Made by a program: the position numbers and the translations under genes
In this document: piece after piece, positions 1-64,000 of the stretch
Numbering within the stretch: the stretch's first letter is position 1
Layout of the letters: each line of letters starts with the position of its first letter
Notes under the pieces: model-generated
Told to the model about the DNA's origin: nothing
What the model saw: only the letters and a program-made list of their open reading frames with translations
The model's database searches: none
NCBI GenBank assembly: GCA_017962745.1
Contig: JAGCUR010000002.1
Coordinates: 1-64,000, forward strand
Length of the DNA: 64,000 nucleotides
Source: Bacilli bacterium
GTDB lineage: Bacteria; Bacillota_I; Bacilli_A; ML615J-28; CAG-698
Direction of reading: 5' to 3'

Positions 1-126
1 ATGAAAATTATAATAAAAATATTAATAGTTTTTGCATGTCTAATTTGTCCAGGAATACCTTATTTTGCTATGTTTATATATTTATTAATAAAACTATTTG
101 AAGATAAGAAAAAGTTAAATGATTAA
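1..126 (+). CDS. Small hypothetical membrane peptide at window edge
   Basis: An open frame of 41 codons begins with ATG at the very first base and ends with TAA at 124-126. It is hydrophobic, with a cluster of Ile/Leu/Val, a Cys-Pro-Gly turn near residues 16-18 and a charged Glu-Asp-Lys-Lys-Lys end. That pattern fits one or two membrane segments with a cytosolic tail. The ATG may be internal to a longer gene that starts outside the window, so the true start and ribosome site cannot be seen. No family is recognised. Confidence 0.35.
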   Translation: MKIIIKILIVFACLICPGIPYFAMFIYLLIKLFEDKKKLND

Positions 127-285
127 TATATTGTAATAAGTGGTTCAGTTCCGTCCGTGGAAGCTAAATGTATCAATATAGGTTTTCTAGCCCCACCTTT
201 TATGAGCATTTGTATCAATATAGCTTAACTAACACAGACTAGAAACCTAGACATTTTGTATTAATTTACAAAATGTCTTTTTTCT
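127..285 (+). ncRNA. Candidate structured RNA ending in a terminator
   Basis: This non-coding stretch can form several local pairings: TTCC 149-152 with GGAA 159-162, AAGCTA 161-166 with TAGCTT 221-226, and AGGTTTTCTAG around 180-190 with CTAGAAACCT 239-248. The last two cross, as in a pseudoknot. The 13-base word TGTATCAATATAG occurs twice (169-181 and 211-223). It closes with the strong terminator at 250-284. It could be a small RNA or simply the 3' part of the upstream transcript. It matches no RNA family that I recognise. Confidence 0.33.
250..284 (+). terminator. Rho-independent terminator
   Basis: An 11-bp perfect stem, GACATTTTGTA (250-260) with TACAAAATGTC (267-277), has a 6-base loop and is followed by a run of T. 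It ends whatever transcript covers 1-250. Confidence 0.88.
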
Positions 286-328
286 TTCAAAAAATAAGCA
301 ACTTTAAGTTGCAAGCAATAAAAAAAGA

Positions 329-361
329 TACCATTATATGATTATTTTTATTATAATGGTA
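329..361 (+). promoter_or_regulatory. Palindrome containing the -10 box of the next gene
   Basis: Ten-base arms TACCATTATA (329-338) and TATAATGGTA (352-361) are perfect inverse complements. The right arm contains the consensus -10 hexamer TATAAT (352-357), placed to serve the gene starting at 384. A second small palindrome, GCAACTT-T-AAGTTGC, lies just upstream at 298-312. No good -35 is seen, so control by a bound regulator is possible but inferred. Confidence 0.45.
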
Positions 362-383
362 GTAGAGAAATGGAGATAAAGAT

Positions 384-1136
384 ATGTCTTTAATAGATTC
401 AATAGCAAATAAGTTTATCGAAAAGAAGATGGATGGTAAAACACCAGTAGTAATTGATAATACGATAGCTTCAATTAATATAATTAGGCAAAAGTTAGAA
501 AAGACGCTATTTGTAATTAGCTTAATTACAACTGGTATATTCTTAGGCTTTTATGGCTATATGATTTATTCTAATATCGCAAGTGGCGGTATTGTGAGAA
601 TAATTGTGTATGCAGTATTAATGGCAATACTAATTGCATCCACTATCTTTGATATAATTTTATATCCGGGCAAGAAACAAAAAATGAATTTCTTAGATAA
701 AAAGAAATTCAATTACGTAAAAAAGCATAAAAGAAATGTATTACTAATCACTAAAACTGCGGTTAAGGTGATATCAATTGGTTATGCTTTATATGAAATA
801 TTAGCAATTGATTCATCACCTGCAAAAGTAGTGATCCTAGCATTATCTGCTGCTGCATTCTTAATGCAAATAATAATTTATTTTGTTTCCGATTTAATTA
901 TTTTATATGGCAATTATTTAATGATGGGCTTAAATCTAGATTTAGAAGAAAGTGGTGCCTATATCTTAATTAATAAAGATGCTAGGGATATTATTAAAGC
1001 TAACCAAATGGTTAGAACCAAAGATGAAAACTTGATTATCGAAGACATTAAAAAGCAAGTAAGAGTAGATAAACAAGTAAGAATTAATGATACAAACATT
1101 AAAAAAGAAATGGCTCATAATGATTCTAATGAATAA
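384..1136 (+). CDS. Hypothetical four-helix membrane protein
   Basis: This 250-residue protein has about four hydrophobic segments (roughly residues 40-63, 68-92, 120-142 and 148-182). Between helices 2 and 3 there is a short Lys-rich cytosolic loop, and the C-terminal tail of about 60 residues is charged and Lys/Asp-rich. The start at ATG 384 is supported by GGAG a few bases upstream. The gene is monocistronic, with a promoter candidate at 352-357 and a terminator overlapping its stop codon. No family, catalytic motif or partner is recognised. The charged tail could bind protein or nucleic acid, but nothing in the sequence proves it. Confidence 0.75.
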   Translation: MSLIDSIANKFIEKKMDGKTPVVIDNTIASINIIRQKLEKTLFVISLITTGIFLGFYGYMIYSNIASGGIVRIIVYAVLMAILIASTIFDIILYPGKKQKMNFLDKKKFNYVKKHKRNVLLITKTAVKVISIGYALYEILAIDSSPAKVVILALSAAAFLMQIIIYFVSDLIILYGNYLMMGLNLDLEESGAYILINKDARDIIKANQMVRTKDENLIIEDIKKQVRVDKQVRINDTNIKKEMAHNDSNE

Positions 1137-1162
1137 GACTAATTTAGTCTTACTCTTTTTTT
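1134..1162 (+). terminator. Rho-independent terminator overlapping stop codon
   Basis: The stem TAAGACT (1134-1140) with AGTCTTA (1146-1152) is followed by CTCTTTTTTT. The stop codon of the preceding gene is the first part of the stem. Confidence 0.85.
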
Positions 1163-1213
1163 AATTATAACTTAATTTTATAATTGATTAATAATTTTGA
1201 ATTGTTGTTTCAA

Positions 1214-1242
1214 TTGACAAATAGCAGTTTTTAGTTTAAAAT
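1214..1242 (+). promoter_or_regulatory. Promoter of pckA
   Basis: TTGACA (1214-1219), a 17-base spacer and TAAAAT (1237-1242) form a near-consensus vegetative promoter. Short inverse repeats AATTG/CAATT sit around 1200-1217 and overlap the -35, which could be a regulator site. Confidence 0.7.
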
Positions 1243-1290
1243 CTTTATGGATTTTTAAATAAATATCTATAGTTTTTGGAGGAAAAAGAT

Positions 1291-2898
1291 ATGAGCAAAA
1301 TCAATTTAGAAAAGTACGGTATTTTAGGTGCAAAGGAGATTATCTATAATCCTTCTTATGAAGCATTATTCAAAGATGAAATGGATCCTAGCTTAACTGG
1401 CTATGATAAAGGCCAATTAACTGAACTTGATGCAGTTAACGTTATGACTGGTATTTATACAGGTCGTAGTCCTAAGGATAAATACATCGTTATGGATGCA
1501 AACTCAAAAGACACTGTTTGGTGGACTACTGAAGGTTATAAGAATGATAACCACCCAATGAGTGAAGAAGTTTGGGCACAAGTTAAAAAGTTAGCTCAAG
1601 AAGAATTATCAAATAAGAAATTATATGTAGTTGATGCATTCTGCGGTGCTAATAAAGACACTAGAATGGCTATCAGATTCATCATGGAAGTTGCTTGGCA
1701 AGCACATTTCGTAAGAAATATGTTTATTAAACCTACTCCTGAAGAAGAAGCTAATTTCGAACCTAACTTTATCATCTACACTGCTTCAAAAGCAAAAGTT
1801 GAAAACTATAAAGAATTAGGATTAAATTCAGAAACTTGCGTTGCATTTAATATTACTAGCCGTGAACAAGTTATTCTAAATACTTGGTATGGTGGTGAAA
1901 TGAAGAAAGGTATGTTCTCAATGATGAACTACTATTTACCTCTTCAAGGAATCGCTGCTATGCACTGCTCTGCAAACACTGATATGAACGGTGAAAACAC
2001 TGCTATTTTCTTTGGTTTAAGTGGAACTGGTAAGACTACTTTATCAACTGATCCAAAGAGATTATTAATCGGTGATGATGAACATGGTTGGGATGACAAA
2101 GGCGTATTCAACTTTGAAGGTGGATGCTACGCTAAAGTTATCAACCTTGATAAAGATTCAGAACCTGATATCTATAATGCAATTAAGAGAAACGCATTAT
2201 TAGAAAACGTTACAGTTGATGAAAATGGTAAGATTGATTTTGCGGATAAGAGCGTTACTGAAAACACACGTGTTTCTTATCCAATCGATCACATTCAAAA
2301 CATCGTTCGCCCAGTATCAAGTGCTCCAGCAGCTAAGAATGTTATCTTCTTATCAGCTGATGCCTTCGGAGTATTACCTCCAGTATCAATTTTAACTCCT
2401 GAACAAACTCAATATTATTTCTTAAGTGGATTCACTGCAAAACTTGCAGGTACTGAAAGAGGTATCACAGAACCTACTCCAACATTCTCTGCATGCTTCG
2501 GTCAAGCATTCCTTGAATTACACCCAACAAAATATGCTCAAGAATTAGTTAAGAGAATGAATATGAGCGGTGCTAAAGCATACTTAGTTAATACTGGTTG
2601 GAATGGAACTGGTAAGAGAATCTCTATTAAAGATACTCGTGGAATTATCGATGCTATCTTAAACGGTGATATTAATAATGCACCTACAAAGAAGATTCCA
2701 TACTTCAACTTAGAAGTACCTACAGTATTAAACGGTGTAGCTACTGAAATCTTAGATCCACGCGATACTTATGCTAATCCACAAGATTGGGACGTAAAAG
2801 CTCAAGATTTAGCTGGTAGATTCGTTAAGAACTTCGTTAAATACGAATCAAATGCAGCTGGTAAAGCATTAGTAAAAGCTGGTCCACAACTTAAATAG
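1291..2898 (+). CDS. pckA: Phosphoenolpyruvate carboxykinase (ATP)
   Basis: This 535-residue enzyme has the usual length for ATP-dependent PEP carboxykinase, which interconverts oxaloacetate + ATP and PEP + CO2 + ADP in the cytosol. Visible signatures are the substrate loop GRSPKDKY near residues 58-65, the kinase loop GLSGTGKTT at about 242-250 with its phosphate-binding Lys, and the metal-binding segment GDDEHGWDD just after it. The start is ATG 1291, with GGAGG at 1278-1282; a TTG at 1276 in the same frame lies inside that ribosome site and is not credible. It is monocistronic with its own promoter and terminator. In fermentative Firmicutes it may run toward oxaloacetate, but direction cannot be read from sequence. 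Confidence 0.97.
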
Positions 2899-2907
2899 TT
2901 TAATTAA

Positions 2908-2937
2908 AGTCATTCATTAATATGAATGACTTTTTTT
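2908..2937 (+). terminator. Rho-independent terminator of pckA
   Basis: The ten-base stem AGTCATTCAT (2908-2917) with ATGAATGACT (2922-2931) and a TAAT loop is followed by seven T. Confidence 0.92.
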
Positions 2938-2949
2938 ATTGTATTTAAA

Positions 2950-2978
2950 TTGACTATGTTTTTAGATTTGTTTAAAAT
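2950..2978 (+). promoter_or_regulatory. Promoter of rubrerythrin gene
   Basis: TTGACT (2950-2955), a 17-base spacer and TAAAAT (2973-2978) lie 38 bases before the rubrerythrin start. Confidence 0.65.
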
Positions 2979-3016
2979 GTAAGTGTAATGAAATTAATAA
3001 TTAAGAGGAGGATGTT

Positions 3017-3577
3017 ATGAAGTTTCGTTGTAAAGTTTGTGGACAAATAGTAGAAGTTAAGGAAGGCGAAAGATGCCCAATTTGTGGAGCAGATTTTTCT
3101 AAATTAGAACCAATCGCTGAAAATCCTAGTAATGAAGAATTAGTATGGGCTTGCAAACACGAAGTTGGTGTTGCTCAAGGTGTAGATCCATTCGTACTTG
3201 AAGGATGCCGTGATCATTTTAAAGGTGAATGCTCAGAAGTTGGTATGTATTTAGCAATGGCTAGAGTTGCTCTAAGAGAAGGATATCCAGGAGTTGCCTT
3301 ATTATTTGAACAAATCGCTAAAGAAGAAGCAGAACATGCTGCTAAGTTTGCGGAATTATTAGGTGAAACTATTACCGATTCTACAAAAGCTAACCTAGAA
3401 AAGATGATTGCTGGTGAACACGGTGCTTGCAAATCTAAGCTTGATATCGCTAAGAGAGCTAAAGAATTAAATTATGATGCAATTCATGATGCAGTTCATG
3501 AAATGGCAAAAGACGAACAACGCCATGGTGCAAGTTTACTTGCTATGTATAATAGATTCTTTAAAGAAGAAAAATAA
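3017..3577 (+). CDS. Reverse rubrerythrin (N-terminal rubredoxin domain)
   Basis: This 186-residue protein begins with a rubredoxin-like metal site, CKVCG at residues 5-9 and CPICG at 21-25. A ferritin-like diiron domain follows with the paired Glu and ExxH ligands (KEEAEHAAKF, KDEQRHGA). In classical rubrerythrin the rubredoxin part is C-terminal; the reversed order matches the clostridial reverse rubrerythrins, which reduce hydrogen peroxide with electrons from NADH via partner proteins. It acts in the cytosol in oxidative-stress defence. The start is well supported by GAGGAGG. It stands alone between its own promoter and a strong terminator. This window also encodes Gpx and MsrA, which fits an anaerobe that meets oxygen. 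Confidence 0.92.
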   Translation: MKFRCKVCGQIVEVKEGERCPICGADFSKLEPIAENPSNEELVWACKHEVGVAQGVDPFVLEGCRDHFKGECSEVGMYLAMARVALREGYPGVALLFEQIAKEEAEHAAKFAELLGETITDSTKANLEKMIAGEHGACKSKLDIAKRAKELNYDAIHDAVHEMAKDEQRHGASLLAMYNRFFKEEK

Positions 3578-3583
3578 AAATAT

Positions 3584-3610
3584 AGTCTACCCATCGGGTA
3601 GACTTTTTTT
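3584..3610 (+). terminator. Rho-independent terminator of rubrerythrin gene
   Basis: AGTCTACCC (3584-3592) pairs with GGGTAGACT (3596-3604) around an ATC loop, followed by seven T. Confidence 0.93.
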
Positions 3611-3611
3611 A

Positions 3612-3640
3612 TTGGCGCAAGATTAAATTTATTGTATAAT
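3612..3640 (+). promoter_or_regulatory. Promoter predicted to give a leaderless mRNA
   Basis: TTGGCG (3612-3617), a 17-base spacer and a perfect TATAAT (3635-3640) lie so close to ATG 3647 that the expected transcription start falls on or next to the A of the start codon. There is no ribosome-binding sequence between the -10 box and the ATG. Confidence 0.6.
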
Positions 3641-3646
3641 CTAGTT

Positions 3647-4447
3647 ATGAAAAATTTATTTAAAGAATCGGTTTTAAAATTTAAGAAGATTAGTTATTTC
3701 CGTGACTTAGGCGGTATTCCAACTGCTGATGGAAAACATCTTAAAAAAGGTATCATTTATAAAACTAGTCATTTAGCTAATATCGATGAGGAGACTAAAC
3801 AAAAATTAGCTGATGATTTAAAGATCAGTATGGATATCGACTTAAGAAGCCCATCAGAACTAGCTGATAAACCAGAACAAATGATTGAAGGAGTTACCTA
3901 TAAACATATCCCAGTTTTAGGGGATGATGATAATCCAGCTGTTAATAAAGATACTCGCGATGAAGTTTTAGAAAATAATATGGCTGAAGAAGGTGGTAGC
4001 AGAGGCCATATTACGAGAATCTATCAAAAGATGGTTAGTAACTTAGAAGTATTAAAAAGATATAAAGAGTTTTTAAAAGAACTAATCAATAACTTTGGTA
4101 GACCAACGATGTATCACTGCACTCAAGGTAAAGATCGTACCGGTATCGCCACAATGCTTCTTTTATTAGTATTAGGTGTTGATAAAGAAATGATTATTGA
4201 AGATTACCTATACTATAATGTAGTTAATAGGCGCCTTAATAATTTATATACCTTTGGGGTAGCAGTTGGTTGCTTTTCTATTAAGAAAGCAAAAGGCTTA
4301 AGAAACTTACTAGTTACTAGGAGAGAATATTTAGAAGCAGCCTTTGGGGAAATTGATAGATTAGGTGGCATCAAAAACTATATTACTAATTATTTAGGAT
4401 TAAGTAATGAAGATACAGATGCCCTAAAAGCGATATATTTAGAATAA
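3647..4447 (+). CDS. Tyrosine-protein phosphatase family protein
   Basis: The 266-residue protein carries the phosphatase loop HCTQGKDRTG (nucleophile Cys158, Arg164) and the typical front segment YFRDLGGIPTADG with LDLRSPSE. These place it in the tyrosine/serine phosphatase family of PF13350 type, which hydrolyses phosphotyrosine, phosphoserine or phosphoinositides. No signal peptide is seen, so it is cytosolic. I chose ATG 3647; an in-frame TTG at 3632 lies inside the promoter. Translation would start without a Shine-Dalgarno sequence. A lipoprotein relative with the same loop is at 17003-18037. The substrate is unknown. Confidence 0.88.
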   Translation: MKNLFKESVLKFKKISYFRDLGGIPTADGKHLKKGIIYKTSHLANIDEETKQKLADDLKISMDIDLRSPSELADKPEQMIEGVTYKHIPVLGDDDNPAVNKDTRDEVLENNMAEEGGSRGHITRIYQKMVSNLEVLKRYKEFLKELINNFGRPTMYHCTQGKDRTGIATMLLLLVLGVDKEMIIEDYLYYNVVNRRLNNLYTFGVAVGCFSIKKAKGLRNLLVTRREYLEAAFGEIDRLGGIKNYITNYLGLSNEDTDALKAIYLE

Positions 4448-4475
4448 GTCATAAGTATTTACTTATGACTTTTTT
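4446..4475 (+). terminator. Rho-independent terminator
   Basis: AAGTCATAAGT (4446-4456) pairs with ACTTATGACTT (4461-4471) around ATTT, followed by T. The stem begins at the stop codon of the phosphatase gene. Confidence 0.9.
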
Positions 4476-4515
4476 ATGCAATTTTACTAAAGGTGTATAA
4501 AAACTTAATTTTGTA

Positions 4516-4544
4516 TTGTTTAAAAATTAAATCAATATTATAAT
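4516..4544 (+). promoter_or_regulatory. Promoter of lipid kinase-acyltransferase operon
   Basis: TTGTTT (4516-4521), a 17-base spacer and TATAAT (4539-4544) lie 24 bases upstream of the start codon at 4568. Confidence 0.55.
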
Positions 4545-4567
4545 TTATATATAATAGGAGGAATTTT

Positions 4568-5404
4568 ATGAAATATTATTTATTCAATTCATTAGCAAAC
4601 AATGGTGTTAGGCCAGAGTTTTTAAAAGATTTAGAGGGTAAAGATGGTATTTGCCTAAAAGATGTAATCGGACTAGATTATTTAGAATTCTTTAAATCAT
4701 TAAAAGAAGATGAAGAAGTGGTATTAGTTGGTGGTGACGGAACTATTAACTACCTTGTTAATGCGATTGGTGATTATAAAATTCAAAACAAATTATATTT
4801 AAGAGCAGCCGGAACTGGAAATGACTTTTTAAATGATATTAAGAAAGATCATGAAGGTGAAGAAGAAATATTATTAAATCCATACATTGAACATTTACCA
4901 ACTGTTTATGTAAATGGTATGGAAAAGAAGTTCATCAATGGTATTGGATACGGAATTGATGGATATTGTTGCGAAGTAGCAGATCAAATTAAAGAAAAAG
5001 AACCTAACAAGAAAATTGATTATACAGGTATTGCTATTAAAGGTTTACTTTTCCACTTTAAACCAGTAACAGCAACAGTAACTGTAGATGGTGTAGAAGA
5101 AACATTTACTAAAGTATGGTTATCGCCTTCAATGAAAGGTAGATTTTATGGTGGTGGAATGATGGTTGCTCCTGCTCAAGATAGAATGGGTGATGTATTA
5201 TCTAATGTCGTATATCGCGCTAGCAACAAGTTCCAAGCTTTAATTGTTTTCCCTAAGATTTTTAAAGGCGAACACGTTAAGAAAGTTAAGATGGTTAAGA
5301 TTAGAACTGGTAAAGAAATTACTGTTAAGTTTGATCGTCCATGTGCATTACAAATCGATGGTGAAACAGTATTAGGTGTTAGCGAATATACAGTAAAGGC
5401 ATAA
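4568..5404 (+). CDS. Diacylglycerol/lipid kinase family protein
   Basis: The 278-residue protein contains the DAG-kinase catalytic core: GGDGT with following NYLVNAIG near residues 58-70 and RAAGTGNDF around 79-87. A beta-rich C-terminal domain follows, as in the DgkB/YegS/BmrU family. These enzymes phosphorylate diacylglycerol or related lipids with ATP at the inner face of the membrane. The N-terminus is shortened relative to many family members, going straight from a brief strand to the GGDGT region. A strong AGGAGG site precedes the start. The next gene, a PlsC-type acyltransferase, begins 4 bases after the stop, so the two probably share a role in phosphatidic acid supply. Confidence 0.87.
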   Translation: MKYYLFNSLANNGVRPEFLKDLEGKDGICLKDVIGLDYLEFFKSLKEDEEVVLVGGDGTINYLVNAIGDYKIQNKLYLRAAGTGNDFLNDIKKDHEGEEEILLNPYIEHLPTVYVNGMEKKFINGIGYGIDGYCCEVADQIKEKEPNKKIDYTGIAIKGLLFHFKPVTATVTVDGVEETFTKVWLSPSMKGRFYGGGMMVAPAQDRMGDVLSNVVYRASNKFQALIVFPKIFKGEHVKKVKMVKIRTGKEITVKFDRPCALQIDGETVLGVSEYTVKA

Positions 5405-5408
5405 GCTA

Positions 5409-6239
5409 ATGATAAAAATAATCGTATTATTAGTATCATTAGTGCTAGGGATTCTAACTAGTTTGCTATTTGATTTTGCTAATCCATATGTTTATATACC
5501 AGTAGCATTTGGTTTCTTTGTAGCATACATAATACTTACTGTATCACTATTTTTCATTAGTGCTGTAATTATTGATTTACCGATTGATACTAAGAAGAAA
5601 CCAGAAAAATATAATGGTAGGTACCAAAAGATCTTTTCTAGATACGTTAGATGTGCCTTATCGCTATTTGGTGTTAAATTAAAAGCAAAAGGAATCGAAT
5701 TAGTTCCTAAAGATACTAACTTTTTATTAGTTGGTAATCATATATCTAATCTTGATCCCCTAGTAACTAATGTTTATTTTAAGGATTATCCATTTATTTT
5801 TGCTTCAAAAGAATCATTATTTAAAGTACCATTCTTTGGTAAGATGATTCACCAAATTGGTTATTTGAAGTTAAATAGAGAAGATGTAAGGAAAGATTTA
5901 AAAGAATTAGAAAGAGGCCTTACTTGGTTAAAAGATGGTGATTGCTCTTTAGCAGTCTATCCCGAAGGTACTAGAAACAAAACTGGTGAGACAACTTTAC
6001 TTCCTTTCAAAGATACTTGCTTTAAATTTGCGAAGAATTTACAAAAACCAATTGTAGTTAGTGCAATTTATGGCACGAAAGAAGTTAATGATCATTTATT
6101 AACAAAAAGGCATGTTGTTCATTATGAAGTAATTCAAACTTTATATTATGAAGATTATAAAGATATGACTCCATCAGAAATATCAAGTGTTGTTTATGAT
6201 ATGATTGAACAAAGAGTTTTAGAATTACAAAGTAAATAA
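5409..6239 (+). CDS. 1-acyl-sn-glycerol-3-phosphate acyltransferase (PlsC type)
   Basis: This 276-residue protein has two N-terminal hydrophobic segments (about residues 2-20 and 28-55). The acyltransferase signature follows: the HX4D box NHISNLD, a second block around FASKESLFKVPFFG, and YPEGTRN as the glycerophosphate-binding EGTR motif. It would transfer an acyl chain to lysophosphatidic acid at the membrane, giving phosphatidic acid. It is translationally linked to the upstream lipid kinase (4-base gap). Both enzymes can make phosphatidic acid by different routes, one recycling diacylglycerol and one acylating LPA. Two further proteins with PlsC domains occur at 46386 and 62121. Confidence 0.9.
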   Translation: MIKIIVLLVSLVLGILTSLLFDFANPYVYIPVAFGFFVAYIILTVSLFFISAVIIDLPIDTKKKPEKYNGRYQKIFSRYVRCALSLFGVKLKAKGIELVPKDTNFLLVGNHISNLDPLVTNVYFKDYPFIFASKESLFKVPFFGKMIHQIGYLKLNREDVRKDLKELERGLTWLKDGDCSLAVYPEGTRNKTGETTLLPFKDTCFKFAKNLQKPIVVSAIYGTKEVNDHLLTKRHVVHYEVIQTLYYEDYKDMTPSEISSVVYDMIEQRVLELQSK

Positions 6240-6267
6240 TTGCATAATAAATAGATAGTAGTATAAT
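6240..6267 (+). promoter_or_regulatory. Promoter of small membrane protein gene
   Basis: TTGCAT (6240-6245), a 16-base spacer and TATAAT (6262-6267) lie 30 bases before ATG 6298. The -35 starts on the last base of the preceding stop codon. Confidence 0.55.
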
Positions 6268-6297
6268 TTATATGTAACCATTTAGAGGAGGACATTA

Positions 6298-6732
6298 ATG
6301 GAAGAAAAGAAATTCTTAGGTATGCCTAAAAAAGTATGTTTAGGCTTAGGTTGGTTAACTTTAGTAATCGCAATAGTTGGCTTAGCAGTTGAGCATCAAA
6401 AAATGACAAAAGAAGAAAAACAACAATTTGTATCTGTATTTGTAGGTTATGTATTTGTAGCAATAGCAGTCACTATATTTTCTATAGTTGGCGCAATCGT
6501 AGCCGCTGCTGGTGCAGAAATTGGTTGGCTATTTAGTCTTTTGAACTTCTTAGCATGGGCAGTTATGTTAGTTTGCATGATCTTTGCATTTATTAACGAA
6601 GACTTCAAAGCTCCAGTATTTTATAACATTGCTGGTAAATTCGTAAAAGATGGCGAAGGCGCTAAAGAAGAAAAAGCAGAAGAACCTAAAGCTGAAGAAG
6701 CTCCTGCAGAAGAAGAAAAGAAAGAAGAATAA
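6298..6732 (+). CDS. Small membrane protein with acidic Glu/Ala/Lys tail
   Basis: This 144-residue protein has three hydrophobic segments (about residues 12-29, 45-72 and 75-97) separated by a charged loop with KEEKQQ. It ends in a low-complexity tail of about 30 residues made almost only of Glu, Ala, Lys and Pro. The layout resembles DUF4870-like small membrane proteins, but I would not assign it firmly. It has its own promoter, a perfect GAGGAGG site and a terminator, so it is a monocistronic gene. The acidic tail is probably disordered and cytosolic. Confidence 0.7.
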   Translation: MEEKKFLGMPKKVCLGLGWLTLVIAIVGLAVEHQKMTKEEKQQFVSVFVGYVFVAIAVTIFSIVGAIVAAAGAEIGWLFSLLNFLAWAVMLVCMIFAFINEDFKAPVFYNIAGKFVKDGEGAKEEKAEEPKAEEAPAEEEKKEE

Positions 6733-6738
6733 TTATAG

Positions 6739-6760
6739 AAAGGACTTTTTAGTCCTTTTT
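6739..6760 (+). terminator. Rho-independent terminator
   Basis: AAAGGACT (6739-6746) pairs with AGTCCTTT (6751-6758) around TTTT; the T tract continues to 6760. Confidence 0.87.
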
Positions 6761-6784
6761 ATTTATGGCTCATTCAATAAAATC

Positions 6785-6813
6785 TTGAAAATGAACACCA
6801 ATTAGTTTATAAT
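6785..6813 (+). promoter_or_regulatory. Promoter of efp
   Basis: TTGAAA (6785-6790), a 17-base spacer and TATAAT (6808-6813) lie 45 bases upstream of efp. Confidence 0.7.
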
Positions 6814-6857
6814 CGTAATGGATAAAAATTATGAAAGGTTAATTTAGGTGAATTTTT

Positions 6858-7427
6858 ATGGAAATGGTAAGTGCTATTGATTTAAGAGCTGGTATGGCAT
6901 TTGAATATAATAATAGTATTTGGCTAGTACTTGAACAAGATTTTATGAAACCTGGTAAAGGTAATGCAGTTATGCGTGTTAAGATGAGAGATTTAAGAAG
7001 CGGCAGTATCGTTGCTACTACAATCAACCCTAACAACAAATACAAAAAGTGCATCATCGATAAGAAAGATATGTTATTCTCTTATGTAGATGGTGATACA
7101 TATGTATTCATGGACAATGAAGACTACTCTACAATCGAACTTCCAGCAGATAGACTTGAATGGTATAAGAACTTCATCGTTGAAGGCGAAACTATTTGTC
7201 AAGTTATGATGTGCGAAGGCGAAGTATTAGGTATTCAAACTAAAGATGAAAAAGTTACTTTAGAAGTAACTCAAGCTGATCCAGCTGTTAGAGGTAACAC
7301 ATCACAAACTGCTAGAAAGAAAGTTACTTTACAAACAGGCCTAGTAATTGAAGCACCATTATTTATTGAAGAAGGCGATAAAGTAATCGTCTCTACAATC
7401 GATGGCAGTTATTCTTCAAGAGCATAA
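6858..7427 (+). CDS. efp: Elongation factor P
   Basis: The 189-residue protein matches EF-P in length and in its three beta-barrel domains. EF-P enters the ribosomal E site and relieves stalling at proline runs. The N-terminal KOW-like domain carries the tip loop KPGKGNAV with Lys34, the residue that is modified in many bacteria. The C-terminal part has the conserved block around GNTSQTARKKVTLQTG and ends in YSSRA. ATG 6858 has a weak AGGTG site 7 bases upstream; a second ATG at 6864 would give a start closer to that of most EF-Ps. No EF-P modifying enzyme is visible in this window. Confidence 0.97.
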   Translation: MEMVSAIDLRAGMAFEYNNSIWLVLEQDFMKPGKGNAVMRVKMRDLRSGSIVATTINPNNKYKKCIIDKKDMLFSYVDGDTYVFMDNEDYSTIELPADRLEWYKNFIVEGETICQVMMCEGEVLGIQTKDEKVTLEVTQADPAVRGNTSQTARKKVTLQTGLVIEAPLFIEEGDKVIVSTIDGSYSSRA

Positions 7428-7436
7428 TTGATAATT

Positions 7437-7469
7437 AATAGTAAATGAAAACCCATTTACTATTTTTTT
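7437..7469 (+). terminator. Rho-independent terminator of efp
   Basis: AATAGTAAATG (7437-7447) pairs with CATTTACTATT (7454-7464) around a six-base loop and runs into seven T. Confidence 0.9.
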
Positions 7470-7518
7470 ATTAAGTAATCATATATTATTATGATATAAT
7501 GGAATAAAGAGGCATATT

Positions 7519-8133
7519 ATGAAAGAAATGAATTATTATACTGAATTACCTGAAGGCTATATTTGTGTAAAAACAATAGATGCGAAAGAAGATAAAAAAT
7601 TTATGGTTGTAATGACAATTGTTAATTTTTTATTATTAGCAATCATATTTGCTTTAGGCACATTAATAATTCTAAAGACACATCCTGGGGAAAATATAGA
7701 TATTAATCCACTTGTTTTGCTGATTGCTTGTGCAAGTATGTTTGCTTATATTATTCTTCATGAATTGACACATGGATTATTTTATAAGATATTTACACAC
7801 GAAAAATTAACATTCGGTCTAACACTACTTGTGGCATTTTGTGGAGTGCCAAAGCTATATGTTAATAGAAAGACATCTTTAGTTACTACACTTGCTCCAT
7901 TTGTTATTTTTAATATTATATATATTTGTTTAATGATATTTATTCCTGATATATTTACTAAATTAGTTATCTTATTTATGTTTGCTATGCATGTTGGTGG
8001 ATGTGTAGGTGATTTATGGGTTACATATTATCTATTATTCAAATATCGAGATAAGAAGATGATAGTAAACGATACTGGTCCTAAACAAACTTTTTATATA
8101 GAGGAAAGTAACGATGGAAATCAAGTATCCTGA
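7519..8133 (+). CDS. DUF3267 putative membrane zinc metalloprotease
   Basis: The 204-residue protein has four or five membrane segments. The zincin motif HELTH lies at the end of the second one (around residues 87-91), followed by a further hydrophobic pair and a short C-terminal tail. This matches the DUF3267 family of predicted intramembrane-type metalloproteases; no substrate is known. A -10 box TATAAT lies at 7495-7500 and an AGAGG site precedes the ATG. Its 3' end overlaps the next gene by 20 bases, so it is the first gene of a three-gene operon with a phosphoesterase and a kinase-like protein. Confidence 0.78.
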   Translation: MKEMNYYTELPEGYICVKTIDAKEDKKFMVVMTIVNFLLLAIIFALGTLIILKTHPGENIDINPLVLLIACASMFAYIILHELTHGLFYKIFTHEKLTFGLTLLVAFCGVPKLYVNRKTSLVTTLAPFVIFNIIYICLMIFIPDIFTKLVILFMFAMHVGGCVGDLWVTYYLLFKYRDKKMIVNDTGPKQTFYIEESNDGNQVS

Positions 8134-9208
8134 TTTTACTAATTCGTTAGTTAATATTACTTCTTCAATTAAAAAACACTTTAGGCCCGATCTAAAACTA
8201 GAATATCCATCGATTAAACTAATTGATGATCTCATTAAAGACAAAAAGAAAGTAATATTAATATTGCTTGACGGCATGGGAGTAAACATTTTAAAAGGCA
8301 ACTTAGATGAAGATTCATTCTTAAGAAGTCATTTAGTTGGGGAGGCTACTTCGGTCTTTCCTCCAACAACTGTTGCTGCTACCAATGCTATTTTAACAGG
8401 CATGTTACCTGGAGAAAATGGGTGGTTTGGCTGGCAACAATATTTTAAAGAGAATAATCATCATTATGTAATGTTCAAAAATATTGATTATTATACAGAA
8501 GATAAGCTAGATGCCGACGTAAAAAACAAATATGTAGTTAATCACCAATTTGGGATGGACTTAGGAATTAAATATAATGTCTTATTCCCAAGCGTTGCCG
8601 GTGGCAACTCGGAAGATTTTAGCGATGAAGTTGATAAAATCATCGATATCATTAAAGAAGACGCACCGTCCCTCACATATGCTTACTGGACTAACCCGGA
8701 TGGGCTAATCCACGAATATGGTTGTTTTAATGAAGTAATTAAAGCTAACCTTTTAAAACTAAGCGCTGATCTTGAAAGACTAGAAGCAAAAATGGATAAA
8801 GACTCAATCGCTTTAGTAATTGCCGATCACGGCTTAATTGATGTAAGTCCGATCGATTTAGCATTTTATGATGATATCAAGAAATATTTTAGAGTCTTAC
8901 CAAGCTTAGAAGGTAGATCGATGATCTTCTTTGTAAACGATAAAGAAGGCTTTAAAAAAGTATTTAATGATCGTTTTAGTAAATGGTTTGACTTGTATAC
9001 AACTGATGAGTTTTTAGCTTTAGGCTTAGTTGGCAAAAAGACTGATAAGATATTACCATTTATGGGAGACTATATTGCTCTAGCTAAAGATAAATATTAT
9101 TTTATGTATGATGGAAACTTGGATGCAACCGAGATGAAGGGCCATCATGCCGGAATTACAAAAGATGAAATGATGATACCAATAATTAAAATAGGAGGAA
9201 AACAATGA
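8114..9208 (+). CDS. Alkaline-phosphatase-superfamily phosphodiesterase/pyrophosphatase
   Basis: The 364-residue protein has the metal- and nucleophile-bearing blocks of type I phosphodiesterase/nucleotide pyrophosphatases. These are ILLDGMG (first metal Asp), FPPTTVAATNAILTG (nucleophile Thr in the PTT segment), a YWTNPDGLIHEYG block, IADHG and a final GHHAG. No signal peptide is present, unlike many secreted relatives, so a cytosolic substrate such as a nucleotide or phospho-lipid headgroup is likely. It starts inside the 3' end of the DUF3267 gene with a GAGG site and overlaps the kinase-like gene by 4 bases (ATGA). The exact substrate cannot be read from sequence. Confidence 0.83.
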   Translation: MEIKYPDFTNSLVNITSSIKKHFRPDLKLEYPSIKLIDDLIKDKKKVILILLDGMGVNILKGNLDEDSFLRSHLVGEATSVFPPTTVAATNAILTGMLPGENGWFGWQQYFKENNHHYVMFKNIDYYTEDKLDADVKNKYVVNHQFGMDLGIKYNVLFPSVAGGNSEDFSDEVDKIIDIIKEDAPSLTYAYWTNPDGLIHEYGCFNEVIKANLLKLSADLERLEAKMDKDSIALVIADHGLIDVSPIDLAFYDDIKKYFRVLPSLEGRSMIFFVNDKEGFKKVFNDRFSKWFDLYTTDEFLALGLVGKKTDKILPFMGDYIALAKDKYYFMYDGNLDATEMKGHHAGITKDEMMIPIIKIGGKQ

Positions 9209-9819
9209 TTATTACTATTGGAAGAGAATTTGGAAGCGGTGGAAGAGAATTAGGTAAAAGACTAGCAGAAGCATTAGGTATTGCTTACTTTGATAAAGAG
9301 ATTGTAGCAGAAGTGGCTAAGAATACATCTTTGGCTTTTGACTATGTGCAAAATATCATTGAACAAAGACCAATTGTTTATTATCCAATTTCAATTGGAC
9401 ATTCTTTTGAAGATTATAATAATTATGTAGCAAGAGAATATTATTCAGTTCATTCTGAACAAGATAAAGTGATTAAAGAAATAGCATCTAAATCTGACTG
9501 TGTAATTGTTGGTAGATGTGCAGATTATATTTTAAGAGATTTACATCCTTATAAAATATTCGTTTACTCTAGCATGGAAGCAAAGATTAAAAGATGTAAA
9601 GAAAAAGGGGAAGTTGATACTAGCCTAACAGATAAAAAGATTATTAAATCAATTAAACAAATCGACCGTCAAAGAGGCGAATATTATGAATTCTATACAG
9701 GTATGCGCTGGGGCGATAAAGAAAATTATGATTTGATGATTAATACATCAAATGCTTCAATTAAAGAAATTGCTTTAGGCTTAGCCGAAGTTATTAGACA
9801 AGCTACTAATAATAAATAA
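9205..9819 (+). CDS. Cytidylate kinase-like protein
   Basis: The 204-residue protein opens with ITIGREFGSGGRELGKRLA, a P-loop variant typical of the cytidylate-kinase-like family (PF13189), followed by IAYFDKEI. A second conserved block is VIVGRCADYIL, and the Arg-rich lid sits near IDRQRGEYYEFYTG. True CMP kinases have GPAGAGKS at the P-loop, so the nucleobase substrate here is uncertain. It overlaps the preceding phosphoesterase by ATGA and ends the operon; no terminator is visible behind it. It would act in the cytosol as a nucleoside monophosphate or related kinase. Confidence 0.8.
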   Translation: MIITIGREFGSGGRELGKRLAEALGIAYFDKEIVAEVAKNTSLAFDYVQNIIEQRPIVYYPISIGHSFEDYNNYVAREYYSVHSEQDKVIKEIASKSDCVIVGRCADYILRDLHPYKIFVYSSMEAKIKRCKEKGEVDTSLTDKKIIKSIKQIDRQRGEYYEFYTGMRWGDKENYDLMINTSNASIKEIALGLAEVIRQATNNK

Positions 9820-9860
9820 TAAGACTTAATACATACATTTTAATAAGCAATTAAAAGAGA

Positions 9861-9962
9861 TTCAATGTGCCTGATGGAATAAAGAATGGTTTGAAGTATT
9901 ATATGCTCAAGACATCAAACGCATCTATAGTGTCAAAATTGGGAAAACCAGCTGAATTGTAA
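9861..9962 (+). pseudogene. Eroded coding remnant upstream of the unknown island
   Basis: One frame from 9861 to the TAA at 9960-9962 reads as a protein-like tail (beginning FNVPDGIKNGLKYYM, ending KLGKPAEL) without a ribosome site or start. The stretch directly upstream has in-frame stops. It looks like the remains of a larger gene, with a membrane transporter segment as one possibility that I cannot confirm. Nothing else is visible between 9820 and 9975 except this. Confidence 0.28.
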
Positions 9963-9987
9963 ATAACATATTAGATTGGTGGTTGTA

Positions 9988-10422
9988 ATGGAAAGTGTTT
10001 TATTGTTGATTCTACAATTTTTATTAATTTTGGGTACTTTGCTTGTTCATAAGGAAGTATATGTCGTAAGATTTAATAATATATTTGCTTGCTATATGCT
10101 AATAGAGATAGTTTCTCAAACTGCATGCATCATTACTAGCATAATATTACTGTTTTATTACGAAAATATTGTTATTTTTGTTTTTTTTGGTCAACTATTA
10201 TTAGCGTGTCTTATTGAGACCATATTCGAAATAATATCTGCAAAAAAATCCTATTCTCGATTGAAAATGATAATAATTATGGATGAACTATTAGATATGG
10301 AGCCTAAAAGCATTAAAAGACATATTTTAGAAAAGTATGGTTTTGTTTATAATGATAAAGAGATTGTAAAGGCAGTGAGGCGCTTATATAGTACTAAAGG
10401 ACGAAAAAAATGGTTAAAATAA
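9988..10422 (+). CDS. Unknown membrane protein with C-terminal winged-helix-like tail
   Basis: The 144-residue protein has three to four hydrophobic helices in its first 88 residues. A cytosolic tail follows (about 90-144): MDELLDMEPKSIKRHILEKYG and KEIVKAVRRLYS. The helix-turn-helix rhythm of that tail resembles a winged-helix domain. ATG 9988 is chosen because GGTGG lies just upstream; TTG 9976 and GTG 9979 in frame overlap that site. It overlaps the next gene by 13 bases. The fourth gene of this cluster (10980) has the same layout, so the two are likely distant paralogues. No family is recognised. Confidence 0.6.
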   Translation: MESVLLLILQFLLILGTLLVHKEVYVVRFNNIFACYMLIEIVSQTACIITSIILLFYYENIVIFVFFGQLLLACLIETIFEIISAKKSYSRLKMIIIMDELLDMEPKSIKRHILEKYGFVYNDKEIVKAVRRLYSTKGRKKWLK

Positions 10423-10646
10423 AAGAAAAACTCGGATTCTTTTTAGGTGGATCTATTGGAAGACTTGCCATTGAAACGAGATATATTGAGTTAACAGATG
10501 ATTTATTAACTGCAAAATTTTTTATTGGTGAAACGGAAAGCGGATGGACAATCGATCCTGGGTTTGGAGTTGTAGATTTTGGAGTAAGCATAAAATTTGC
10601 CCAAATATTTGATGATTTGTGGGCATGGCTTAACGGGGGAAGATAA
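10410..10646 (+). CDS. Unknown 78-residue Gly/aromatic-rich protein
   Basis: This short gene starts at ATG 10410, 8 bases after AAAGGA, inside the end of the preceding gene. Its TAA (10644-10646) overlaps the next ATG. The product has a hydrophobic N-terminal patch (LGFFLGGSIGRLAI) and a middle with many Gly, Trp and Phe residues (SGWTIDPGFGVVDFG). It has no Cys, no clear signal peptide and no known motif. The good ribosome site and tight coupling on both sides argue that it is a real gene. It could be a small membrane-associated partner of its two membrane neighbours. Confidence 0.55.
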   Translation: MVKIKEKLGFFLGGSIGRLAIETRYIELTDDLLTAKFFIGETESGWTIDPGFGVVDFGVSIKFAQIFDDLWAWLNGGR

Positions 10647-10990
10647 TGTGGCATGAATCAGAAAACACATATAACATAAGGACACTATTTCAAAAGAATA
10701 AATGCCCTATTTGCGGAAGAAAATTAAAAAGATTTCAAAAAAAGTTTCCATTCACAGATGAAGAAAAAGCAAGACGATGGAAGAAGTATCATTATGTTTT
10801 ATCAAAAATAAGCGAGCCAAAAATTAATGGGTATTATAGTTATACATACTATAAGTGCCTAAACTGTGCCTACGAAAACACGGCTGAAAATCAATTGCTT
10901 ATTAGGAAAATTCAGATTAAAAGGGGAATGGATATTCTATCGCATGATGATTTAAAACAATTGTTATTAAGGAGCGACAATGAAAATTGA
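10646..10990 (+). CDS. Unknown zinc-ribbon protein
   Basis: The 114-residue protein carries two paired-Cys knuckles, CPICG at residues 20-24 and CLNC near 72-75, spaced as in a zinc ribbon with a long basic insert (KRFQKKF, KARRWKKYHY). The basic, aromatic insert would suit nucleic-acid binding, but that is inference. Its ATG shares one base with the upstream stop codon, and the ribosome site GGGGGA encodes the last residues of the upstream protein. Its 3' end overlaps the next gene by 11 bases. No family is recognised beyond the ribbon. Confidence 0.6.
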   Translation: MWHESENTYNIRTLFQKNKCPICGRKLKRFQKKFPFTDEEKARRWKKYHYVLSKISEPKINGYYSYTYYKCLNCAYENTAENQLLIRKIQIKRGMDILSHDDLKQLLLRSDNEN

Positions 10991-11378
10991 ATACTTAATG
11001 CTAGTAGTGGCAACTATCATGATTGCTTTGCCATTTCTTAGAATGTATAATATGAAAAATAGTTCATTTATCATTTTTGTTGGAGCAATTCTTGATTGTG
11101 CTGTATTTGTTTTTATTAAAAACATAGCGAAAGTAGAATATAAAGTATTAGTATTAATACTTTATTCAGCTTTAAGATTTATAATATATTTTCTCATTGT
11201 GTTTGCTGCTAAGAAAAAATACTTATTAGTTTTGCACAACGAAATATTAGAAATGGATTATACTAATTTAACCATATTTGAAATTAGGAAAAAACTAAAA
11301 GAAAAAGGCATAAATTCATATGAAAAAGATATATATGCAATTGTTGAAGATTTACATAGAAATAATGTTATAGATTAA
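10980..11378 (+). CDS. Unknown membrane protein, paralogue-like to the first island gene
   Basis: The 132-residue protein has about three hydrophobic helices (residues 5-20, 29-47, 51-75). A cytosolic tail follows: LHNEILEMDYTNLTIFEIRK and then KDIYAIVEDLHRNNVID. This tail again has the rhythm of a winged helix, and it can be aligned by eye with the tail of the protein at 9988-10422 (DELLDMEP against NEILEMDY). An AAGGAG site at 10970-10975 supports ATG 10980. It is the last gene of the four-gene overlap; the transcript probably ends at the hairpin at 11482-11507. Confidence 0.6.
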   Translation: MKIEYLMLVVATIMIALPFLRMYNMKNSSFIIFVGAILDCAVFVFIKNIAKVEYKVLVLILYSALRFIIYFLIVFAAKKKYLLVLHNEILEMDYTNLTIFEIRKKLKEKGINSYEKDIYAIVEDLHRNNVID

Positions 11379-11481
11379 ATTAATTAATAGTATTTATATA
11401 TAGACTATCATATGACTATGGATATGGTAAGAATGGGTCTAAAATGATTAATATCATCTAAGTGCTTAAAAATATGAAAGT

Positions 11482-11507
11482 AGCGTTAACTTATGTTAAC
11501 GCTTTTA
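11482..11507 (+). terminator. Rho-independent terminator of the unknown island
   Basis: AGCGTTAAC (11482-11490) pairs with GTTAACGCT (11495-11503) around TTAT, followed by a short T run. The 100 bases before it hold only broken reading frames. Confidence 0.82.
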
Positions 11508-11520
11508 TTAAGCAGGGTCC

Positions 11521-11549
11521 TTGCTATTAAAATATTAATAAAGTATAAT
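11521..11549 (+). promoter_or_regulatory. Promoter of ABC exporter operon
   Basis: TTGCTA (11521-11526), a 17-base spacer and TATAAT (11544-11549) lie 25 bases upstream of ATG 11575, which has an AGAGGTGA site. Confidence 0.6.
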
Positions 11550-11574
11550 GATATAAGTATATAGAGGTGAAAAT

Positions 11575-13359
11575 ATGTTATTTGGTAAGCATGTTAACAA
11601 ATTCTATATAAAATACGGGCTATTCTTCTTAATAGGAATAGCCGCTTTAGTCGTGGTCGACTATTTTCAATTAGAAATACCAAATGTAATTGGAAATATA
11701 ATTGATGGCTTAGACCAAAAGACTATTACAACTGATAAATTAAAAGTATATATCTTACAACTACTTGGCATTGCTGGCATTATGTTTGCTGGTAGATTTG
11801 CTTGGAGACTTTGTATATTTGGTAATGGTATTAAGATTGAATGTGACTTGAGGAATGATTTATTTAATGCGATGGAAAAACAATCGCAAAAGTTCTTTGG
11901 GGAAAACAAAACTGGTGCTTTAATGGCATTATACACTAATGACCTTAACCAAATTAGACAATGCTTTGGTGGTGGAACAATTATGTTAGTTGACTCATTG
12001 TTCCTAGGTATCTTTACTTTGATTAGAATGTTCCAACTTAACTGGATGTTAACTATCATTTCTTTAGTGACAATCACAATTACTATTGTCTTTGCCCAAT
12101 TCTTTGAAAAAAGAATTACCAAAGCAACTGATGCTAACTTTGAAGCATACGAAAGATTAAGTGATTTTGTCCAAGAAGATTTATCAGGAATTAGTGTAGT
12201 TAAAGCATTCACAAAAGAGAAATTACAAGTTAGAAGATTCCAAAAATATAATCAAGATAATGTAGATACATGCTTAAACATGGTAAAAGAATCGGCGAGA
12301 TTTGATGCAATTATCATGTCAGTTATTGATACTTTATTTATCCTAACAATCGTATATTCTGCAGTTTTAATATACCGTCATTCAATTGGGGAAGATATTG
12401 CCTTTACAATTGGTGATCTAACAAAATTCTTAGCTTACTTTGATACTTTAATTTGGCCAATCGATGCCTTTGGTAGATTATTCCAAATTAGAGGTAAAGG
12501 TAAAGCAAGTCTTGGTAGAATTACGAAGATTTTAGAGAATGAAATTGAAGTAAATGATAACTTAGTAACTGAAAAGACTAAAGATATCAAAGAATTAAAA
12601 GGCTTAATTGAATACAAAGGTTTAACATTTAATTATCCTGGTGTAAGTGAAGCATGTTTAAAAGATGTTAACTTTACTATTAACCCTGGTGAATTTGTTG
12701 GTATAATTGGGGCTACAGGATCTGGTAAGACTACCATTGTAGATTTACTCTTAAGAGTTTATAACGTAGAAGAAGGTAAAGTATTTATTGATGGCTATGA
12801 CATCATGCAACTACCTTTAGCTACAGTTAGAGATAACATTGCTTATGTTCCTCAAGATAACTTCTTATTTAGCGATACAGTTGCTAACAATATCGCTTTT
12901 TCAGAAAATGAGGAAGTTGATAACGATAAAGTAGAAGCAACGGCAAAACTAGCTGATGTTTATAAAGATGTAGCAGCCTTTAATGATAAACTAAATACCG
13001 TTATGGGTGAAAGAGGTGTAACCGTATCTGGTGGGCAAAAGCAAAGAATATCAATTGCGAGAGCTCTTTATAAAGATGGTAATATTTTAGTCTTAGATGA
13101 CTCATTAAGTGCGGTTGATACGGAAACGGAAAAAGCAATTATTCATAATTTACGAGAAAACCGCAAAGGTAAAACAACAATTATCATAGCTCATCGTATT
13201 TCTACTCTTCAACACTTAGATAAAATACTAGTAGTAGAAGATGGAACAGTAACCGGAATTGGTACTCACGAAGAGTTATTATTAACAAATAAAGCTTATG
13301 CTAATGAAGCAAGGCTTCAAGAGCTAGAAGCAGAGGTAGGTGAAAAGCGTGAACGATAA
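11575..13359 (+). CDS. ABC exporter half-transporter with degenerate ATP site
   Basis: The 594-residue protein is a fused permease-ATPase of the multidrug exporter type: six membrane helices in the first ~300 residues, then the ABC domain. Walker A is GATGSGKTT at about 379-387 and the signature is VSGGQKQR. The Walker B segment LVLDDSLSAVD ends in Asp509 where the catalytic Glu is expected. That substitution is typical of one subunit in asymmetric heterodimers such as LmrCD, BmrCD or TM287/288. The partner is encoded by the overlapping next gene. Together they would export a lipid, drug or peptide from the inner leaflet; the substrate is unknown. Confidence 0.9.
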   Translation: MLFGKHVNKFYIKYGLFFLIGIAALVVVDYFQLEIPNVIGNIIDGLDQKTITTDKLKVYILQLLGIAGIMFAGRFAWRLCIFGNGIKIECDLRNDLFNAMEKQSQKFFGENKTGALMALYTNDLNQIRQCFGGGTIMLVDSLFLGIFTLIRMFQLNWMLTIISLVTITITIVFAQFFEKRITKATDANFEAYERLSDFVQEDLSGISVVKAFTKEKLQVRRFQKYNQDNVDTCLNMVKESARFDAIIMSVIDTLFILTIVYSAVLIYRHSIGEDIAFTIGDLTKFLAYFDTLIWPIDAFGRLFQIRGKGKASLGRITKILENEIEVNDNLVTEKTKDIKELKGLIEYKGLTFNYPGVSEACLKDVNFTINPGEFVGIIGATGSGKTTIVDLLLRVYNVEEGKVFIDGYDIMQLPLATVRDNIAYVPQDNFLFSDTVANNIAFSENEEVDNDKVEATAKLADVYKDVAAFNDKLNTVMGERGVTVSGGQKQRISIARALYKDGNILVLDDSLSAVDTETEKAIIHNLRENRKGKTTIIIAHRISTLQHLDKILVVEDGTVTGIGTHEELLLTNKAYANEARLQELEAEVGEKRER

Positions 13360-15139
13360 TTACGATGCTAATTTCACCCGCCAAATGAAGTCTAGCGTAT
13401 TACTTAAAAAGTTATTTAAGTATACGCGTGAGTATAGGCTAAAATATATTATCGCTTTACTATTAATGGTTGGTGTTGTAGGGGTTAACTTACTAATTCC
13501 ATATATTCTTGGTAAGACTATTGACTTACTAAGTGAAGAGCCAGTCAACCTTAAGATGATAATTACTTTAGCTGTAGTTGGATTTGTATCTACTATTACT
13601 TTAGGTATCATGTACTATTTTGAAGCCATGATGCTAAGTAGAGTAGGAAATAGAATAGTATATAAGATTAGAGAAGAAGTAATAGTACACATTCAAAAAT
13701 TCTCGCATTCACAATTCAATGAAGTACCAATTGGTAAACTAGTAACAAGAGTTACTAGTGATGTAACTACTTTATATGAATTATATACTAATATCTTAAT
13801 AAGCTTACTTCGTAATATCTTTACAATTGCGGGAGTATTTGTAGCGATGTTTGTGCTTAACTGGAGGTTAGCACTTATCATGCTAGCAATCGTACCAGTA
13901 ATTGCTTTATTTGCATTTATCTTCCAATACTTCTCACGTAAAGCACACCGTAAAGTTAGAGATAATGTTTCTAATATGAATGCTTTCTTAAGTGAAAATA
14001 TTTCAGGTATTAAACTTACTCAAGTATTTAACGAAGAAAACAAAAAATATGGTGAATTCAAAAAGAACAATGGCAAATTACGTCGTAGCTTAGTCAATGA
14101 AATATTTGTATTTGGTATTTTTAGACCAAGTATTTATGTTTTATATGTAGTCTCTACAATCCTAGTGTTCTGGTTTGGTGGTAAGCTAGTCATGGGTCCA
14201 CTTAATGATTATGTTGGTGGTACGATGACGGTTGGATTACTTTATTCATTCTACCAATACATTTGGAATTTCTTTGGACCAATCCAAGCTTTAGCTGATC
14301 AATATAACGAACTTCAATCATCTTATGCGGCAGCAGAAAAGATCTTTACAATACTAGATACTAAACTAGTTGTAGATGATGAACCTGATGCTATTGAGAT
14401 GGAAATTAAAGGTGATATTGAATTTAAGGATGTATGGTTTAGCTATATTCCAGGTACATGGGTATTAAAAGGGGTATCATTCCATATTAAACCAGAAGAG
14501 ACTATTGCTTTTGTTGGGGCAACAGGATCAGGAAAGACTACGATACTATCACTAATCGTTCGTAACTATGATATCCAAAAAGGACAAATTCTAATCGATG
14601 GTGTTGATATTAAACACATCAAGTTAGAATGCTTACGTAGTCAAGTTGGACAAATGTTACAGGATGTATTCTTATTCAGTGGTACAATTGAATCAAATAT
14701 TTCGATGAATGATGAAAAGTTCTCACACGAAGAAGTTGTGGAAGCATCTACATTTGTTAATGCTAACAAATTCATCGATAAACTACCTAATGGTTATAGC
14801 GAAGAAGTAAGAGAGAGGGGTAATAACTTCTCACTTGGTCAAAGACAACTAATATCTTTTGCAAGAACTGTTGTTCATAAACCAAAAGTTATGATTCTAG
14901 ATGAGGCAACGGCTAACATTGATACAGAAACCGAAGTGTTAATTCAAGATTCTTTAAAGAAGATTATGACACTTGGTACTGTAATTGTCGTAGCTCACCG
15001 CCTATCAACAATTCAACATGCTAATTGCATCTATGTATTTAAGCAAGGTGAAATAATTGAACAAGGCACTCATCAAGAACTACTTGCTAATAAAGGTAGA
15101 TATTACGATTTATATCGTCTACAATTTGAAGAAGAATAA
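13349..15139 (+). CDS. ABC exporter half-transporter, catalytic partner
   Basis: The 596-residue partner has six N-terminal membrane helices and an ABC domain with GATGSGKTT, a variant signature FSLGQRQ and a canonical Walker B ending in LDEATANID, with the catalytic Glu present. The LSGGQ variant here and the Asp in the partner are the usual complementary pattern of a heterodimer with one degenerate ATP site. I chose GTG 13349, 6 bases after AGGTGA; another GTG at 13340 overlaps that site. It overlaps the first subunit gene by 11 bases, so equal amounts are expected. Confidence 0.9.
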   Translation: MNDNYDANFTRQMKSSVLLKKLFKYTREYRLKYIIALLLMVGVVGVNLLIPYILGKTIDLLSEEPVNLKMIITLAVVGFVSTITLGIMYYFEAMMLSRVGNRIVYKIREEVIVHIQKFSHSQFNEVPIGKLVTRVTSDVTTLYELYTNILISLLRNIFTIAGVFVAMFVLNWRLALIMLAIVPVIALFAFIFQYFSRKAHRKVRDNVSNMNAFLSENISGIKLTQVFNEENKKYGEFKKNNGKLRRSLVNEIFVFGIFRPSIYVLYVVSTILVFWFGGKLVMGPLNDYVGGTMTVGLLYSFYQYIWNFFGPIQALADQYNELQSSYAAAEKIFTILDTKLVVDDEPDAIEMEIKGDIEFKDVWFSYIPGTWVLKGVSFHIKPEETIAFVGATGSGKTTILSLIVRNYDIQKGQILIDGVDIKHIKLECLRSQVGQMLQDVFLFSGTIESNISMNDEKFSHEEVVEASTFVNANKFIDKLPNGYSEEVRERGNNFSLGQRQLISFARTVVHKPKVMILDEATANIDTETEVLIQDSLKKIMTLGTVIVVAHRLSTIQHANCIYVFKQGEIIEQGTHQELLANKGRYYDLYRLQFEEE

Positions 15140-15140
15140 A

Positions 15141-15165
15141 AAAGGCTTGAGAAATCAAGCCTTTT
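15141..15165. terminator. Bidirectional terminator between convergent genes
   Basis: AAAGGCTTG (15141-15149) pairs with CAAGCCTTT (15156-15164). The T run is longer when read toward the ABC genes, so it serves mainly the AraC gene but can end both transcripts. Confidence 0.85.
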
Positions 15166-15167
15166 GT

Positions 15168-15950
15168 TTATACACTTTCATCAAATAATGATTTATATTT
15201 CATATCTTTTAGTTTTTGATAACCACGATAGAAAGTAGAATAGTCGTTATAACCATATTTTCTAGCCGCTTCACCCTTCTTCATACCATTATTAATTGCT
15301 TTCATCGTCGCGATCGCTTTCTTCATCGCTACATAATTCATAATAGTAATACCAACTGTTTCTTTAAATTCGTTGCTTAAGAGTACTTTTGATACTTTAC
15401 AATGCGCAGCTATTTCATCTAAATAAATTGTGTCTTGCAAATGCAAATTAATATATTTAATAGCATCATCAATTAAAGCAGACCCAATTTGCGGAGCATT
15501 GTTGGCATTATAACATAGCATTGCTATAATTTTTAATAATTCACTTCTCATTAAACTCTCTAAAACAATGCCTTCATATTTTTGGGCATAATCATCTAGA
15601 TTAGAAATAAGTGGCCCTAGCTTTTGGCAATTGGTAAAGAAAGGTTCTTTAGTATTTAAATAATCATAAAGATCTTGGAAAAACTTAATAAAAGGAAAAC
15701 GGATGACATATCTTTCGTATTCGTTAGATTTAACAATTACATGATGATACATTCCTGGAGCAATTAAAATGAAATCCCCCGATTCTAAATGTCTTGTTTT
15801 TTGCTCTACAGTAAAATATACATCACCCTTAACGAAATAAACTAATTCAAAAGTATCATGGACGTGACTTTGAGACATCACGCTTTTTTCGTTAACTAGT
15901 ACATCTACATGATAATAAGATAAGCCATTATTAAAATTAAATATAAACAT
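15168..15950 (-). CDS. AraC-family transcriptional regulator with cupin sensor
   Basis: The 260-residue protein begins with a cupin-like sensor (SHVHDTFELVYFVKGD, then SGDFILIAPGMYHH). It ends with the double helix-turn-helix of AraC regulators from about residue 160 to 255 (YLDEIAAHCKVSKVLLSNEF, then a second helix pair around KGEAARKYGYNDYSTF). Such proteins bind sugars or other small ligands and act on carbohydrate genes. No neighbouring sugar operon is present; the divergent gene is a DegV protein. The ATG at 15950 lies only 6 bases after a TATAAT box and lacks a ribosome site, so the mRNA may be leaderless. Confidence 0.88.
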   Translation of the reverse strand: MFIFNFNNGLSYYHVDVLVNEKSVMSQSHVHDTFELVYFVKGDVYFTVEQKTRHLESGDFILIAPGMYHHVIVKSNEYERYVIRFPFIKFFQDLYDYLNTKEPFFTNCQKLGPLISNLDDYAQKYEGIVLESLMRSELLKIIAMLCYNANNAPQIGSALIDDAIKYINLHLQDTIYLDEIAAHCKVSKVLLSNEFKETVGITIMNYVAMKKAIATMKAINNGMKKGEAARKYGYNDYSTFYRGYQKLKDMKYKSLFDESV

Positions 15951-15956
15951 AATTAA

Positions 15957-15984
15957 ATTATATACCCATTTATAACTTTTGCAA
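15957..15984 (-). promoter_or_regulatory. Promoter predicted to give a leaderless AraC mRNA
   Basis: Read on the minus strand: TTGCAA (15984-15979), a 16-base spacer, TATAAT (15962-15957), six bases, then ATG (15950). The expected transcription start is at the start codon. No Shine-Dalgarno sequence fits in the gap. Confidence 0.6.
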
Positions 15985-16044
15985 TGTTTTTTTAAATTAT
16001 TGTATAAAAAATATAATAATAGACAGATTAATAAATTGTGTAAA

Positions 16045-16072
16045 TGACAATGATTTAGATAAATGATATAAT
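16045..16072 (+). promoter_or_regulatory. Promoter of DegV gene
   Basis: TGACAA (16045-16050), a 16-base spacer and TATAAT (16067-16072) lie 33 bases before ATG 16106. Confidence 0.5.
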
Positions 16073-16105
16073 CTAATAGTATTATATAAGTAATGGAGGT
16101 TAATT

Positions 16106-16975
16106 ATGCTTATTTTATTTACAGATACAGATACTGATATCACTCCTGAGTTAGCGAAAGAGTTTGATTATCATCTAATATCTATGCCATACTCAATTGG
16201 CGATAAAACAATTTACCCTTATGTTGACTTTGATAAATTTGATGCTCATAGCTTTTATGATGGATTAAGAAGTGGAATCTTACCTACTACATCAGCACTA
16301 AATCCTGATGAATATGTTAAATACTTCGAACCATTCTTAGCTAATGGTGATGATATTTTATATGTTCATTTCTCTAAAAGAATGAGCGGTACATTTAATT
16401 CATTAAATTTAGCATTAAATGAATTAAAAGATAAATATCCAGAACGCCAAGTTTACCTAATCGATACTAAAGGTATTACAATTGGTAGTATAAATATCGT
16501 ATTAGAAATCGGTGAATTATATAAAGCTGGTAAGTCAATTGAAGAAATTCAAAAATGGGCGGAAGTAGAAGTAGATAAATTCGCTGTATACTTCTTTGCT
16601 GATGACTTAAAGTTCTTCGCTAGAAGCGGCCGTGTTAGCGGTATTGCTGGCTTCATGGGAAATATCTTTGGCGTTAAACCAATCATCTACATGGGCTCTG
16701 ATGGTATTATGACTAATATCGGCAAAGAAAAAGGTCGTAAGAATGCCGTTAATAGATTGGTTAAGTATGTAGAAGAACTAGGAGAAGATATTAAAGATCA
16801 TCGTATCGTAGTTGCACATACTGATGCCCCTAAGATTGTAGAAGAACTTATATCATTATTAAAAGCAAAATTTGGCGATGACTTAAATATCTTAGTAATG
16901 GATGTTAATCCAACAGCAGGTAGCCACTGCGGACCTGATTCAGTTGGTATTAGTTTCCACGCTATTCATCGTTAA
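16106..16975 (+). CDS. DegV family fatty-acid-binding protein (FakB-like)
   Basis: The 289-residue protein has DegV/FakB features: an N-terminal strand ending in TDTDTDIT, a Thr-Ser lipid-headgroup segment (LPTTSALNPDEY), the loop YVHFSKRMSGTFNS, the RSGRVSG block around residues 173-179 and a C-terminal GSHCGPDSVG. FakB proteins bind a fatty acid and present it to the kinase FakA. This one stands alone with its own promoter and a terminator, far from the fakA-fakB pair at 53666-56227. It may therefore supply a second acyl specificity to the same kinase. That link is inference. Confidence 0.87.
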   Translation: MLILFTDTDTDITPELAKEFDYHLISMPYSIGDKTIYPYVDFDKFDAHSFYDGLRSGILPTTSALNPDEYVKYFEPFLANGDDILYVHFSKRMSGTFNSLNLALNELKDKYPERQVYLIDTKGITIGSINIVLEIGELYKAGKSIEEIQKWAEVEVDKFAVYFFADDLKFFARSGRVSGIAGFMGNIFGVKPIIYMGSDGIMTNIGKEKGRKNAVNRLVKYVEELGEDIKDHRIVVAHTDAPKIVEELISLLKAKFGDDLNILVMDVNPTAGSHCGPDSVGISFHAIHR

Positions 16976-16976
16976 G

Positions 16977-17003
16977 AAAAAGGAACTACTTGTAGTTCCT
17001 TTT
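16977..17003. terminator. Bidirectional terminator
   Basis: AAGGAACTA (16980-16988) pairs with TAGTTCCTT (16993-17001), with T runs in both directions. It separates the DegV gene from the convergent phosphatase gene. Confidence 0.88.
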
Positions 17004-18037
17004 TATAATGCAAACATTAGCATAATACCTATTACTTTATAAATATGTTCTTCTTTGACGCCTTGAGCGATTAGATAAGTCTTAATGTTATATGATAGAG
17101 ATTGGTTTTTATCTGATGTTACTTTATCAATATAATCTTTAATAGTCTTTGGCTGACGCGATCCATGAATATATCCAAAATTAGAAAACAAATAATCACG
17201 GTATAAGTCTTCTTTGCTAACACCTAGTAGGCCATTTACCAAAAATGCCACAACTCCAGTACGATCAGTTCCGATTGAGCAATGGAATAAAATAGGATAA
17301 TTATCTTCATTTGCCAAGATTTCAAATAAAGCAGGTAATACTTCACGATTTAATTGTAAGTAGTTGCCACCTGATTTCATTGGAAATGAAATATAATTCA
17401 CGCCATCAATGACTGAAGATGTGATACCACCTTGCTCGATATTACCATCACTATCTGGTTCTATATCTCTTAAATCAAGTTCTGTTTTAATTCCCAATTT
17501 CTTTAATTCTTCAATACCTTTTTGGCTAATTATTATTTCACCGGTATCATCTGCTGTTAGTTTCGATGATCTAATTAACATTCCTTGCTTAACTAATGAG
17601 CCACCAGCATCATATCCGCCGATGTCACGGACATTAGTTAAGCCATCAATATATAAGTTGCGTAAACCTTCGATTGTAGTGAAATCATCTTTAGCTTCCC
17701 CATTGACATCCCATTCATATGTTGTGTTACTAAATAAATTATAAACATCTAATTCATTAGTAGTAGTGGTATAAGTTAGGCTTTTAGAAGAACCTTTCAC
17801 TTTAATAGTTATAGTGTATGAAGAAGCACTACCATCCCATTCTAAATGAATTGGTAGCGGGATACTTAATTCTTCATTACCTTTTGCATATAAAGTGGCA
17901 TTTTCGGGGTCACCCGTTAAGTATTTAGTTTGTAACTCAGTATGAAAGTTTGCTTTTGTGGGGTCGACTTCAGTATGACCGCAGCCAACTGCAAAAGTAA
18001 CTAATACTAAAAGAATCGTTAATAATAATTTCTTCAT
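17003..18037 (-). CDS. Lipoprotein tyrosine phosphatase
   Basis: The 344-residue protein starts with a lipoprotein signal whose lipobox ends at Cys19 (FAVGC). A beta-rich region resembling a fibronectin type III fold spans about 35-125. The phosphatase domain has NVRDIGGYDAGG, TELDLRD and the active loop HCSIGTDRTG (Cys253, Arg259). It is the same phosphatase family as the cytosolic enzyme at 3647, but displayed outside the membrane, where it may act on host or self phospho-compounds. I chose the ATG at 18037 because GAGGA sits just before it; an in-frame ATG 12 bases earlier overlaps that site. Confidence 0.85.
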   Translation of the reverse strand: MKKLLLTILLVLVTFAVGCGHTEVDPTKANFHTELQTKYLTGDPENATLYAKGNEELSIPLPIHLEWDGSASSYTITIKVKGSSKSLTYTTTTNELDVYNLFSNTTYEWDVNGEAKDDFTTIEGLRNLYIDGLTNVRDIGGYDAGGSLVKQGMLIRSSKLTADDTGEIIISQKGIEELKKLGIKTELDLRDIEPDSDGNIEQGGITSSVIDGVNYISFPMKSGGNYLQLNREVLPALFEILANEDNYPILFHCSIGTDRTGVVAFLVNGLLGVSKEDLYRDYLFSNFGYIHGSRQPKTIKDYIDKVTSDKNQSLSYNIKTYLIAQGVKEEHIYKVIGIMLMFAL

Positions 18038-18094
18038 AATAATCCTCATTTCTATAATCTAATAACATTATATAATAAAAGAAGTATTTAATCA

Positions 18095-18124
18095 AAAAGA
18101 TGTAACTACTAAGTAGTTACATCT
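18095..18124 (-). terminator. Rho-independent terminator of pepC
   Basis: GATGTAACTAC (18099-18109) pairs with GTAGTTACATC (18113-18123) around TAA. On the minus strand it is followed by five T. Confidence 0.9.
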
Positions 18125-18130
18125 TTTATT

Positions 18131-19489
18131 TTAATCTGCTAAAGAACCCATTGGATCCCAAGGTTTTAAGATTATCTTTTTACCATCTAGAGCTTTTAGT
18201 TCTTTATTATTTAAATACTTTTTATGAATTACTGCTTGATATACATATTTATCAAACCATTCATCACTCATCATATAATAACCAGCTTTAGCTCTATCTG
18301 TTCCCCATGAGTTTTCAATTTTCCACTTAGTTGGGGCATCATCAACTAGATTAACACCAGTGATGCACATAGCGTGATTCATTACGCTCATATGATAATT
18401 AAGCGCATCTTCTTTAGAATAACTGAAATCCATACCAAAAGCACTAGCAAAATCAAATAGATTTGGATCCCAAATACCATCTTCACGATTGCCCTCTTTT
18501 CCGCAGTCGCTACCGAACCAAACAATTTCGCCATCCTTTAGTTGGCTAATTACTAATTCTTTCATTCTATTAATTGGTAAGTTAAGGTGTGTAATCTCTT
18601 TACCACCGATTACATTACCAAGGTAGGCGATAGTGTAAGTCTTACCATATGGTTTATCTTGAGTTGGTGAATCAATAATACTTACATAGTTATCAATTTC
18701 ACTACCGATAAACTTATCAAAGAATGAATTAGGTGTGAATACTTCATCGCGATGGTATTTGTTATCTTTATCCACATATTCAAAGGCGAATTCTTTAACT
18801 GGATTACCATAACAATCGCATAAGAAGTTATACATCTTTTCTAATAATTCATTTTTATATTTTTTAACTTCTTCAATACCAACTTCTTTATAATATTTTT
18901 GGGCTGTTGCGGCAAACTTTCTAATTTGAACATTGATGAACTGGTTCATAGCACCAGTATTAGAAGATGCAAATGTTTCAGGTAAGATGTTCTTGGGGCA
19001 AATACCATATTTCTTAACGATATTTACGAACATATCCCACTGTCCACCGTCTTGAATACCAAGGTTTAGAACATGTGATAGTACTCTTTCATCTGGGTCA
19101 TGATCAATTAGGTCAATAATTGATTCTAATGCGTAGTTGAATTTTTCGTATTTATCGTAGAATGCGATATAGCTTTGGGAAATTTCGAATTCTTTGATAT
19201 TAGCTTTTTTACCAATTATTTCTCTTAATACATTGCAAGCAGCAAAGATCCAGCATCTACCAGATGATTTTTGATTAGTTGCTTGCATGGTAGGGATATC
19301 AATAGAAAACTTGAAATCTACATCTTGGATATCATCTTTACTACTTACTACATCAGCTAGAGCAGTTTTAGATAATGCATGACGTAAAATGGTGTGGCTT
19401 TGATTTGAAGAATAGTTTTCTTCAAGTCTAGCTAAGTCTTCGCATGTAATAGGATTAGCATTTGTTAGTGTGTTTTCGAATTCTTTCAT
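18131..19489 (-). CDS. pepC: Aminopeptidase C (bleomycin hydrolase family)
   Basis: The 452-residue protein has the full length of bacterial PepC, a cytosolic hexameric cysteine aminopeptidase of papain family C1B. The nucleophile region is NQKSSGRCWIFAACN (Cys79), the His is in NHAMCITGV and the Asn is in IENSWG. It trims peptides imported or released by endopeptidases such as PepF, also in this window. The start at 19489 has AGAGGTGA upstream; a GTG three codons earlier overlaps it. The C-terminus is the short tail that reaches into the active site and makes the enzyme an exopeptidase in this family. Confidence 0.95.
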   Translation of the reverse strand: MKEFENTLTNANPITCEDLARLEENYSSNQSHTILRHALSKTALADVVSSKDDIQDVDFKFSIDIPTMQATNQKSSGRCWIFAACNVLREIIGKKANIKEFEISQSYIAFYDKYEKFNYALESIIDLIDHDPDERVLSHVLNLGIQDGGQWDMFVNIVKKYGICPKNILPETFASSNTGAMNQFINVQIRKFAATAQKYYKEVGIEEVKKYKNELLEKMYNFLCDCYGNPVKEFAFEYVDKDNKYHRDEVFTPNSFFDKFIGSEIDNYVSIIDSPTQDKPYGKTYTIAYLGNVIGGKEITHLNLPINRMKELVISQLKDGEIVWFGSDCGKEGNREDGIWDPNLFDFASAFGMDFSYSKEDALNYHMSVMNHAMCITGVNLVDDAPTKWKIENSWGTDRAKAGYYMMSDEWFDKYVYQAVIHKKYLNNKELKALDGKKIILKPWDPMGSLAD

Positions 19490-19593
19490 AATAATCACCT
19501 CTTTAACAAATTATACTCATTTAAATATAAGTATGCAAATAATATATTTATTAAAGAATGCAAATATTATATAATGAAATAGTAGGTAAAGTT

Positions 19594-20127
19594 ATGAAAA
19601 CATTAGAAACAAAAAGATTAATCTTAAGACCATTTAAAATAGAAGACCTAGATGACTTTTATGAATATGCGAAAGTCGAAGGCGTTGGGGAAAAAGCAGG
19701 GTGGAAACATCACACATCCATAACGGAATCTAATATCATCCTTCAAGAATTCATTTCTAAAGATGATGTTTATGCGATTGAGTATAAAGAAAACGGTAAA
19801 GTGATTGGCTCAGTTGGCTTGCATGTGATAAACAATAATCCGCTTGAAAGAGAACTAGGTTATGTATTATCAAAAGATTACCACAACCAGGGCGTAATGA
19901 GTGAAGCTACTAAAGAAGTTATTAGATATTGCTTTGAGGAATTAGGACTTGATAAGTTATGGTGTATGCATTTTGAGGAAAACTTAATCTCTAAACGCAT
20001 CATTTTAAAGAATGGATTTAAGTTTAATCATATCTTTATGAAAGATATTGAAGCGTTAGACTATAAACGCTTTAAAGTATATGCATATTATATGGATAAA
20101 GACATCTACGCTAGCCGCTTAGATTGA
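19594..20127 (+). CDS. GNAT N-acetyltransferase (RimJ/RimL type)
   Basis: The 177-residue protein begins KTLETKRLILRPFKIEDLDDF, the hallmark of the RimJ/RimL branch. The acetyl-CoA region HNQGVMSEATKEVIRYCF lies near residues 105-122. Substrates of this branch include ribosomal protein N-termini and other small amines; none is indicated here. The chosen start at 19594 has AGGTAAAG upstream; an ATG at 19558 in frame lies upstream of the -10 box TATAAT (19570-19575) and would be outside the transcript. The gene has no terminator of its own before the promoter of the next gene. Confidence 0.85.
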   Translation: MKTLETKRLILRPFKIEDLDDFYEYAKVEGVGEKAGWKHHTSITESNIILQEFISKDDVYAIEYKENGKVIGSVGLHVINNNPLERELGYVLSKDYHNQGVMSEATKEVIRYCFEELGLDKLWCMHFEENLISKRIILKNGFKFNHIFMKDIEALDYKRFKVYAYYMDKDIYASRLD

Positions 20128-20152
20128 CAAAAATGGTTTTTTTTAGTATAAT
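20124..20152 (+). promoter_or_regulatory. Consensus promoter of the P-type ATPase gene
   Basis: A perfect TTGACA (20124-20129), a 17-base spacer and a perfect TATAAT (20147-20152). The -35 box overlaps the stop codon of the acetyltransferase gene. It is the best match to the consensus in the window and predicts a leader of about 80 bases. Confidence 0.85.
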
Positions 20153-20158
20153 GTTATA

Positions 20159-20240
20159 AATTAATATCATATCAAACTATACTTAGTTTTGATTAATTAA
20201 TCAGATATTAAGCATATCTGGTTTTTTTATGGAGGATCTC
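20159..20240 (+). promoter_or_regulatory. Attenuator-like 5' leader of the P-type ATPase gene
   Basis: The predicted leader contains a first hairpin (ATCAAACTA 20171-20179 with TAGTTTTGAT 20184-20193). A terminator follows: CAGATAT 20202-20208 with ATATCTG 20214-20220, then seven T. The ribosome site begins 2 bases after the T run. The 5' end TTAATATC (20161-20168) is exactly complementary to GATATTAA (20204-20211), which would open the terminator. This is the layout of transcription attenuation; the signal is unknown. Confidence 0.55.
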
Positions 20241-22871
20241 ATGAAGTGGTTTAATCAATCAACTGAAGAAGTAATTAAGGAGTTAGAAACTACATCTGAA
20301 GGCTTAACAAGTAGTGAAGCGAACGCCAGATTAGAAAAGAATGGTAAAAACAAATTAGCAGAAGCTAAGAAGGTTAGTATCATTGCGCGTTTCTTTAAAC
20401 AATTTGCTAACTTGATGATCATTGTACTACTTGCTGCTGCAGCAGTAAGTGCGGTAATTTCAATTATCGAACACGAATCATTCGTGGACGTATTTGTAAT
20501 TTTATTCGTAGTTATCGTTAATGCCATTTTAGGTACAATTCAAGAAGCTAAAGCTGAAAAAGCTATTGATGCCTTAAAAGAAATGACAGCTGCCCAGTGC
20601 AAGGTAGTTCGTGATGGCAAGATGAGCTTTATTAGAAGTGAAGACTTAGTAGTTGGTGACTTAATTGTTTTAGAAGCAGGAGATGCAGTTCCAGCTGATG
20701 CGAGAATAATTGAAGCAGCATCACTAAAAGTTGAAGAAGCAGCTCTAACTGGTGAAAGTGTTCCGGAAGAAAAGCATGCTAGTGTGATTGACGCCGAAGA
20801 AGTTGCTTTAGGTGATAGACGCAATATGCTTTATATGGGTGGAACAGTAGTTTACGGTAGAGGTAAAGCAATCGTTACATCGGTTGGTATGGCTACTGAA
20901 ATGGGTAAAATCGCTGGTATCTTAAGCGCTAGTGAAAATGAAGAAACACCATTACAAATTAAACTTAACCAATTAAGCAAAGTCTTAACATTTATGGTTT
21001 TAGGAATTTGCGTAATTATGTTTGTAGTAGGTATCATTAGAGCTGGTACAATCAATGCGGATGTAATTGTGGATACATTCATGGTAGCAATATCTCTAGC
21101 TGTAGCAGCTATTCCAGAAGGTCTAGCCGCAGTAGTTACCATTGTATTATCAATTGGTGTAACTAAGATGGCTAAACATAATGCCGTTATTAGAAGATTA
21201 ACAGCAGTAGAAACATTAGGATGTACACAAATCATTTGTTCTGATAAGACTGGTACACTTACACAAAACAAGATGACTGTTGTAGATTATTATGGATATA
21301 ACCAAGAACTACTTGCTAAAGGTATGGCATTATGTAGTGATGCGGAACTTGATGAAGCTAATGAAGCAGTTGGTGAACCTACTGAATGTGCACTAGTTAA
21401 TTATGCTTATAAACTTGGTTTAAATAAACATGAATTAAAAGAAGCATTACCACGTGTTGGTGAAGCTCCATTCGATAGCTTACGTAAACTAATGTCTACA
21501 GTTCACGAAGCTAATGGTGAAGATTACAAATATATTCAATTTACTAAAGGTGCTTTAGAAGAAGTATTAAATATTTGTAAAGGATACCTTGATGAAGATG
21601 GTAGTGTTAAACCAATAACTCAAGAATTTAGAGCACAAGTTTTAAATAAGAATAAAGAAATGGCTGATAATGCCCTAAGAGTATTAGGCTTAGCTTATAC
21701 TACTTATAAAGATAGCTTTGATAATGACAATTTAGAACATGATTTAATTTATGTTGGCTTTGTAGGGATGAAAGACCCAATCAGAGTTGAAGTTAAAGAT
21801 GCGATTGCTAAATGTCAAATGGCTGGTATCAAAGTAATTATGATCACTGGTGACCATAAAGATACAGCTGTTGCTATTGCAAAAGAGTTGGGCATCATAA
21901 CTGATGCAAGCCAGGCCATAGTTGGTGCTGAACTTGATAAGTATAGTGATGAAGAATTAATTGATTTAGTTGAAAAATATTCAGTTTATGTTCGTGTACA
22001 ACCAGAACATAAAGTTAGAATTGTTCAAGCTTGGAAAGCTAAAGACAAAGTAACAGCGATGACTGGTGATGGTGTTAACGATGCTCCATCAATCAAGAGC
22101 GCTGATATCGGTGTTGGTATGGGTATTACTGGTACTGATGTTACTAAGAATGTAGCTGATATGATTTTAGCTGATGATAACTTCGCTACAATCGTTGCAG
22201 CTGTAGAAGAAGGAAGAAAGATTTACTCTAATATTCGTAAAGCTATCCAATTCTTACTATCAAGTAACTTAAGTGAAGTAATTGCAATCTTCTTTGCTAC
22301 AATGTGTGGCTTTACAATTTTAAGTCCAGTCCAAATCTTATGGATTAACTTAATTACTGATAGCCTTCCTGCTCTAGCTTTAGGTATTGGTGAAGAAGAA
22401 AAAGATGCAATGAGCAAAGAACCTCGTCCTAAATCTGAAGGCTTATTTGCTAATGGTTTAGTAATCGATGTAATCGTTCATGGTTTCTTAGTAGCTTTAA
22501 TTACAGTTGCTGCTTACTTAATTGGTAGTTATTTAGAAAATGGTGTATTTAGCTTACAACATAGTAACAATGGTATGACTATGGCATTTATCACTATGTC
22601 ACTTACTGAAGTATTCCATGCCTTCAATATGCGTAGCCAAAATGGTAGTATCTTTACAATCAAGAAACAAAATATGCTTCTTTGGTTATCTGCATTAGTT
22701 GCTATTGCTTTAACTTTAATAGTAGTATACGTACCATTAATTAAAGTATTATTTGGCTTTGATAGCATTGCCTTTAGCGAATATTTAATTTGCTTCGGCT
22801 TAGGTTTATCAGTAATTGTGATAGTAGAAGCTATTAAATTAGTTAAAAGATTAGTAAAAAAAGCAAAATAA
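20241..22871 (+). CDS. Calcium-transporting P-type ATPase
   Basis: The 876-residue pump is a type II P-type ATPase of the SERCA/PMCA kind: an N-terminal cation-ATPase domain, about ten membrane helices, TGES in the actuator domain, the phosphorylation motif DKTGT (Asp335) and the hinge TGDGVNDAPS. Helix 4 reads AAIPEGLAAVV, as in calcium pumps, though manganese or sodium cannot be excluded. It would export Ca2+ from the cytosol. ATG 20241 is chosen because GGAGG sits 6-10 bases before it; the in-frame ATG 20229 overlaps that site. The gene is preceded by an attenuator-like leader. Confidence 0.93.
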   Translation: MKWFNQSTEEVIKELETTSEGLTSSEANARLEKNGKNKLAEAKKVSIIARFFKQFANLMIIVLLAAAAVSAVISIIEHESFVDVFVILFVVIVNAILGTIQEAKAEKAIDALKEMTAAQCKVVRDGKMSFIRSEDLVVGDLIVLEAGDAVPADARIIEAASLKVEEAALTGESVPEEKHASVIDAEEVALGDRRNMLYMGGTVVYGRGKAIVTSVGMATEMGKIAGILSASENEETPLQIKLNQLSKVLTFMVLGICVIMFVVGIIRAGTINADVIVDTFMVAISLAVAAIPEGLAAVVTIVLSIGVTKMAKHNAVIRRLTAVETLGCTQIICSDKTGTLTQNKMTVVDYYGYNQELLAKGMALCSDAELDEANEAVGEPTECALVNYAYKLGLNKHELKEALPRVGEAPFDSLRKLMSTVHEANGEDYKYIQFTKGALEEVLNICKGYLDEDGSVKPITQEFRAQVLNKNKEMADNALRVLGLAYTTYKDSFDNDNLEHDLIYVGFVGMKDPIRVEVKDAIAKCQMAGIKVIMITGDHKDTAVAIAKELGIITDASQAIVGAELDKYSDEELIDLVEKYSVYVRVQPEHKVRIVQAWKAKDKVTAMTGDGVNDAPSIKSADIGVGMGITGTDVTKNVADMILADDNFATIVAAVEEGRKIYSNIRKAIQFLLSSNLSEVIAIFFATMCGFTILSPVQILWINLITDSLPALALGIGEEEKDAMSKEPRPKSEGLFANGLVIDVIVHGFLVALITVAAYLIGSYLENGVFSLQHSNNGMTMAFITMSLTEVFHAFNMRSQNGSIFTIKKQNMLLWLSALVAIALTLIVVYVPLIKVLFGFDSIAFSEYLICFGLGLSVIVIVEAIKLVKRLVKKAK

Positions 22872-22926
22872 AACTTCAAAAGTAAAACCATTATTATGAT
22901 ATGATGGAGAAAAAGGAAGTGTAGTT

Positions 22927-24279
22927 ATGAATATAATTATTAATGGAGCTGGAAAAATCGGAAGAGCTGTTGCGGAGCACTTATCAGGTGAGGGCCACAA
23001 CATTACCGTCATTGATACTAACCCGAAAGTTATTGAAGAAGTTGTCAATGATTATGATGTTAGAGGTATCTTTGGTAATGGTGCTGTCTTAAGCGTTTTA
23101 AAAGAAGCTGATGCCGATAAAGCTGATTTATTAATATCAGTTACACCAAGCGATGAGTTAAACGTCATGAGTTGCTTAGTTGCTAAAAAGATGGGAACAA
23201 AGCAAACTATTGCTCGTGTTAGAACTCCCGACTATTCTCAACAAGTCTATATGATGAGAGAAGAGTTAGGCTTAAGCATGGCCGTTAATCCTGATTATGA
23301 TGCTGCTTTAGAAATCAGTAGGATCTTACGTTTCCCAAGTGCCGTAAAAGTCGATTCATTCTCTAATGGTAAAGTAGACTTAGTTGAAATTAAACTTGAT
23401 GAAAATTCACCATTAATTGGTAAGAGCTTGCTTGATATCCATGAAAGATATCAAATAAGAGTTCTAGTCTGTGCGGTTTGTAGAGGCGAAGACGTATTCA
23501 TTCCAAAAGGTGATTTCGAACTTCAAGCAAAAGACGAAGTTTATATGACGGCTAGTCCAGCAGAAATAACTAAACTATTCAAAAAACTTAATATCTTAAA
23601 AGAGAAAACACGTAATGTAATGATCATTGGTGGTAGTAGAATTGCTTACTACTTAAGTGGTGAATTAGAAGAATTAGGTGTCAAAGTTAAGATCGTAGAA
23701 CGCGATGCTTCTAGATGTGAATTCTTAAGCGGTAAAATCTCTAACGCTTTAATCATCAATGCGGATGGTACTGATCAAAAAAGTTTGATGGAAGAGGGTC
23801 TAGATAAGATGGATGCTCTAATCAGTCTTACTGGTTTTGATGAGGAAAATATCATCATTGCCATGAATGGTAAAGAAAAAGGCGTTGGCACAATTATCGC
23901 TAAAGTAAATAACACTAGTTATTCTAACATCTTAGATGCTGTTGGCATCGAAAGTGTCATCACACCTAAAGATATTACTACTAACCATATCATTAGATAT
24001 GTTCGTGGTATGGAATCAAGCCAAGGTAGTGAATTTAGAACTTTATACCGCCTTGTAGATAACAAAGTAGAAGCATTAGAGTTCTATATTCCATTTGAAA
24101 CTAATTATACAAGTATCCCACTTAAGGATTTAAAGACTAAAAACAATATGTTATTAGCTTGTATAATTCGTAATAACCAAGTTATTATCCCTAATGGTAA
24201 TGATTCAATTCAACCATTTGATACAGTTATTATTGTTACCACAACACCAATTAAAGACGTAGAAGACATATTGAGGTAA
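22927..24279 (+). CDS. trkA: Trk potassium uptake regulatory subunit TrkA
   Basis: The 450-residue protein has two RCK modules in tandem. Each begins with a Rossmann nucleotide-binding strand (INGAGKIGRAVAEHL at residue 4 on; MIIGGSRIAYYLSGEL near 237) and each is followed by a TrkA-C domain. It forms the cytosolic gating ring of the Trk system and binds NAD(H)/ATP. TrkH follows after 2 bases, so both are made from one message. Full length and both halves are intact. The glycine pattern of the second half is less canonical (GGSRIA), which is common in TrkA. Confidence 0.93.
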   Translation: MNIIINGAGKIGRAVAEHLSGEGHNITVIDTNPKVIEEVVNDYDVRGIFGNGAVLSVLKEADADKADLLISVTPSDELNVMSCLVAKKMGTKQTIARVRTPDYSQQVYMMREELGLSMAVNPDYDAALEISRILRFPSAVKVDSFSNGKVDLVEIKLDENSPLIGKSLLDIHERYQIRVLVCAVCRGEDVFIPKGDFELQAKDEVYMTASPAEITKLFKKLNILKEKTRNVMIIGGSRIAYYLSGELEELGVKVKIVERDASRCEFLSGKISNALIINADGTDQKSLMEEGLDKMDALISLTGFDEENIIIAMNGKEKGVGTIIAKVNNTSYSNILDAVGIESVITPKDITTNHIIRYVRGMESSQGSEFRTLYRLVDNKVEALEFYIPFETNYTSIPLKDLKTKNNMLLACIIRNNQVIIPNGNDSIQPFDTVIIVTTTPIKDVEDILR

Positions 24280-24281
24280 AT

Positions 24282-25736
24282 ATGAACCATAAAATGATCT
24301 TCTATACATTAGGACAAATCCTAAAGTTAGAAGCAGCATTATTAGTTTTACCATTTGCTGTTTCACTGATTTATGGCGAATTTGAAATCTTAGCATTTGT
24401 TATTCCAATTGCCATATCAGTAGGACTTGGATTCTTACTAACGATTAAAAAACCAGCTACAACTAATTTCTATGCGAAAGATGGTTTTGTAATCGTTGGT
24501 TTATCTTGGATTGTCTTATCAGTTATTGGATGTTTACCTTTTATCATTAGCGGTGCCATTCCAAAATTCTTTGATGCTTTGTTTGAAACCATTTCTGGTT
24601 TCACAACAACCGGAGCAACAATTCTAGATGGTACACGTATTGAAGGTTTAACCCACGGCATGGCTTTTTGGCGTTGCTTTACTCACTGGATTGGTGGTAT
24701 GGGTGTTCTAGTATTCGTATTAGCTATTTTACCGAATGCGGATGGAAAGTCGATTCACATCTTACGTGCGGAATCACCTGGTCCTCAAGTAGGTAAACTA
24801 GTTTCTAAAATTAGAATTACAGCTCGTATCTTATATTTAATTTATATTGCGATTACTGTTACTGAAATCATATTCTTAGTTTGTGGAGACATGAACTTGT
24901 TCGAAGCAATCGTTCATACTTTCTCTACAGCTGGTACTGGTGGTTTCTCTACAAAAGCTGATAGTATTGGTGCATTTAGTGCTTATTCGCAAGTAGTAAT
25001 CGGTATCTTCATGCTACTATTTGGTATGAACTTCAACTTATTCTATTTGTTATTACTAGGTAATATTAAGTCAGTTCTTAAGAATGAAGAACTAAGATGG
25101 TATTTAGGTATCGCCATTACCGCTACAATCATCGTAACTTTCAATGTATTCTATGGATATGATAGAATTACACCAATTGGAGAAACAATTAGAAATGCAT
25201 TCTTCTCGGTTTCTTCAATTATGACAACTACTGGATTCTGTACAGCTAACTTTGATTTATGGCCAACATTATCTAAATCAATATTGATTATCTTAATGTT
25301 TATTGGTTCAATGGCTGGATCAACTGGTGGTGGCTTAAAAGTAAGTAGAATTGTAATCCTATTTAAATCATTTAAGCGTGAAATCAAAAAACTACTCCAC
25401 CCTAATATTGTGGAGCCGGTTAAAGTAGATGGTAAAGGAATCGATGATGGTGTTGTAAAAGCAGTTAATAGTTATTTTGTAGCAATAATAGTTATATTCT
25501 TACTAGCTTGCTTACTTATATCTATTGATGGATTTTCAATAGCAACTAACATTACCGCAGTTGCTGCTTGCTTAAATAACGTTGGACCAGGACTAGAGAT
25601 GGTTGGACCAATTGGTAATTATAGTGCTTTCTCAATCTTTTCAAAGCTTGTCTTATCATTATCAATGCTAGTAGGTAGACTAGAAGTATATCCAATCTTA
25701 ATGTTATTTAACCCACGTACATATCGTTCTTATTAG
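24282..25736 (+). CDS. trkH: Trk potassium uptake channel subunit TrkH
   Basis: The 484-residue membrane protein has the four pore repeats of TrkH/KtrB channels: SGFTTTGATI, STAGTGGFST, STMTTTGFCT-like (MTTTGFCT) and NNVGPGLEMVGP. These form the K+ selectivity filter. The length, near 480, and the additional N-terminal helices fit TrkH rather than the shorter KtrB. It takes up potassium, gated by TrkA. GAGGTAA precedes ATG 24282 and also contains the TrkA stop codon. A strong bidirectional terminator follows. Confidence 0.94.
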   Translation: MNHKMIFYTLGQILKLEAALLVLPFAVSLIYGEFEILAFVIPIAISVGLGFLLTIKKPATTNFYAKDGFVIVGLSWIVLSVIGCLPFIISGAIPKFFDALFETISGFTTTGATILDGTRIEGLTHGMAFWRCFTHWIGGMGVLVFVLAILPNADGKSIHILRAESPGPQVGKLVSKIRITARILYLIYIAITVTEIIFLVCGDMNLFEAIVHTFSTAGTGGFSTKADSIGAFSAYSQVVIGIFMLLFGMNFNLFYLLLLGNIKSVLKNEELRWYLGIAITATIIVTFNVFYGYDRITPIGETIRNAFFSVSSIMTTTGFCTANFDLWPTLSKSILIILMFIGSMAGSTGGGLKVSRIVILFKSFKREIKKLLHPNIVEPVKVDGKGIDDGVVKAVNSYFVAIIVIFLLACLLISIDGFSIATNITAVAACLNNVGPGLEMVGPIGNYSAFSIFSKLVLSLSMLVGRLEVYPILMLFNPRTYRSY

Positions 25737-25755
25737 TATATATAATAAGAAAGAA

Positions 25756-25793
25756 AAAAAGCATATCATAACAATCGTTATGGTATGCTTTTT
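25756..25793. terminator. Bidirectional terminator
   Basis: A 12-bp stem (one G-T pair) joins GCATATCATAAC (25761-25772) and GTTATGGTATGC (25777-25788), flanked by A and T runs. It ends trkH and the convergent phosphoesterase gene. Confidence 0.9.
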
Positions 25794-25801
25794 AATTATC
25801 T

Positions 25802-28024
25802 TTATTTAGAATAAATTGGATAAATTACTACGTTATCAGAAATAGCAGTATTTGCTAATGTCCAACCAACAAATGTATATCCTTCAATTTGTGGAGCAGT
25901 AGGCTCAACTGCATTAGTACCAGATCTAATTTCTTGGAATGAAATTGTAGATCCATCAAGTGCTTTGTATGTAACTGTTACAGTATTTGATTCTAAACTG
26001 ATATTTTTCTTATAGTGTAACCACATATAAGTTATATCCGCATAATCAATTTTACCGTCTTTATCAATATCTGATAAAGCTTTTTGTTCGTTAGTTAATG
26101 TTCCACCATATACATAATTAGATATTACATCACAATCTAGTTCGTTTACAGCACCATCATAGTTTAGATCACCTAGTGCTGAGTAGAAGCAGTAGTATTC
26201 ACCAATAATTGATCCATCGCTTGCTACTAATGCTAATTTGTATTTAGCACCATCATCGGCATCAGTCTTAGCGAAGGCATATGATTCAATTGTCTTATCA
26301 ACTTCGCCAACTTTTTCATTGTTACGGAATATGTGAATTTTATCTACGCTTTCACCAACTAGTTCTGAATGCCAATTTAGGGTAATATTGCCATTATTAA
26401 TACCAGCTTTGAAATTAGAAATTCTTCCGAAATATTCAAATGTATTAGCAACGAATGTTACATCTTTAGTAGTATCATCTACATAAGTAATTCTAGCTTT
26501 GATTTCTAATAATTTATTAGCTTCTAAGCCAGTTAATTTAAATGCGATTTGTTTATCTAGAGATGGTTTATAAGAACCTGCTAAAGTAGTACCACTATAG
26601 AAGTCTATTTGCTTAACGATTGAAGTCATACTTGAATCACCATAAGCAATACCTTCATTAGCACCTTTTAATTGAACATATTCTAAACTGTTTTCAACTT
26701 TTTCTTTTAGATCAGCTCTAGCTGTGAATGGTCTTTTCGCAATGATTTCATATGAATCATTAATCGAACCATTCCATGAATAAGTATAAATACATAATTT
26801 TTCTGGAGTTACTGTGAAATACATTGCACCAGTATCACCACTATTGCCTGATTTAGCAAAACGTACATTGTTTGCTCTTGCTCGTGAATCAGATGGGTCA
26901 AGCACTGTTAAGTTACCAGTAGAAGTAGAAATCATTGGAACTGTCATATATACAGTACCTTTAGATAAATCAGTTTGAACTGTATCATTATATAATTGTT
27001 TAGTTCTAACGTATTCGTGGTCATCTCCACACAAGAATAAGTCTACATTATATTTGTCACAGAACTTACTGTAATCTTCATATCCGCCCCAGTCAGTCCA
27101 TTTAGTATCTTGAGATCTGAATACTGGGTTATGTTTGTATACAACACAATATTGGTATCTACCTTCATTCTTTCTTAGAACCTCATCAGCCCATTCAGCA
27201 GCAGCTTTAATTGTTGCTCCTCTTTGGTCATCGATACCAATGAATAATACGCTATTATATAAGAACCAGAAAGAACATAAATCATCACTGACACCATTTT
27301 GTGGGTTATTCCAAGTGTTAAGTTCCCAATCATGAACAGCTGATTGACCAGATTCGTATCCATTAAACGCAGTAGAAATCTTTTGTTCGTGGTTACCATT
27401 GATTTGTGCTAACATATAATTTCTTCTAACAGAAGAACGATTATATTCTTGCCAATCAGAATAACGGTCACCATATTTAATTGTATCACCAGTTGATAAA
27501 ATTAAATCTAGACCACCGATTTCACTTGTAGCAGCTTCGGCGTTAGCAAGTAGTTTTTCTAAAACCGTAATCTTACCAGCTTCACTTGCGTCTGAGTGTA
27601 AGTCGCCATAGTTCATAAAGTTAAATGATCCACTAAAGCCAGCTGTCTTAAAGCGATATACATCACTTTCGTTTTCCCCAGATGTTAGTTTGTAAATATA
27701 AGTTGTATCAGGAGTAAGATTATCTAGTTGCATTTTATAAACATAAAATTTACCTAAACTAGAACTGTATGCTACAGTGTTTTCTTTACCAACTACAACT
27801 TTTGTTGTTTCATATGCGAATTCGGGATCTGATTCTACTGTATAGTGGAATATACATGCACTAAAAGTAGAGTGCCAATTGAAACGCATTGAAGTTGATG
27901 AGTCTTCGGCTGGATTTGTATAGATTAAATCAAACTTTTGGACGGCTGCATTTACTTTCAAAGTAAAGCACATCATGATAAGAATTGCCAAGATTGGCAT
28001 CAATAATAAAAATTTCTTCCTCAT
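25802..28024 (-). CDS. Secreted dockerin-bearing metallophosphoesterase (purple acid phosphatase-like)
   Basis: The 740-residue protein has a signal peptide (ends near AAVQK, residue 27). A fibronectin-type III-like N-domain of purple acid phosphatases follows, then a calcineurin-like phosphoesterase domain with GDLH, GDTIKYGD, NGNHE and GDDHEY, and one or two more Ig-like modules. A dockerin-type repeat pair (DLNYDGAVNELD, DIDKDGKIDYAD) and a C-terminal Listeria-Bacteroides-type repeat ending GYTFVGW complete it. It would release phosphate outside the cell. No sortase signal is present. The dockerin implies a cohesin partner or calcium-stabilised self-association; no cohesin is seen in this window. 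AGAGGTGA precedes the start. Confidence 0.85.
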   Translation of the reverse strand: MRKKFLLLMPILAILIMMCFTLKVNAAVQKFDLIYTNPAEDSSTSMRFNWHSTFSACIFHYTVESDPEFAYETTKVVVGKENTVAYSSSLGKFYVYKMQLDNLTPDTTYIYKLTSGENESDVYRFKTAGFSGSFNFMNYGDLHSDASEAGKITVLEKLLANAEAATSEIGGLDLILSTGDTIKYGDRYSDWQEYNRSSVRRNYMLAQINGNHEQKISTAFNGYESGQSAVHDWELNTWNNPQNGVSDDLCSFWFLYNSVLFIGIDDQRGATIKAAAEWADEVLRKNEGRYQYCVVYKHNPVFRSQDTKWTDWGGYEDYSKFCDKYNVDLFLCGDDHEYVRTKQLYNDTVQTDLSKGTVYMTVPMISTSTGNLTVLDPSDSRARANNVRFAKSGNSGDTGAMYFTVTPEKLCIYTYSWNGSINDSYEIIAKRPFTARADLKEKVENSLEYVQLKGANEGIAYGDSSMTSIVKQIDFYSGTTLAGSYKPSLDKQIAFKLTGLEANKLLEIKARITYVDDTTKDVTFVANTFEYFGRISNFKAGINNGNITLNWHSELVGESVDKIHIFRNNEKVGEVDKTIESYAFAKTDADDGAKYKLALVASDGSIIGEYYCFYSALGDLNYDGAVNELDCDVISNYVYGGTLTNEQKALSDIDKDGKIDYADITYMWLHYKKNISLESNTVTVTYKALDGSTISFQEIRSGTNAVEPTAPQIEGYTFVGWTLANTAISDNVVIYPIYSK

Positions 28025-28108
28025 TATTATTCACCTCTAATATTAATTATACTAATTAACTTGCCGTTTCTCAACATCATTCCCCAATTTTACATTATTA
28101 TTTTTTAT

Positions 28109-28129
28109 AAGGTTATAAAATATAACCTT
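28109..28129 (+). promoter_or_regulatory. Perfect inverted repeat overlapping the -35 box
   Basis: AAGGTTATA (28109-28117) and TATAACCTT (28121-28129) are perfect inverse complements around AAA. The last two bases form the start of the -35 hexamer of the lipoprotein promoter. No T run follows on either strand, so it is not a terminator; a repressor operator is the simplest reading. Confidence 0.55.
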
Positions 28130-28156
28130 GAAAAAGGGCTATATTTAGACTATAAT
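28128..28156 (+). promoter_or_regulatory. Promoter of small lipoprotein gene, -10 flanked by inverted repeat
   Basis: TTGAAA (28128-28133), a 17-base spacer and TATAAT (28151-28156). The -10 box is framed by TTAGAC (28145-28150) and GTCTAA (28157-28162), perfect inverse complements. Confidence 0.7.
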
Positions 28157-28180
28157 GTCTAATAGAAACAGGAGAAGATT

Positions 28181-28579
28181 ATGGTAAAAAGATTTTCAAA
28201 AATATTATTAGTTTTATTATTTGCAGTGCTTTGTATTTGTGTAAGTGGCTGCAATGATAATAAAGAAAAAATAAGATGGGCCGAAAAGATCAATGATCGC
28301 CACGATCGATATATGAGCGGTGATGTTAAGACACCATATGAATATGCAGATTTACTTGAAAAGCTAAATGGCGATTTTGGTAATTGTAATTATGGAACTG
28401 TTACTAACGTAGATATCCAAGCAGCAACTGGTATTTTATACTGGATTGATGGAGATTATTCAGAAGAAGAATTAGCTGATAGAATCAAAAATGGTAAGAA
28501 ACTTAAAGGCTTAGCCGTGTCATTTGCGCTAGGTTTAGCAGTTGATGCCTATTATGGTGATTTAAAAGATTGGCTATAA
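28181..28579 (+). CDS. Small lipoprotein of unknown function
   Basis: The 132-residue protein has a lipoprotein signal with lipobox VSGC (Cys at about residue 24). A mainly helical, charged mature part of about 108 residues follows, ending LAVDAYYGDLKDWL. AGGAGA precedes the ATG. No domain is recognised. Its promoter is unusual, with two perfect palindromes over the -35 and -10 boxes, which suggests tight control by at least one repressor. It is monocistronic, with a strong bidirectional terminator right behind the stop. Confidence 0.75.
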   Translation: MVKRFSKILLVLLFAVLCICVSGCNDNKEKIRWAEKINDRHDRYMSGDVKTPYEYADLLEKLNGDFGNCNYGTVTNVDIQAATGILYWIDGDYSEEELADRIKNGKKLKGLAVSFALGLAVDAYYGDLKDWL

Positions 28580-28581
28580 GA

Positions 28582-28610
28582 AAATGATGCACTATTGTGC
28601 ATCATTTTTT
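28582..28610. terminator. Bidirectional terminator
   Basis: AAATGATGCAC (28582-28592) pairs with GTGCATCATTT (28597-28607) around TATT. The stop codon of the minus-strand gene lies inside the hairpin. Confidence 0.9.
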
Positions 28611-29869
28611 AATTTGTTTATAATATCTGGAAATGATGATTCATATACATTATCCATCATGTTATCTAAATCATCTAAGAAAAACATCATTTCTCCGCAG
28701 TTAATTCTGCCACCTGATAGTAAGAACTTTTTAATTCCTCGATATAGTGAAGTAGTTTCTGGGATCTCCTCAGGTTTAATATTCACGTTATGGAAGATGA
28801 AATTAAAGACGTTACCTTCTCCGGTTGCAGTAGGAACCGTGTACCCACATTTTTTAATACGTGAGATATTACCCTTGTTTTCATCAATTATATATTTTAG
28901 TTGTGGACTAAATAACCATGAAAACCCTCTAACGGCTACGAAGTTACGTTCTGGGTAATACTTCTTAAAAAATCTAATACCTTTGCGGATACTTGCTTGG
29001 AAGTTTTCAATCGTGTAGGGGTTTCTACTCGATACATGGAATTCTAAAAACCAATCATCTTTTTTAGGAAGTGGACTCCACTCATTTTTATCTAATCTAA
29101 CAATATCTTTTAGTACTACCCCATATGGGTCAACGGGATTGCCATAATAATAATTATCATCTTCACTAAATGTAGTGGTGAAAGCATAATCATAAACCCC
29201 ATTTACCCCATCTAACTGGCCGTCCTTACGAATGTTTTTATCTTCTTGCATTAAGATTAGTTTTTGACCAGCTTTATTGACAAAGCCGTGCCAAGCTATA
29301 CTATTATCAAATGGCTCTAAGGTAAGGGTATCAATTGGAAATAGCTCCAAGTATGCTACAATCGTATCCCATCTAATTACTCCACCCGTACGCTTGTTAC
29401 GCATCCAGCGGTGAATATGATGTGATAAGTCCCAAAACTGTGGCACTAGATATTTCTTTGGTATCTTTCTAGCTAATGCTTCCTCATAACGCCATTTGAA
29501 TGGCGCAATAATTGTAAAGGTATGAAGAATATAGTCATCTAACGCATAGGAAGATACTTTAGAATAGATTTGATTAGCAGTAGAATAAAAAGCAATATAA
29601 GAGATGTATTTATAGTAGTAACAAGCTAGCTTTGCTTCGTAGTTAGAATTGATGTAATCTAAACAGTTATGAAGGTCGCTCTTTACATCATCTTCGATTT
29701 TTAAAATAGTGCAATCATATTCTAATTCTTCATGAGTCATGAAATCTTCAGGCTCATTTTTTAGATAATCAATAAATTCTTCATATTTATCAATATATTT
29801 TTTAGGAAGACTTTCTAGACCTAATAATTTTAATAAATATTCTTGATTTAAATCATTTAAGATTTTCAT
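28592..29869 (-). CDS. GNAT-like acyltransferase with NAT_N/GNAT_C domains
   Basis: The 425-residue protein resembles the acyltransferase family with an N-terminal helical domain (DUF5596/NAT_N) and a C-terminal GNAT_C domain. Family-like features are LEFHVSSRNPYTIENFQASI and RGFSWLFSPQLKYIIDEN near residues 290-345. The reaction is unknown. The start at 29869 (ATG with AGGA upstream) is preferred; a longer frame reaching 29995 would run through the body of the upstream gene. It overlaps the GH18 gene by 17 bases, so the two proteins are made together, which suggests a shared pathway on an acylated amino sugar or its derivative. Function is inferred from context. Confidence 0.65.
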   Translation of the reverse strand: MKILNDLNQEYLLKLLGLESLPKKYIDKYEEFIDYLKNEPEDFMTHEELEYDCTILKIEDDVKSDLHNCLDYINSNYEAKLACYYYKYISYIAFYSTANQIYSKVSSYALDDYILHTFTIIAPFKWRYEEALARKIPKKYLVPQFWDLSHHIHRWMRNKRTGGVIRWDTIVAYLELFPIDTLTLEPFDNSIAWHGFVNKAGQKLILMQEDKNIRKDGQLDGVNGVYDYAFTTTFSEDDNYYYGNPVDPYGVVLKDIVRLDKNEWSPLPKKDDWFLEFHVSSRNPYTIENFQASIRKGIRFFKKYYPERNFVAVRGFSWLFSPQLKYIIDENKGNISRIKKCGYTVPTATGEGNVFNFIFHNVNIKPEEIPETTSLYRGIKKFLLSGGRINCGEMMFFLDDLDNMMDNVYESSFPDIINKLKNDAQ

Positions 29870-30836
29870 ACATTGTCCTAAGTAGCGTGCCAAACTTATC
29901 GCTATTATATTCCCAATACATGATACCAGCCATATTATGTTCTTTGATGTAAGCACATTTTTCTTTAATGCTACGCGGATCATCATAAGTAACATAATGG
30001 TTTTTATTTAATATAATAAGCGGAGCGTGGGCATCTTCGTTCCATACGAATTTAACAGTTTTATCATTAACAACTTCTGATTCAATGCGCCAATAAGGAT
30101 AATGTCCTTTAGGTGCATCATTTTTATCAAGAGTAAATACTTTACCGTAAGTAGCAGAACCCATTATAATCTTTTCATATGGCATACCAGCTTCATGGTA
30201 CCAAGTGATAGCTTCATCTCCTGATACTTGCGGGTCATCTTTTTCTTTAAATAGGTTAGTATGATGGCGATATGCCCCATCAACTGAATGACCTAAATCA
30301 TATGTCATAATGTTCAAATAATTAATTAGCGGCTCAATCTTCTTAATTTCAATATCAGTTACGCACTTAAAGCCAGCACCAACAGCAACTGTGATTAATA
30401 GACCTGGCTTAATGCTATCAAGGGCAGCACGGAGTTCAGATATGAAATAAGTGAAGTTAGGTGTATCATCTTGACTATAGGCAATGCCAGCAGCACCGCT
30501 ATTAGGATATTCCCAGTCTAGGTCAATACCATCAATTTGATATTTCTTCACAAATTCGCTAATTGATTCCACAAATATTTTACGGTTTTCTTTAGTAGAG
30601 CATGCTTGGCTAAAGCCATCAGCACCCCAGCCACCGATTGATAAAACCACTTTGCGGTTTTCATTTTGTAAAGCAAGGATATCATCTAAATGGAATAAGC
30701 GCGATGTATCAATTGTGTGATCATCATTAACTTTCGCAAACGAATAGTTAACGATATCGACTTTGTCCATATTTTCTAAATTAAAAGGTAGCTCAGGAGA
30801 GCGATCGTAAATGTAAGCACAAACTAGTTTTTTCAT
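29853..30836 (-). CDS. Cytosolic GH18 chitinase/endo-glucosaminidase-like enzyme
   Basis: The 327-residue protein is a bare GH18 barrel: VVLSIGGWGADGF at about 63-75, the catalytic motif DGIDLDWEYP with Glu109, LNIMTYDL near 186 and IMYWEYNSD near the end. There is no signal peptide, so it acts inside the cell, probably on imported oligosaccharides such as chitobiose-type units. The ATG at 30836 has GGAGG before it; a TTG four codons upstream overlaps that site. It is the first gene of a two-gene operon with the acyltransferase at 28592, divergent from pepF. A secreted GH18 lipoprotein occurs at 36642. Confidence 0.88.
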   Translation of the reverse strand: MKKLVCAYIYDRSPELPFNLENMDKVDIVNYSFAKVNDDHTIDTSRLFHLDDILALQNENRKVVLSIGGWGADGFSQACSTKENRKIFVESISEFVKKYQIDGIDLDWEYPNSGAAGIAYSQDDTPNFTYFISELRAALDSIKPGLLITVAVGAGFKCVTDIEIKKIEPLINYLNIMTYDLGHSVDGAYRHHTNLFKEKDDPQVSGDEAITWYHEAGMPYEKIIMGSATYGKVFTLDKNDAPKGHYPYWRIESEVVNDKTVKFVWNEDAHAPLIILNKNHYVTYDDPRSIKEKCAYIKEHNMAGIMYWEYNSDKFGTLLRTMYENLK

Positions 30837-30928
30837 ATTTACCTCCAATATCTATATTAATTATACACTATTTATTTTTTATTTAGTAAATTGTGTTATA
30901 ATTAATTAAATATAAAAGGAGACTCATT

Positions 30929-32695
30929 ATGAATAATTGGAATTTGACTTATTTATTTAAAGATGATGCAGCATGGGAAAGCGAATTTGATTCCCTAAAA
31001 GAAATGTTTAAGAAGATGATTTCTTATAGAGGCAAACTTGCTAATGAAAAAGACTTCACAGAATTTAAAAAGTTAGAAATGCAATTTGAGGAAAGATTTG
31101 AAAAGATCTATCAATATGCTTCACTAAAAAGTGATTTAAATAAAAAAGATGTAGCTAACGCTACAGCTTATGCAAAGGTAATGAATTTTTATGCGGAACT
31201 AGCATCAAGCATGTCTTTTGAGGAACCAGAACTACTATCTATTGGTAAAGATAAAATAATGAGTTTTATCGATAACAATAAAGAATTAGAAGAATTAAGA
31301 TTTGGCTTAGAAAAGATGTTTAGACAAACTGAGCATATTCTAGATGAAAAGAGCGAACAACTACTTGCTAGATTAATGCCAGTTACATCTAATGGCCGTG
31401 AATTATATAGTGCGCTAGCAGTTGCGGATAGCACTCCTGTTACCATTACTTTAAAGAACGGTAAAAGCGTTACTATTACACAAGGTAACTGGACCGTATT
31501 AGAAGAAGAAGCTGATAATGATGAAGACAGAAAAAAGATATTTGAAGCAATCTTTGCTAAGTATGACACATTAAAAACTACTTTTGCTACAATCTATAAT
31601 CAAATAATCAATGCTAATAAAGCTAATGCGGCAAATAGAAATTATAATTCTATTTTAGAAAGTTACTTACACCGCAATGCGATTCCTGAAGATGTATTTA
31701 CTACTTTAGTAAAAGTAGCAAGTACTAAAAATGATGCCTTAAAGAAATACATTAAACTAAGACAAAAATATTTAGGACTTGAAGAATATCATACTTATAA
31801 TCGTTTCATGAAGTTAGCATCTTCAAATAAGAAATATACTTACGACCAAGCCAAAGAATTATTCTTTGATTCAATTAAAGTATTTCCTCAAGACTTCCAA
31901 GATAAAGCAAGACTTGCTTTAGAAGAAGGATTTGTAGATGTGTATGAAAAAGAAGGAAAGAGAAGCGGAGCATATTCTAGTAGTGTCGTAAATAGTAGAC
32001 CATTTATTTTACTTAACTATACAGATTCACTTGAAGATGTATTTACAGTAGCTCATGAATCAGGTCACTCAATTCATTCATTATATGCAGCTGAAGCGCA
32101 ACCTGCTAGCTTACAAGATTACACGATATTTGTAGCTGAAATTGCATCTACATTTAACGAACATAGACTTCTTGATTATTTAATTGAATCAGGTAAAGCT
32201 ACGAAAGAAGAAAAGATTGTTTTACTTCAAAAAGCCATTGATTCTATTATGTCTACATTCTACCGTCAAACATTATTTGCTAATTATGAATATGAAGCAA
32301 ATATGATCGCAGCCAAAGGTGGAGTTATTAACCATGAAGTATTATCTAATATCATGATTGATTTATATAATAAATATTATGGTATTGATATTAATAAAGA
32401 AGTTTATAAGAAATATGTATGGTGTTATATTCCACACTTATTCTATACACCATTCTATGTATACCAATATGCTACATCTTTTGCAGCATCATTAAAGCTT
32501 TACCAAAGCGTAAAGAATGGTGGTGCTAAAGAATTTGATAATTATATTGGACTCTTAAAAGCAGGTGGATCTGATTATCCAGTTAAAGAAGCACTAGCAG
32601 CAGGCGTTGACTTTACTAACGAAGATACATTCATGGCAGTTGTTAATAGAATGGAAGAGTTAGTAGACGAATTAGAAAAAGTATTAGCTGAATAA
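30929..32695 (+). CDS. pepF: Oligoendopeptidase F
   Basis: The 588-residue protein matches family M3B oligoendopeptidase F in length and layout: a helical N-terminal lobe and a catalytic lobe with the zinc motif HESGH (His376, Glu377, His380). The third ligand Glu is in the following FVAEIASTFNEH segment. It cleaves peptides of about 7-17 residues in the cytosol. AAAGGAG precedes the ATG and TATAAT lies near 30895-30902. It is transcribed alone, and the region between it and rimO has no clear terminator. Confidence 0.94.
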   Translation: MNNWNLTYLFKDDAAWESEFDSLKEMFKKMISYRGKLANEKDFTEFKKLEMQFEERFEKIYQYASLKSDLNKKDVANATAYAKVMNFYAELASSMSFEEPELLSIGKDKIMSFIDNNKELEELRFGLEKMFRQTEHILDEKSEQLLARLMPVTSNGRELYSALAVADSTPVTITLKNGKSVTITQGNWTVLEEEADNDEDRKKIFEAIFAKYDTLKTTFATIYNQIINANKANAANRNYNSILESYLHRNAIPEDVFTTLVKVASTKNDALKKYIKLRQKYLGLEEYHTYNRFMKLASSNKKYTYDQAKELFFDSIKVFPQDFQDKARLALEEGFVDVYEKEGKRSGAYSSSVVNSRPFILLNYTDSLEDVFTVAHESGHSIHSLYAAEAQPASLQDYTIFVAEIASTFNEHRLLDYLIESGKATKEEKIVLLQKAIDSIMSTFYRQTLFANYEYEANMIAAKGGVINHEVLSNIMIDLYNKYYGIDINKEVYKKYVWCYIPHLFYTPFYVYQYATSFAASLKLYQSVKNGGAKEFDNYIGLLKAGGSDYPVKEALAAGVDFTNEDTFMAVVNRMEELVDELEKVLAE

Positions 32696-32755
32696 GCTAC
32701 TTTTGTTTAATGGGATAATTTGATATAATCTATATATAATAAGAAAGAGATAATT

Positions 32756-34072
32756 ATGAAAAATTTAAAGATTTGCCTAATATCTTTAGGGTGTGAAAAG
32801 AACTTAGTTGATAGTGAAATAATCTTAGGGATGTTTAATGAATATGGTTATATCATTACTCCTAATAAAGCTAAAGCAGATGTAATCATTGTTAATACTT
32901 GTGGGTTCATTGAAGATGCCAAAAAGGAAGCAATAGATACCATTTTAGATGCTCTAGATTATCAAAAGAATGGAACTAAAGTAATCGTCGTTGGATGTTT
33001 AGTGCAAAGATATTATGATGATTTAATTAAAGAAATCCCGGAAGTTGATCTATATGTAAGGATTAAAGATTACCTTCATTTAGGTGAAAAGGTAGAAGCA
33101 TTACTAGCTGATAAAATAGTTAAAAAAGGAATGTGCTTTAAACCACTTAATAGACTAGTATCTACTCCTGCCCATATGGCATATGTTAGGATCTCAGAAG
33201 GTTGTAATAACAGATGTACATACTGCGCTATCCCTTTAATTAGAGGTAGCTTTGTAAGTAGATGTAAAGACGATATCTTATGCGAAGTTAAAGGCTTAGT
33301 TAAAGAAGGTCGTAAAGAAATATGCTTGATTAGTCAAGATGTTACTAATTATGGATATGATTTAACAGATATGAATTTAGCTAAATTATTAACTGAAATC
33401 GTAGCAATTGATGGCGATTTTAAAGTCAGATTACTTTATTTATACCCAGATGAAATAACTGATGAGCTAATTCATACGATTAAGAATAACGATAAAATCA
33501 TGCCATATTTTGATATTCCATTGCAGAGTGCATCTAATAAAATCCTTAAAGCAATGCACCGCCGTGGCAGTCGTGAGTTTGTGCTAGATCTCATGAATAA
33601 GATTAGAAATCTTATTCCCGATGCGATCTTTAGAACAACAATGATTGTTGGTTTCCCTGGGGAAACTGATAGCGATTTTAATGATACATTAGAGTTTATT
33701 AAGATTGCTAAGTTTAATCATCTTGGTGCATTTAAATATTCACCTGAAGATGATACAACTGCTGCTTTGATGGAAGATCAAATCGATGAAGATATTAAGA
33801 CAAAACGCTATAACGAGTTGATGGAAGTCCAAAAAATGATATCATATGAAGCTAATAAAGCATTCATAGGTAGGAAATATTCGGTTATTATCGAAGGCTA
33901 TAATGAAGATAATTATGCTTATTTTGGCCGTTCATACTTCTTAGCACCGGATGATATTGATGGGGAAATCTATATTGAGGCGGATAAAGAATTAGAAATA
34001 TCAAAAGAATATTTAGTAGAAATTACTGATGCTAGTTTTTATGATTTGTTTGGGAAGGTAGTAAGTGTATAA
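32756..34072 (+). CDS. rimO: Ribosomal protein S12 methylthiotransferase RimO
   Basis: The 438-residue radical SAM enzyme starts with the RimO-type signature SLGCEKNLVDSEI. The first cluster cysteines are in the MTTase domain (Cys13, Cys49, Cys81 region), then the radical SAM triad CNNRCTYC (Cys150, Cys154, Cys157) and a C-terminal TRAM domain. It adds a methylthio group to an Asp of ribosomal protein S12. The N-terminal wording distinguishes it from MiaB, which has a different tRNA-binding context. The next gene starts within its 3' end (8-base overlap), so it heads a six-gene cluster. Confidence 0.94.
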   Translation: MKNLKICLISLGCEKNLVDSEIILGMFNEYGYIITPNKAKADVIIVNTCGFIEDAKKEAIDTILDALDYQKNGTKVIVVGCLVQRYYDDLIKEIPEVDLYVRIKDYLHLGEKVEALLADKIVKKGMCFKPLNRLVSTPAHMAYVRISEGCNNRCTYCAIPLIRGSFVSRCKDDILCEVKGLVKEGRKEICLISQDVTNYGYDLTDMNLAKLLTEIVAIDGDFKVRLLYLYPDEITDELIHTIKNNDKIMPYFDIPLQSASNKILKAMHRRGSREFVLDLMNKIRNLIPDAIFRTTMIVGFPGETDSDFNDTLEFIKIAKFNHLGAFKYSPEDDTTAALMEDQIDEDIKTKRYNELMEVQKMISYEANKAFIGRKYSVIIEGYNEDNYAYFGRSYFLAPDDIDGEIYIEADKELEISKEYLVEITDASFYDLFGKVVSV

Positions 34073-34739
34073 ATATTTATTAATTGATTGTGATGATACA
34101 ATTCTAGATTTCGGTAAAAGCGAAAGGGCTTCAATTGCTCAAGTTATGGAGAAGTATGGAGTAAGCCCAACTGTAAAAGCGGTTGAAAAGTATGTGAAGC
34201 TTAATGAAAAGTTTTGGCGTCTTTTTGAAAAAGGTAAAATTACTAAAGAAAGATTATTAGAACTAAGATTTATTAAGTTTTTTAAGAAATACAAAATTGA
34301 TGTAGATGGTAAAGCGATCAATAAAGAATATTTAGAGACGCTTACCCACAATGTATTTGTTATTAATGGGATTGAAGATGTCCTTAAATATTTAAAAGAT
34401 AAAGGATATAAACTATACATCATTACTAATGGAGTAAAGAGTACCCAAATTGCTAGATGGAATCAAACTGATCTACTTAAATATTTTGATGGGGCTTTTA
34501 TCTCCGAAGAAATAGGATACTTCAAACCACAAAAAGAATATTTTGAGTATGTGGTAAGTAACATTGGAGATAGTGATTTAAGCAATTATTTAGTAATTGG
34601 TGATAGTATATCTTCAGATATCACAGGTGGAATAAACTATAATATTGATGTAGCATGGTTTAATCCAAAGAAGAAAAAGAGTAAAATAAAAGTAGATTAT
34701 GAATTTCATAGTTTAGATGATTATTACAAATATTTATAA
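34065..34739 (+). CDS. HAD-family hydrolase, YjjG-type nucleotidase
   Basis: The 224-residue protein has HAD motifs: I is LLIDCDDTILDF (nucleophile Asp9, with the second Asp two residues on), II is IITNG, III contains the Lys of GYFKPQKEYF and IV is VIGDSISSDI. The first motif and the cap length resemble YjjG, which dephosphorylates noncanonical pyrimidine nucleotides, but substrate choice in HAD enzymes is hard to predict. It starts at GTG 34065, overlapping rimO by 8 bases, with GGAAGGTAG just upstream. Confidence 0.85.
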   Translation: MYKYLLIDCDDTILDFGKSERASIAQVMEKYGVSPTVKAVEKYVKLNEKFWRLFEKGKITKERLLELRFIKFFKKYKIDVDGKAINKEYLETLTHNVFVINGIEDVLKYLKDKGYKLYIITNGVKSTQIARWNQTDLLKYFDGAFISEEIGYFKPQKEYFEYVVSNIGDSDLSNYLVIGDSISSDITGGINYNIDVAWFNPKKKKSKIKVDYEFHSLDDYYKYL

Positions 34740-34749
34740 GGAGTAAGAA

Positions 34750-35499
34750 ATGAAAATCGTAGGACTTCAATTTAATTTTTATACTAAGAGAATGGATACA
34801 TTAAAAGAAGATATCGCTTTATTTAGTGAAGCTAGTAAAGCATTCTTTAAAGAACCTCTTAGATATACCGGTTTTGATTCTTCAAAACCTGTTGACTTAC
34901 CGCGTATCATTGGGGAACCAAAGATGGGGTTTATGTTTACGGTATCAATGCAAAACTTGCAAATAATGTATAATGCCATTCCAGCAGAAATTGATGATTC
35001 ATTTGTTTTAGATACATTATCTAATATTGTAGAGAAGATGGGATCATTCTTAGAAAATTATATTGATTGTCCTTATAACTTTGTAGGTTTAACTTTACAT
35101 ATTGAAGTAAAAGAAGCAGAACTTGGGGATAATCCATTGCTTCATATGATTAAAAAGATGCCATCATTTGATACTAAATCAGCTATCGATAATATGACTA
35201 GTAAAGTAGCATTTATCGAACCGCCTTACTTTGTAAACTTTAGTATGCACAATGAGCATAAAATGCGCATTAGTGCCCCTGATAAGTTTAGTAAGCCAAC
35301 ATCGATTGAAGTTGGGGATGATGTATTAATCGTTGATTTCGATGTTAACGATAAATATTCATTCTTCAATGATGCATCATACAAACCATGTGTAGAAGAT
35401 GCCACAAAATTAGTTGATAATGTTATAAGATTCTATAATGAGGAAATGTTAACATTTATTAAAGAAGGAAAGATTAATCATTTCTTTTCAGGTAAATAA
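34750..35499 (+). CDS. Unknown protein in the rimO cluster
   Basis: The 249-residue cytosolic protein has no signal peptide, membrane helix or cysteine cluster. It is a mix of strands and helices, with segments such as GLTLHIEVKEAELGDNPL and EVGDDVLIVDFDVNDKY. I do not recognise a family. AGGAGT precedes the ATG, and the next gene starts directly after its stop codon, so it belongs to the rimO-HAD-HD-DUF523 cluster. A housekeeping or nucleotide-related role would fit the neighbours, but nothing in the sequence shows it. Confidence 0.7.
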   Translation: MKIVGLQFNFYTKRMDTLKEDIALFSEASKAFFKEPLRYTGFDSSKPVDLPRIIGEPKMGFMFTVSMQNLQIMYNAIPAEIDDSFVLDTLSNIVEKMGSFLENYIDCPYNFVGLTLHIEVKEAELGDNPLLHMIKKMPSFDTKSAIDNMTSKVAFIEPPYFVNFSMHNEHKMRISAPDKFSKPTSIEVGDDVLIVDFDVNDKYSFFNDASYKPCVEDATKLVDNVIRFYNEEMLTFIKEGKINHFFSGK

Positions 35500-36219
35500 A
35501 TGAGTAAATATACATTTCCAGAAAGTTTACATTTATTAAAGAAAGCTCAAGAATTTGCATATGAATGTTTGATTAATACCAAAGTAGATGTAGAGGACAT
35601 GAGCGAAGTTGCGAAGTGGTATCGCTATGAACATAGCTTACGCGTAGCTAACTTCGGTAAGATGTTAGTAGATGATGCGAAAAAGAGGGGAATAGAAGTT
35701 GATGAATTTACGGTTAGGATGGCGTGCACGCTTCACGACATCGGTAAATTCGAAGCATTCTTAATTCCAAATATGTCGCACGGATTAGTTGGTGCGAATA
35801 TGGCTCGACCATTTTTAAAGAGTATTGGTATTGATGATAAGACAACTGAAGATATTTGTTGGTGTATCACATGCCATTCTGGTGAATTTGACCAATATGA
35901 ATATGATGATATTATCGAAGCTCACTTCACAGAAGAAGCTGATGATATAGATCGCTATGGCATGTTAAGGGTTTTAGCAAAAATTGGGGATTGGAAAGAG
36001 TCATCAGCTAATTATTTAGAAGTAATTGATAAAGTTGATAAATATATAGCAAGGTTACGCCGTCATAAGAAGAACTTGCGCTGTACTTCGCCTAAAGCAG
36101 AAAAGATACTTCGTAAAGAAATCAATTTACAAATTGAAGCATTTTATGGCTATCGTAAACAAATGGCGCTAACGACGGATCCGGAAGGTAAAAATGTCAA
36201 AAGTAAATATTGCGATTAG
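35500..36219 (+). CDS. HD-domain phosphohydrolase
   Basis: The 239-residue protein has the metal-binding HD signature: H in the RYEHSLRVA segment (around residue 47), LHDIGKFE (near 79-86), MSHGLVGA and a downstream Asp in DDIDRYG. HD enzymes hydrolyse phosphoesters of nucleotides or cyclic dinucleotides; this one is small and has no sensory domain. It starts directly at the stop codon of the previous gene, with only a weak AGGT site, so translation is probably coupled. It overlaps the DUF523 gene by 26 bases. Confidence 0.83.
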   Translation: MSKYTFPESLHLLKKAQEFAYECLINTKVDVEDMSEVAKWYRYEHSLRVANFGKMLVDDAKKRGIEVDEFTVRMACTLHDIGKFEAFLIPNMSHGLVGANMARPFLKSIGIDDKTTEDICWCITCHSGEFDQYEYDDIIEAHFTEEADDIDRYGMLRVLAKIGDWKESSANYLEVIDKVDKYIARLRRHKKNLRCTSPKAEKILRKEINLQIEAFYGYRKQMALTTDPEGKNVKSKYCD

Positions 36220-36649
36220 TGAATGTTTGCTTGGGCACAATTGTAGATACGATGGGAAAACTAAATATTTTCCAAAAGTAGAATTACTTAAAGAAAAATA
36301 TAACTTGATTCCGATATGCCCAGAAGTACTAGGTGGCTTGCCGACACCTAGAGTAGCATCAGAGATTGTTGGTGATAAAGTATTAAGAGAAGACGGCTTA
36401 GATAATACTTTATATTTTATGACGGGAGCTAAAAAAGCTTTAGAGATTTATAAAAAAAATAACTGTAAAGCCGCTATCTTAAAAGAATCTTCACCAAGTT
36501 GTGGGCTAAACTTAATCCATGATGGAACTTTTAGTGGTAAAAAAATAAAAGGTATGGGTATTACTTGTAGACAATTTATAGCAAATGGGATTAAAATCTA
36601 TACTGAAGATGATATTGATAAATTGTTAGAGGAGGATATAGATGAATAG
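36194..36649 (+). CDS. DUF523 family protein
   Basis: The 151-residue protein matches DUF523: the opening ISECLLGHNCRYDG with two Cys, PICPEVLGGLPTPR, and KESSPSCGL. The conserved Cys residues suggest a metal or cluster site; in related proteins the domain accompanies DUF1722 and is implicated in sulfur-related RNA or cofactor chemistry, which is not settled. It overlaps the HD gene by 26 bases and the chitinase-like gene by 8 bases. Confidence 0.85.
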   Translation: MSKVNIAISECLLGHNCRYDGKTKYFPKVELLKEKYNLIPICPEVLGGLPTPRVASEIVGDKVLREDGLDNTLYFMTGAKKALEIYKKNNCKAAILKESSPSCGLNLIHDGTFSGKKIKGMGITCRQFIANGIKIYTEDDIDKLLEEDIDE

Positions 36650-38297
36650 ATATATAAAATTAATGATTATTAGTTTAATAGCATTTATTAGTTTTATTCT
36701 TATCGGCTGTGATGAGGAAAAACCGCCAGTAGTAAATACAACGCCACCAGAAATGATTGAAATATATACTGGTGGTGGTAATAAGATGACTTATTATTAT
36801 GGCGATGAAATACAACTTGCGATTGATATTGATCCATATGATGCTAGTTATGATGTAATTTGGAAAAGTAGCGATCCAAATATCGCTAGAGTTGATGAAA
36901 ACGGACTTGTTAGAATTGTGGGTAGCGGTGAATTTACAATTACAGCCACTTCAAAATATGATAGTGAAGTATTTGATAGTTGGACAAAGAACGCATATGA
37001 TAACAGAGGCGATTTAGTAAATATTAATGAAGCTAAAGCATATCTTGATTATTTATTCCCTGATGGATATCGCGTAAATGGCGTAATTGAATTACCTTCA
37101 TCTTATGCATCAACTACTATCACTTGGACTTCTTCAAATAACCAAGTCTTCTCTACAACAGGTCTTTATACTCGTCAAGCAGAAGATGTAACGGTTACTT
37201 TAACTGCTAAGATTAGTTTTGGTAGAACTGTAGAGACATGGAGTAAAGAAATAGTAGTTGGTAACATCAACGATGTAACGATGAAAAACTTAATTCCTGG
37301 TAAGATTGTTATGATGTATGCATATCATGGAATGCATCAATATACAGCTTATGAATTACAATATATTGATATTATCAATCATGCATTTGCATTGATTAAT
37401 AAGACAACTTATAAAGTAGACTTAACTGATATCGAAAGAACAGCATCTGACATCACTAGAGCGCATAGTTATGGTGTTAGAGTTTGTATGTCAATCGGCG
37501 GTTGGGGAGCAGATGGTTTTAGCCAATCATGTGCTAGCGAAGAAACTAGAGCAATCTTTATTGCATCAATTATCGAAGCTGTTCAAAAGTATGGTTATGA
37601 TGGTGTCGACCTTGACTGGGAATACCCAACAAGCAGATCAGCTGGCATTGCAGCTACTACAAAAGATAAAGCTAACTTCACAGCTTTATGTAGAGAACTA
37701 AGAGCTGCACTTGATGAAGTTAATCCAAAACTATTATTAACAGCAGCCGTTGCTAGTGGTACTAGTTATTATGATGTTAAGAATGTTGACCAATATTTAA
37801 ATTATTGGAACTTAATGACTTATGACTTTTCTAGTAAATCAAGCGGATCAACTGTTAGATATGATGAAGGCTTAAGCGATACTACATCATCAGTTAATGC
37901 TTATATTTCTGCGGGAGCTACCGCTAGAAAGATAATCGTCGGTATTACATTTAGAGCAACAAAATTTACAGTTGCTTCACTTGGTTCTAAATATGGTGTT
38001 GGTCAAAAAGCAACATCAAATAGAGTTGACATCGATTATAAAGATTTAGTTAAAACATATTTAAAAGATTCAAGCTATAAATCATATTATGATTCTACAG
38101 ATGCGATGGCAATTTTATACACACCTAATCCAGTAGATGGCGAATATATTGTTATTACATACGAAAATGCAAGCTCACTTCAAGCAAAGGCAGACCTAAT
38201 TAAAGAGAAGAAGATTGGTGGAATTATGGCTTGGGATTTAAGTATGGATAGCACAAATAATGAGATTTTAAAGATGGTTGTTTCAGCCGTTAAATAG
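36642..38297 (+). CDS. GH18 glycoside hydrolase lipoprotein with Ig-like domains
   Basis: The 551-residue protein has a lipoprotein signal with lipobox LIGC (Cys23). A BIG2-type Ig-like domain spans about residues 37-115 and a second atrophied Ig-like domain about 125-205. The GH18 barrel covers about 220-551. The barrel shows CMSIGGWGADGF and DGVDLDWEYP with catalytic Glu327, closely worded to the cytosolic enzyme at 29853. It would be anchored outside the membrane and cut chitin, N-glycan cores or peptidoglycan-like chains. GAGGAGG precedes the ATG, which overlaps DUF523 by 8 bases. Confidence 0.9.
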   Translation: MNRYIKLMIISLIAFISFILIGCDEEKPPVVNTTPPEMIEIYTGGGNKMTYYYGDEIQLAIDIDPYDASYDVIWKSSDPNIARVDENGLVRIVGSGEFTITATSKYDSEVFDSWTKNAYDNRGDLVNINEAKAYLDYLFPDGYRVNGVIELPSSYASTTITWTSSNNQVFSTTGLYTRQAEDVTVTLTAKISFGRTVETWSKEIVVGNINDVTMKNLIPGKIVMMYAYHGMHQYTAYELQYIDIINHAFALINKTTYKVDLTDIERTASDITRAHSYGVRVCMSIGGWGADGFSQSCASEETRAIFIASIIEAVQKYGYDGVDLDWEYPTSRSAGIAATTKDKANFTALCRELRAALDEVNPKLLLTAAVASGTSYYDVKNVDQYLNYWNLMTYDFSSKSSGSTVRYDEGLSDTTSSVNAYISAGATARKIIVGITFRATKFTVASLGSKYGVGQKATSNRVDIDYKDLVKTYLKDSSYKSYYDSTDAMAILYTPNPVDGEYIVITYENASSLQAKADLIKEKKIGGIMAWDLSMDSTNNEILKMVVSAVK

Positions 38298-38306
38298 ATA
38301 AAAAAT

Positions 38307-38341
38307 GATGCAATAAAGGCAATTTATTGCATCTTTTTTTT
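38307..38341 (+). terminator. Rho-independent terminator
   Basis: GATGCAATAAA (38307-38317) pairs with TTTATTGCATC (38323-38333) around GGCAA, followed by eight T. Confidence 0.92.
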
Positions 38342-38443
38342 CGCAATGAAATGCAAACATTTTCATTGATTTTTCATTTTCATGAAACCATTTTCATATT
38401 TTTTTAAACACCATATTTGGTAAAATATAAGTGTAACTAAATA
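38342..38443 (+). other. Non-coding stretch between chitinase terminator and riboswitch
   Basis: Together with the riboswitch this makes the only gap over 300 bases (38298-38630). It holds no gene. After the terminator it contains the TTTTCAT half-site cluster and a weak promoter, then the aptamer begins at 38444. Confidence 0.6.
38344..38397 (+). promoter_or_regulatory. Cluster of ATGAAA/TTTTCAT half-sites upstream of the riboswitch
   Basis: The word CATTTTCAT occurs at 38358, 38375 and 38389, and a near-perfect inverted pair (CAATGAAATG 38344-38353 with CATTTTCATTG 38358-38368) lies at the start. The positions are just upstream of the probable promoter of the purine operon. It may be an operator array or an AT-rich promoter-strengthening element. 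Confidence 0.35.
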
Positions 38444-38516
38444 ATTCCAATATATACCTTTATATAGTGGCAAAGGCGTTTCTACCGTGTAGCCGTTAAA
38501 ACACGACTATTGGAAT
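38444..38516 (+). promoter_or_regulatory. Guanine-class purine riboswitch aptamer
   Basis: P1 pairs 38444-38452 with 38508-38516. P2 is CCTTT/AAAGG (38457-38461, 38472-38476) with GTGG in its loop. The J2/3 core is GTTTCTACC, and P3 is CGTGT/ACACG with GCCGTTAAA in the loop. The loop GG and CC can kiss as in the family. The specificity base before the P1 return strand is C (ACTAT at 38506-38510), which marks guanine or hypoxanthine/xanthine sensing rather than adenine. It precedes xpt directly. A weak promoter (TTTAAA, 17 bases, TATAAG at 38426-38431) fits upstream. Confidence 0.95.
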
Positions 38517-38521
38517 AACTA

Positions 38522-38563
38522 GATATTAAGTGATACTAAATTTTTTTGGGATTAATTAATATC
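38522..38563 (+). promoter_or_regulatory. Linker hairpin of the riboswitch expression platform
   Basis: GATATTAA (38522-38529) is exactly complementary to TTAATATC (38556-38563), closing a 26-base loop that contains seven T. It lies between aptamer and terminator and may hold the two parts close together. Its role is inferred. Confidence 0.45.
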
Positions 38564-38586
38564 ATATTTTGTTATTCTTGTTTTTG

Positions 38587-38619
38587 GCGGTAGAAAATTC
38601 TACCGCTTTTTGTTTTTTT
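38587..38619 (+). terminator. Riboswitch-controlled terminator of the purine operon
   Basis: GCGGTAGA (38587-38594) pairs with TCTACCGC (38599-38606), followed by TTTTTG and seven T. The 5' arm CGGTAGAA can instead pair with the identical target TTCTACCG inside the aptamer core (38480-38487), giving a ligand-sensitive antiterminator. Confidence 0.88.
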
Positions 38620-38630
38620 AGGAAGGAAAA

Positions 38631-39197
38631 ATGAAAGAATTAGAAGAACGAATTTTAAAAGATGGAATAATTTTAGATGGTGATATCTTAAAAGTTGGTA
38701 GTTTTCTTAATCAACAAGTTGATACAAGACTACTAAAAAACATGGCTAAGGAAGTTAAGAGGTTATTTCCAGAAGAAGTTACTAAGATCTTAACAATTGA
38801 AGCATCAGGCTTACCATTTGCTACCGCAATTGGGATGGAATATGATTGCCCAGTTGTCTTTGCCAAGAAGAGTAAAACATCTAATGTATCAGGTGAAGTA
38901 GTAACAGCGGTGGTAGATTCATACACTCATGGTACTACTAATACTATTTATATTACTAAAGACTATATCAATAAATTTGATAAAGTATTAATTGCGGATG
39001 ATTTCTTAGCTAAAGGTAATGCTTTAGCCGGTTTAATTGAAATCGTAAAGAAATGTGAAGGGAGTATTGTTGGGGCCGCTATCGAAATTGAGAAATGTTA
39101 TCAAGAAGGTGGCGACAAAGTTAGAAGCCAAGGCTATCGTGTAGAAAGCCTTGCATCAATCTTAGAAATGAACAAAAACAAAATTATCTTTAAGTAA
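38631..39197 (+). CDS. xpt: Xanthine phosphoribosyltransferase
   Basis: The 188-residue protein matches Xpt in length and wording: GDILKVGSFLNQQVD near residues 18-32, IEASGLPFATAIG, VVFAKKSKTSN and the PRPP-binding loop VLIADDFLAKGNAL around 122-135. It converts xanthine (and often guanine) plus PRPP to the monophosphate in the cytosol. The start is ATG 38631 with GGAAGGA. It is the first gene after the guanine riboswitch, as in Bacillus, and 18 bases separate it from the importer lipoprotein gene. Full length, no oddities. Confidence 0.96.
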   Translation: MKELEERILKDGIILDGDILKVGSFLNQQVDTRLLKNMAKEVKRLFPEEVTKILTIEASGLPFATAIGMEYDCPVVFAKKSKTSNVSGEVVTAVVDSYTHGTTNTIYITKDYINKFDKVLIADDFLAKGNALAGLIEIVKKCEGSIVGAAIEIEKCYQEGGDKVRSQGYRVESLASILEMNKNKIIFK

Positions 39198-39215
39198 TGG
39201 AGGGTTTAAGAGGTA

Positions 39216-40403
39216 ATGAAAAAGTTTTTTAAGTTAGTTTTAGTTTTAGTATTATGTGTATGTTCTGTATTTGCATTAAGTGCATGTCAATCAAAGAACA
39301 AAGTTAAAGTTGGTTTAATTTGCTTACATGATGAATCATCAACTTATGATAAGAACTTCATTGATTCTATGTATCGTGCATTAGACGAATTAGGATTAAA
39401 AGCAAGCGCATTAGAACTTGTTACTGGTATTGGTGAAGACAACTCTTGCTATGAAAAAGCATGTGAACTTGCTTCAACTTGCGATATCGTATTTGCAGAC
39501 TCATTTGGTCATGAACCTTATATGTTAAAGGCTGCAAAAGAAAATCCTGATACTATTTTCTGCCATGCAACAGGAACTCAAGCACATACTGCTGGTGTTG
39601 AAAACTACTACAATGCTTTCGCTTCAATTTATGAAGGTAGATATTTAGCAGGTATCGCTGCTGGTATGAAATTAAATGAAATGATCGAAGCAGGTCAATT
39701 TACTGCTTTAGAAGCAATGGTTGGTTATGTTGGTGCATTCCCATACGCAGAAGTTGTAAGTGGTTATACTTCATTCTTCCTAGGCGTTAGAAGTGTTTGC
39801 CCTACTGCTACAATGGTTGTTAGATATACTTCAAGTTGGTATGATTATGATAAAGAATATGCAGCTGCTAATGCATTAATCGCTTCAGGTTGCAAACTTA
39901 TTTCTCAACATGCTGACTCATATGGTGCACCTACTGCTTGTGAAGAAAAGAACGTTCCAAACGTTACTTATAATGGATCAACAGTTGCAAAATGCCCTAA
40001 CACATATATTGTTTCTAGTAAGATCGACTGGGCACCTTACTATGTTAAGATGATCACAGCTGTTATGAACGGCGAAAAAGTAGCTGAAAAAGATTATGTT
40101 GGTACAATCGCAACTGGCTCAGTTAAACTTGATGCAGTTGGAAGCAACGCTGCTGCTGGTACACAAGAAGCAATCGATGCTGCAAAAGCTAAATTACAAG
40201 CTGGTACATTACATGTATTCGATACATCTACATTCACAGTTGGTCTATTACCTGTAACAAGCTATAAAGCAGACGTTGATGATGCTGGTGATTACGTTGG
40301 TGAAACTGAAGTTATAGCTAATGGATACTTCCATGAATCAGAATATCGTAGTGCTCCATACTTCGATTTACGTATCGATGGTATCAGAGAATTAAATGAC
40401 TAA
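39216..40403 (+). CDS. BMP-family nucleoside-binding lipoprotein
   Basis: The 395-residue protein has a lipoprotein signal with lipobox LSAC (Cys24) and the basic membrane protein (BMP/PnrA) fold: KVGLICLHDESSTYDKNF, a DIVFADSFGHE block and AMVGYVGAFPYAEV. BMP proteins bind purine nucleosides for ABC import; NupN in Bacillus binds guanosine. The genes for its ATPase and two permeases follow. GGAGGG and AGAGGT precede the ATG. A GC-rich hairpin lies between it and the ATPase gene, probably letting the binding protein be made in excess. Confidence 0.92.
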   Translation: MKKFFKLVLVLVLCVCSVFALSACQSKNKVKVGLICLHDESSTYDKNFIDSMYRALDELGLKASALELVTGIGEDNSCYEKACELASTCDIVFADSFGHEPYMLKAAKENPDTIFCHATGTQAHTAGVENYYNAFASIYEGRYLAGIAAGMKLNEMIEAGQFTALEAMVGYVGAFPYAEVVSGYTSFFLGVRSVCPTATMVVRYTSSWYDYDKEYAAANALIASGCKLISQHADSYGAPTACEEKNVPNVTYNGSTVAKCPNTYIVSSKIDWAPYYVKMITAVMNGEKVAEKDYVGTIATGSVKLDAVGSNAAAGTQEAIDAAKAKLQAGTLHVFDTSTFTVGLLPVTSYKADVDDAGDYVGETEVIANGYFHESEYRSAPYFDLRIDGIRELND

Positions 40404-40435
40404 TTATTATAGATAATTAAGGAATATTTAGCATT

Positions 40436-40460
40436 AAGGGCGGGATCACCTCTCGCCCTT
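40436..40460 (+). promoter_or_regulatory. Intercistronic GC-rich hairpin without T run
   Basis: AAGGGCGGGA (40436-40445) pairs with TCTCGCCCTT (40451-40460), with one G-T pair and loop TCACC. No T run follows, so it is unlikely to stop transcription fully. Its place after a binding-protein gene and before the transporter genes suggests an RNA-stabilising or processing element. Confidence 0.6.
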
Positions 40461-40500
40461 GATGGCTTTAAATAGACATACTATAAGGAGGACGCTTAAG

Positions 40501-42129
40501 ATGGGCAATGAAAATGCTAATAATCTACAAAATAGAGAAGTTGCTGTAGAGTTAAGAAATATCTCTAAGCATTTTAAAGGCGTTTATGCTAATAAGAATA
40601 TAAACATCAGCTTATTTAAAGGCGAGATCTTGTCGATCTTAGGCGAAAATGGTAGTGGCAAAACTACCTTAATGAATATGTTATCAGGTATTTATCAACC
40701 TGAAGAAGGTGAAATATTCATTAATGGTGAAAAGGCTAGCATTCATTCTCCAAGAGATGCATTCGATTATGGTATTGGAATGGTACATCAACACTTTAAA
40801 CTAGTTGATGTCTTTACTGCAGCGGAAAATATTGTCTTAGGCATTAAAGATAAAGAATCACTAAAAGATGCATATTCAAAATTAACCGAAATATCAACTA
40901 GATATGGTTTTGATATTGACTTAAAGAAGAAGATTCATAATATGTCAGTATCAGAAAAACAGACAGTAGAAATCATTAAAGTATTATATCGTAATGCTTC
41001 AATACTTATTTTAGATGAACCAACTGCAGTATTAACTCCTCAAGAAGCGGATAAATTATTTGGAATTATTCGTAAGATGAGAGATGATGGTAAATCTATA
41101 ATTTTAATCACCCATAAGTTAGCTGAAGTATTAAGTGTATCTGACCGTGTAGCAATCCTTCGTAAAGGTGAATATATTACTACTCTAAATACGAAAGAAA
41201 CTGATGAAAGAGAATTAACTGAATATATGGTTGGTAAGAAGGTTGATTTAAAACTTGAACGCCTTCGTATTTTAGCAAGCCCACCAGTTTTAGAAATTAG
41301 AGGATTAAATGTTAAGAAGGATGATGGTACAAATGCCATTCAAGATCTTAGTTTTTATTTAAGAGGTGGGCAAATTTTAGGTGTTGCTGGTATTGCTGGT
41401 TGCGGACAAAAAGAATTGTGTGAAGCAATAGTAGGACTACGCCATTATACTGGTCTAATTACCCATAAAGGACAAAACATTGGTGGCTTTAGTCCAGAAA
41501 AGATTAAAGAAATCGGAATTAGAATGAGCTTTATCCCTGAAGATAGATTAGGATTAGGGTTAGCACCAAACTTAAGCATTACTGATAATTTATTATTAAA
41601 AACATATAGACAAAATAAAGGTATATTCGTAGATAGAGAAACAGCAAGAAGTGAAGCTAAAGAACTAATTGAAAGATATGGTGTTGTTACACCATCTACA
41701 GAAACTCCAGTTAAAAACTTAAGTGGTGGAAACATCCAAAAGATTTTAGTTGGTCGTGAAATTGGTTCAGATCCTAATGTTATCATTACCGCTTATCCTG
41801 TAAGAGGACTTGATATCAACTCTTCATACATGATTTATGATATTTTAAATGAAGAAAAAGCAAAGAATACATCTATCTTGTTTATCGGTGAAGATTTAGA
41901 CGTATTACTTACATTCTGCGATAAAATCATGGTTTTATGTGAAGGCAAGTGTATGGGTATTGTTCATACAAAGAATACAACTAAAGAAGAAATTGGTCTA
42001 ATGATGACTGGTGCTAAAAATCTAGTTGAATTATATCCAGAAAAAGAGCAAGGAATTGCTCCTGATAGCTTACTTACTAAAAAAGAATGGAAACAGTTAG
42101 CAAAGGAGAATGAGAAGAATGACAAATAA
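40501..42129 (+). CDS. Nucleoside ABC importer ATPase with two ABC domains
   Basis: The 542-residue protein has two ABC modules. The first has Walker A GENGSGKTT and Walker B LILDEPTAVLTP. The second has an imperfect Walker A (VAGIAGCGQKEL), a good signature LSGGNIQK and Walker B with AYPVRGLD. This asymmetric layout is typical of the simple-sugar/nucleoside (CUT2, NupO-like) importers. ATG 40501 follows GGAGG at 40487-40491; an in-frame ATG at 40459 lies before that site and is rejected. It overlaps the first permease gene by 11 bases. Confidence 0.93.
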   Translation: MGNENANNLQNREVAVELRNISKHFKGVYANKNINISLFKGEILSILGENGSGKTTLMNMLSGIYQPEEGEIFINGEKASIHSPRDAFDYGIGMVHQHFKLVDVFTAAENIVLGIKDKESLKDAYSKLTEISTRYGFDIDLKKKIHNMSVSEKQTVEIIKVLYRNASILILDEPTAVLTPQEADKLFGIIRKMRDDGKSIILITHKLAEVLSVSDRVAILRKGEYITTLNTKETDERELTEYMVGKKVDLKLERLRILASPPVLEIRGLNVKKDDGTNAIQDLSFYLRGGQILGVAGIAGCGQKELCEAIVGLRHYTGLITHKGQNIGGFSPEKIKEIGIRMSFIPEDRLGLGLAPNLSITDNLLLKTYRQNKGIFVDRETARSEAKELIERYGVVTPSTETPVKNLSGGNIQKILVGREIGSDPNVIITAYPVRGLDINSSYMIYDILNEEKAKNTSILFIGEDLDVLLTFCDKIMVLCEGKCMGIVHTKNTTKEEIGLMMTGAKNLVELYPEKEQGIAPDSLLTKKEWKQLAKENEKNDK

Positions 42130-43249
42130 GCATCGTGAACCTTTGTTTACTGTTTTTAAGAGAACTTCGTTTTCTAAAAAGAATTCAATTTTATTACGCG
42201 TTGGAATTATTGCCTTTACATTTTTAGTTTCAATGATTGTATGTTCAATTGTAATCAAAGAAAATATGTTTGCAATTATTGGCACATTCTTTAGTGGAGC
42301 TGTAGCTAGACCTTGGAAATTAATCCTTGATGCTTGTATATTGCTTGGATTTGGTGTTGCCATTGTTCCGGCCTTTAAGATGAAATATTGGAATATGGGT
42401 GCTAATGGTCAAGTTATCATGGGTACACTTGTTTCCATTGTAATTATGTTTTATATGGGCAATTTTGCCCTTCGCAGTGGTTTTAATAACTTCTTAACAT
42501 TAGTTTTAATGTTTATATCTAGCGTAGTTGTATCAACTATTTGGGCTGTAATTCCAGCTATCTTTAAAGTATTCTTTAAAACTAATGAAGTATTGTTTAA
42601 CTTAATGATGAACTATATTGCGGCAGGACTAGTTGCTTATACTAACTATGCCCTAGCAAAAGGTCAAAAAGAAGCTCAAGATGTAACATTACTTAATGAA
42701 GGTGGATGGTTACCTAGTATAGTAACAAAAAACTTTAATTCTAATTATTTAGTTGCTAGCATCATTATTATTCTAATGACAGTATTTGTATTTATTTATA
42801 TGTCTAAAACTAAACATGGCTACGAAGTAACAGTTGTTGGTGACTCAGCACCAACTGCTAGATACGTAGGTATGCATACAAAAACTATTGTAATTAGAAC
42901 TTTAATTTTAAATGGTATTATGTGTGGAATTTTAGGATTCTTATATGCATCTGCTATTAACCATTCAATGAATCCTAGCATGTGTGGATCTTTAGGATTT
43001 ACAGCTGTATTAATAGCGTGGCTTTCTAACTTTAACCCAATAATAATGTCAATAGTCTCGTTTGGACTAGCATTCTTAACAATTGGTACATCAAAGATAT
43101 CATCGGTTTACCGAATTGGTAATAACGATTTAGCTAATGTAATCATTGGCTTAATGTTCTTTGCTATTTTAATTAGTGAATTCTTTATTAGATATCAAGT
43201 TAGGATTAATATAAAAATGCTTAATCGTAAAAAGGAGGTAGAAGAATGA
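42119..43249 (+). CDS. Nucleoside ABC importer permease 1
   Basis: The 376-residue membrane protein has about ten hydrophobic segments. It belongs to the branched-chain/simple-sugar permease family (NupP-like), with motifs such as KMKYWNMGANGQVIMGT and NEVLFNLMMNYIA. I chose ATG 42119, 10 bases after GGAG; an ATG at 42110 in frame is only one base after that site. With the next gene it forms the heterodimeric membrane channel for purine nucleosides. It overlaps its neighbours on both sides. Confidence 0.9.
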   Translation: MTNKHREPLFTVFKRTSFSKKNSILLRVGIIAFTFLVSMIVCSIVIKENMFAIIGTFFSGAVARPWKLILDACILLGFGVAIVPAFKMKYWNMGANGQVIMGTLVSIVIMFYMGNFALRSGFNNFLTLVLMFISSVVVSTIWAVIPAIFKVFFKTNEVLFNLMMNYIAAGLVAYTNYALAKGQKEAQDVTLLNEGGWLPSIVTKNFNSNYLVASIIIILMTVFVFIYMSKTKHGYEVTVVGDSAPTARYVGMHTKTIVIRTLILNGIMCGILGFLYASAINHSMNPSMCGSLGFTAVLIAWLSNFNPIIMSIVSFGLAFLTIGTSKISSVYRIGNNDLANVIIGLMFFAILISEFFIRYQVRINIKMLNRKKEVEE

Positions 43250-44205
43250 TAATTTCGTTTATTGTTGCGGCTATCTCAATGGGTGTAGTTTACTTATACG
43301 GATGTATCGGGGAAACTATTATCGAAAAAGGTGGAAACCTAAACCTAGGAATTCCAGGAATAATGTGCTTAGGGGCTTTAGGCGGAGCAGTTGGCGTAAA
43401 TGTATATTTTGCCATTTTTAGTACTGCTAATGTATCGACACTATTAATACTTCCAGTAGCTATATTCTTTAGTTTTTTATTTGCTAGTCTTGGTGGCCTA
43501 GTTTATGCAGTATTAACTGTTAGCTTACAAGCTAACCAAAATGTAACGGGTCTTGCCTTAACTACATTTGGTGTTGGTATGATGAAGTTTTTAGGATCAA
43601 ATATGAATCATGATAACTTTACGCTTGCATCTAAAGCAATTAAAAAACTATTTGTTAATTATGAAGTTTTAGGTGGATTCGGAAGATTATTTTTATCATA
43701 TGGATTCTTAGTATATCTTGCTTTCTTACTTGCAATTGGCGTTGGCTTATTTATTAAATATACTAGAGTAGGATTATTTTTAAGAGCAATTGGTGAATCA
43801 CCAAAAACAGCTGATGCCCAAGGTGTTAATGTTACTAAATATAAATATTTAGCGATACTAATCGGTAGCGGTATTGCAGGGCTAGGTGGCTTGTATTATG
43901 TTATGGATAGAAGTGGTGGAACTACGTTTGTAGAAGCGGCAATTGAGGCATTTGGTTGGTTATCAGTTGCGCTAGTAATATTCTCTATGTGGAAACCATG
44001 GGTAGGAGCATTAGGATCAATTCTATTTGGTGGATTGTATGTATTACCTCAATATGTAGGTATTTCGAATATTCAAATTAAATTATTTGATTTGTTCCCT
44101 TATGTTGTAACAGTATTAGTATTAATCATCACATCTATATTAGATGCGAAAAATTCACAGCCTCCAGCTGCGTTAGGTGTAAATTATTATAGAGAGGATC
44201 GATAA
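43246..44205 (+). CDS. Nucleoside ABC importer permease 2
   Basis: The 319-residue membrane protein is the second permease (NupQ-like), with nine or so helices, the opening GGNLNLGIPGIMCLGAL and GESPKTADAQGVNVTKYKY, a segment typical of this permease family. It starts with ATGA overlapping the first permease stop, after AAGGAGG. Only 2 bases separate it from guaA, so transport and GMP synthesis are one transcript. Confidence 0.92.
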   Translation: MIISFIVAAISMGVVYLYGCIGETIIEKGGNLNLGIPGIMCLGALGGAVGVNVYFAIFSTANVSTLLILPVAIFFSFLFASLGGLVYAVLTVSLQANQNVTGLALTTFGVGMMKFLGSNMNHDNFTLASKAIKKLFVNYEVLGGFGRLFLSYGFLVYLAFLLAIGVGLFIKYTRVGLFLRAIGESPKTADAQGVNVTKYKYLAILIGSGIAGLGGLYYVMDRSGGTTFVEAAIEAFGWLSVALVIFSMWKPWVGALGSILFGGLYVLPQYVGISNIQIKLFDLFPYVVTVLVLIITSILDAKNSQPPAALGVNYYREDR

Positions 44206-44207
44206 AT

Positions 44208-45185
44208 ATGAATAATGTTAGACCAGAATCATTAAAACGTATCGTTAGTGAAGAACAAGCTAAAAAGTTTGTAGAAGAAAGTGTTAAAGAATTAAAGGAA
44301 CAAATTGGAAATAACAAAGTACTACTTGCTCTATCAGGTGGCGTTGATTCAAGCGTTACTGCTGCACTATTAATTAAAGCCATTGGCAAAAATTTAGTAT
44401 GTGTACATGTAAACCACGGTTTACTTAGAAAAGATGAAAGCAAGCAAGTAATTAAAACTTTCCAAGATGAATTGGGTGCTACACTAATTTATGTAGATGC
44501 CGTTGACCGTTTCTTAGATAAGTTAGCCGGAGTTGCTGATCCAGAAACTAAAAGAAAAATCATCGGTAAAGAATTTATCGATGTGTTTGCTGAAGTTGCT
44601 AGAAAGCAAGATGACATTAAATTCTTAGCGCAAGGTACAATTTATCCAGATATTTTAGAATCTCATGGCATTAAAGCGCACCACAATGTGGGGGGTCTAC
44701 CTGAAGATTTACATTTTGAACTTGTAGAACCAGTTAAATTCTTATACAAAGATGAAGTTAGACTAGTTGGCTTAGCTCTAGGCTTAAAGCCAGAAATGGT
44801 TTATAGACAACCATTCCCAGGCCCCGGCCTTGGTGTTAGATGCCCTGGCGCTATCACAAAAGACCGCTTAGAACTAGTTAGAGAATCTGATGCAATCCTA
44901 AGAGAAGAATTTGCTAAATGCGGTCTAGCTAGCAAAGTATGGCAATACTTCACAATCGTTCCTGATTATCGTTCTACTGGTATTAACAATAACCAAAGAA
45001 CTTATGAATACTTTGTAGTTATTAGAGCAGTCAACTCTGTTGATGCTACTAGCGCTACAGTTGAAGAAATACCATATGATACTTTATTTAAGATCCGTGA
45101 TCGTATCTTAAATGAAGTAAAAGGAATCAATAGAGTATTAGTAGATATTACACCAAAACCTACTGGTACTATTGAATGGGAATAA
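44208..45185 (+). CDS. guaA: GMP synthase, ATP-pyrophosphatase part only
   Basis: The 325-residue protein carries the PP-loop SGGVDSSV (residues 43-50), the ATP-pyrophosphatase domain and the C-terminal dimerisation domain (RQPFPGPGLGVRCPG, ending PKPTGTIEWE). The usual ~190-residue N-terminal glutamine amidotransferase domain is absent, and no reading frame for it is found next door. It aminates XMP to GMP using ATP. Without the amidotransferase it needs free ammonia or a separate GATase subunit, as in many archaea. GAGAGGAT precedes the ATG. It closes the riboswitch-controlled operon. Confidence 0.93.
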   Translation: MNNVRPESLKRIVSEEQAKKFVEESVKELKEQIGNNKVLLALSGGVDSSVTAALLIKAIGKNLVCVHVNHGLLRKDESKQVIKTFQDELGATLIYVDAVDRFLDKLAGVADPETKRKIIGKEFIDVFAEVARKQDDIKFLAQGTIYPDILESHGIKAHHNVGGLPEDLHFELVEPVKFLYKDEVRLVGLALGLKPEMVYRQPFPGPGLGVRCPGAITKDRLELVRESDAILREEFAKCGLASKVWQYFTIVPDYRSTGINNNQRTYEYFVVIRAVNSVDATSATVEEIPYDTLFKIRDRILNEVKGINRVLVDITPKPTGTIEWE

Positions 45186-45190
45186 AATAT

Positions 45191-45220
45191 AAGCAACTAT
45201 CAATTGATAGTTGCTTTTTT
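45191..45220 (+). terminator. Rho-independent terminator of the purine operon
   Basis: A perfect palindrome, AAGCAACTATCAA (45191-45203) with TTGATAGTTGCTT (45204-45216), forms a stem with a short loop at its centre, followed by T. Confidence 0.92.
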
Positions 45221-45345
45221 AAAAAACTTTTCATTTTGGCATCCATATTATTAAGTAACAAGCACAATAGAAGCTGGAAATATCTTTATTTTTTGTTATA
45301 ATTTAAGTAGTAATAAAAAATATAGAATATGATTGATAATAATTA

Positions 45346-45374
45346 TTGTTTAAAATCATACAATGTATTATAAT
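45346..45374 (+). promoter_or_regulatory. Promoter of mgtC-type gene
   Basis: TTGTTT (45346-45351), a 17-base spacer and TATAAT (45369-45374). Another TATAAT lies upstream at 45297-45302, so two starts are possible. The rest of 45221-45420 shows no stable hairpin. Confidence 0.5.
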
Positions 45375-45420
45375 TTACAATATACTATTTATATAATATG
45401 AAATTAGGGGGGAAAAGAAA

Positions 45421-46155
45421 ATGGTAACTACAATTGATCAAAAGATTGCTGAATATTTAAACAATTGGACTATTGATGGTTGGCCTATTGGTAATTTAGT
45501 TTTATGCATAATCGCTCTTTTTCTAGCAGTGGTATTATGTGGAGCTATTGGTATTGAAAGAGAATTTAGAGGCAGAAGTGCTGGTCTTAGAACTCACCTA
45601 TTAGTTGGTGTTGGATCATGTATTATCATGATAATATCAATATATGGTTTTCCTGGCGCTACAGAAGGCAAAAGAGATGTAGCTAGATTAGTTGCTCAAG
45701 TTGTTACCGGTGTCGGTTTCTTAGGCGCTGGTGTTATCATGCATCGTAACGGTGGTGGTGTTAGAGGCTTAACAACAGCTGCTACTATTTGGGTTGTTAT
45801 GGCAATTGGTATTGCCTGCGGATCTTTCAACTTCTTTTTAGCTTTTGCGGGAACAGTTTTGATTTTAGCTGTTTTAACAGTATTTAAAAAAGTAGAAGAA
45901 CGCGTTACTAAATATAGTGCATTTATCGCCGTAACTGCACCAGCAGAAACACCATTACTTGATATCATTCTTACAATATCTAAAGAATTTGATTGTTCAA
46001 TTCATAGCTTATCGACTGAATTAGTAACAAGTGGTTCTTCAAAAGCCATCTCTCTTACATTCCAAGTTATTTTTGAATCATCAAAAGAAAGAATAAATGA
46101 ATATATTGCTAAGATTGAAAAAGAAGCAAATACAATTTCAATTCAAATATTATAA
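45421..46155 (+). CDS. MgtC/SapB family membrane protein
   Basis: The 244-residue protein has four to five N-terminal helices with the family signature GAIGIEREFRGRSAGLRTHLLVGVG (shown here by its core REFRGRSAGLRTH), followed by GVGFLGAGVI and GLTTAATIWV. A cytosolic C-terminal domain of about 80 residues resembles an ACT fold. MgtC proteins regulate the F-type ATPase or phosphate/Mg2+ homeostasis in some bacteria. The start at 45421 follows a long GGGGGG site. It is monocistronic. No Mg2+ riboswitch is recognised in the 200-base upstream region. Confidence 0.92.
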   Translation: MVTTIDQKIAEYLNNWTIDGWPIGNLVLCIIALFLAVVLCGAIGIEREFRGRSAGLRTHLLVGVGSCIIMIISIYGFPGATEGKRDVARLVAQVVTGVGFLGAGVIMHRNGGGVRGLTTAATIWVVMAIGIACGSFNFFLAFAGTVLILAVLTVFKKVEERVTKYSAFIAVTAPAETPLLDIILTISKEFDCSIHSLSTELVTSGSSKAISLTFQVIFESSKERINEYIAKIEKEANTISIQIL

Positions 46156-46184
46156 TTAATAATTGAAATATTCAAAATAGAATC

Positions 46185-46215
46185 CCATTCTACTAGTAGT
46201 AGAGTGGTTTTTTTT
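46185..46215 (+). terminator. Rho-independent terminator of the mgtC-type gene
   Basis: CCATTCTACT (46185-46194) pairs with AGTAGAGTGG (46198-46207), with one G-T pair, around AGT. Eight T follow. Confidence 0.9.
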
Positions 46216-46385
46216 AATAGTTTAGTTAGATGCTATTTAGTAGGTAGACTATAATTTTATTCTTTTTTAAAATGATTGTAGAATAATATACAAACTAGCT
46301 TGATTTGTAAGTATTCAAAAAAGAGCTATAAGAGTAAAATATTTGTATATTTGTTTACTATTAATACATGAAAAGAGGTAAAAAG

Positions 46386-48161
46386 ATGAAAAGAAAAAGA
46401 ATTCCAGTGTTCTTTGCAGTTGATGATAATTACGTTGAATTCTTGGAAGTAACTATTGCTTCAATCATCGATAATGCAAAAGATGAATCATTTGCTTATA
46501 CATTTTATGTTCTTCACAATGGATTAAGCAAGAAATCAAAGAAAAGATTATCAAAGTTATCTCATCACCGTTTTAGAATTGTTTATTATAATGTAAGTGG
46601 TAGTCTAGGCCAAATGGAAAATAGATTTAAACTTCGTGACTACTATACTCTAACTACATATTATAGATTGTTAATTCCTAATACATTCTTCTTAATTGAT
46701 AAAGCAATTTATCTAGATTGCGATATCGTTGTCTTAGATGATTTAGCTAATCTATATAAATATGATATTGGTGATAATTTAGTCGGAGCAATCCCTGATG
46801 CAAGTGTAGCCGTAGTTAAAGAATTTAATGATTATACTACTAACGCTTTACGCATTAGCAAAGAAGAATACTTTAATGCCGGTGTCCTTTTAATGAATTT
46901 AAAAGCGATGAGACAAAATCATTTGTTAAGTAGAGTCTATGAATTATCGAAAACGACTGCTTTTAGAGTAGCGCAAGACCAAGACTTATTAAATGTTTTA
47001 TGTAAGGGTAAAGTCACATACCTTCCTGATAGTTGGAATGTAATGCCAATTGGGGAAAGACGCGTCGATATTTCACTAATTCATTACAATTTAATTTATA
47101 AACCATGGAAACGTCGCGATATTATGTATCAAGAACATTTCTGGCATTATGTGAAAAAGCTTAATTTAGAAGAAAAGATTAAAGATCGACTTGATAGTAT
47201 TACCGAAGAATACTTGAAAAATGAAGAAGAAGGTATGAATAACTTAATTAAGTTATGCACTCATGAAGCGCTTCATCCTGAAAACTATGTAAACTGCGAA
47301 AAGGTAACTAAAGAAGAAGATACATATTATAGTCTTAACATTGAACGTAGTGAAGTTTATGAAAAGATTAAAGAGTTAGAAGAAGAGGGTAAGTTTGATG
47401 TGGACGTGGAAAACGATCCACCATATACGCCACTTCATGTAGGGGATGTTGATTATAAACAACGCAAACTACGTCATAAAATTGAAGCAAGACTTTATAC
47501 ATTTTATTCTTTTAGATATTTTAATCATCAAATTAAAACTGGTAACATTATAATTGATGAATATAAAGGTATTGAAAACTTAAAGAAGGTAAAAGGGGGA
47601 GCAATTGTGACTAGCAACCACTTTAATCCTTTTGATAGTATTCCAATTCATAAAGCAGTTAAGAAATATCATCATAAAGGCAGACTATTTAAGATTATTA
47701 AAGAAGGTAATTATACATTCCCAGGATTATACGGTAAATTTATGAGATATTGTAATACCTTACCTTTAGCTAATGACTTTGATGTTATGAGAGAAATGAT
47801 TAGTAGTGTAGAGTACTGGTTAGATAAAGGCCATATGATCTTAATTTATCCAGAACAATCAATGTGGTGGAATTATCGTAAACCAAAACCAACTAAACCT
47901 GGTGCTTTTAGATTTGCCGCTAAATTTGATTATCCAATCTTACCAACATTTATCACAATGCGTGAAACTGATAAATATAATAAAGATGGTGATAACATCT
48001 TAGCTTATACTTTACATATTCTAAAACCAATTTATCCAAGAAATGATTTAAACTTCAAAGAAAATATTGCTTATCTTCAAGAATGTCATGATAAAGCATG
48101 GAAAGAAGTATATGAAGCTACTTATAATACAAAGCTAGAATATACAACTAAGGTAAACTAA
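46386..48161 (+). CDS. GT8 glycosyltransferase fused to PlsC-type acyltransferase
   Basis: The 591-residue protein has two enzymes in one chain. Residues 1-260 are a GT8 retaining glycosyltransferase: PVFFAVDDNY, the metal-binding DxD as YLDCD (Asp111, Asp113), EYFNAGVLLMN, QDQDLLN and HYNLIYKPW. Residues 260-375 are a charged helical linker. Residues 376-591 are an acyltransferase: NHFNPFD (HX4D, His412 and Asp417) and YPEQSMWW in place of EGTR. No signal or membrane helix is seen. It may glycosylate a lipid and acylate the product. ATG 46386 is chosen because AGAGG lies 7 bases upstream; ATG 46368 precedes that site. A CrtO-like gene follows without a gap. Confidence 0.88.
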   Translation: MKRKRIPVFFAVDDNYVEFLEVTIASIIDNAKDESFAYTFYVLHNGLSKKSKKRLSKLSHHRFRIVYYNVSGSLGQMENRFKLRDYYTLTTYYRLLIPNTFFLIDKAIYLDCDIVVLDDLANLYKYDIGDNLVGAIPDASVAVVKEFNDYTTNALRISKEEYFNAGVLLMNLKAMRQNHLLSRVYELSKTTAFRVAQDQDLLNVLCKGKVTYLPDSWNVMPIGERRVDISLIHYNLIYKPWKRRDIMYQEHFWHYVKKLNLEEKIKDRLDSITEEYLKNEEEGMNNLIKLCTHEALHPENYVNCEKVTKEEDTYYSLNIERSEVYEKIKELEEEGKFDVDVENDPPYTPLHVGDVDYKQRKLRHKIEARLYTFYSFRYFNHQIKTGNIIIDEYKGIENLKKVKGGAIVTSNHFNPFDSIPIHKAVKKYHHKGRLFKIIKEGNYTFPGLYGKFMRYCNTLPLANDFDVMREMISSVEYWLDKGHMILIYPEQSMWWNYRKPKPTKPGAFRFAAKFDYPILPTFITMRETDKYNKDGDNILAYTLHILKPIYPRNDLNFKENIAYLQECHDKAWKEVYEATYNTKLEYTTKVN

Positions 48162-48743
48162 ATGGCATACCTAATTATCATATTAGTAATGATGGGTATC
48201 ATTAGCGGCCTAAACATTGCGTTTAATCCGCTATATGAATGGTATGTATATATCATTGCTACCATCATTGGTGTAATAGTAGTTATTGGGATTGATGGGG
48301 TTGTCGCTAGCCGAATTAGGCATATGCCCGAAAAATATTTTGATTATCATAAGAAAGTATTTAAAACCTCTAAAACTGAATATAAGTTTTATAAGCTAAT
48401 TGGGGTTAAAAAATGGAAAGAACATGTACCAGAACTAGGCATGTTTACTGGTTTTAGGAAAAATAAAATTGCCAATCCTAAAGATCCAGCTTATTTATCT
48501 AGATATATATTAGAAGCATGTTATGGAATTATTATTCATTTGTGGAGTGTACCATTTTCATTTTTAATAATGTTACTAGATATTAAGATGTATAGTGGTA
48601 ATTCTAATTTATGGTTAACAGTATTATTACCAGTAGCAATAATAAATGCTATTTTAATCGTACTGCCAGCTTTTATTTTAAAATATAACTTACCAAAACT
48701 TGTTAGGTTATACGAAATAAGTAATAAAAAAGGAGAACAGTAG
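48162..48743 (+). CDS. CrtO-like membrane acyltransferase (glycolipid acyltransferase family)
   Basis: The 193-residue protein has two N-terminal helices and two C-terminal helices. The central loop reads EYKFYKLIGVKKWKEHVPE, then NPKDPAYLSRYILEACYG and a His in IIHLWSVP. This pattern resembles CrtO, the glycosyl-4,4'-diaponeurosporenoate acyltransferase family of staphyloxanthin synthesis, which acylates a glycolipid. No carotenoid genes are present here. It starts at the base after the stop codon of the GT8-acyltransferase fusion, so the two are almost surely made together. The substrate is inferred to be the glycolipid made by that neighbour. Confidence 0.6.
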   Translation: MAYLIIILVMMGIISGLNIAFNPLYEWYVYIIATIIGVIVVIGIDGVVASRIRHMPEKYFDYHKKVFKTSKTEYKFYKLIGVKKWKEHVPELGMFTGFRKNKIANPKDPAYLSRYILEACYGIIIHLWSVPFSFLIMLLDIKMYSGNSNLWLTVLLPVAIINAILIVLPAFILKYNLPKLVRLYEISNKKGEQ

Positions 48744-48757
48744 TTCTCCTTTTTTTA
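48729..48757 (+). terminator. Rho-independent terminator
   Basis: AAAGGAGAAC (48729-48738) pairs with GTTCTCCTTT (48743-48752) around AGTA, followed by T. The stop codon of the CrtO-like gene lies in the loop. Confidence 0.92.
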
Positions 48758-48834
48758 GCGTAAGATGCGCTATTATAAATAATCATTAATATTTTAATTA
48801 ACATATTGTATAATTTATATAGGAGATAATTAAA

Positions 48835-49878
48835 ATGAAGAAAGTATATATCGTATTGTTATCATTAATTTGTTTATTTATAGTTGGTTGTAAAAGGGAA
48901 GCAAAGAGCCCTGAAGATTATCAAGCAGCCCTTGAATCAATTAAATTTGATTTTGATTTAGATAATATCACTGGTGATGTTAGCTTGCCTACAAAGACTA
49001 AAAAGTATGAATTAGAAATATTATGGCAACTACAAGTAATTGAAAGTAGTGCAGATAATTATTATCCTAACTGTGCTGCACTTAAATTAGTTGATGGTAT
49101 TACTACAATCACGCATAAGATTGAATATGATGATAATTATGATGATGTGTTATTTGGCAAAGCAACACTAGTTGCTAGTGTATTTGATGATGATAATACA
49201 TATTCTAAAGAATTTGTTATTACTGTTTATGAGAAGAGTCCTAAACTTGACTTAACCGTTAAGCAAATTAAAGATTATTGCAATAACCAAGATACTCACT
49301 ATATTGAATCAAACTTAAAAATAGTATGGATTAAAGAGACTAAAGATAATTATTATAATTTAATCCTTACAGATGATGAAGGTTATATCTTTGTAAATGA
49401 TGCTTATTATAATAAAAGATATAATTTGAAAAAAGGCGATATGGTTCACTTAATTGGTTTTAGTGGACTATATGGATATTTTCCAGTTGTATCATCTAGT
49501 GAAAAGAACGAGTGCACAGTAGAACTTGTGGAAAAAGGAAGTTATTCATATAATGCCCAAGAGATAGCTTATTCTGATTTTGGTAAATTAAAAACAACTG
49601 ATTCATCAGTTTATTTAATGTTAGTAAAGTTTGATGGTATCATCAAACAAGCAAATGATGGATCAGATTATAGTTATTATATTGAAGGGGTAAAAAGTAA
49701 AGAGTTAATCGTTAATATTAGTAATTATTCATTTGATCATAATAGTATAACTAATGATAGAACTGCTAAAAGACAAATAAGTGATGTTTTAGGAAAAGAA
49801 GCAACTATAGTTGGGTATATACTTTATAATACTAATGGAGTTTGGGAATTAATTATTATTCCGAGTGAAATTAAATGA
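48835..49878 (+). CDS. Lipoprotein with beta-rich domains, unknown function
   Basis: The 347-residue protein has a lipoprotein signal with lipobox IVGC (Cys19) and a mature part rich in strands. An Ig-like region spans about 30-130, and two OB-fold-like segments follow (VKQIKDYCNNQDTHYIESN onward, and YLMLVKFDGIIKQ). The latter wording recalls nucleic-acid-binding OB repeats in surface lipoproteins, but I cannot name the family. AGGAGA precedes the ATG. It overlaps the DUF2804 gene by 4 bases, so it is first in a three-gene operon. Confidence 0.72.
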   Translation: MKKVYIVLLSLICLFIVGCKREAKSPEDYQAALESIKFDFDLDNITGDVSLPTKTKKYELEILWQLQVIESSADNYYPNCAALKLVDGITTITHKIEYDDNYDDVLFGKATLVASVFDDDNTYSKEFVITVYEKSPKLDLTVKQIKDYCNNQDTHYIESNLKIVWIKETKDNYYNLILTDDEGYIFVNDAYYNKRYNLKKGDMVHLIGFSGLYGYFPVVSSSEKNECTVELVEKGSYSYNAQEIAYSDFGKLKTTDSSVYLMLVKFDGIIKQANDGSDYSYYIEGVKSKELIVNISNYSFDHNSITNDRTAKRQISDVLGKEATIVGYILYNTNGVWELIIIPSEIK

Positions 49879-50870
49879 AACAATTAGAAAAAGGCACTAA
49901 ATTATTTAATAACGGTATACCGACAGCTTTTGGATATGCATATAGTGGGGTAGTGGATTATAACATAGAAGAAGCAAAAATCCCGGCACTTAAATTAAAA
50001 GAATGGGATTTTTACCAAATCGTTAATCCAAAGTTTTCAATGTATGCAATTATTGGTCATGTTTCTTATGCCACATCAATCAATATTACATTATTTGAAT
50101 ATGAAAGAAATAAATCATTTTATGTAGGTAAATTATTACCATTTAAAAAAGTAAAGATGGATACTAATGCTAGTATCGATAGTAGCGTTATATATGATGA
50201 TAAAGATTATCATTTAGAATTAAGAAAAGTAGGTCAGTTTAGATTTATTGAATTTAGAGCAAATGATAAAACTTTAGGACCATGTAGTGCTACTATAAAA
50301 CTGCAAGAGACCCAAAAAGATCATATCTTAGTATCTACACCATTTGAGAAGAAGAATCAGTTTTATCTAAACCAAAAGAATTGCTTAATGCGAGCATATG
50401 GATCAGTTCGTTTTGGGGAAAAGAAATATGATTTAGAAGATAATTCATATGGCTTACTTGATTGGGGTAGAGGCGTGCTTCCTTTTAAACATCATTGGGT
50501 TTGGGGAAGTGGCTCTGGTAAAGTAAATGGTAAGCTATTTGGCTTTAATATCGGTAAGTTTGGAAATAACGAATATGGAACGGAAAATGTCTTTTTCTAC
50601 GATGGTAAAACCTATAAAATGGGTAAAGTAGAAATTACATATAACCCTGATGCTTATATGGATGATTGGAGTTATTTAAGTGATGATGGATCATTTAGTT
50701 TTAAGATGAAACCAGTTTATTATAATCACACAAAAACTAAAATGTTATGGGTTGATAATGAATGCCATCAAGTATTTGGCTTCTTTAACGGTTATTTAAA
50801 AATCGATGATAAATTTATTGAGATTAAAGATTTTTGGGCATTTACAGAATTTGCTCATAATAGGTGGTAA
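49875..50870 (+). CDS. DUF2804 family protein
   Basis: The 331-residue protein matches DUF2804: paired beta sheets with the conserved blocks LLDWGRGVLPFKHHWVWGS (near residues 195-213), GKLFGFNIGKFG and ENVFFYDGK, and a C-terminal FWAFTEFAHNRW. The function of the family is not known. The DWGRG/HHWVWGS wording recalls lipocalin-like AttH/CrtC folds; this is only an impression. No signal peptide. It overlaps the upstream lipoprotein gene by ATGA. The next gene, an MFS transporter, begins 2 bases after its stop. Confidence 0.82.
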   Translation: MKQLEKGTKLFNNGIPTAFGYAYSGVVDYNIEEAKIPALKLKEWDFYQIVNPKFSMYAIIGHVSYATSINITLFEYERNKSFYVGKLLPFKKVKMDTNASIDSSVIYDDKDYHLELRKVGQFRFIEFRANDKTLGPCSATIKLQETQKDHILVSTPFEKKNQFYLNQKNCLMRAYGSVRFGEKKYDLEDNSYGLLDWGRGVLPFKHHWVWGSGSGKVNGKLFGFNIGKFGNNEYGTENVFFYDGKTYKMGKVEITYNPDAYMDDWSYLSDDGSFSFKMKPVYYNHTKTKMLWVDNECHQVFGFFNGYLKIDDKFIEIKDFWAFTEFAHNRW

Positions 50871-50872
50871 TT

Positions 50873-52300
50873 ATGGAAAATGAAGTTATTAATTCTAAAG
50901 AACAAAGAAAATTAGAAAAAAGAAGATTGTTTGAGGAAAGACAATACATTAGATTACAAGCTATTAAATCTAAAGGTAGATATGCCGGCTATTTAGCAGT
51001 ATTAATTGGCGTAATCTTGCTAGTCGATTTACTTGATAACTTTGTAACTAGTGTTAATTCTAATGTAACATCTTGTTACATCAATGAATTCTTCGTTAAT
51101 GGTCATTTATTTGGTATTGAAAAATATGAAGATGGCTTAGCGCTAAATAGTACTTTTAACTTAATTGGTTATGTACTTGGACTACTGGTCCCATTTTATA
51201 AAGCGTTAGGTGATAAATATGGCCGTAAGCCATTATTTATCATCTCTACAATCGGTATGGCTACGGGCTTAATTACGGTATTTTTCTCTAAAACATATTT
51301 TGGATTTTTAATTGGTAGCTTTATCATTAGTTTCTTTATTAGCCATGATATTCAAATATTATATATTCTAGAAGAAGCACCAAGTGCTAAACGTGCAACC
51401 ATTTATTCATTGCTTAAAGGATTAGGGGCACTAGGTACCTTCTTTATTCCTTTGCTTCGTGCAACAGTTATGAAAAATGATCCAACGTTATGGCGTAATA
51501 TTTACCTACTTCCAGGAATTTGTGGCCTAGCCTTTGCGGTTATCGTATTCTTCTTAGCAAAAGAATCGAAAGTATTTGTGGACGACAGGATCAAGTATTT
51601 AGAAATACCATTTGAGCAAAGAATTGAAGAAGAGAAACGTCAAAAAGAAGCCAAGAAAGCTAATGCTAATAAGAGTGGTATTTTTAATGCCATCAAATAT
51701 ATTTTCCAACATAAAGAATTAAGAACCTTAATTATAATTAAAACAATATTTGATGCGGCAATAATTGCGATGACATATTATGAGTCAATTATGGCTACTG
51801 CTAATATGACAACAGAAGACATAACTAAAGCATTATTCCCATATCCATTAATTTACTGTGTTTCGGTAATCTTATCAGGCTTCTTAGCTGATAAGATCGG
51901 AAGAAAGAAGATTATAGTTATTTTTGGCTTTATTTGTGTTATTAGTTTTGGCTTGTTTGTATATGGAGCTAATAACCATTCTGATTTTAATCCATACTTA
52001 ATAGGTGGGTTCTACGGACTTTATATTGGTGGCTACTGGATTGGTAGAGACTATATGGAAATAATATCTACCGAAATGGTACCAACTGATATTAGAGCAT
52101 CAATCATTGGAGCTGAAGGACTACTTGTTTATATTGGTATGGCAGTAGGATTTGCTTTTGTTAATGTAGGTATCTTGTTTATGCCTATTTGGTTGACTTG
52201 CATAATCTTTGCGGTACCTTGTGTAGTCATAGCCGTAATCTTACTTCTATTTAAAGTAAAAGAAACAAAAGGAATTGATTACGAAAGTATTCAAGGATAA
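50873..52300 (+). CDS. MFS transporter (sugar-porter-like)
   Basis: The 475-residue protein has a charged N-terminal tail of about 40 residues and then about 11-12 helices. The MFS loop GDKYGRKPLF lies between helices 2 and 3, and its repeat ADKIGRKKII in the second half. The substrate is not evident; the signature fits the sugar/metabolite porter branch. A long cytosolic loop (about 235-270) is Lys-rich. ATG 50873 is chosen because AGGTGG precedes it; GTG 50864 in frame overlaps that site. Last gene of the lipoprotein-DUF2804 operon. Confidence 0.88.
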   Translation: MENEVINSKEQRKLEKRRLFEERQYIRLQAIKSKGRYAGYLAVLIGVILLVDLLDNFVTSVNSNVTSCYINEFFVNGHLFGIEKYEDGLALNSTFNLIGYVLGLLVPFYKALGDKYGRKPLFIISTIGMATGLITVFFSKTYFGFLIGSFIISFFISHDIQILYILEEAPSAKRATIYSLLKGLGALGTFFIPLLRATVMKNDPTLWRNIYLLPGICGLAFAVIVFFLAKESKVFVDDRIKYLEIPFEQRIEEEKRQKEAKKANANKSGIFNAIKYIFQHKELRTLIIIKTIFDAAIIAMTYYESIMATANMTTEDITKALFPYPLIYCVSVILSGFLADKIGRKKIIVIFGFICVISFGLFVYGANNHSDFNPYLIGGFYGLYIGGYWIGRDYMEIISTEMVPTDIRASIIGAEGLLVYIGMAVGFAFVNVGILFMPIWLTCIIFAVPCVVIAVILLLFKVKETKGIDYESIQG

Positions 52301-52304
52301 AAGA

Positions 52305-52326
52305 AAGCCCCGATGGGGCTTTTTTA
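52305..52326 (+). terminator. Rho-independent terminator
   Basis: AAGCCCC (52305-52311) pairs with GGGGCTT (52315-52321) around GAT, followed by T. It is the most GC-rich terminator in the window. Confidence 0.92.
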
Positions 52327-52537
52327 ATGGCAAATAATTACCAAAAACTGTTATCCGAAACATCTATATTTATAAAGTTTATAAACTTATTAAATATATG
52401 CAATGGCCGATAATATACACGCAATGTGCTTTTGTCTATTATTTTACAAATTCGTAAAAGAAAGTTTTACCTAAATAAGGTATAATTATATTGGTAAAAT
52501 GGGTAGGAATGCGTGTTACTATCCAGAAAGGAATCCT

Positions 52538-53656
52538 ATGGTAACTATTAAGAAAGTAGAGACTAGTAGAGAAATACGAGATTTTATCAATTTTCCACTA
52601 AAGCTTTATAAAGGTAATGAATATTATGTGCCAATGCTTTATAGTGGCGAGAAGAATATATTTAAAAAAGATTATCCATTTAATAAAGTTTGCGATACTT
52701 GCTTTTTCTTAGCTTATGAAGATGGAAAAGTGGTGGGTAGAATTCAAGGGATTATCCAAAATCCAGCTAATGAAAAATGGAATCAAAAGCGAGTTAGATT
52801 TACGCGATTTGATTGTATTAACAATCAAGAAGTAGCTAACATGTTATTTGATAGTGTTGTTAGTTGGGCTAAAGAAAAAGGTATGACAGAGTTTGTAGGG
52901 CCTTTAGGATATTCAGATCTAGAACGAGAAGGGTTACTAGTAGAAGGTTTTGATCAACCACAAACTTTTGAAGAACAATATAACTACGAATATTATCAAC
53001 ATCTTATTGAAGGTTATGGCTTTGCAAAGGAAGTTGACTGGATTGAATTACAACTTAGAGCACCAAAAGAAGTTAATGAAAAGTTATTAAGAGTTGGTAG
53101 CCTAATGCTTAAAAGATATGATTTAAGATTATATCAAGCTAAGAACTTAAGAGAATACATTAGAGATTATGTAGAGGGTGTATTTGAATTAATCGATAAG
53201 TGCTATTCTAGATTATATGGTACAATGCCACTAAACGATGAAATCGTAGCAGCCTATGTTAAAGACTTTAAATTAATCGTTAGAGCAAAAGACTTAATGT
53301 TAATTTTAGATAAAGATAATAAGCCAGTTGGCTTTGCTTTGATGTTCCCATCAATTAGTGATGCGGTAAGAAAATCTAGGGGGCATATTACAATACCTTT
53401 CTTAATTAGATTTTTAAAAGCTAAGAAGCATCCAAAAGTTATTGATTTAGGATTAATTGGTGTTTTACCAGAATATGAATCACGAGGAATTGCCTCATCA
53501 CTTATTGGCTTACTTGTTAATTACTTAAAAGATGAAGGATTCGATCATTTAGAAACAAACTTAATGCTTGAAGACAACGCTCATATTCAAAATACAATGA
53601 AGAATTTTGAAAAAGTACAAAACAAGAGAAGACGTTGTTACAAAATGGATATTTAG
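52538..53656 (+). CDS. GNAT-superfamily protein
   Basis: The 372-residue protein begins TIKKVETSREIRDFINFPLKLYKGN, as in a family of large GNAT-fold proteins found near lipid genes. It has a middle segment FVGPLGYSDLEREGLLVEGF and a C-terminal acetyl-CoA-type fold, LGLIGVLPEYESRGIASSL. The activity is unknown. I chose ATG 52538, preceded by GAAAGGA; an ATG at 52499 is close behind the -10 box TATAAT (around 52482) and has a poor site. Nine bases separate it from fakA, suggesting a shared transcript and a link to fatty acids. Confidence 0.8.
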   Translation: MVTIKKVETSREIRDFINFPLKLYKGNEYYVPMLYSGEKNIFKKDYPFNKVCDTCFFLAYEDGKVVGRIQGIIQNPANEKWNQKRVRFTRFDCINNQEVANMLFDSVVSWAKEKGMTEFVGPLGYSDLEREGLLVEGFDQPQTFEEQYNYEYYQHLIEGYGFAKEVDWIELQLRAPKEVNEKLLRVGSLMLKRYDLRLYQAKNLREYIRDYVEGVFELIDKCYSRLYGTMPLNDEIVAAYVKDFKLIVRAKDLMLILDKDNKPVGFALMFPSISDAVRKSRGHITIPFLIRFLKAKKHPKVIDLGLIGVLPEYESRGIASSLIGLLVNYLKDEGFDHLETNLMLEDNAHIQNTMKNFEKVQNKRRRCYKMDI

Positions 53657-53665
53657 GAGTAAGAA

Positions 53666-55321
53666 ATGGTCTATAGAGAATATAAACATTTAGACGGCGC
53701 AATGTTCGAAGAATTTATTATTTCGGGCGCTGCCAAGTTAGAACAAAATGTCAAACAAATAAATGATTTAAATGTCTTTCCAATACCTGATGGCGATACA
53801 GGCGATAATATGTATCGTACAATCGCTGGTGGAATTGAAACGATGAAAAAAGAACCGGCTAATTCAGTAGCTAAAAAGTCGCATGCATTAGCAGAAGGTA
53901 TGCTATTTAATGCAAGAGGTAACTCTGGTGTTATCCTTTCACAAATCTTTGCTGGTATGGCAAATGGATTTGCAGGTGTTGAAGTAGCAAGTATTGAAGA
54001 TATCATTTATGCTTTCGGTGAAGGCGTTAAAAAAGCATATTCAGCTGTAACTCCACCAGTAGAAGGTACAATTTTAACGGTTGCTAGAGAAGCAACTGAA
54101 CAAATGGAAGAAATCAAAGAAGATTTAACAATTGGTGAGTTTGCGGAAGCATTTAGAAAATATATGTATCATTCACTAGAAAATACACCAGAACTTCTTC
54201 ATATCTTAAAAGAAGCAGGTGTTATCGATAGCGGTGGCGCAGGCTTATATTTAATCGCTGATGGAATCGTAGATGCAATTAATGGAGAAAACGTAATAGC
54301 TAGCGCAAACCATCAAGCAAATAGCCAAGCTGTTGATTTTTCAAAATTTACTGAAGATTCAGAACTTAAATTTGGATATTGTACAGAAATTTTACTAAGA
54401 CTTATGAATAAGAAAGTTGATGTTAAGAATTTTGATGAAAACATCATCATTGATTATTTAAAGACAATTGGTGATTCAATTGTAGCATTTAAGAATGATT
54501 CAATTGTTAAGGTCCATGTTCATACAATGACACCATCTAAAGTTTTAGAATATTGTCAACAATTCGGTGAATTCTTAACAATCAAAATTGAAAATATGAC
54601 TCTTCAACATAACGAATCTCATTTCGCAAAAGACGAGCTACCAACAGTTGAACGTGAAACTAAGAAATATGGTGTTATCGTAGTTGCCGATGGCGAAGGT
54701 TTTAAATCATTATTCAAAGAATTAGGCGTTGATATCGTTATTGATGGCGGTCAAGGTAAGAATCCATCAATCAATGATTTCGTAAAGGCATTTGATGAAG
54801 TAAATGCGCATAACATTTATGTATTCCCTAATAACTCAAATATTATTCTAGCTGCTAATCAAGCTAAAGAAATGTATGATAAATCAAATATTTATGTTGT
54901 GGAAACTAAAAATGTCGGTGAAGCATATGCCGCTTTATCAATGCTAGATTATAGTATTGAACCTGATGAATTATTTGATTTATTTATCGAAAATAGCTCT
55001 AGCGAAAATGTTGGTACAGCCCTAGTTTGCAAAGCAACTAGAGATGTAGAACTAGGTGGCGTTAAAGTTAAAGAAAACGACTATATCGTTATGGAAGGTA
55101 AGAAAATTGATTTAGCTAATCCTAATATCGTTGATGCAGTTGTGGAGTTTTATAAAGAACGCGATTACATCAGTTTATCTACAATCTTCTATGGCAAGAA
55201 TGTAACTGAAGAAGAAAAACAAATGATTGGTAGGGGCATAAGAAGCCAACTTCCTGATATTGAATTATATGAAGCAGATGGCGGACAAGATACATTTGAT
55301 CTAGTCATCATCATTGAATAG
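53666..55321 (+). CDS. fakA: Fatty acid kinase catalytic subunit FakA
   Basis: The 551-residue protein has an N-terminal Dak2-like kinase domain with the nucleotide/metal loop PDGDTGDNM (residues 41-49) and ARGNSGVILSQ, and a GGAGLYLI block near residue 190. A middle domain and a C-terminal DegV-like domain complete it, as in FakA. It phosphorylates fatty acids held by FakB, feeding PlsX/PlsY phospholipid synthesis. AGGAGT precedes the ATG. The next gene is a FakB-type binding protein, 9 bases away. Full length. Confidence 0.93.
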   Translation: MVYREYKHLDGAMFEEFIISGAAKLEQNVKQINDLNVFPIPDGDTGDNMYRTIAGGIETMKKEPANSVAKKSHALAEGMLFNARGNSGVILSQIFAGMANGFAGVEVASIEDIIYAFGEGVKKAYSAVTPPVEGTILTVAREATEQMEEIKEDLTIGEFAEAFRKYMYHSLENTPELLHILKEAGVIDSGGAGLYLIADGIVDAINGENVIASANHQANSQAVDFSKFTEDSELKFGYCTEILLRLMNKKVDVKNFDENIIIDYLKTIGDSIVAFKNDSIVKVHVHTMTPSKVLEYCQQFGEFLTIKIENMTLQHNESHFAKDELPTVERETKKYGVIVVADGEGFKSLFKELGVDIVIDGGQGKNPSINDFVKAFDEVNAHNIYVFPNNSNIILAANQAKEMYDKSNIYVVETKNVGEAYAALSMLDYSIEPDELFDLFIENSSSENVGTALVCKATRDVELGGVKVKENDYIVMEGKKIDLANPNIVDAVVEFYKERDYISLSTIFYGKNVTEEEKQMIGRGIRSQLPDIELYEADGGQDTFDLVIIIE

Positions 55322-55330
55322 GAGGATATA

Positions 55331-56227
55331 ATGAATAAAATAGCGATTATTACAGATTCATCTTGTAATTTAAATTCAAAACTAAAAAGTGAATTTGGTG
55401 TTGATTATATTGTACCTATGCACTTTATTTTAGATGGTAAAATGTATGATGCTAGCGGTGATTGGGAATTAATGAGTGCTAAGGAATATTACGATAATAT
55501 GCGTAATGGTAAAATCTTAAAGTCTTCACTAATTAAACAAGCAGAATATGAAGAAGCATTCAAGAAATTCTTAGATCAAGGATATGATATTTTATCAATA
55601 TCTTGTACATCAGCTTTATCAGCTTCGGTTAAAGAAAGTTATAAAGCAAAAGATGCCCTAAAAGATTTATATCCAAATCAAAAAATACAGTGTGTTGATA
55701 GTGCAAACTGCACATTCTCACTTGCTATGATCTTAAAAGAAGCAGGTAAAATGAGAGATGCTGGTAAACCAATGGAAGAAATCATTGATTGGATCGATGA
55801 AAACAAATTATATTTCAACGAAGTAGGAACAGTAGATAAACTTACATATTTACGTCTTGCTGGTCGTGTTAGTGCTTCAGCTGCTTTCTTTGGCGGAATG
55901 TTAGGCGTTAAACCAATCGTAGTATACGATATGGAAGGACATAATGTAGCAGTTCAAAAAGTTAAAGGTCGTAAAAAATCACTTGAAACTGTCGCTGATT
56001 ACATTAAGAAATATGCAATTACAGGAATTTACAATACAATTTATATTGCCCATGCAGATTGCTTAGAAGATGCTCAACTACTAGCCCAAATGATTCAAGA
56101 AAGATTTACGCAAAAACTAGAATTTGTCTTTGATTATATTGAATCAGGCGTTGGATCTTCAGTTGGTCCTGGCACATTAATCTTAGGCTTCTATGGTAAT
56201 AAAGCAATAAGAATGCTAAATGAATAA
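55331..56227 (+). CDS. fakB: Fatty-acid-binding DegV protein FakB
   Basis: The 298-residue DegV protein starts IAIITDSSCNLNS and has the fatty-acid-contacting segments ILKSSLIKQAEYEEAF and SISCTSALSASV. The RLAGRVSASAA block (about 178-188) and a C-terminal GVGSSVGPGTL follow. It holds a free fatty acid while FakA, encoded directly upstream, phosphorylates it. AGGAGG precedes the ATG. A second, solitary DegV gene lies at 16106 and may give another chain-length preference. Confidence 0.92.
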   Translation: MNKIAIITDSSCNLNSKLKSEFGVDYIVPMHFILDGKMYDASGDWELMSAKEYYDNMRNGKILKSSLIKQAEYEEAFKKFLDQGYDILSISCTSALSASVKESYKAKDALKDLYPNQKIQCVDSANCTFSLAMILKEAGKMRDAGKPMEEIIDWIDENKLYFNEVGTVDKLTYLRLAGRVSASAAFFGGMLGVKPIVVYDMEGHNVAVQKVKGRKKSLETVADYIKKYAITGIYNTIYIAHADCLEDAQLLAQMIQERFTQKLEFVFDYIESGVGSSVGPGTLILGFYGNKAIRMLNE

Positions 56228-56233
56228 AAAATA

Positions 56234-56260
56234 AAACTAACCAGAGATGGTTAGTTTTTT
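56234..56260 (+). terminator. Rho-independent terminator of the fak operon
   Basis: AAACTAACC (56234-56242) pairs with GGTTAGTTT (56249-56257) around AGAGAT, followed by T. Confidence 0.92.
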
Positions 56261-56286
56261 ATTTTCAAAAAAAGACTGTTTAATAG

Positions 56287-56324
56287 TTGACTTTTTTAAG
56301 AATATATAATACTATGTGATAGTA
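56287..56324 (+). promoter_or_regulatory. tetR promoter with overlapping palindromic operator
   Basis: TTGACT (56287-56292), 17 bases and TACTAT (56310-56315) form the likely promoter; TATAAT at 56305-56310 is an alternative. The -10 is the left arm of a perfect palindrome, TACTAT-GTG-ATAGTA (56310-56324). A further GACTATC half-site lies at 56346-56352. This fits self-repression by the TetR protein encoded at 56366. Confidence 0.6.
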
Positions 56325-56365
56325 AGCATATCAAAATGAGAGTATGACTATCAAGGAGTGATTTT

Positions 56366-56965
56366 ATGACAATGAAAGATATGAAATACAAGTTAATAGT
56401 AGATGGAGTTACAGAACTATTTTTAAAAAGAGGTATTAATGTAGTTACGATTAAAGATGTAGCTAGTTCACTTGGTTTAGGTGAAGCTACAATTTATCGT
56501 TATTTCACTAAAAAAGAAAACTTAGTAACTGAAATTGCAATTAAGCTAGAAGAAGAAATCTTTAATTCTTATTTTAGAATTGATGAAAACTTAAACGGTT
56601 ATGAAACTATTCATAAATTCTATTTAAGCTTCTTAGAAGTATTTATTAATCGTAAAGAGTTTTATCGATTCATTTCTGAATTTGATAACTTTGTGATGAA
56701 TAAAGATTGTAATTTAGGTGAATATGAAAAGAAATTAGCTTTATTCTATGAAGTATTCATTGATGGTTTTAATAAAGGTATTAATGATGATTCTATTAAA
56801 AGAATTGAAGATATTAATGCTTTCTATTTAACTACTACTCATGCTTTGATGGGACTATGCAAGAAACTTGCTAGTGATGATATCTTACTTCAAGATGAAA
56901 GAATTAATAAAGTTAATGAAATTAAAATGTTAATTGATATTATTATGAATAGTATTAAGAAATAA
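56366..56965 (+). CDS. TetR family transcriptional regulator
   Basis: The 199-residue protein has the N-terminal TetR helix-turn-helix (VTIKDVASSLGLGEATIYRYFTKKE, given here as its core LGLGEATIYRYF near residues 37-48). A helical ligand domain follows that matches no subfamily by eye. AGGAGTGA precedes the ATG. It is the first gene of an operon with a GPH symporter, an alpha-galactosidase and a GT-B-like protein, and a palindrome overlies its promoter. It probably represses the operon until an alpha-galactoside or derived ligand is present; this is inference. TetR control of sugar genes is less common than LacI or AraC. Confidence 0.88.
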   Translation: MTMKDMKYKLIVDGVTELFLKRGINVVTIKDVASSLGLGEATIYRYFTKKENLVTEIAIKLEEEIFNSYFRIDENLNGYETIHKFYLSFLEVFINRKEFYRFISEFDNFVMNKDCNLGEYEKKLALFYEVFIDGFNKGINDDSIKRIEDINAFYLTTTHALMGLCKKLASDDILLQDERINKVNEIKMLIDIIMNSIKK

Positions 56966-56991
56966 AGTGGGAAAAGAAAAGGAGAAAATTT

Positions 56992-58425
56992 ATGAAAAGA
57001 TTAACAAAATCGCAAATGTGGATATTTGCAGTAGGTCAACTTGGTTGGTCAATTTTAGGAGGTATTATTAATACTTGGTTAGTTACATTTTACTTACCTA
57101 CTGGTGGAGATGTAGAGAGTGGAGCAATTAAATATATTACTCCTGGTTTAATAATTGGAGGATTCTTAACAGTTCTTGGATTAATTACTGCTTTAAGTAG
57201 AGTGTTTGATGCCGTAACCGATCCATTAATTGCTACAATGTCAGATAGATCTAAAAATAAACGTGGTCGTAGAATTCCATTTATGCAATATGCAGCAGTA
57301 CCATTTGCTGTAACAACTATCTTATTATTCTGTACACCAGTACAAGCTACTAGTTGGGTAAATGTATTATGGGTTAGTATATTCATCGTTTTATTCTATT
57401 TATTTATGACAATGTATTGTACTCCATACAATGCTTTAATTTCTGAATTTGGTAAAACACAAGAAGATAGAATGTTTATCTCAACTGCCATTTCACTAAC
57501 TTTCTTTGCGGGAACATTGTTAGCTTATTTACCATTCTTATTTGCTGGTAGCTTACGCGCAGCTGGTGCTAGTTTTGCATGGAGCTATAGAGCAATATTT
57601 ATCGTGTTAGCAGTAGTAGCATTAGTTGCTATGTTACTTCCAACATTCTTATTAAAAGAAAAAGATTTCGTAGATGCAGAACCATCTAAGTCAAATATGT
57701 TTAAATCATTAACATCAACTTTCAAAAACAAAGAATTTAAGAAATTCGTTGGTTCTGATATTATGTATTGGATTGGTTTGACACTATTCCAAACAGGCTT
57801 ACCTTTCTTCGTAAAGGTATCAATGGGCTTAGATGAAATCTGGGTAACAGTTTTAATGGGTGCGATGACAGCCTTATCAGCATGCTTCTATCCATTTGTA
57901 ACTAAACTAGTTATGAAGTTTGGTAAGAAGAGATTAGTTATAGCTGGCTTTATCGGTTTAGCAATTGCTTACACAATCACTGCATTAATAAATGTAATTC
58001 CACTTCCAGGAATTGTATATGGCATCTTAATCGTTTTAGTTGCCGCATTCCCAATGTCACTACTTGGAATCATTCCTCAATCAATCGTAGCAGATGTTGC
58101 AGAAGCAGAAGCTGTAACAACTGGTGAAAACCGTCAAGGTATGTTCTTTGCAGCAAGAACATTTGCAATGAAGTTTGGTCAAAGTATTGCCATGTTAGCA
58201 TTCACATCTTTAGCTATTTTAGGTGTAGAACAAGACTTAACATCAAATGATATCGTTCCATCAACTACAGGACTAATGATTGTAGCAATCGTTGCTATCG
58301 TATTCTGTAGCTTAGGAGCAGTTATCTTATCATTCTACCGTGAAAAACAAATTATGACTATTATCGCTAAGAAAGAAGATGAAAACTTCTTTGCTAGCAA
58401 TGCACTAGATGAAAAAGGAGAATAA
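56992..58425 (+). CDS. GPH-family sugar:cation symporter
   Basis: The 477-residue protein has about 12 helices and the features of glycoside-pentoside-hexuronide:cation symporters (MelB type). These are the cation-site region SRVFDAVTDPLIATMSD (near residues 69-85) followed by KNKRGRRIPF, and a second conserved loop around DVAEAEAVTTGENRQG. It would import an alpha-galactoside or similar sugar with Na+ or H+. GGAGA precedes the ATG. The alpha-galactosidase gene starts one base after its stop. Confidence 0.9.
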   Translation: MKRLTKSQMWIFAVGQLGWSILGGIINTWLVTFYLPTGGDVESGAIKYITPGLIIGGFLTVLGLITALSRVFDAVTDPLIATMSDRSKNKRGRRIPFMQYAAVPFAVTTILLFCTPVQATSWVNVLWVSIFIVLFYLFMTMYCTPYNALISEFGKTQEDRMFISTAISLTFFAGTLLAYLPFLFAGSLRAAGASFAWSYRAIFIVLAVVALVAMLLPTFLLKEKDFVDAEPSKSNMFKSLTSTFKNKEFKKFVGSDIMYWIGLTLFQTGLPFFVKVSMGLDEIWVTVLMGAMTALSACFYPFVTKLVMKFGKKRLVIAGFIGLAIAYTITALINVIPLPGIVYGILIVLVAAFPMSLLGIIPQSIVADVAEAEAVTTGENRQGMFFAARTFAMKFGQSIAMLAFTSLAILGVEQDLTSNDIVPSTTGLMIVAIVAIVFCSLGAVILSFYREKQIMTIIAKKEDENFFASNALDEKGE

Positions 58426-58426
58426 G

Positions 58427-60031
58427 ATGTTAACCCTTACTTATCTTAAAGATAATCAAGAGCTTAAAACTAATAATTCTAATCAAGATTTAGAATTAAC
58501 AATTAAAAAAGATGCAAACCGTACAGTGGTTAGCGTAAAAGCATTAGCCGAAATCAAATTAGTTGATGCTAAATTAGATACTGATATCAAAATTAAAGAT
58601 AATGATTTAATGTTTTTAAATGGTTATCAATCATGGACTGATACAGCAGAAGTAGATTTAAGTTTCAAAGAAAGAAATGTTACTAAACTTCCTAAGTTTT
58701 TAGTCAATGCATTTGGCTTTGACCGCTATGGCGACCCACTAATCTATAACTATGATAAAAATAAACTTCACGGATATGATTGTTTCTATATTAGAGGTGA
58801 AGCTGAATATTTTAGTTATAGCCTAAATGTAAATAAAGCTTATTTAGTTTATGAAATAAACAAAGCTGATAAGTCATTAACACTAACTAGTATGTGTTTA
58901 AATAAGAAACTGGCAAGTGGGGAAGAATTTAATTTATTTGATTATTTAGAATTTGCATCAATTGAAGAAGGCATTAATAGCCTTCACCAAACATATCCGC
59001 ATCGCGAGTGCGAAAAGGTATTTGGCTATACATCTTGGTATAATTATTACCAAAACATTAACGAAGAAATCATCTTACGCGACTTAGAAGGCTTAGATTC
59101 AAGATTCAATTTATTCCAAATTGATGATGGATATGAAACTTATGTTGGGGATTGGAAAGATATAGATCCTGCTAAATTTCCAAATGGCCTAGCTGATATC
59201 GTTAATAAGATTCACCAAAAAGGATATAAAGCAGGTATTTGGCTTGCACCATTTGTGGCAGAGACTAAATCAAAACTATTTAGTGAAAGAAAAGATTTAC
59301 TAAAGATGGTTGATGGTGCCCCTGTAAGCTGCGGTGGTAACTGGAGCGGATTCTACGCTTTAGATATGCAAAACCCAGATACCCTAGCTTATATTAAAGA
59401 ATGTCTAGAATATTATATCGATTTAGGATTTGATTTCTTTAAACTAGATTTCTTATATGCAGCTAGCCTTCCTTTATATGAAGGACTAACGAGAGCGGAA
59501 ATGGCTGAAAAATCATATGCTTTTATTAAAGAAGTTTTAAAAGATAAATTAGTATTAGGATGTGGAGCTATTCCATTTAATAGTGCTAATAAATTTGAAT
59601 ATTTAAGAATTGGACCAGATGTATCATTAATCTTTGATGATATTTGGTACATGAAGCATATGCATCGTGAACGTATCTCTACAAAAGTTACGCTTCAAAA
59701 TACCATTTATCGTAGCATTTTCAATAATCATTTATTCTTAAATGATCCTGATGTCTTTTTATTAAGAGATGATAACATTAAGTTATCAGCTAAACAAAAA
59801 GAAGCATTGCTTACAATTAATAGTTTATTTGGTAGCGTGCTAATGACATCTGATAATATTGGTAGTTATGATGAAGCTAAAAAGGATTTATTAGAAAAAG
59901 CATTTGAGATGTTTTATCAAAGCACTGATAAATCATATAAAAAAGATGGTAACTATATTTTAATTAGTTATAAGTTAGAGGAAAAAAAATATAACTTAAA
60001 GTATAATACTTTAAAAGGAGTTATGGAATAA
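58427..60031 (+). CDS. GH36-type alpha-galactosidase
   Basis: The 534-residue protein has an N-terminal beta-sandwich and a barrel with FGYTSWYNYY, FQIDDGYE, the nucleophile loop FFKLDF (Asp341) and RIGPDVS with the likely acid/base Asp398. It is shorter than full-length GH36 enzymes (about 700 residues) and lacks a signal peptide, so it acts on sugars brought in by the symporter encoded upstream. ATG 58427 is chosen, since AAGGAG lies just before it; ATG 58409 in frame overlaps the symporter gene and that site. Its last base is shared with the next start codon. Confidence 0.88.
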   Translation: MLTLTYLKDNQELKTNNSNQDLELTIKKDANRTVVSVKALAEIKLVDAKLDTDIKIKDNDLMFLNGYQSWTDTAEVDLSFKERNVTKLPKFLVNAFGFDRYGDPLIYNYDKNKLHGYDCFYIRGEAEYFSYSLNVNKAYLVYEINKADKSLTLTSMCLNKKLASGEEFNLFDYLEFASIEEGINSLHQTYPHRECEKVFGYTSWYNYYQNINEEIILRDLEGLDSRFNLFQIDDGYETYVGDWKDIDPAKFPNGLADIVNKIHQKGYKAGIWLAPFVAETKSKLFSERKDLLKMVDGAPVSCGGNWSGFYALDMQNPDTLAYIKECLEYYIDLGFDFFKLDFLYAASLPLYEGLTRAEMAEKSYAFIKEVLKDKLVLGCGAIPFNSANKFEYLRIGPDVSLIFDDIWYMKHMHRERISTKVTLQNTIYRSIFNNHLFLNDPDVFLLRDDNIKLSAKQKEALLTINSLFGSVLMTSDNIGSYDEAKKDLLEKAFEMFYQSTDKSYKKDGNYILISYKLEEKKYNLKYNTLKGVME

Positions 60032-61464
60032 TGGATAAAAGTAGTGTTATTTTTGGCAACGAAATGAGCGCAAAAGTTATTAAGGGCGCTAACAAAAGTA
60101 AACAAAAATATATTAAAAAATATGGTGATGATTTAAACGCCGATTACAAAATCAGCTTTAAAGATATCGATACTCTAGATTTCATTGATGCATCTAATAT
60201 TGTATTTGGGGAAGAGAACCAATCTTTTAGCGATAATGCGCTAATCGTTGGTAATATTCGTATGGGCTTTGGCCATTATAGAATCTCAATTGCGATGGCA
60301 AGTTGTGCTAAAGCATTAGGTTATAAACCTTACTGGCTTGATTTAGCATCATTTGATGCAACAGGATCAAAGATGATTCGTGAACAAAATGATATGTATT
60401 CTCTAGCATCACGTATTAGTCAAAAATCAAAACTATTTAATAAGATCGTTTGGGAACCACTTAATTCAGAAGGATTTAAGAAGATTTCATATAATGCGAA
60501 AGACCAAAAGAATTCCGAATTATTAGTACCGATCTTTAGAAATATCCCTAAAGATATTCCATACATTGCAACGCACGTATGGCCATCTCAAGGTGCCATT
60601 CATGCAGGTATGACGCATGTAGTGAATGCCATTCCTGATAACTGGCCAATGGGCTTACATTTATCAGAAGGAGCAATTCACACTGTGCAAACACCATTTG
60701 CATATTTAGGTTATAAAATGTTAAATGGTTTTGATAAGAAACCATTAAAAGGTATTCCCGAAGAAGAACTAAAAATGGTTGGTTGTTTTGTAGATCACGA
60801 ATTATTAGTTGATTTAGAAAACGATAATGCTAGAAGAGTAGAAAGATTACAAAATGGTAAACCAGTTCGTATTTTAATGACAGTCGGTGGAGCTGGTGCT
60901 GGCTTTGATATGTATCTTGCTATGATTAAACATTTATTACCTTATGTTAATGAAGGTAAAGTTGCATTATTCATTAACTTTGGTGATCATAAGACAGTTT
61001 ACGAAAAATTACAAGAAAAGCTAGGCGACTTTAAAACTAATAACTTCTTTAATGAATATGGCAAATTAAAAGAATCTGCTAAGGACATTAAGGAAAAAGA
61101 TGTTACTGGTGTATATGCAATATACAACGAAAACATTTTTGAAGCCGTTTATTCTACAAACTTACTAATGCCACTTTCTGATTTATTAATCACTAAGCCA
61201 AGTGAACTTGCTTACTACCCTGTTCCTAAACTATTCATGAAGCACATCGGTGGTCATGAAGTATATGGAGCAATCAATGGTCGTGAAAAAGGCGACTCTA
61301 CATTTGAATGTCCTACAAAGGAGTCAATCAACCAAATGTTAGATAGATTATTAAGCGATAAAGAAATACTAATTCATATGTGCGGTAAGATTAATGAATT
61401 AAAGAAACAAGGATTTTATGATGGCGCATATGAATGTGTAAAACTAGCCGTTAAAGGCAAATAA
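60031..61464 (+). CDS. GT-B-fold glycosyltransferase-like protein
   Basis: The 477-residue protein has a glycosyltransferase-28/MurG-like first half with GNIRMGFGHYRIS (residues 74-86), which resembles the GFGH loop of lipid glycosyltransferases. The second half has MTVGGAGAGFDMYL and LMPLSDLLITKPSELAYYPV, like the nucleotide-sugar-binding part of GT-B enzymes. A long linker with DIPYIATHVWPSQG joins them. I do not recognise a named family. The ATG overlaps the alpha-galactosidase stop by one base. It may be a glycosyltransferase or a phosphorylase-like enzyme acting on the imported sugar; this is inference. Confidence 0.7.
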   Translation: MDKSSVIFGNEMSAKVIKGANKSKQKYIKKYGDDLNADYKISFKDIDTLDFIDASNIVFGEENQSFSDNALIVGNIRMGFGHYRISIAMASCAKALGYKPYWLDLASFDATGSKMIREQNDMYSLASRISQKSKLFNKIVWEPLNSEGFKKISYNAKDQKNSELLVPIFRNIPKDIPYIATHVWPSQGAIHAGMTHVVNAIPDNWPMGLHLSEGAIHTVQTPFAYLGYKMLNGFDKKPLKGIPEEELKMVGCFVDHELLVDLENDNARRVERLQNGKPVRILMTVGGAGAGFDMYLAMIKHLLPYVNEGKVALFINFGDHKTVYEKLQEKLGDFKTNNFFNEYGKLKESAKDIKEKDVTGVYAIYNENIFEAVYSTNLLMPLSDLLITKPSELAYYPVPKLFMKHIGGHEVYGAINGREKGDSTFECPTKESINQMLDRLLSDKEILIHMCGKINELKKQGFYDGAYECVKLAVKGK

Positions 61465-61490
61465 AAAAGGTGGGGTTAACCCACCTTTTT
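61464..61490. terminator. Bidirectional terminator
   Basis: AAAAAGGTGGG (61464-61474) pairs with CCCACCTTTTT (61480-61490) around GTTAA. It has T on both sides and ends the alpha-galactoside operon and the convergent peroxidase gene. Confidence 0.9.
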
Positions 61491-61962
61491 ATAATAGTTT
61501 AATAATGTCTTCTTTAATATCAGCTGGTTTATCAGTTGGTGCATAACGACCAACTACGTTACCATTTCTATCAACTAAGAATTTAGTAAAGTTCCATTTT
61601 ATTCTTTTACCCATTGTTCCGCTTTTTTGATCCTTTAGGTAAGTATAAAGAGGATCTTCCTCTTTACCATTTACTTTAATCTTCTTAAAGCGTTTAAAAG
61701 AAGTATGGTACTTTAAAGTACAAAATTCATGGATTTCTTCATCAGTTCCTGGAGCTTGACCAGCAAATTGATTGCATGGGAAATCTAGAATTTCAAATCC
61801 TTTTTCATTTAGCTCTTGGTATAAGTTTTCTAATCCCTCATATTGAGGAGTAAATCCACAGCCTGTTGCGGTATTAACAATTAGTAATACTTTATCCTTG
61901 TAATTAGCTAAACTCACTTCATTGCCTTGATTATCTAAAACTTTGTAATCATAAATTGACAT
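61489..61962 (-). CDS. Glutathione peroxidase family protein (thiol peroxidase, Cys type)
   Basis: The 157-residue protein matches the bacterial Gpx/BsaA family: VNTATGCGFTPQYEGL with the peroxidatic residue Cys35 (not selenocysteine), the Gln-containing CNQFAGQAPG and the WNFTKFLVD block. It reduces peroxides in the cytosol, usually with thioredoxin rather than glutathione in low-GC bacteria. AGGAGGT precedes the ATG at 61962. It is monocistronic. With rubrerythrin and MsrA it forms the oxidative defence visible here. Confidence 0.95.
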   Translation of the reverse strand: MSIYDYKVLDNQGNEVSLANYKDKVLLIVNTATGCGFTPQYEGLENLYQELNEKGFEILDFPCNQFAGQAPGTDEEIHEFCTLKYHTSFKRFKKIKVNGKEEDPLYTYLKDQKSGTMGKRIKWNFTKFLVDRNGNVVGRYAPTDKPADIKEDIIKLL

Positions 61963-62120
61963 AAGTTACCTCCTGCTAACTATATTTTATTATAGGTTAA
62001 ATAGTTGATGCAATCATTTTAAGTTTATTTTAAGAAAAAATAGTTAATGGCAGGTTTATGTTCGATATTGAATAGATATAATATTAATAGTATAATTTTA
62101 ATGAATATAGGAGACCAGTT

Positions 62121-63389
62121 ATGAAAAAAGATTTTAAGCGATTTGATATGTACATTCCACCTAAAAAGGTTAAGTGGTTTTTAAAACCGCTTATTCCTCT
62201 AATTGTAAATAGCGGAATTAAAAAACATAAACCTGTTATCACTTATGAAAATACAAAAGATTTAAAAGCACCATTTTTATTACTATGTAATCACAATGCT
62301 TTCTTTGATTTTTCGGTAGCTGAGCATGTACTTGGTAAAAATGAAGCTAACTATGTTGTGGCAATTGATGGGTTTTTAAATAGAGAATGGTTGCTTAGAG
62401 ATGTTGGCTGTATTTGTAAAAGAAAGTTTACAAATGATTTAGTGCTAGTTAAGCAATTAAAAAGAGTAATTAATATGGGTAACGTTGCTGTTTTATATCC
62501 CGAAGCTAGATATTCTTTATGCGGAACAACAGCAGTACTACCTGCATCTTTAGGAAAACTAGTAAAATTCTTAAAAGTGCCAGTTGCTAGCTTAATTTGT
62601 CATGGTCATCATGTTAATTCACCATTCTGGGATACATCACACGAACGTGGCGTCGTGGGGACTGAGGCTACTTATAAATTACTATTTACAGCAGATGAAG
62701 TTAATAGTTTAAGCATTGAAGAGATTAACAGCCGAATCGTCAATGAATTCCAATATGATGATTTCAAGTGGCAAAAAGATAAAGGCGTTATTATAAATGA
62801 TCCTAACCGTGCTAAAGGCTTGCACCGCGTTTTATATAAATGTCCGGTTTGCGGAGAAGAACATAGCATGGATTCGCATAATGCAGTTTTAGAATGCACT
62901 GCCTGCGATGCTAAATGGGAAATGACCGAACTAGGTGAGCTAAAACGCATAAATGGTGAAGACCAATTCACTCATATTCCTGATTGGTATGAATGGGAAA
63001 GAAAATGTGTAGCCGAAGAAATCGAAAAAGGAACATATTCAAGTGGTGAATTAGAAGTCAGCGTTGATACGCTACCTAAAGATAAATTCATTCATCTAGG
63101 CAAAGGAACGCTAATCCACGATATGGAAGGCTTTAGAGTCAAAGGAATAGATGTAGAGGGTGATGAATTTAATATGGAAATCGATGCAAGAACGCAGTAT
63201 TCAGTTCATATTGAATACCAATACCTATTTAAACATGGCGATTGTATTGACTTAAATACAATTAATGATACTTGGTATATTTATCCAACTGGTAAATTTA
63301 ATGTTACTAAGATGGCTCTTGCTACTGAAGAACTATATTTAAAATACCAAAGAGATAAAGGTGTTAACTTACCGAAAGGATTAGCTTAA
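62121..63389 (+). CDS. PlsC-type acyltransferase with C-terminal zinc ribbon
   Basis: The 422-residue protein has an acyltransferase domain in residues 1-235: NHNAFFD (HX4D) and YPEARYS in place of EGTR. A zinc ribbon CPVC/CTAC follows near 248-270, and then a C-terminal beta-rich region of about 150 residues (KFIHLGKGTLIHDMEGFRV). The combination differs from plain PlsC, and the C-terminal part is not recognised. No membrane helix is clear. GGAGA precedes the ATG. MsrA starts one base after its stop, so the two are coupled. Confidence 0.83.
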   Translation: MKKDFKRFDMYIPPKKVKWFLKPLIPLIVNSGIKKHKPVITYENTKDLKAPFLLLCNHNAFFDFSVAEHVLGKNEANYVVAIDGFLNREWLLRDVGCICKRKFTNDLVLVKQLKRVINMGNVAVLYPEARYSLCGTTAVLPASLGKLVKFLKVPVASLICHGHHVNSPFWDTSHERGVVGTEATYKLLFTADEVNSLSIEEINSRIVNEFQYDDFKWQKDKGVIINDPNRAKGLHRVLYKCPVCGEEHSMDSHNAVLECTACDAKWEMTELGELKRINGEDQFTHIPDWYEWERKCVAEEIEKGTYSSGELEVSVDTLPKDKFIHLGKGTLIHDMEGFRVKGIDVEGDEFNMEIDARTQYSVHIEYQYLFKHGDCIDLNTINDTWYIYPTGKFNVTKMALATEELYLKYQRDKGVNLPKGLA

Positions 63390-63390
63390 T

Positions 63391-63885
63391 ATGAAAAATG
63401 CATATTTAGCAGGTGGATGCTTTTGGTGTATCGCATCATTTATTAGTGAATTAAATGGTGTTATAGATGTGGTTAGTGGTTTCTCTGGTGGGGATGAAGT
63501 AGACCCTACTTATGAGGAAGTTAAGAATCAAGAAACTAATCATCGTGAAACGATTAAAGTAGTATATGATGAAAAGAAGATTAGTTATAAAGAATTAGTA
63601 GCATTTTTCATTGATAGCGTAGACCCATTTGATGATGGTGGCCAGTATATTGATAGAGGATATTCATATACTCTAGCTATCTATTATAATGATGAAGCTG
63701 AAAAAGAAGAAGCAATTAGACAAATTAAAGAATTAGAAGAAAAAGCTAAAGCAAAAGTCTATATTGCGGTTGAAAAGTTTAAAGAATTTTATGAAGCTGA
63801 AGAATATCATCAAGATTATCATTTGAAGAATCCAGAAGCTTTTAAAGAAGAGTTAGAAAAATCAGGTAGAAACAAAAAGATGTAA
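63391..63885 (+). CDS. msrA: Peptide-methionine (S)-S-oxide reductase
   Basis: The 164-residue protein has the MsrA signature GGCFWC (catalytic Cys10) and the conserved GFSGG, Y...V..Q.TNHRETI and YHQDY segments. It repairs oxidised methionine in proteins with thioredoxin. The C-terminal region used for resolving Cys is not obvious: only Cys10 and Cys13 are present. The start follows the acyltransferase stop by one base, so translation is likely coupled. A strong terminator lies directly behind the gene. Confidence 0.95.
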   Translation: MKNAYLAGGCFWCIASFISELNGVIDVVSGFSGGDEVDPTYEEVKNQETNHRETIKVVYDEKKISYKELVAFFIDSVDPFDDGGQYIDRGYSYTLAIYYNDEAEKEEAIRQIKELEEKAKAKVYIAVEKFKEFYEAEEYHQDYHLKNPEAFKEELEKSGRNKKM

Positions 63886-63907
63886 CAATTTCTTGTTACA
63901 TCTTTTT
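63875..63907. terminator. Bidirectional terminator
   Basis: GATGTAACAA (63879-63888) pairs with TTGTTACATC (63893-63902) around TTTC, with A and T runs on either side. It separates msrA from a convergent minus-strand gene. Confidence 0.92.
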
Positions 63908-64000
63908 ATTTTGGACCAAGTCCATATAATCTAATTGCTTCTTTACGTTTATAGAATAATTTACGATATTTTAATGGTTTAAATGTTGGACTTGTTAACT
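63906..64000 (-). CDS. C-terminal end of a minus-strand gene, cut by the window
   Basis: The frame is open from the window edge to a TAA at 63908-63906 and encodes about 30 residues, basic and aromatic, ending RLYGLGPK. The terminator at 63875-63907 fits directly behind it. Only the tail is seen, so no family can be given. Confidence 0.6.
   Translation of the reverse strand, partial: LTSPTFKPLKYRKLFYKRKEAIRLYGLGPK

Follow-up and report, generated by a model that had tools for sequence, protein, structure and literature searches.

A GT8–PlsC-like fusion gene and its partner genes as candidates for acylated glycolipid synthesis in gut and rumen Firmicutes

Results

A fusion gene and a CrtO-family gene form a two-gene unit

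We analyzed a window of 64,000 nucleotides, which comprises positions 1 to 64,000 of contig JAGCUR010000002.1 from a member of the Bacilli. The window encodes a protein in which a GT8 glycosyltransferase domain is followed by a PlsC-like (LPLAT) acyltransferase (AT) domain, and the locus contains the following features:

46185..46207, + strand: terminator-like hairpin upstream of the two-gene unit (pattern scan, consensus match only)
46386..48161, + strand: GT8–PlsC (LPLAT) fusion gene, 591 aa; single frame with Pfam GT8 and Acyltransferase matches
46407..47114, + strand: GT8 domain, residues 14–249 (PF01501, E 3e-46; fold matches WbbM and LgtC)
46716..46724, + strand: DxD motif, D117-C-D119; both D invariant in 48 fusions
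47331..47561, + strand: conserved N-terminal part of the acyltransferase, residues 322–398; also starts stand-alone AT proteins
47562..47954, + strand: PlsC-like acyltransferase core, residues 399–529 (PF01553, E 2.6e-13; AlphaFold2 model of residues 316–597 matches 5KYM and PatA)
47619..47636, + strand: HX4D motif, H418-F-N-P-F-D423; H in 48/48 and D in 47/48 fusions
47853..47891, + strand: clade-specific motif III EQSMWWNYRKPKP, residues 496–508, in place of EGTR (48 aligned fusions)
48162..48743, + strand: gene of a CrtO-family acyltransferase (193 aa) that begins immediately behind the fusion's stop codon (PF18927, E 6.1e-19)
48726..48755, listed on the − strand: near-symmetrical terminator-like hairpin where the CrtO gene ends (pattern scan, consensus match only)

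The fusion and CrtO genes are bounded by the terminator-like hairpins, which are pattern matches only. The frame of the fusion (46368..48161, + strand) is unbroken and contains 597 codons if translation starts at 46368, or 591 from the in-frame ATG at 46386. A Shine-Dalgarno-like sequence, AAAGAGGT (46372–46379), sits 6 nt ahead of this ATG, which makes 46386 the likelier, and probably the true, start. Residues are counted here from 46368, and those of an earlier sequence-only reading of this DNA equal our numbers minus 6.

That reading had placed a GT8 domain and a PlsC-type domain in one frame, as is borne out by two Pfam matches above their curated cut-offs and by intact catalytic motifs. 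It had also named a frameshift or assembly error joining two genes as the explanation that would undo the observation. Split versions of the gene are present in other genomes, as such an artefact would have it, but the frame is uninterrupted, GC3 is alike across both halves, and a full-length copy occurs at 85% identity in a congener and at 69% identity in a genome of the same family. Furthermore, we gathered 78 distinct fused relatives from independent assemblies, which include named isolates. Because independent genomes carry the same full-length architecture, we reject an erroneous join, whose probability we consider negligible.

The GT8 domain retains the signatures of its family

The N-terminal domain scored 158.5 bits against the PF01501 (Glyco_transf_8) profile, which has a cut-off of 24.3 bits. 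The DxD motif that had been located at residues 111–113 corresponds to D117/D119, and its invariance across the 48 aligned fusions upholds the assignment. In the same alignment, H239, K245, and P246 are invariant and W247 is present in 47 of 48 sequences, which together form the C-terminal His-(X5)-KPW signature; N170–G172 and Q203–D204 are also kept. A sequence search of the PDB with the fusion returned LgtC (E 1.3e-21) and WbbM, and a Foldseek search with the first domain of the predicted structure returned WbbM and LgtC. By analogy with LgtC, the domain would be a retaining, metal-dependent transferase that takes a hexose from a UDP-sugar. LgtC and WbbM share with the fusion the GT8 fold, the DxD motif, and the H...KPW signature, but they act on LPS-type glycans and have no acyltransferase domain.

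The acyltransferase domain belongs to a branch with an altered motif III

The C-terminal domain scored 50.3 bits against PF01553 (cut-off 23), and this profile match, the HX4D motif, and the fold place it in the LPLAT/PlsC superfamily. The HX4D motif reported previously at residues 412–417 is that of H418 to D423, with H in 48 and D in 47 of the 48 fusions; the neighboring N417 is also kept. The stretch described earlier as a charged linker proved to be mostly the conserved N-terminus of the AT itself (about residues 322–365, consensus R..I..KI..LE.EG.FD.DVE.DPP...VDY), and the joint of low confidence in the AlphaFold2 model lies at residues 316–323.

Motif III departs from EGTR. Its consensus in the 48 fusions is E496-Q497-S498-[ML]-W-W-N-Y-[RK]-K-P-K-P, in which E, Q, S, W, W, N, Y, K, P, K, and P are invariant, and residues 496–499 read EQSM in 47 sequences and EQSL in one. 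The wider AT clade, including its stand-alone members, has PEQ[SAE][ML]W at this position. Because the motif is constant across the fusions and shared by stand-alone ATs, we regard EQSM as the signature of a branch rather than a local loss; the replacement of EGTR noted from the single sequence therefore holds, as a feature of a clade and not as a change in one protein. The fusion scored 26.8 bits on TIGR00530 (1-acyl-glycerol-3-phosphate acyltransferase), far under the cut-off of 102.95, and the name of that enzyme is therefore unfitting for it.

When the AT part was searched against PDB sequences, either by itself or as a profile, nothing meaningful was returned, and its matches came from the fold search alone. 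An AlphaFold2 model of residues 316–597 (pTM 0.86) matched Thermotoga maritima PlsC (5KYM, E 3.9e-7) and mycobacterial PatA (E 8.7e-7) in Foldseek. PlsC has PF01553, HX4D, and the overall fold in common with the AT, but carries EGTR where the fusion has EQSMWWNYRKPKP, and the AT differs from it in being joined to or paired with a glycosyltransferase. PatA is a phosphatidylinositol mannoside acyltransferase that acylates the sugar of a membrane glycolipid; its fold resembles that of the AT, whereas no sequence relationship was detected between the two, and PatA is encoded by a separate gene and acts on a different glycolipid.

The full-length AlphaFold2 model, built with 48 aligned relatives, has a mean pLDDT of 87.8 and two well-folded domains. 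With a pTM of 0.58, the relative placement of the domains is not fixed, and the model contains no confident GT8/AT interface that would show hand-over of a substrate. The two coupled steps suggested in the sequence-only reading are plausible as a hypothesis.

Fused and split forms are widespread

One genome collection contained 466 relatives, of which the best 80 are mostly full length. Full-length relatives of ~600 aa occur in dozens of independent rumen and gut genomes of Bacilli, Lachnospiraceae, and other Clostridia, and the named carriers include Roseburia faecis M72 and Agathobacter ruminis JK623. The gene is patchy: of the 395 genomes sampled within the class, 32 gave a match at E≤1e-30. 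The sequence-only reading knew of no described enzyme with this pairing. A search of open-access PMC text likewise found neither a characterized enzyme of this kind nor a paper on the GT8–PlsC pairing or on a gene responsible for acylating the glycolipid. Each domain family is well known, and the protein is far from unique: its architecture is common in genomes and represents a widespread gene fusion.

About twenty genomes carry the GT8 (~315 aa) and the AT (~285 aa) as separate genes next to each other. Their order is nearly always that of the fusion, and in one locus (L147) other genes of the set lie in between. The deepest branches of a quick tree of the AT part include split forms, and the tree implies 8–9 changes between fused and split states, at least four of which are forced by supported branches, which suggests that fusion or fission probably happened repeatedly. 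A Lachnospiraceae metagenome-assembled genome encodes an 875-aa triple fusion, GT8–GT8–PlsC, with a second GT8 in front (L101:5707-8334).

Genomes of the same family as the host also encode GT4–PlsC fusions (L012, 608 aa; L014, 621 aa; L008, 421 aa) with PEGEL or PEGNL as motif III. Like the fusion studied here, L012 and L014 place a glycosyltransferase N-terminal to a PF01553 domain with an altered motif III (PEGEL), but their GT4 fold and different PlsC branch mark them as an independent fusion, for which we found no description. Glycosyltransferases thus seem to have been joined to PlsC-like domains on more than one occasion.

The core occurs with alternative partner sets

The CrtO neighbor scored 69 bits against PF18927 (cut-off 27.3), which places it in the CrtO family. 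Such a gene directly follows the fusion in about 30 loci, the spacing between the two ranging from −4 to +3 bp, and most of these loci have otherwise unrelated flanks; among Bacilli, a CrtO-like gene is the usual downstream neighbor. A different partner set, found mainly in Clostridia but also in some Bacilli, consists of a second GT8 (GT8b) and a second PF01553 protein (ATb), which carries an odd motif III of its own, PEAHIWPYYTKIRPF; a PF03706 (MprF-type) membrane protein joins this set in 14 loci. A second, separate acyltransferase gene is present in nearly every locus.

We compared 107 distinct AT-bearing loci. CrtO is present in 39 of them and GT8b and/or ATb in 61, seven have neither, and none has both when the core genes of split loci (GT8 and AT) are disregarded; a count that included these core genes gave five loci with both. 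At least one of the seven loci with neither (L101) reflects a gene-caller effect. The mutual exclusion of the two sets is striking, with few independent switches behind it (four independent pairs, median p 0.25).

In six loci, the GT8 is absent and an unrelated GT2 of ~430 aa adjoins the AT, as confirmed by Pfam in two loci and by homology in the rest; the partner is ATb in five of these and CrtO in one. Because a GT2 stands in for the GT8 beside the same AT, these loci provide the strongest support for the view that a glycosylated product is what the AT works with. In the loci examined, the surroundings of the core contain no conserved genes for a polysaccharide polymerase, a flippase, or sugar nucleotides. 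PADLOC matched neither the fusion nor the CrtO gene, and on that basis we rejected a defence system.

The two-gene unit is the clearest glycolipid candidate in the host genome

We next consider the genome inventory of the host (1.54 Mb, 97% complete), where absence refers to family searches of that genome. Its single GT8 and single CrtO both lie in the two-gene unit. The searches found no squalene/phytoene synthase family member (SQS_PSY, CrtM), no MGDG-synthase family member (MGDG_synth, GT28), no LtaS-type sulfatase domain (PF00884), and no PF03706 protein. The absence of PF00884 makes a glycolipid anchor for LTA less likely as the product.

PF00534 occurs at four loci: one encodes a glycogen synthase, one lies beside a UDP-galactopyranose mutase gene, and two belong to a polysaccharide-like cluster that also holds a bacterial sugar transferase and a borderline O-antigen-ligase-like protein. 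Two PF00534 proteins matched NF049988 at 47–50 bits against a cut-off of 400, and given this score and the differing contexts, we rejected another glycosyltransferase as the monoglucosyl-diacylglycerol synthase. Given this inventory, the host has no clearer candidate for a membrane glycolipid pathway than the fusion–CrtO unit.

Eleven PF01553 regions are many for a genome of this size, and several have a non-EGTR motif III; three of the eleven sites are 5409–6239, 46386–48161, and 62121–63389 of the window. Canonical EGTR enzymes are encoded at 5409..6239 of the window and on contig C8, and phosphatidic acid synthesis therefore need not depend on the fusion.

Other genes of the window were also noted. 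The 422-aa protein encoded at 62121–63389 has an odd acyltransferase architecture, with a PlsC-like domain at its N-terminus and two CxxC pairs (CPVC...CTAC), zinc-ribbon-like, at its C-terminus. A 325-aa GMP synthase (44208–45185) covers GuaA model positions 193–512 (ATPase/C-terminal part) only, and the glutamine amidotransferase part is absent from its frame. FakA-like (DAK2) and DegV genes adjoin at 53666–56227 and are likely a fatty acid kinase pair for the use of exogenous fatty acids. At 60031–61464, the gene for a DUF6937–DUF6938 protein neighbors those for a melibiase/GH31-like protein and an MFS_2 sugar transporter.

Discussion

We propose that the fusion attaches a sugar to a membrane lipid and then a fatty acid to the resulting glycolipid by an ester bond, and that CrtO adds a further acyl group, and we give this reading a probability of about 0.5. 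That the pathway is one of acylated glycolipid synthesis is well supported, and for the acceptor, the sugar, the order of steps, the acylated position, and the localization we infer the following scheme. The enzyme would be a two-domain, probably cytosolic protein that associates with the membrane. Its GT8 domain would use a UDP-sugar to place a hexose on a membrane lipid, for which diacylglycerol is the most likely candidate, and its PlsC-like domain would transfer a fatty acid from acyl-ACP or acyl-CoA to the resulting glycolipid, most likely to a sugar hydroxyl; the fusion may ease hand-over between these steps. The CrtO-like partner, from the same transcription unit, would place a further acyl group on the sugar. 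The GT8 and AT core of Clostridia and some Bacilli would instead work with GT8b for extension and with ATb for acylation, and the MprF-type membrane protein, where present, may flip the product.

The succession of GT8, AT, and CrtO is proposed by analogy with Staphylococcus aureus, in which CrtQ attaches a glucose to a carotenoid acid and CrtO then esterifies this glucose at C6'' (PMC5587911). As in that step of staphyloxanthin synthesis, a glycosyltransferase is followed by a CrtO-family acyltransferase, but the host here lacks carotenoid genes, a GT8 takes the place of the GT2 (which is present in L164), and there is an extra PlsC-like acyltransferase. The sequence-only reading had also arrived at an acylated glycolipid, and the context fits, with a CrtO-type sugar acyltransferase next door. 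The conserved active-site motifs of both domains, the LgtC- and WbbM-like fold of the GT8 domain, the PlsC- and PatA-like fold of the AT, the adjacency of CrtO or of the GT8b, ATb, and PF03706 partners, the replacement of GT8 by GT2, the family absences in the host, and the spare EGTR PlsC-type enzymes count in favor of glycolipid acylation. Against our reading count the transfer of a role for CrtO from a carotenoid pathway that the host lacks, the unusual nature of a lipid composed of diacylglycerol and two further acyl chains, the full-length model with its lack of a confident domain interface, and the best fold match of the AT, PlsC, which acylates a glycerol hydroxyl of lyso-PA.

That same fold match would suit an AT that acts before or beside GT8 and acylates a glycerol hydroxyl, for example of a monoacylglycerolipid or a glycosylglycerol, to give an ordinary hexosyl-diacylglycerol whose sugar is acylated only by CrtO (or ATb). 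The separate acyltransferase gene in nearly every locus could indeed acylate the sugar. However, the clade-wide constancy of EQSM in the place of EGTR, the low score on the lyso-PA acyltransferase model, and the other EGTR-bearing PF01553 enzymes of the genome argue against it, and we consider this scheme, the main rival of ours, rather unlikely. More improbable, in our estimate, is another lipid-linked or soluble glycan, such as a polyprenyl-linked surface glycan or an acylated oligosaccharide, that AT and CrtO would acylate. The GT8 relatives with structures act on LPS-type glycans, and PF03706 proteins occur in varied export contexts, as this product would have it, but the core lacks conserved polysaccharide polymerase, flippase, and sugar-nucleotide genes nearby, and its flanks are otherwise unrelated. 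A carotenoid, staphyloxanthin-like glycolipid pathway could explain the CrtO family of the neighbor and the one locus in which a GT2 lies beside AT and CrtO, as CrtQ does with CrtO; since the 97% complete genome has no CrtM (SQS_PSY family), we reject this pathway as very improbable.

Acylated glycosyl-diacylglycerols occur in Acholeplasma, lactobacilli, and streptococci, but to our knowledge most of the acyltransferases responsible have not been assigned. Lipids of the MGDG/DGDG type are among those that depend on the gut microbiota, according to a report whose excerpted text names no gene (PMC7721639). What counts here is a conserved module with a testable enzyme assignment, not the uniqueness of the protein. 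With a confidence just short of even, we suggest that gut and rumen Firmicutes have an undescribed modular pathway for acylated membrane glycolipids, in which a GT8–LPLAT core of the EQSM class, fused or encoded by two genes, is combined with partner sets. If this is true, the core would be completed by a non-carotenoid CrtO, or by GT8b and a second LPLAT, sometimes with an MprF-like flippase, and the EQSM branch of LPLATs would represent a new specificity class, with glycosyl lipids instead of glycerol phosphates as acyl acceptors. The finding suggests a role for CrtO-family proteins in organisms without carotenoids. It also provides a candidate enzyme and operon for acylated glycolipids in abundant gut bacteria (Roseburia, Agathobacter, and rumen Bacilli), where bacterial glycolipids matter for membrane physiology and host immunity.
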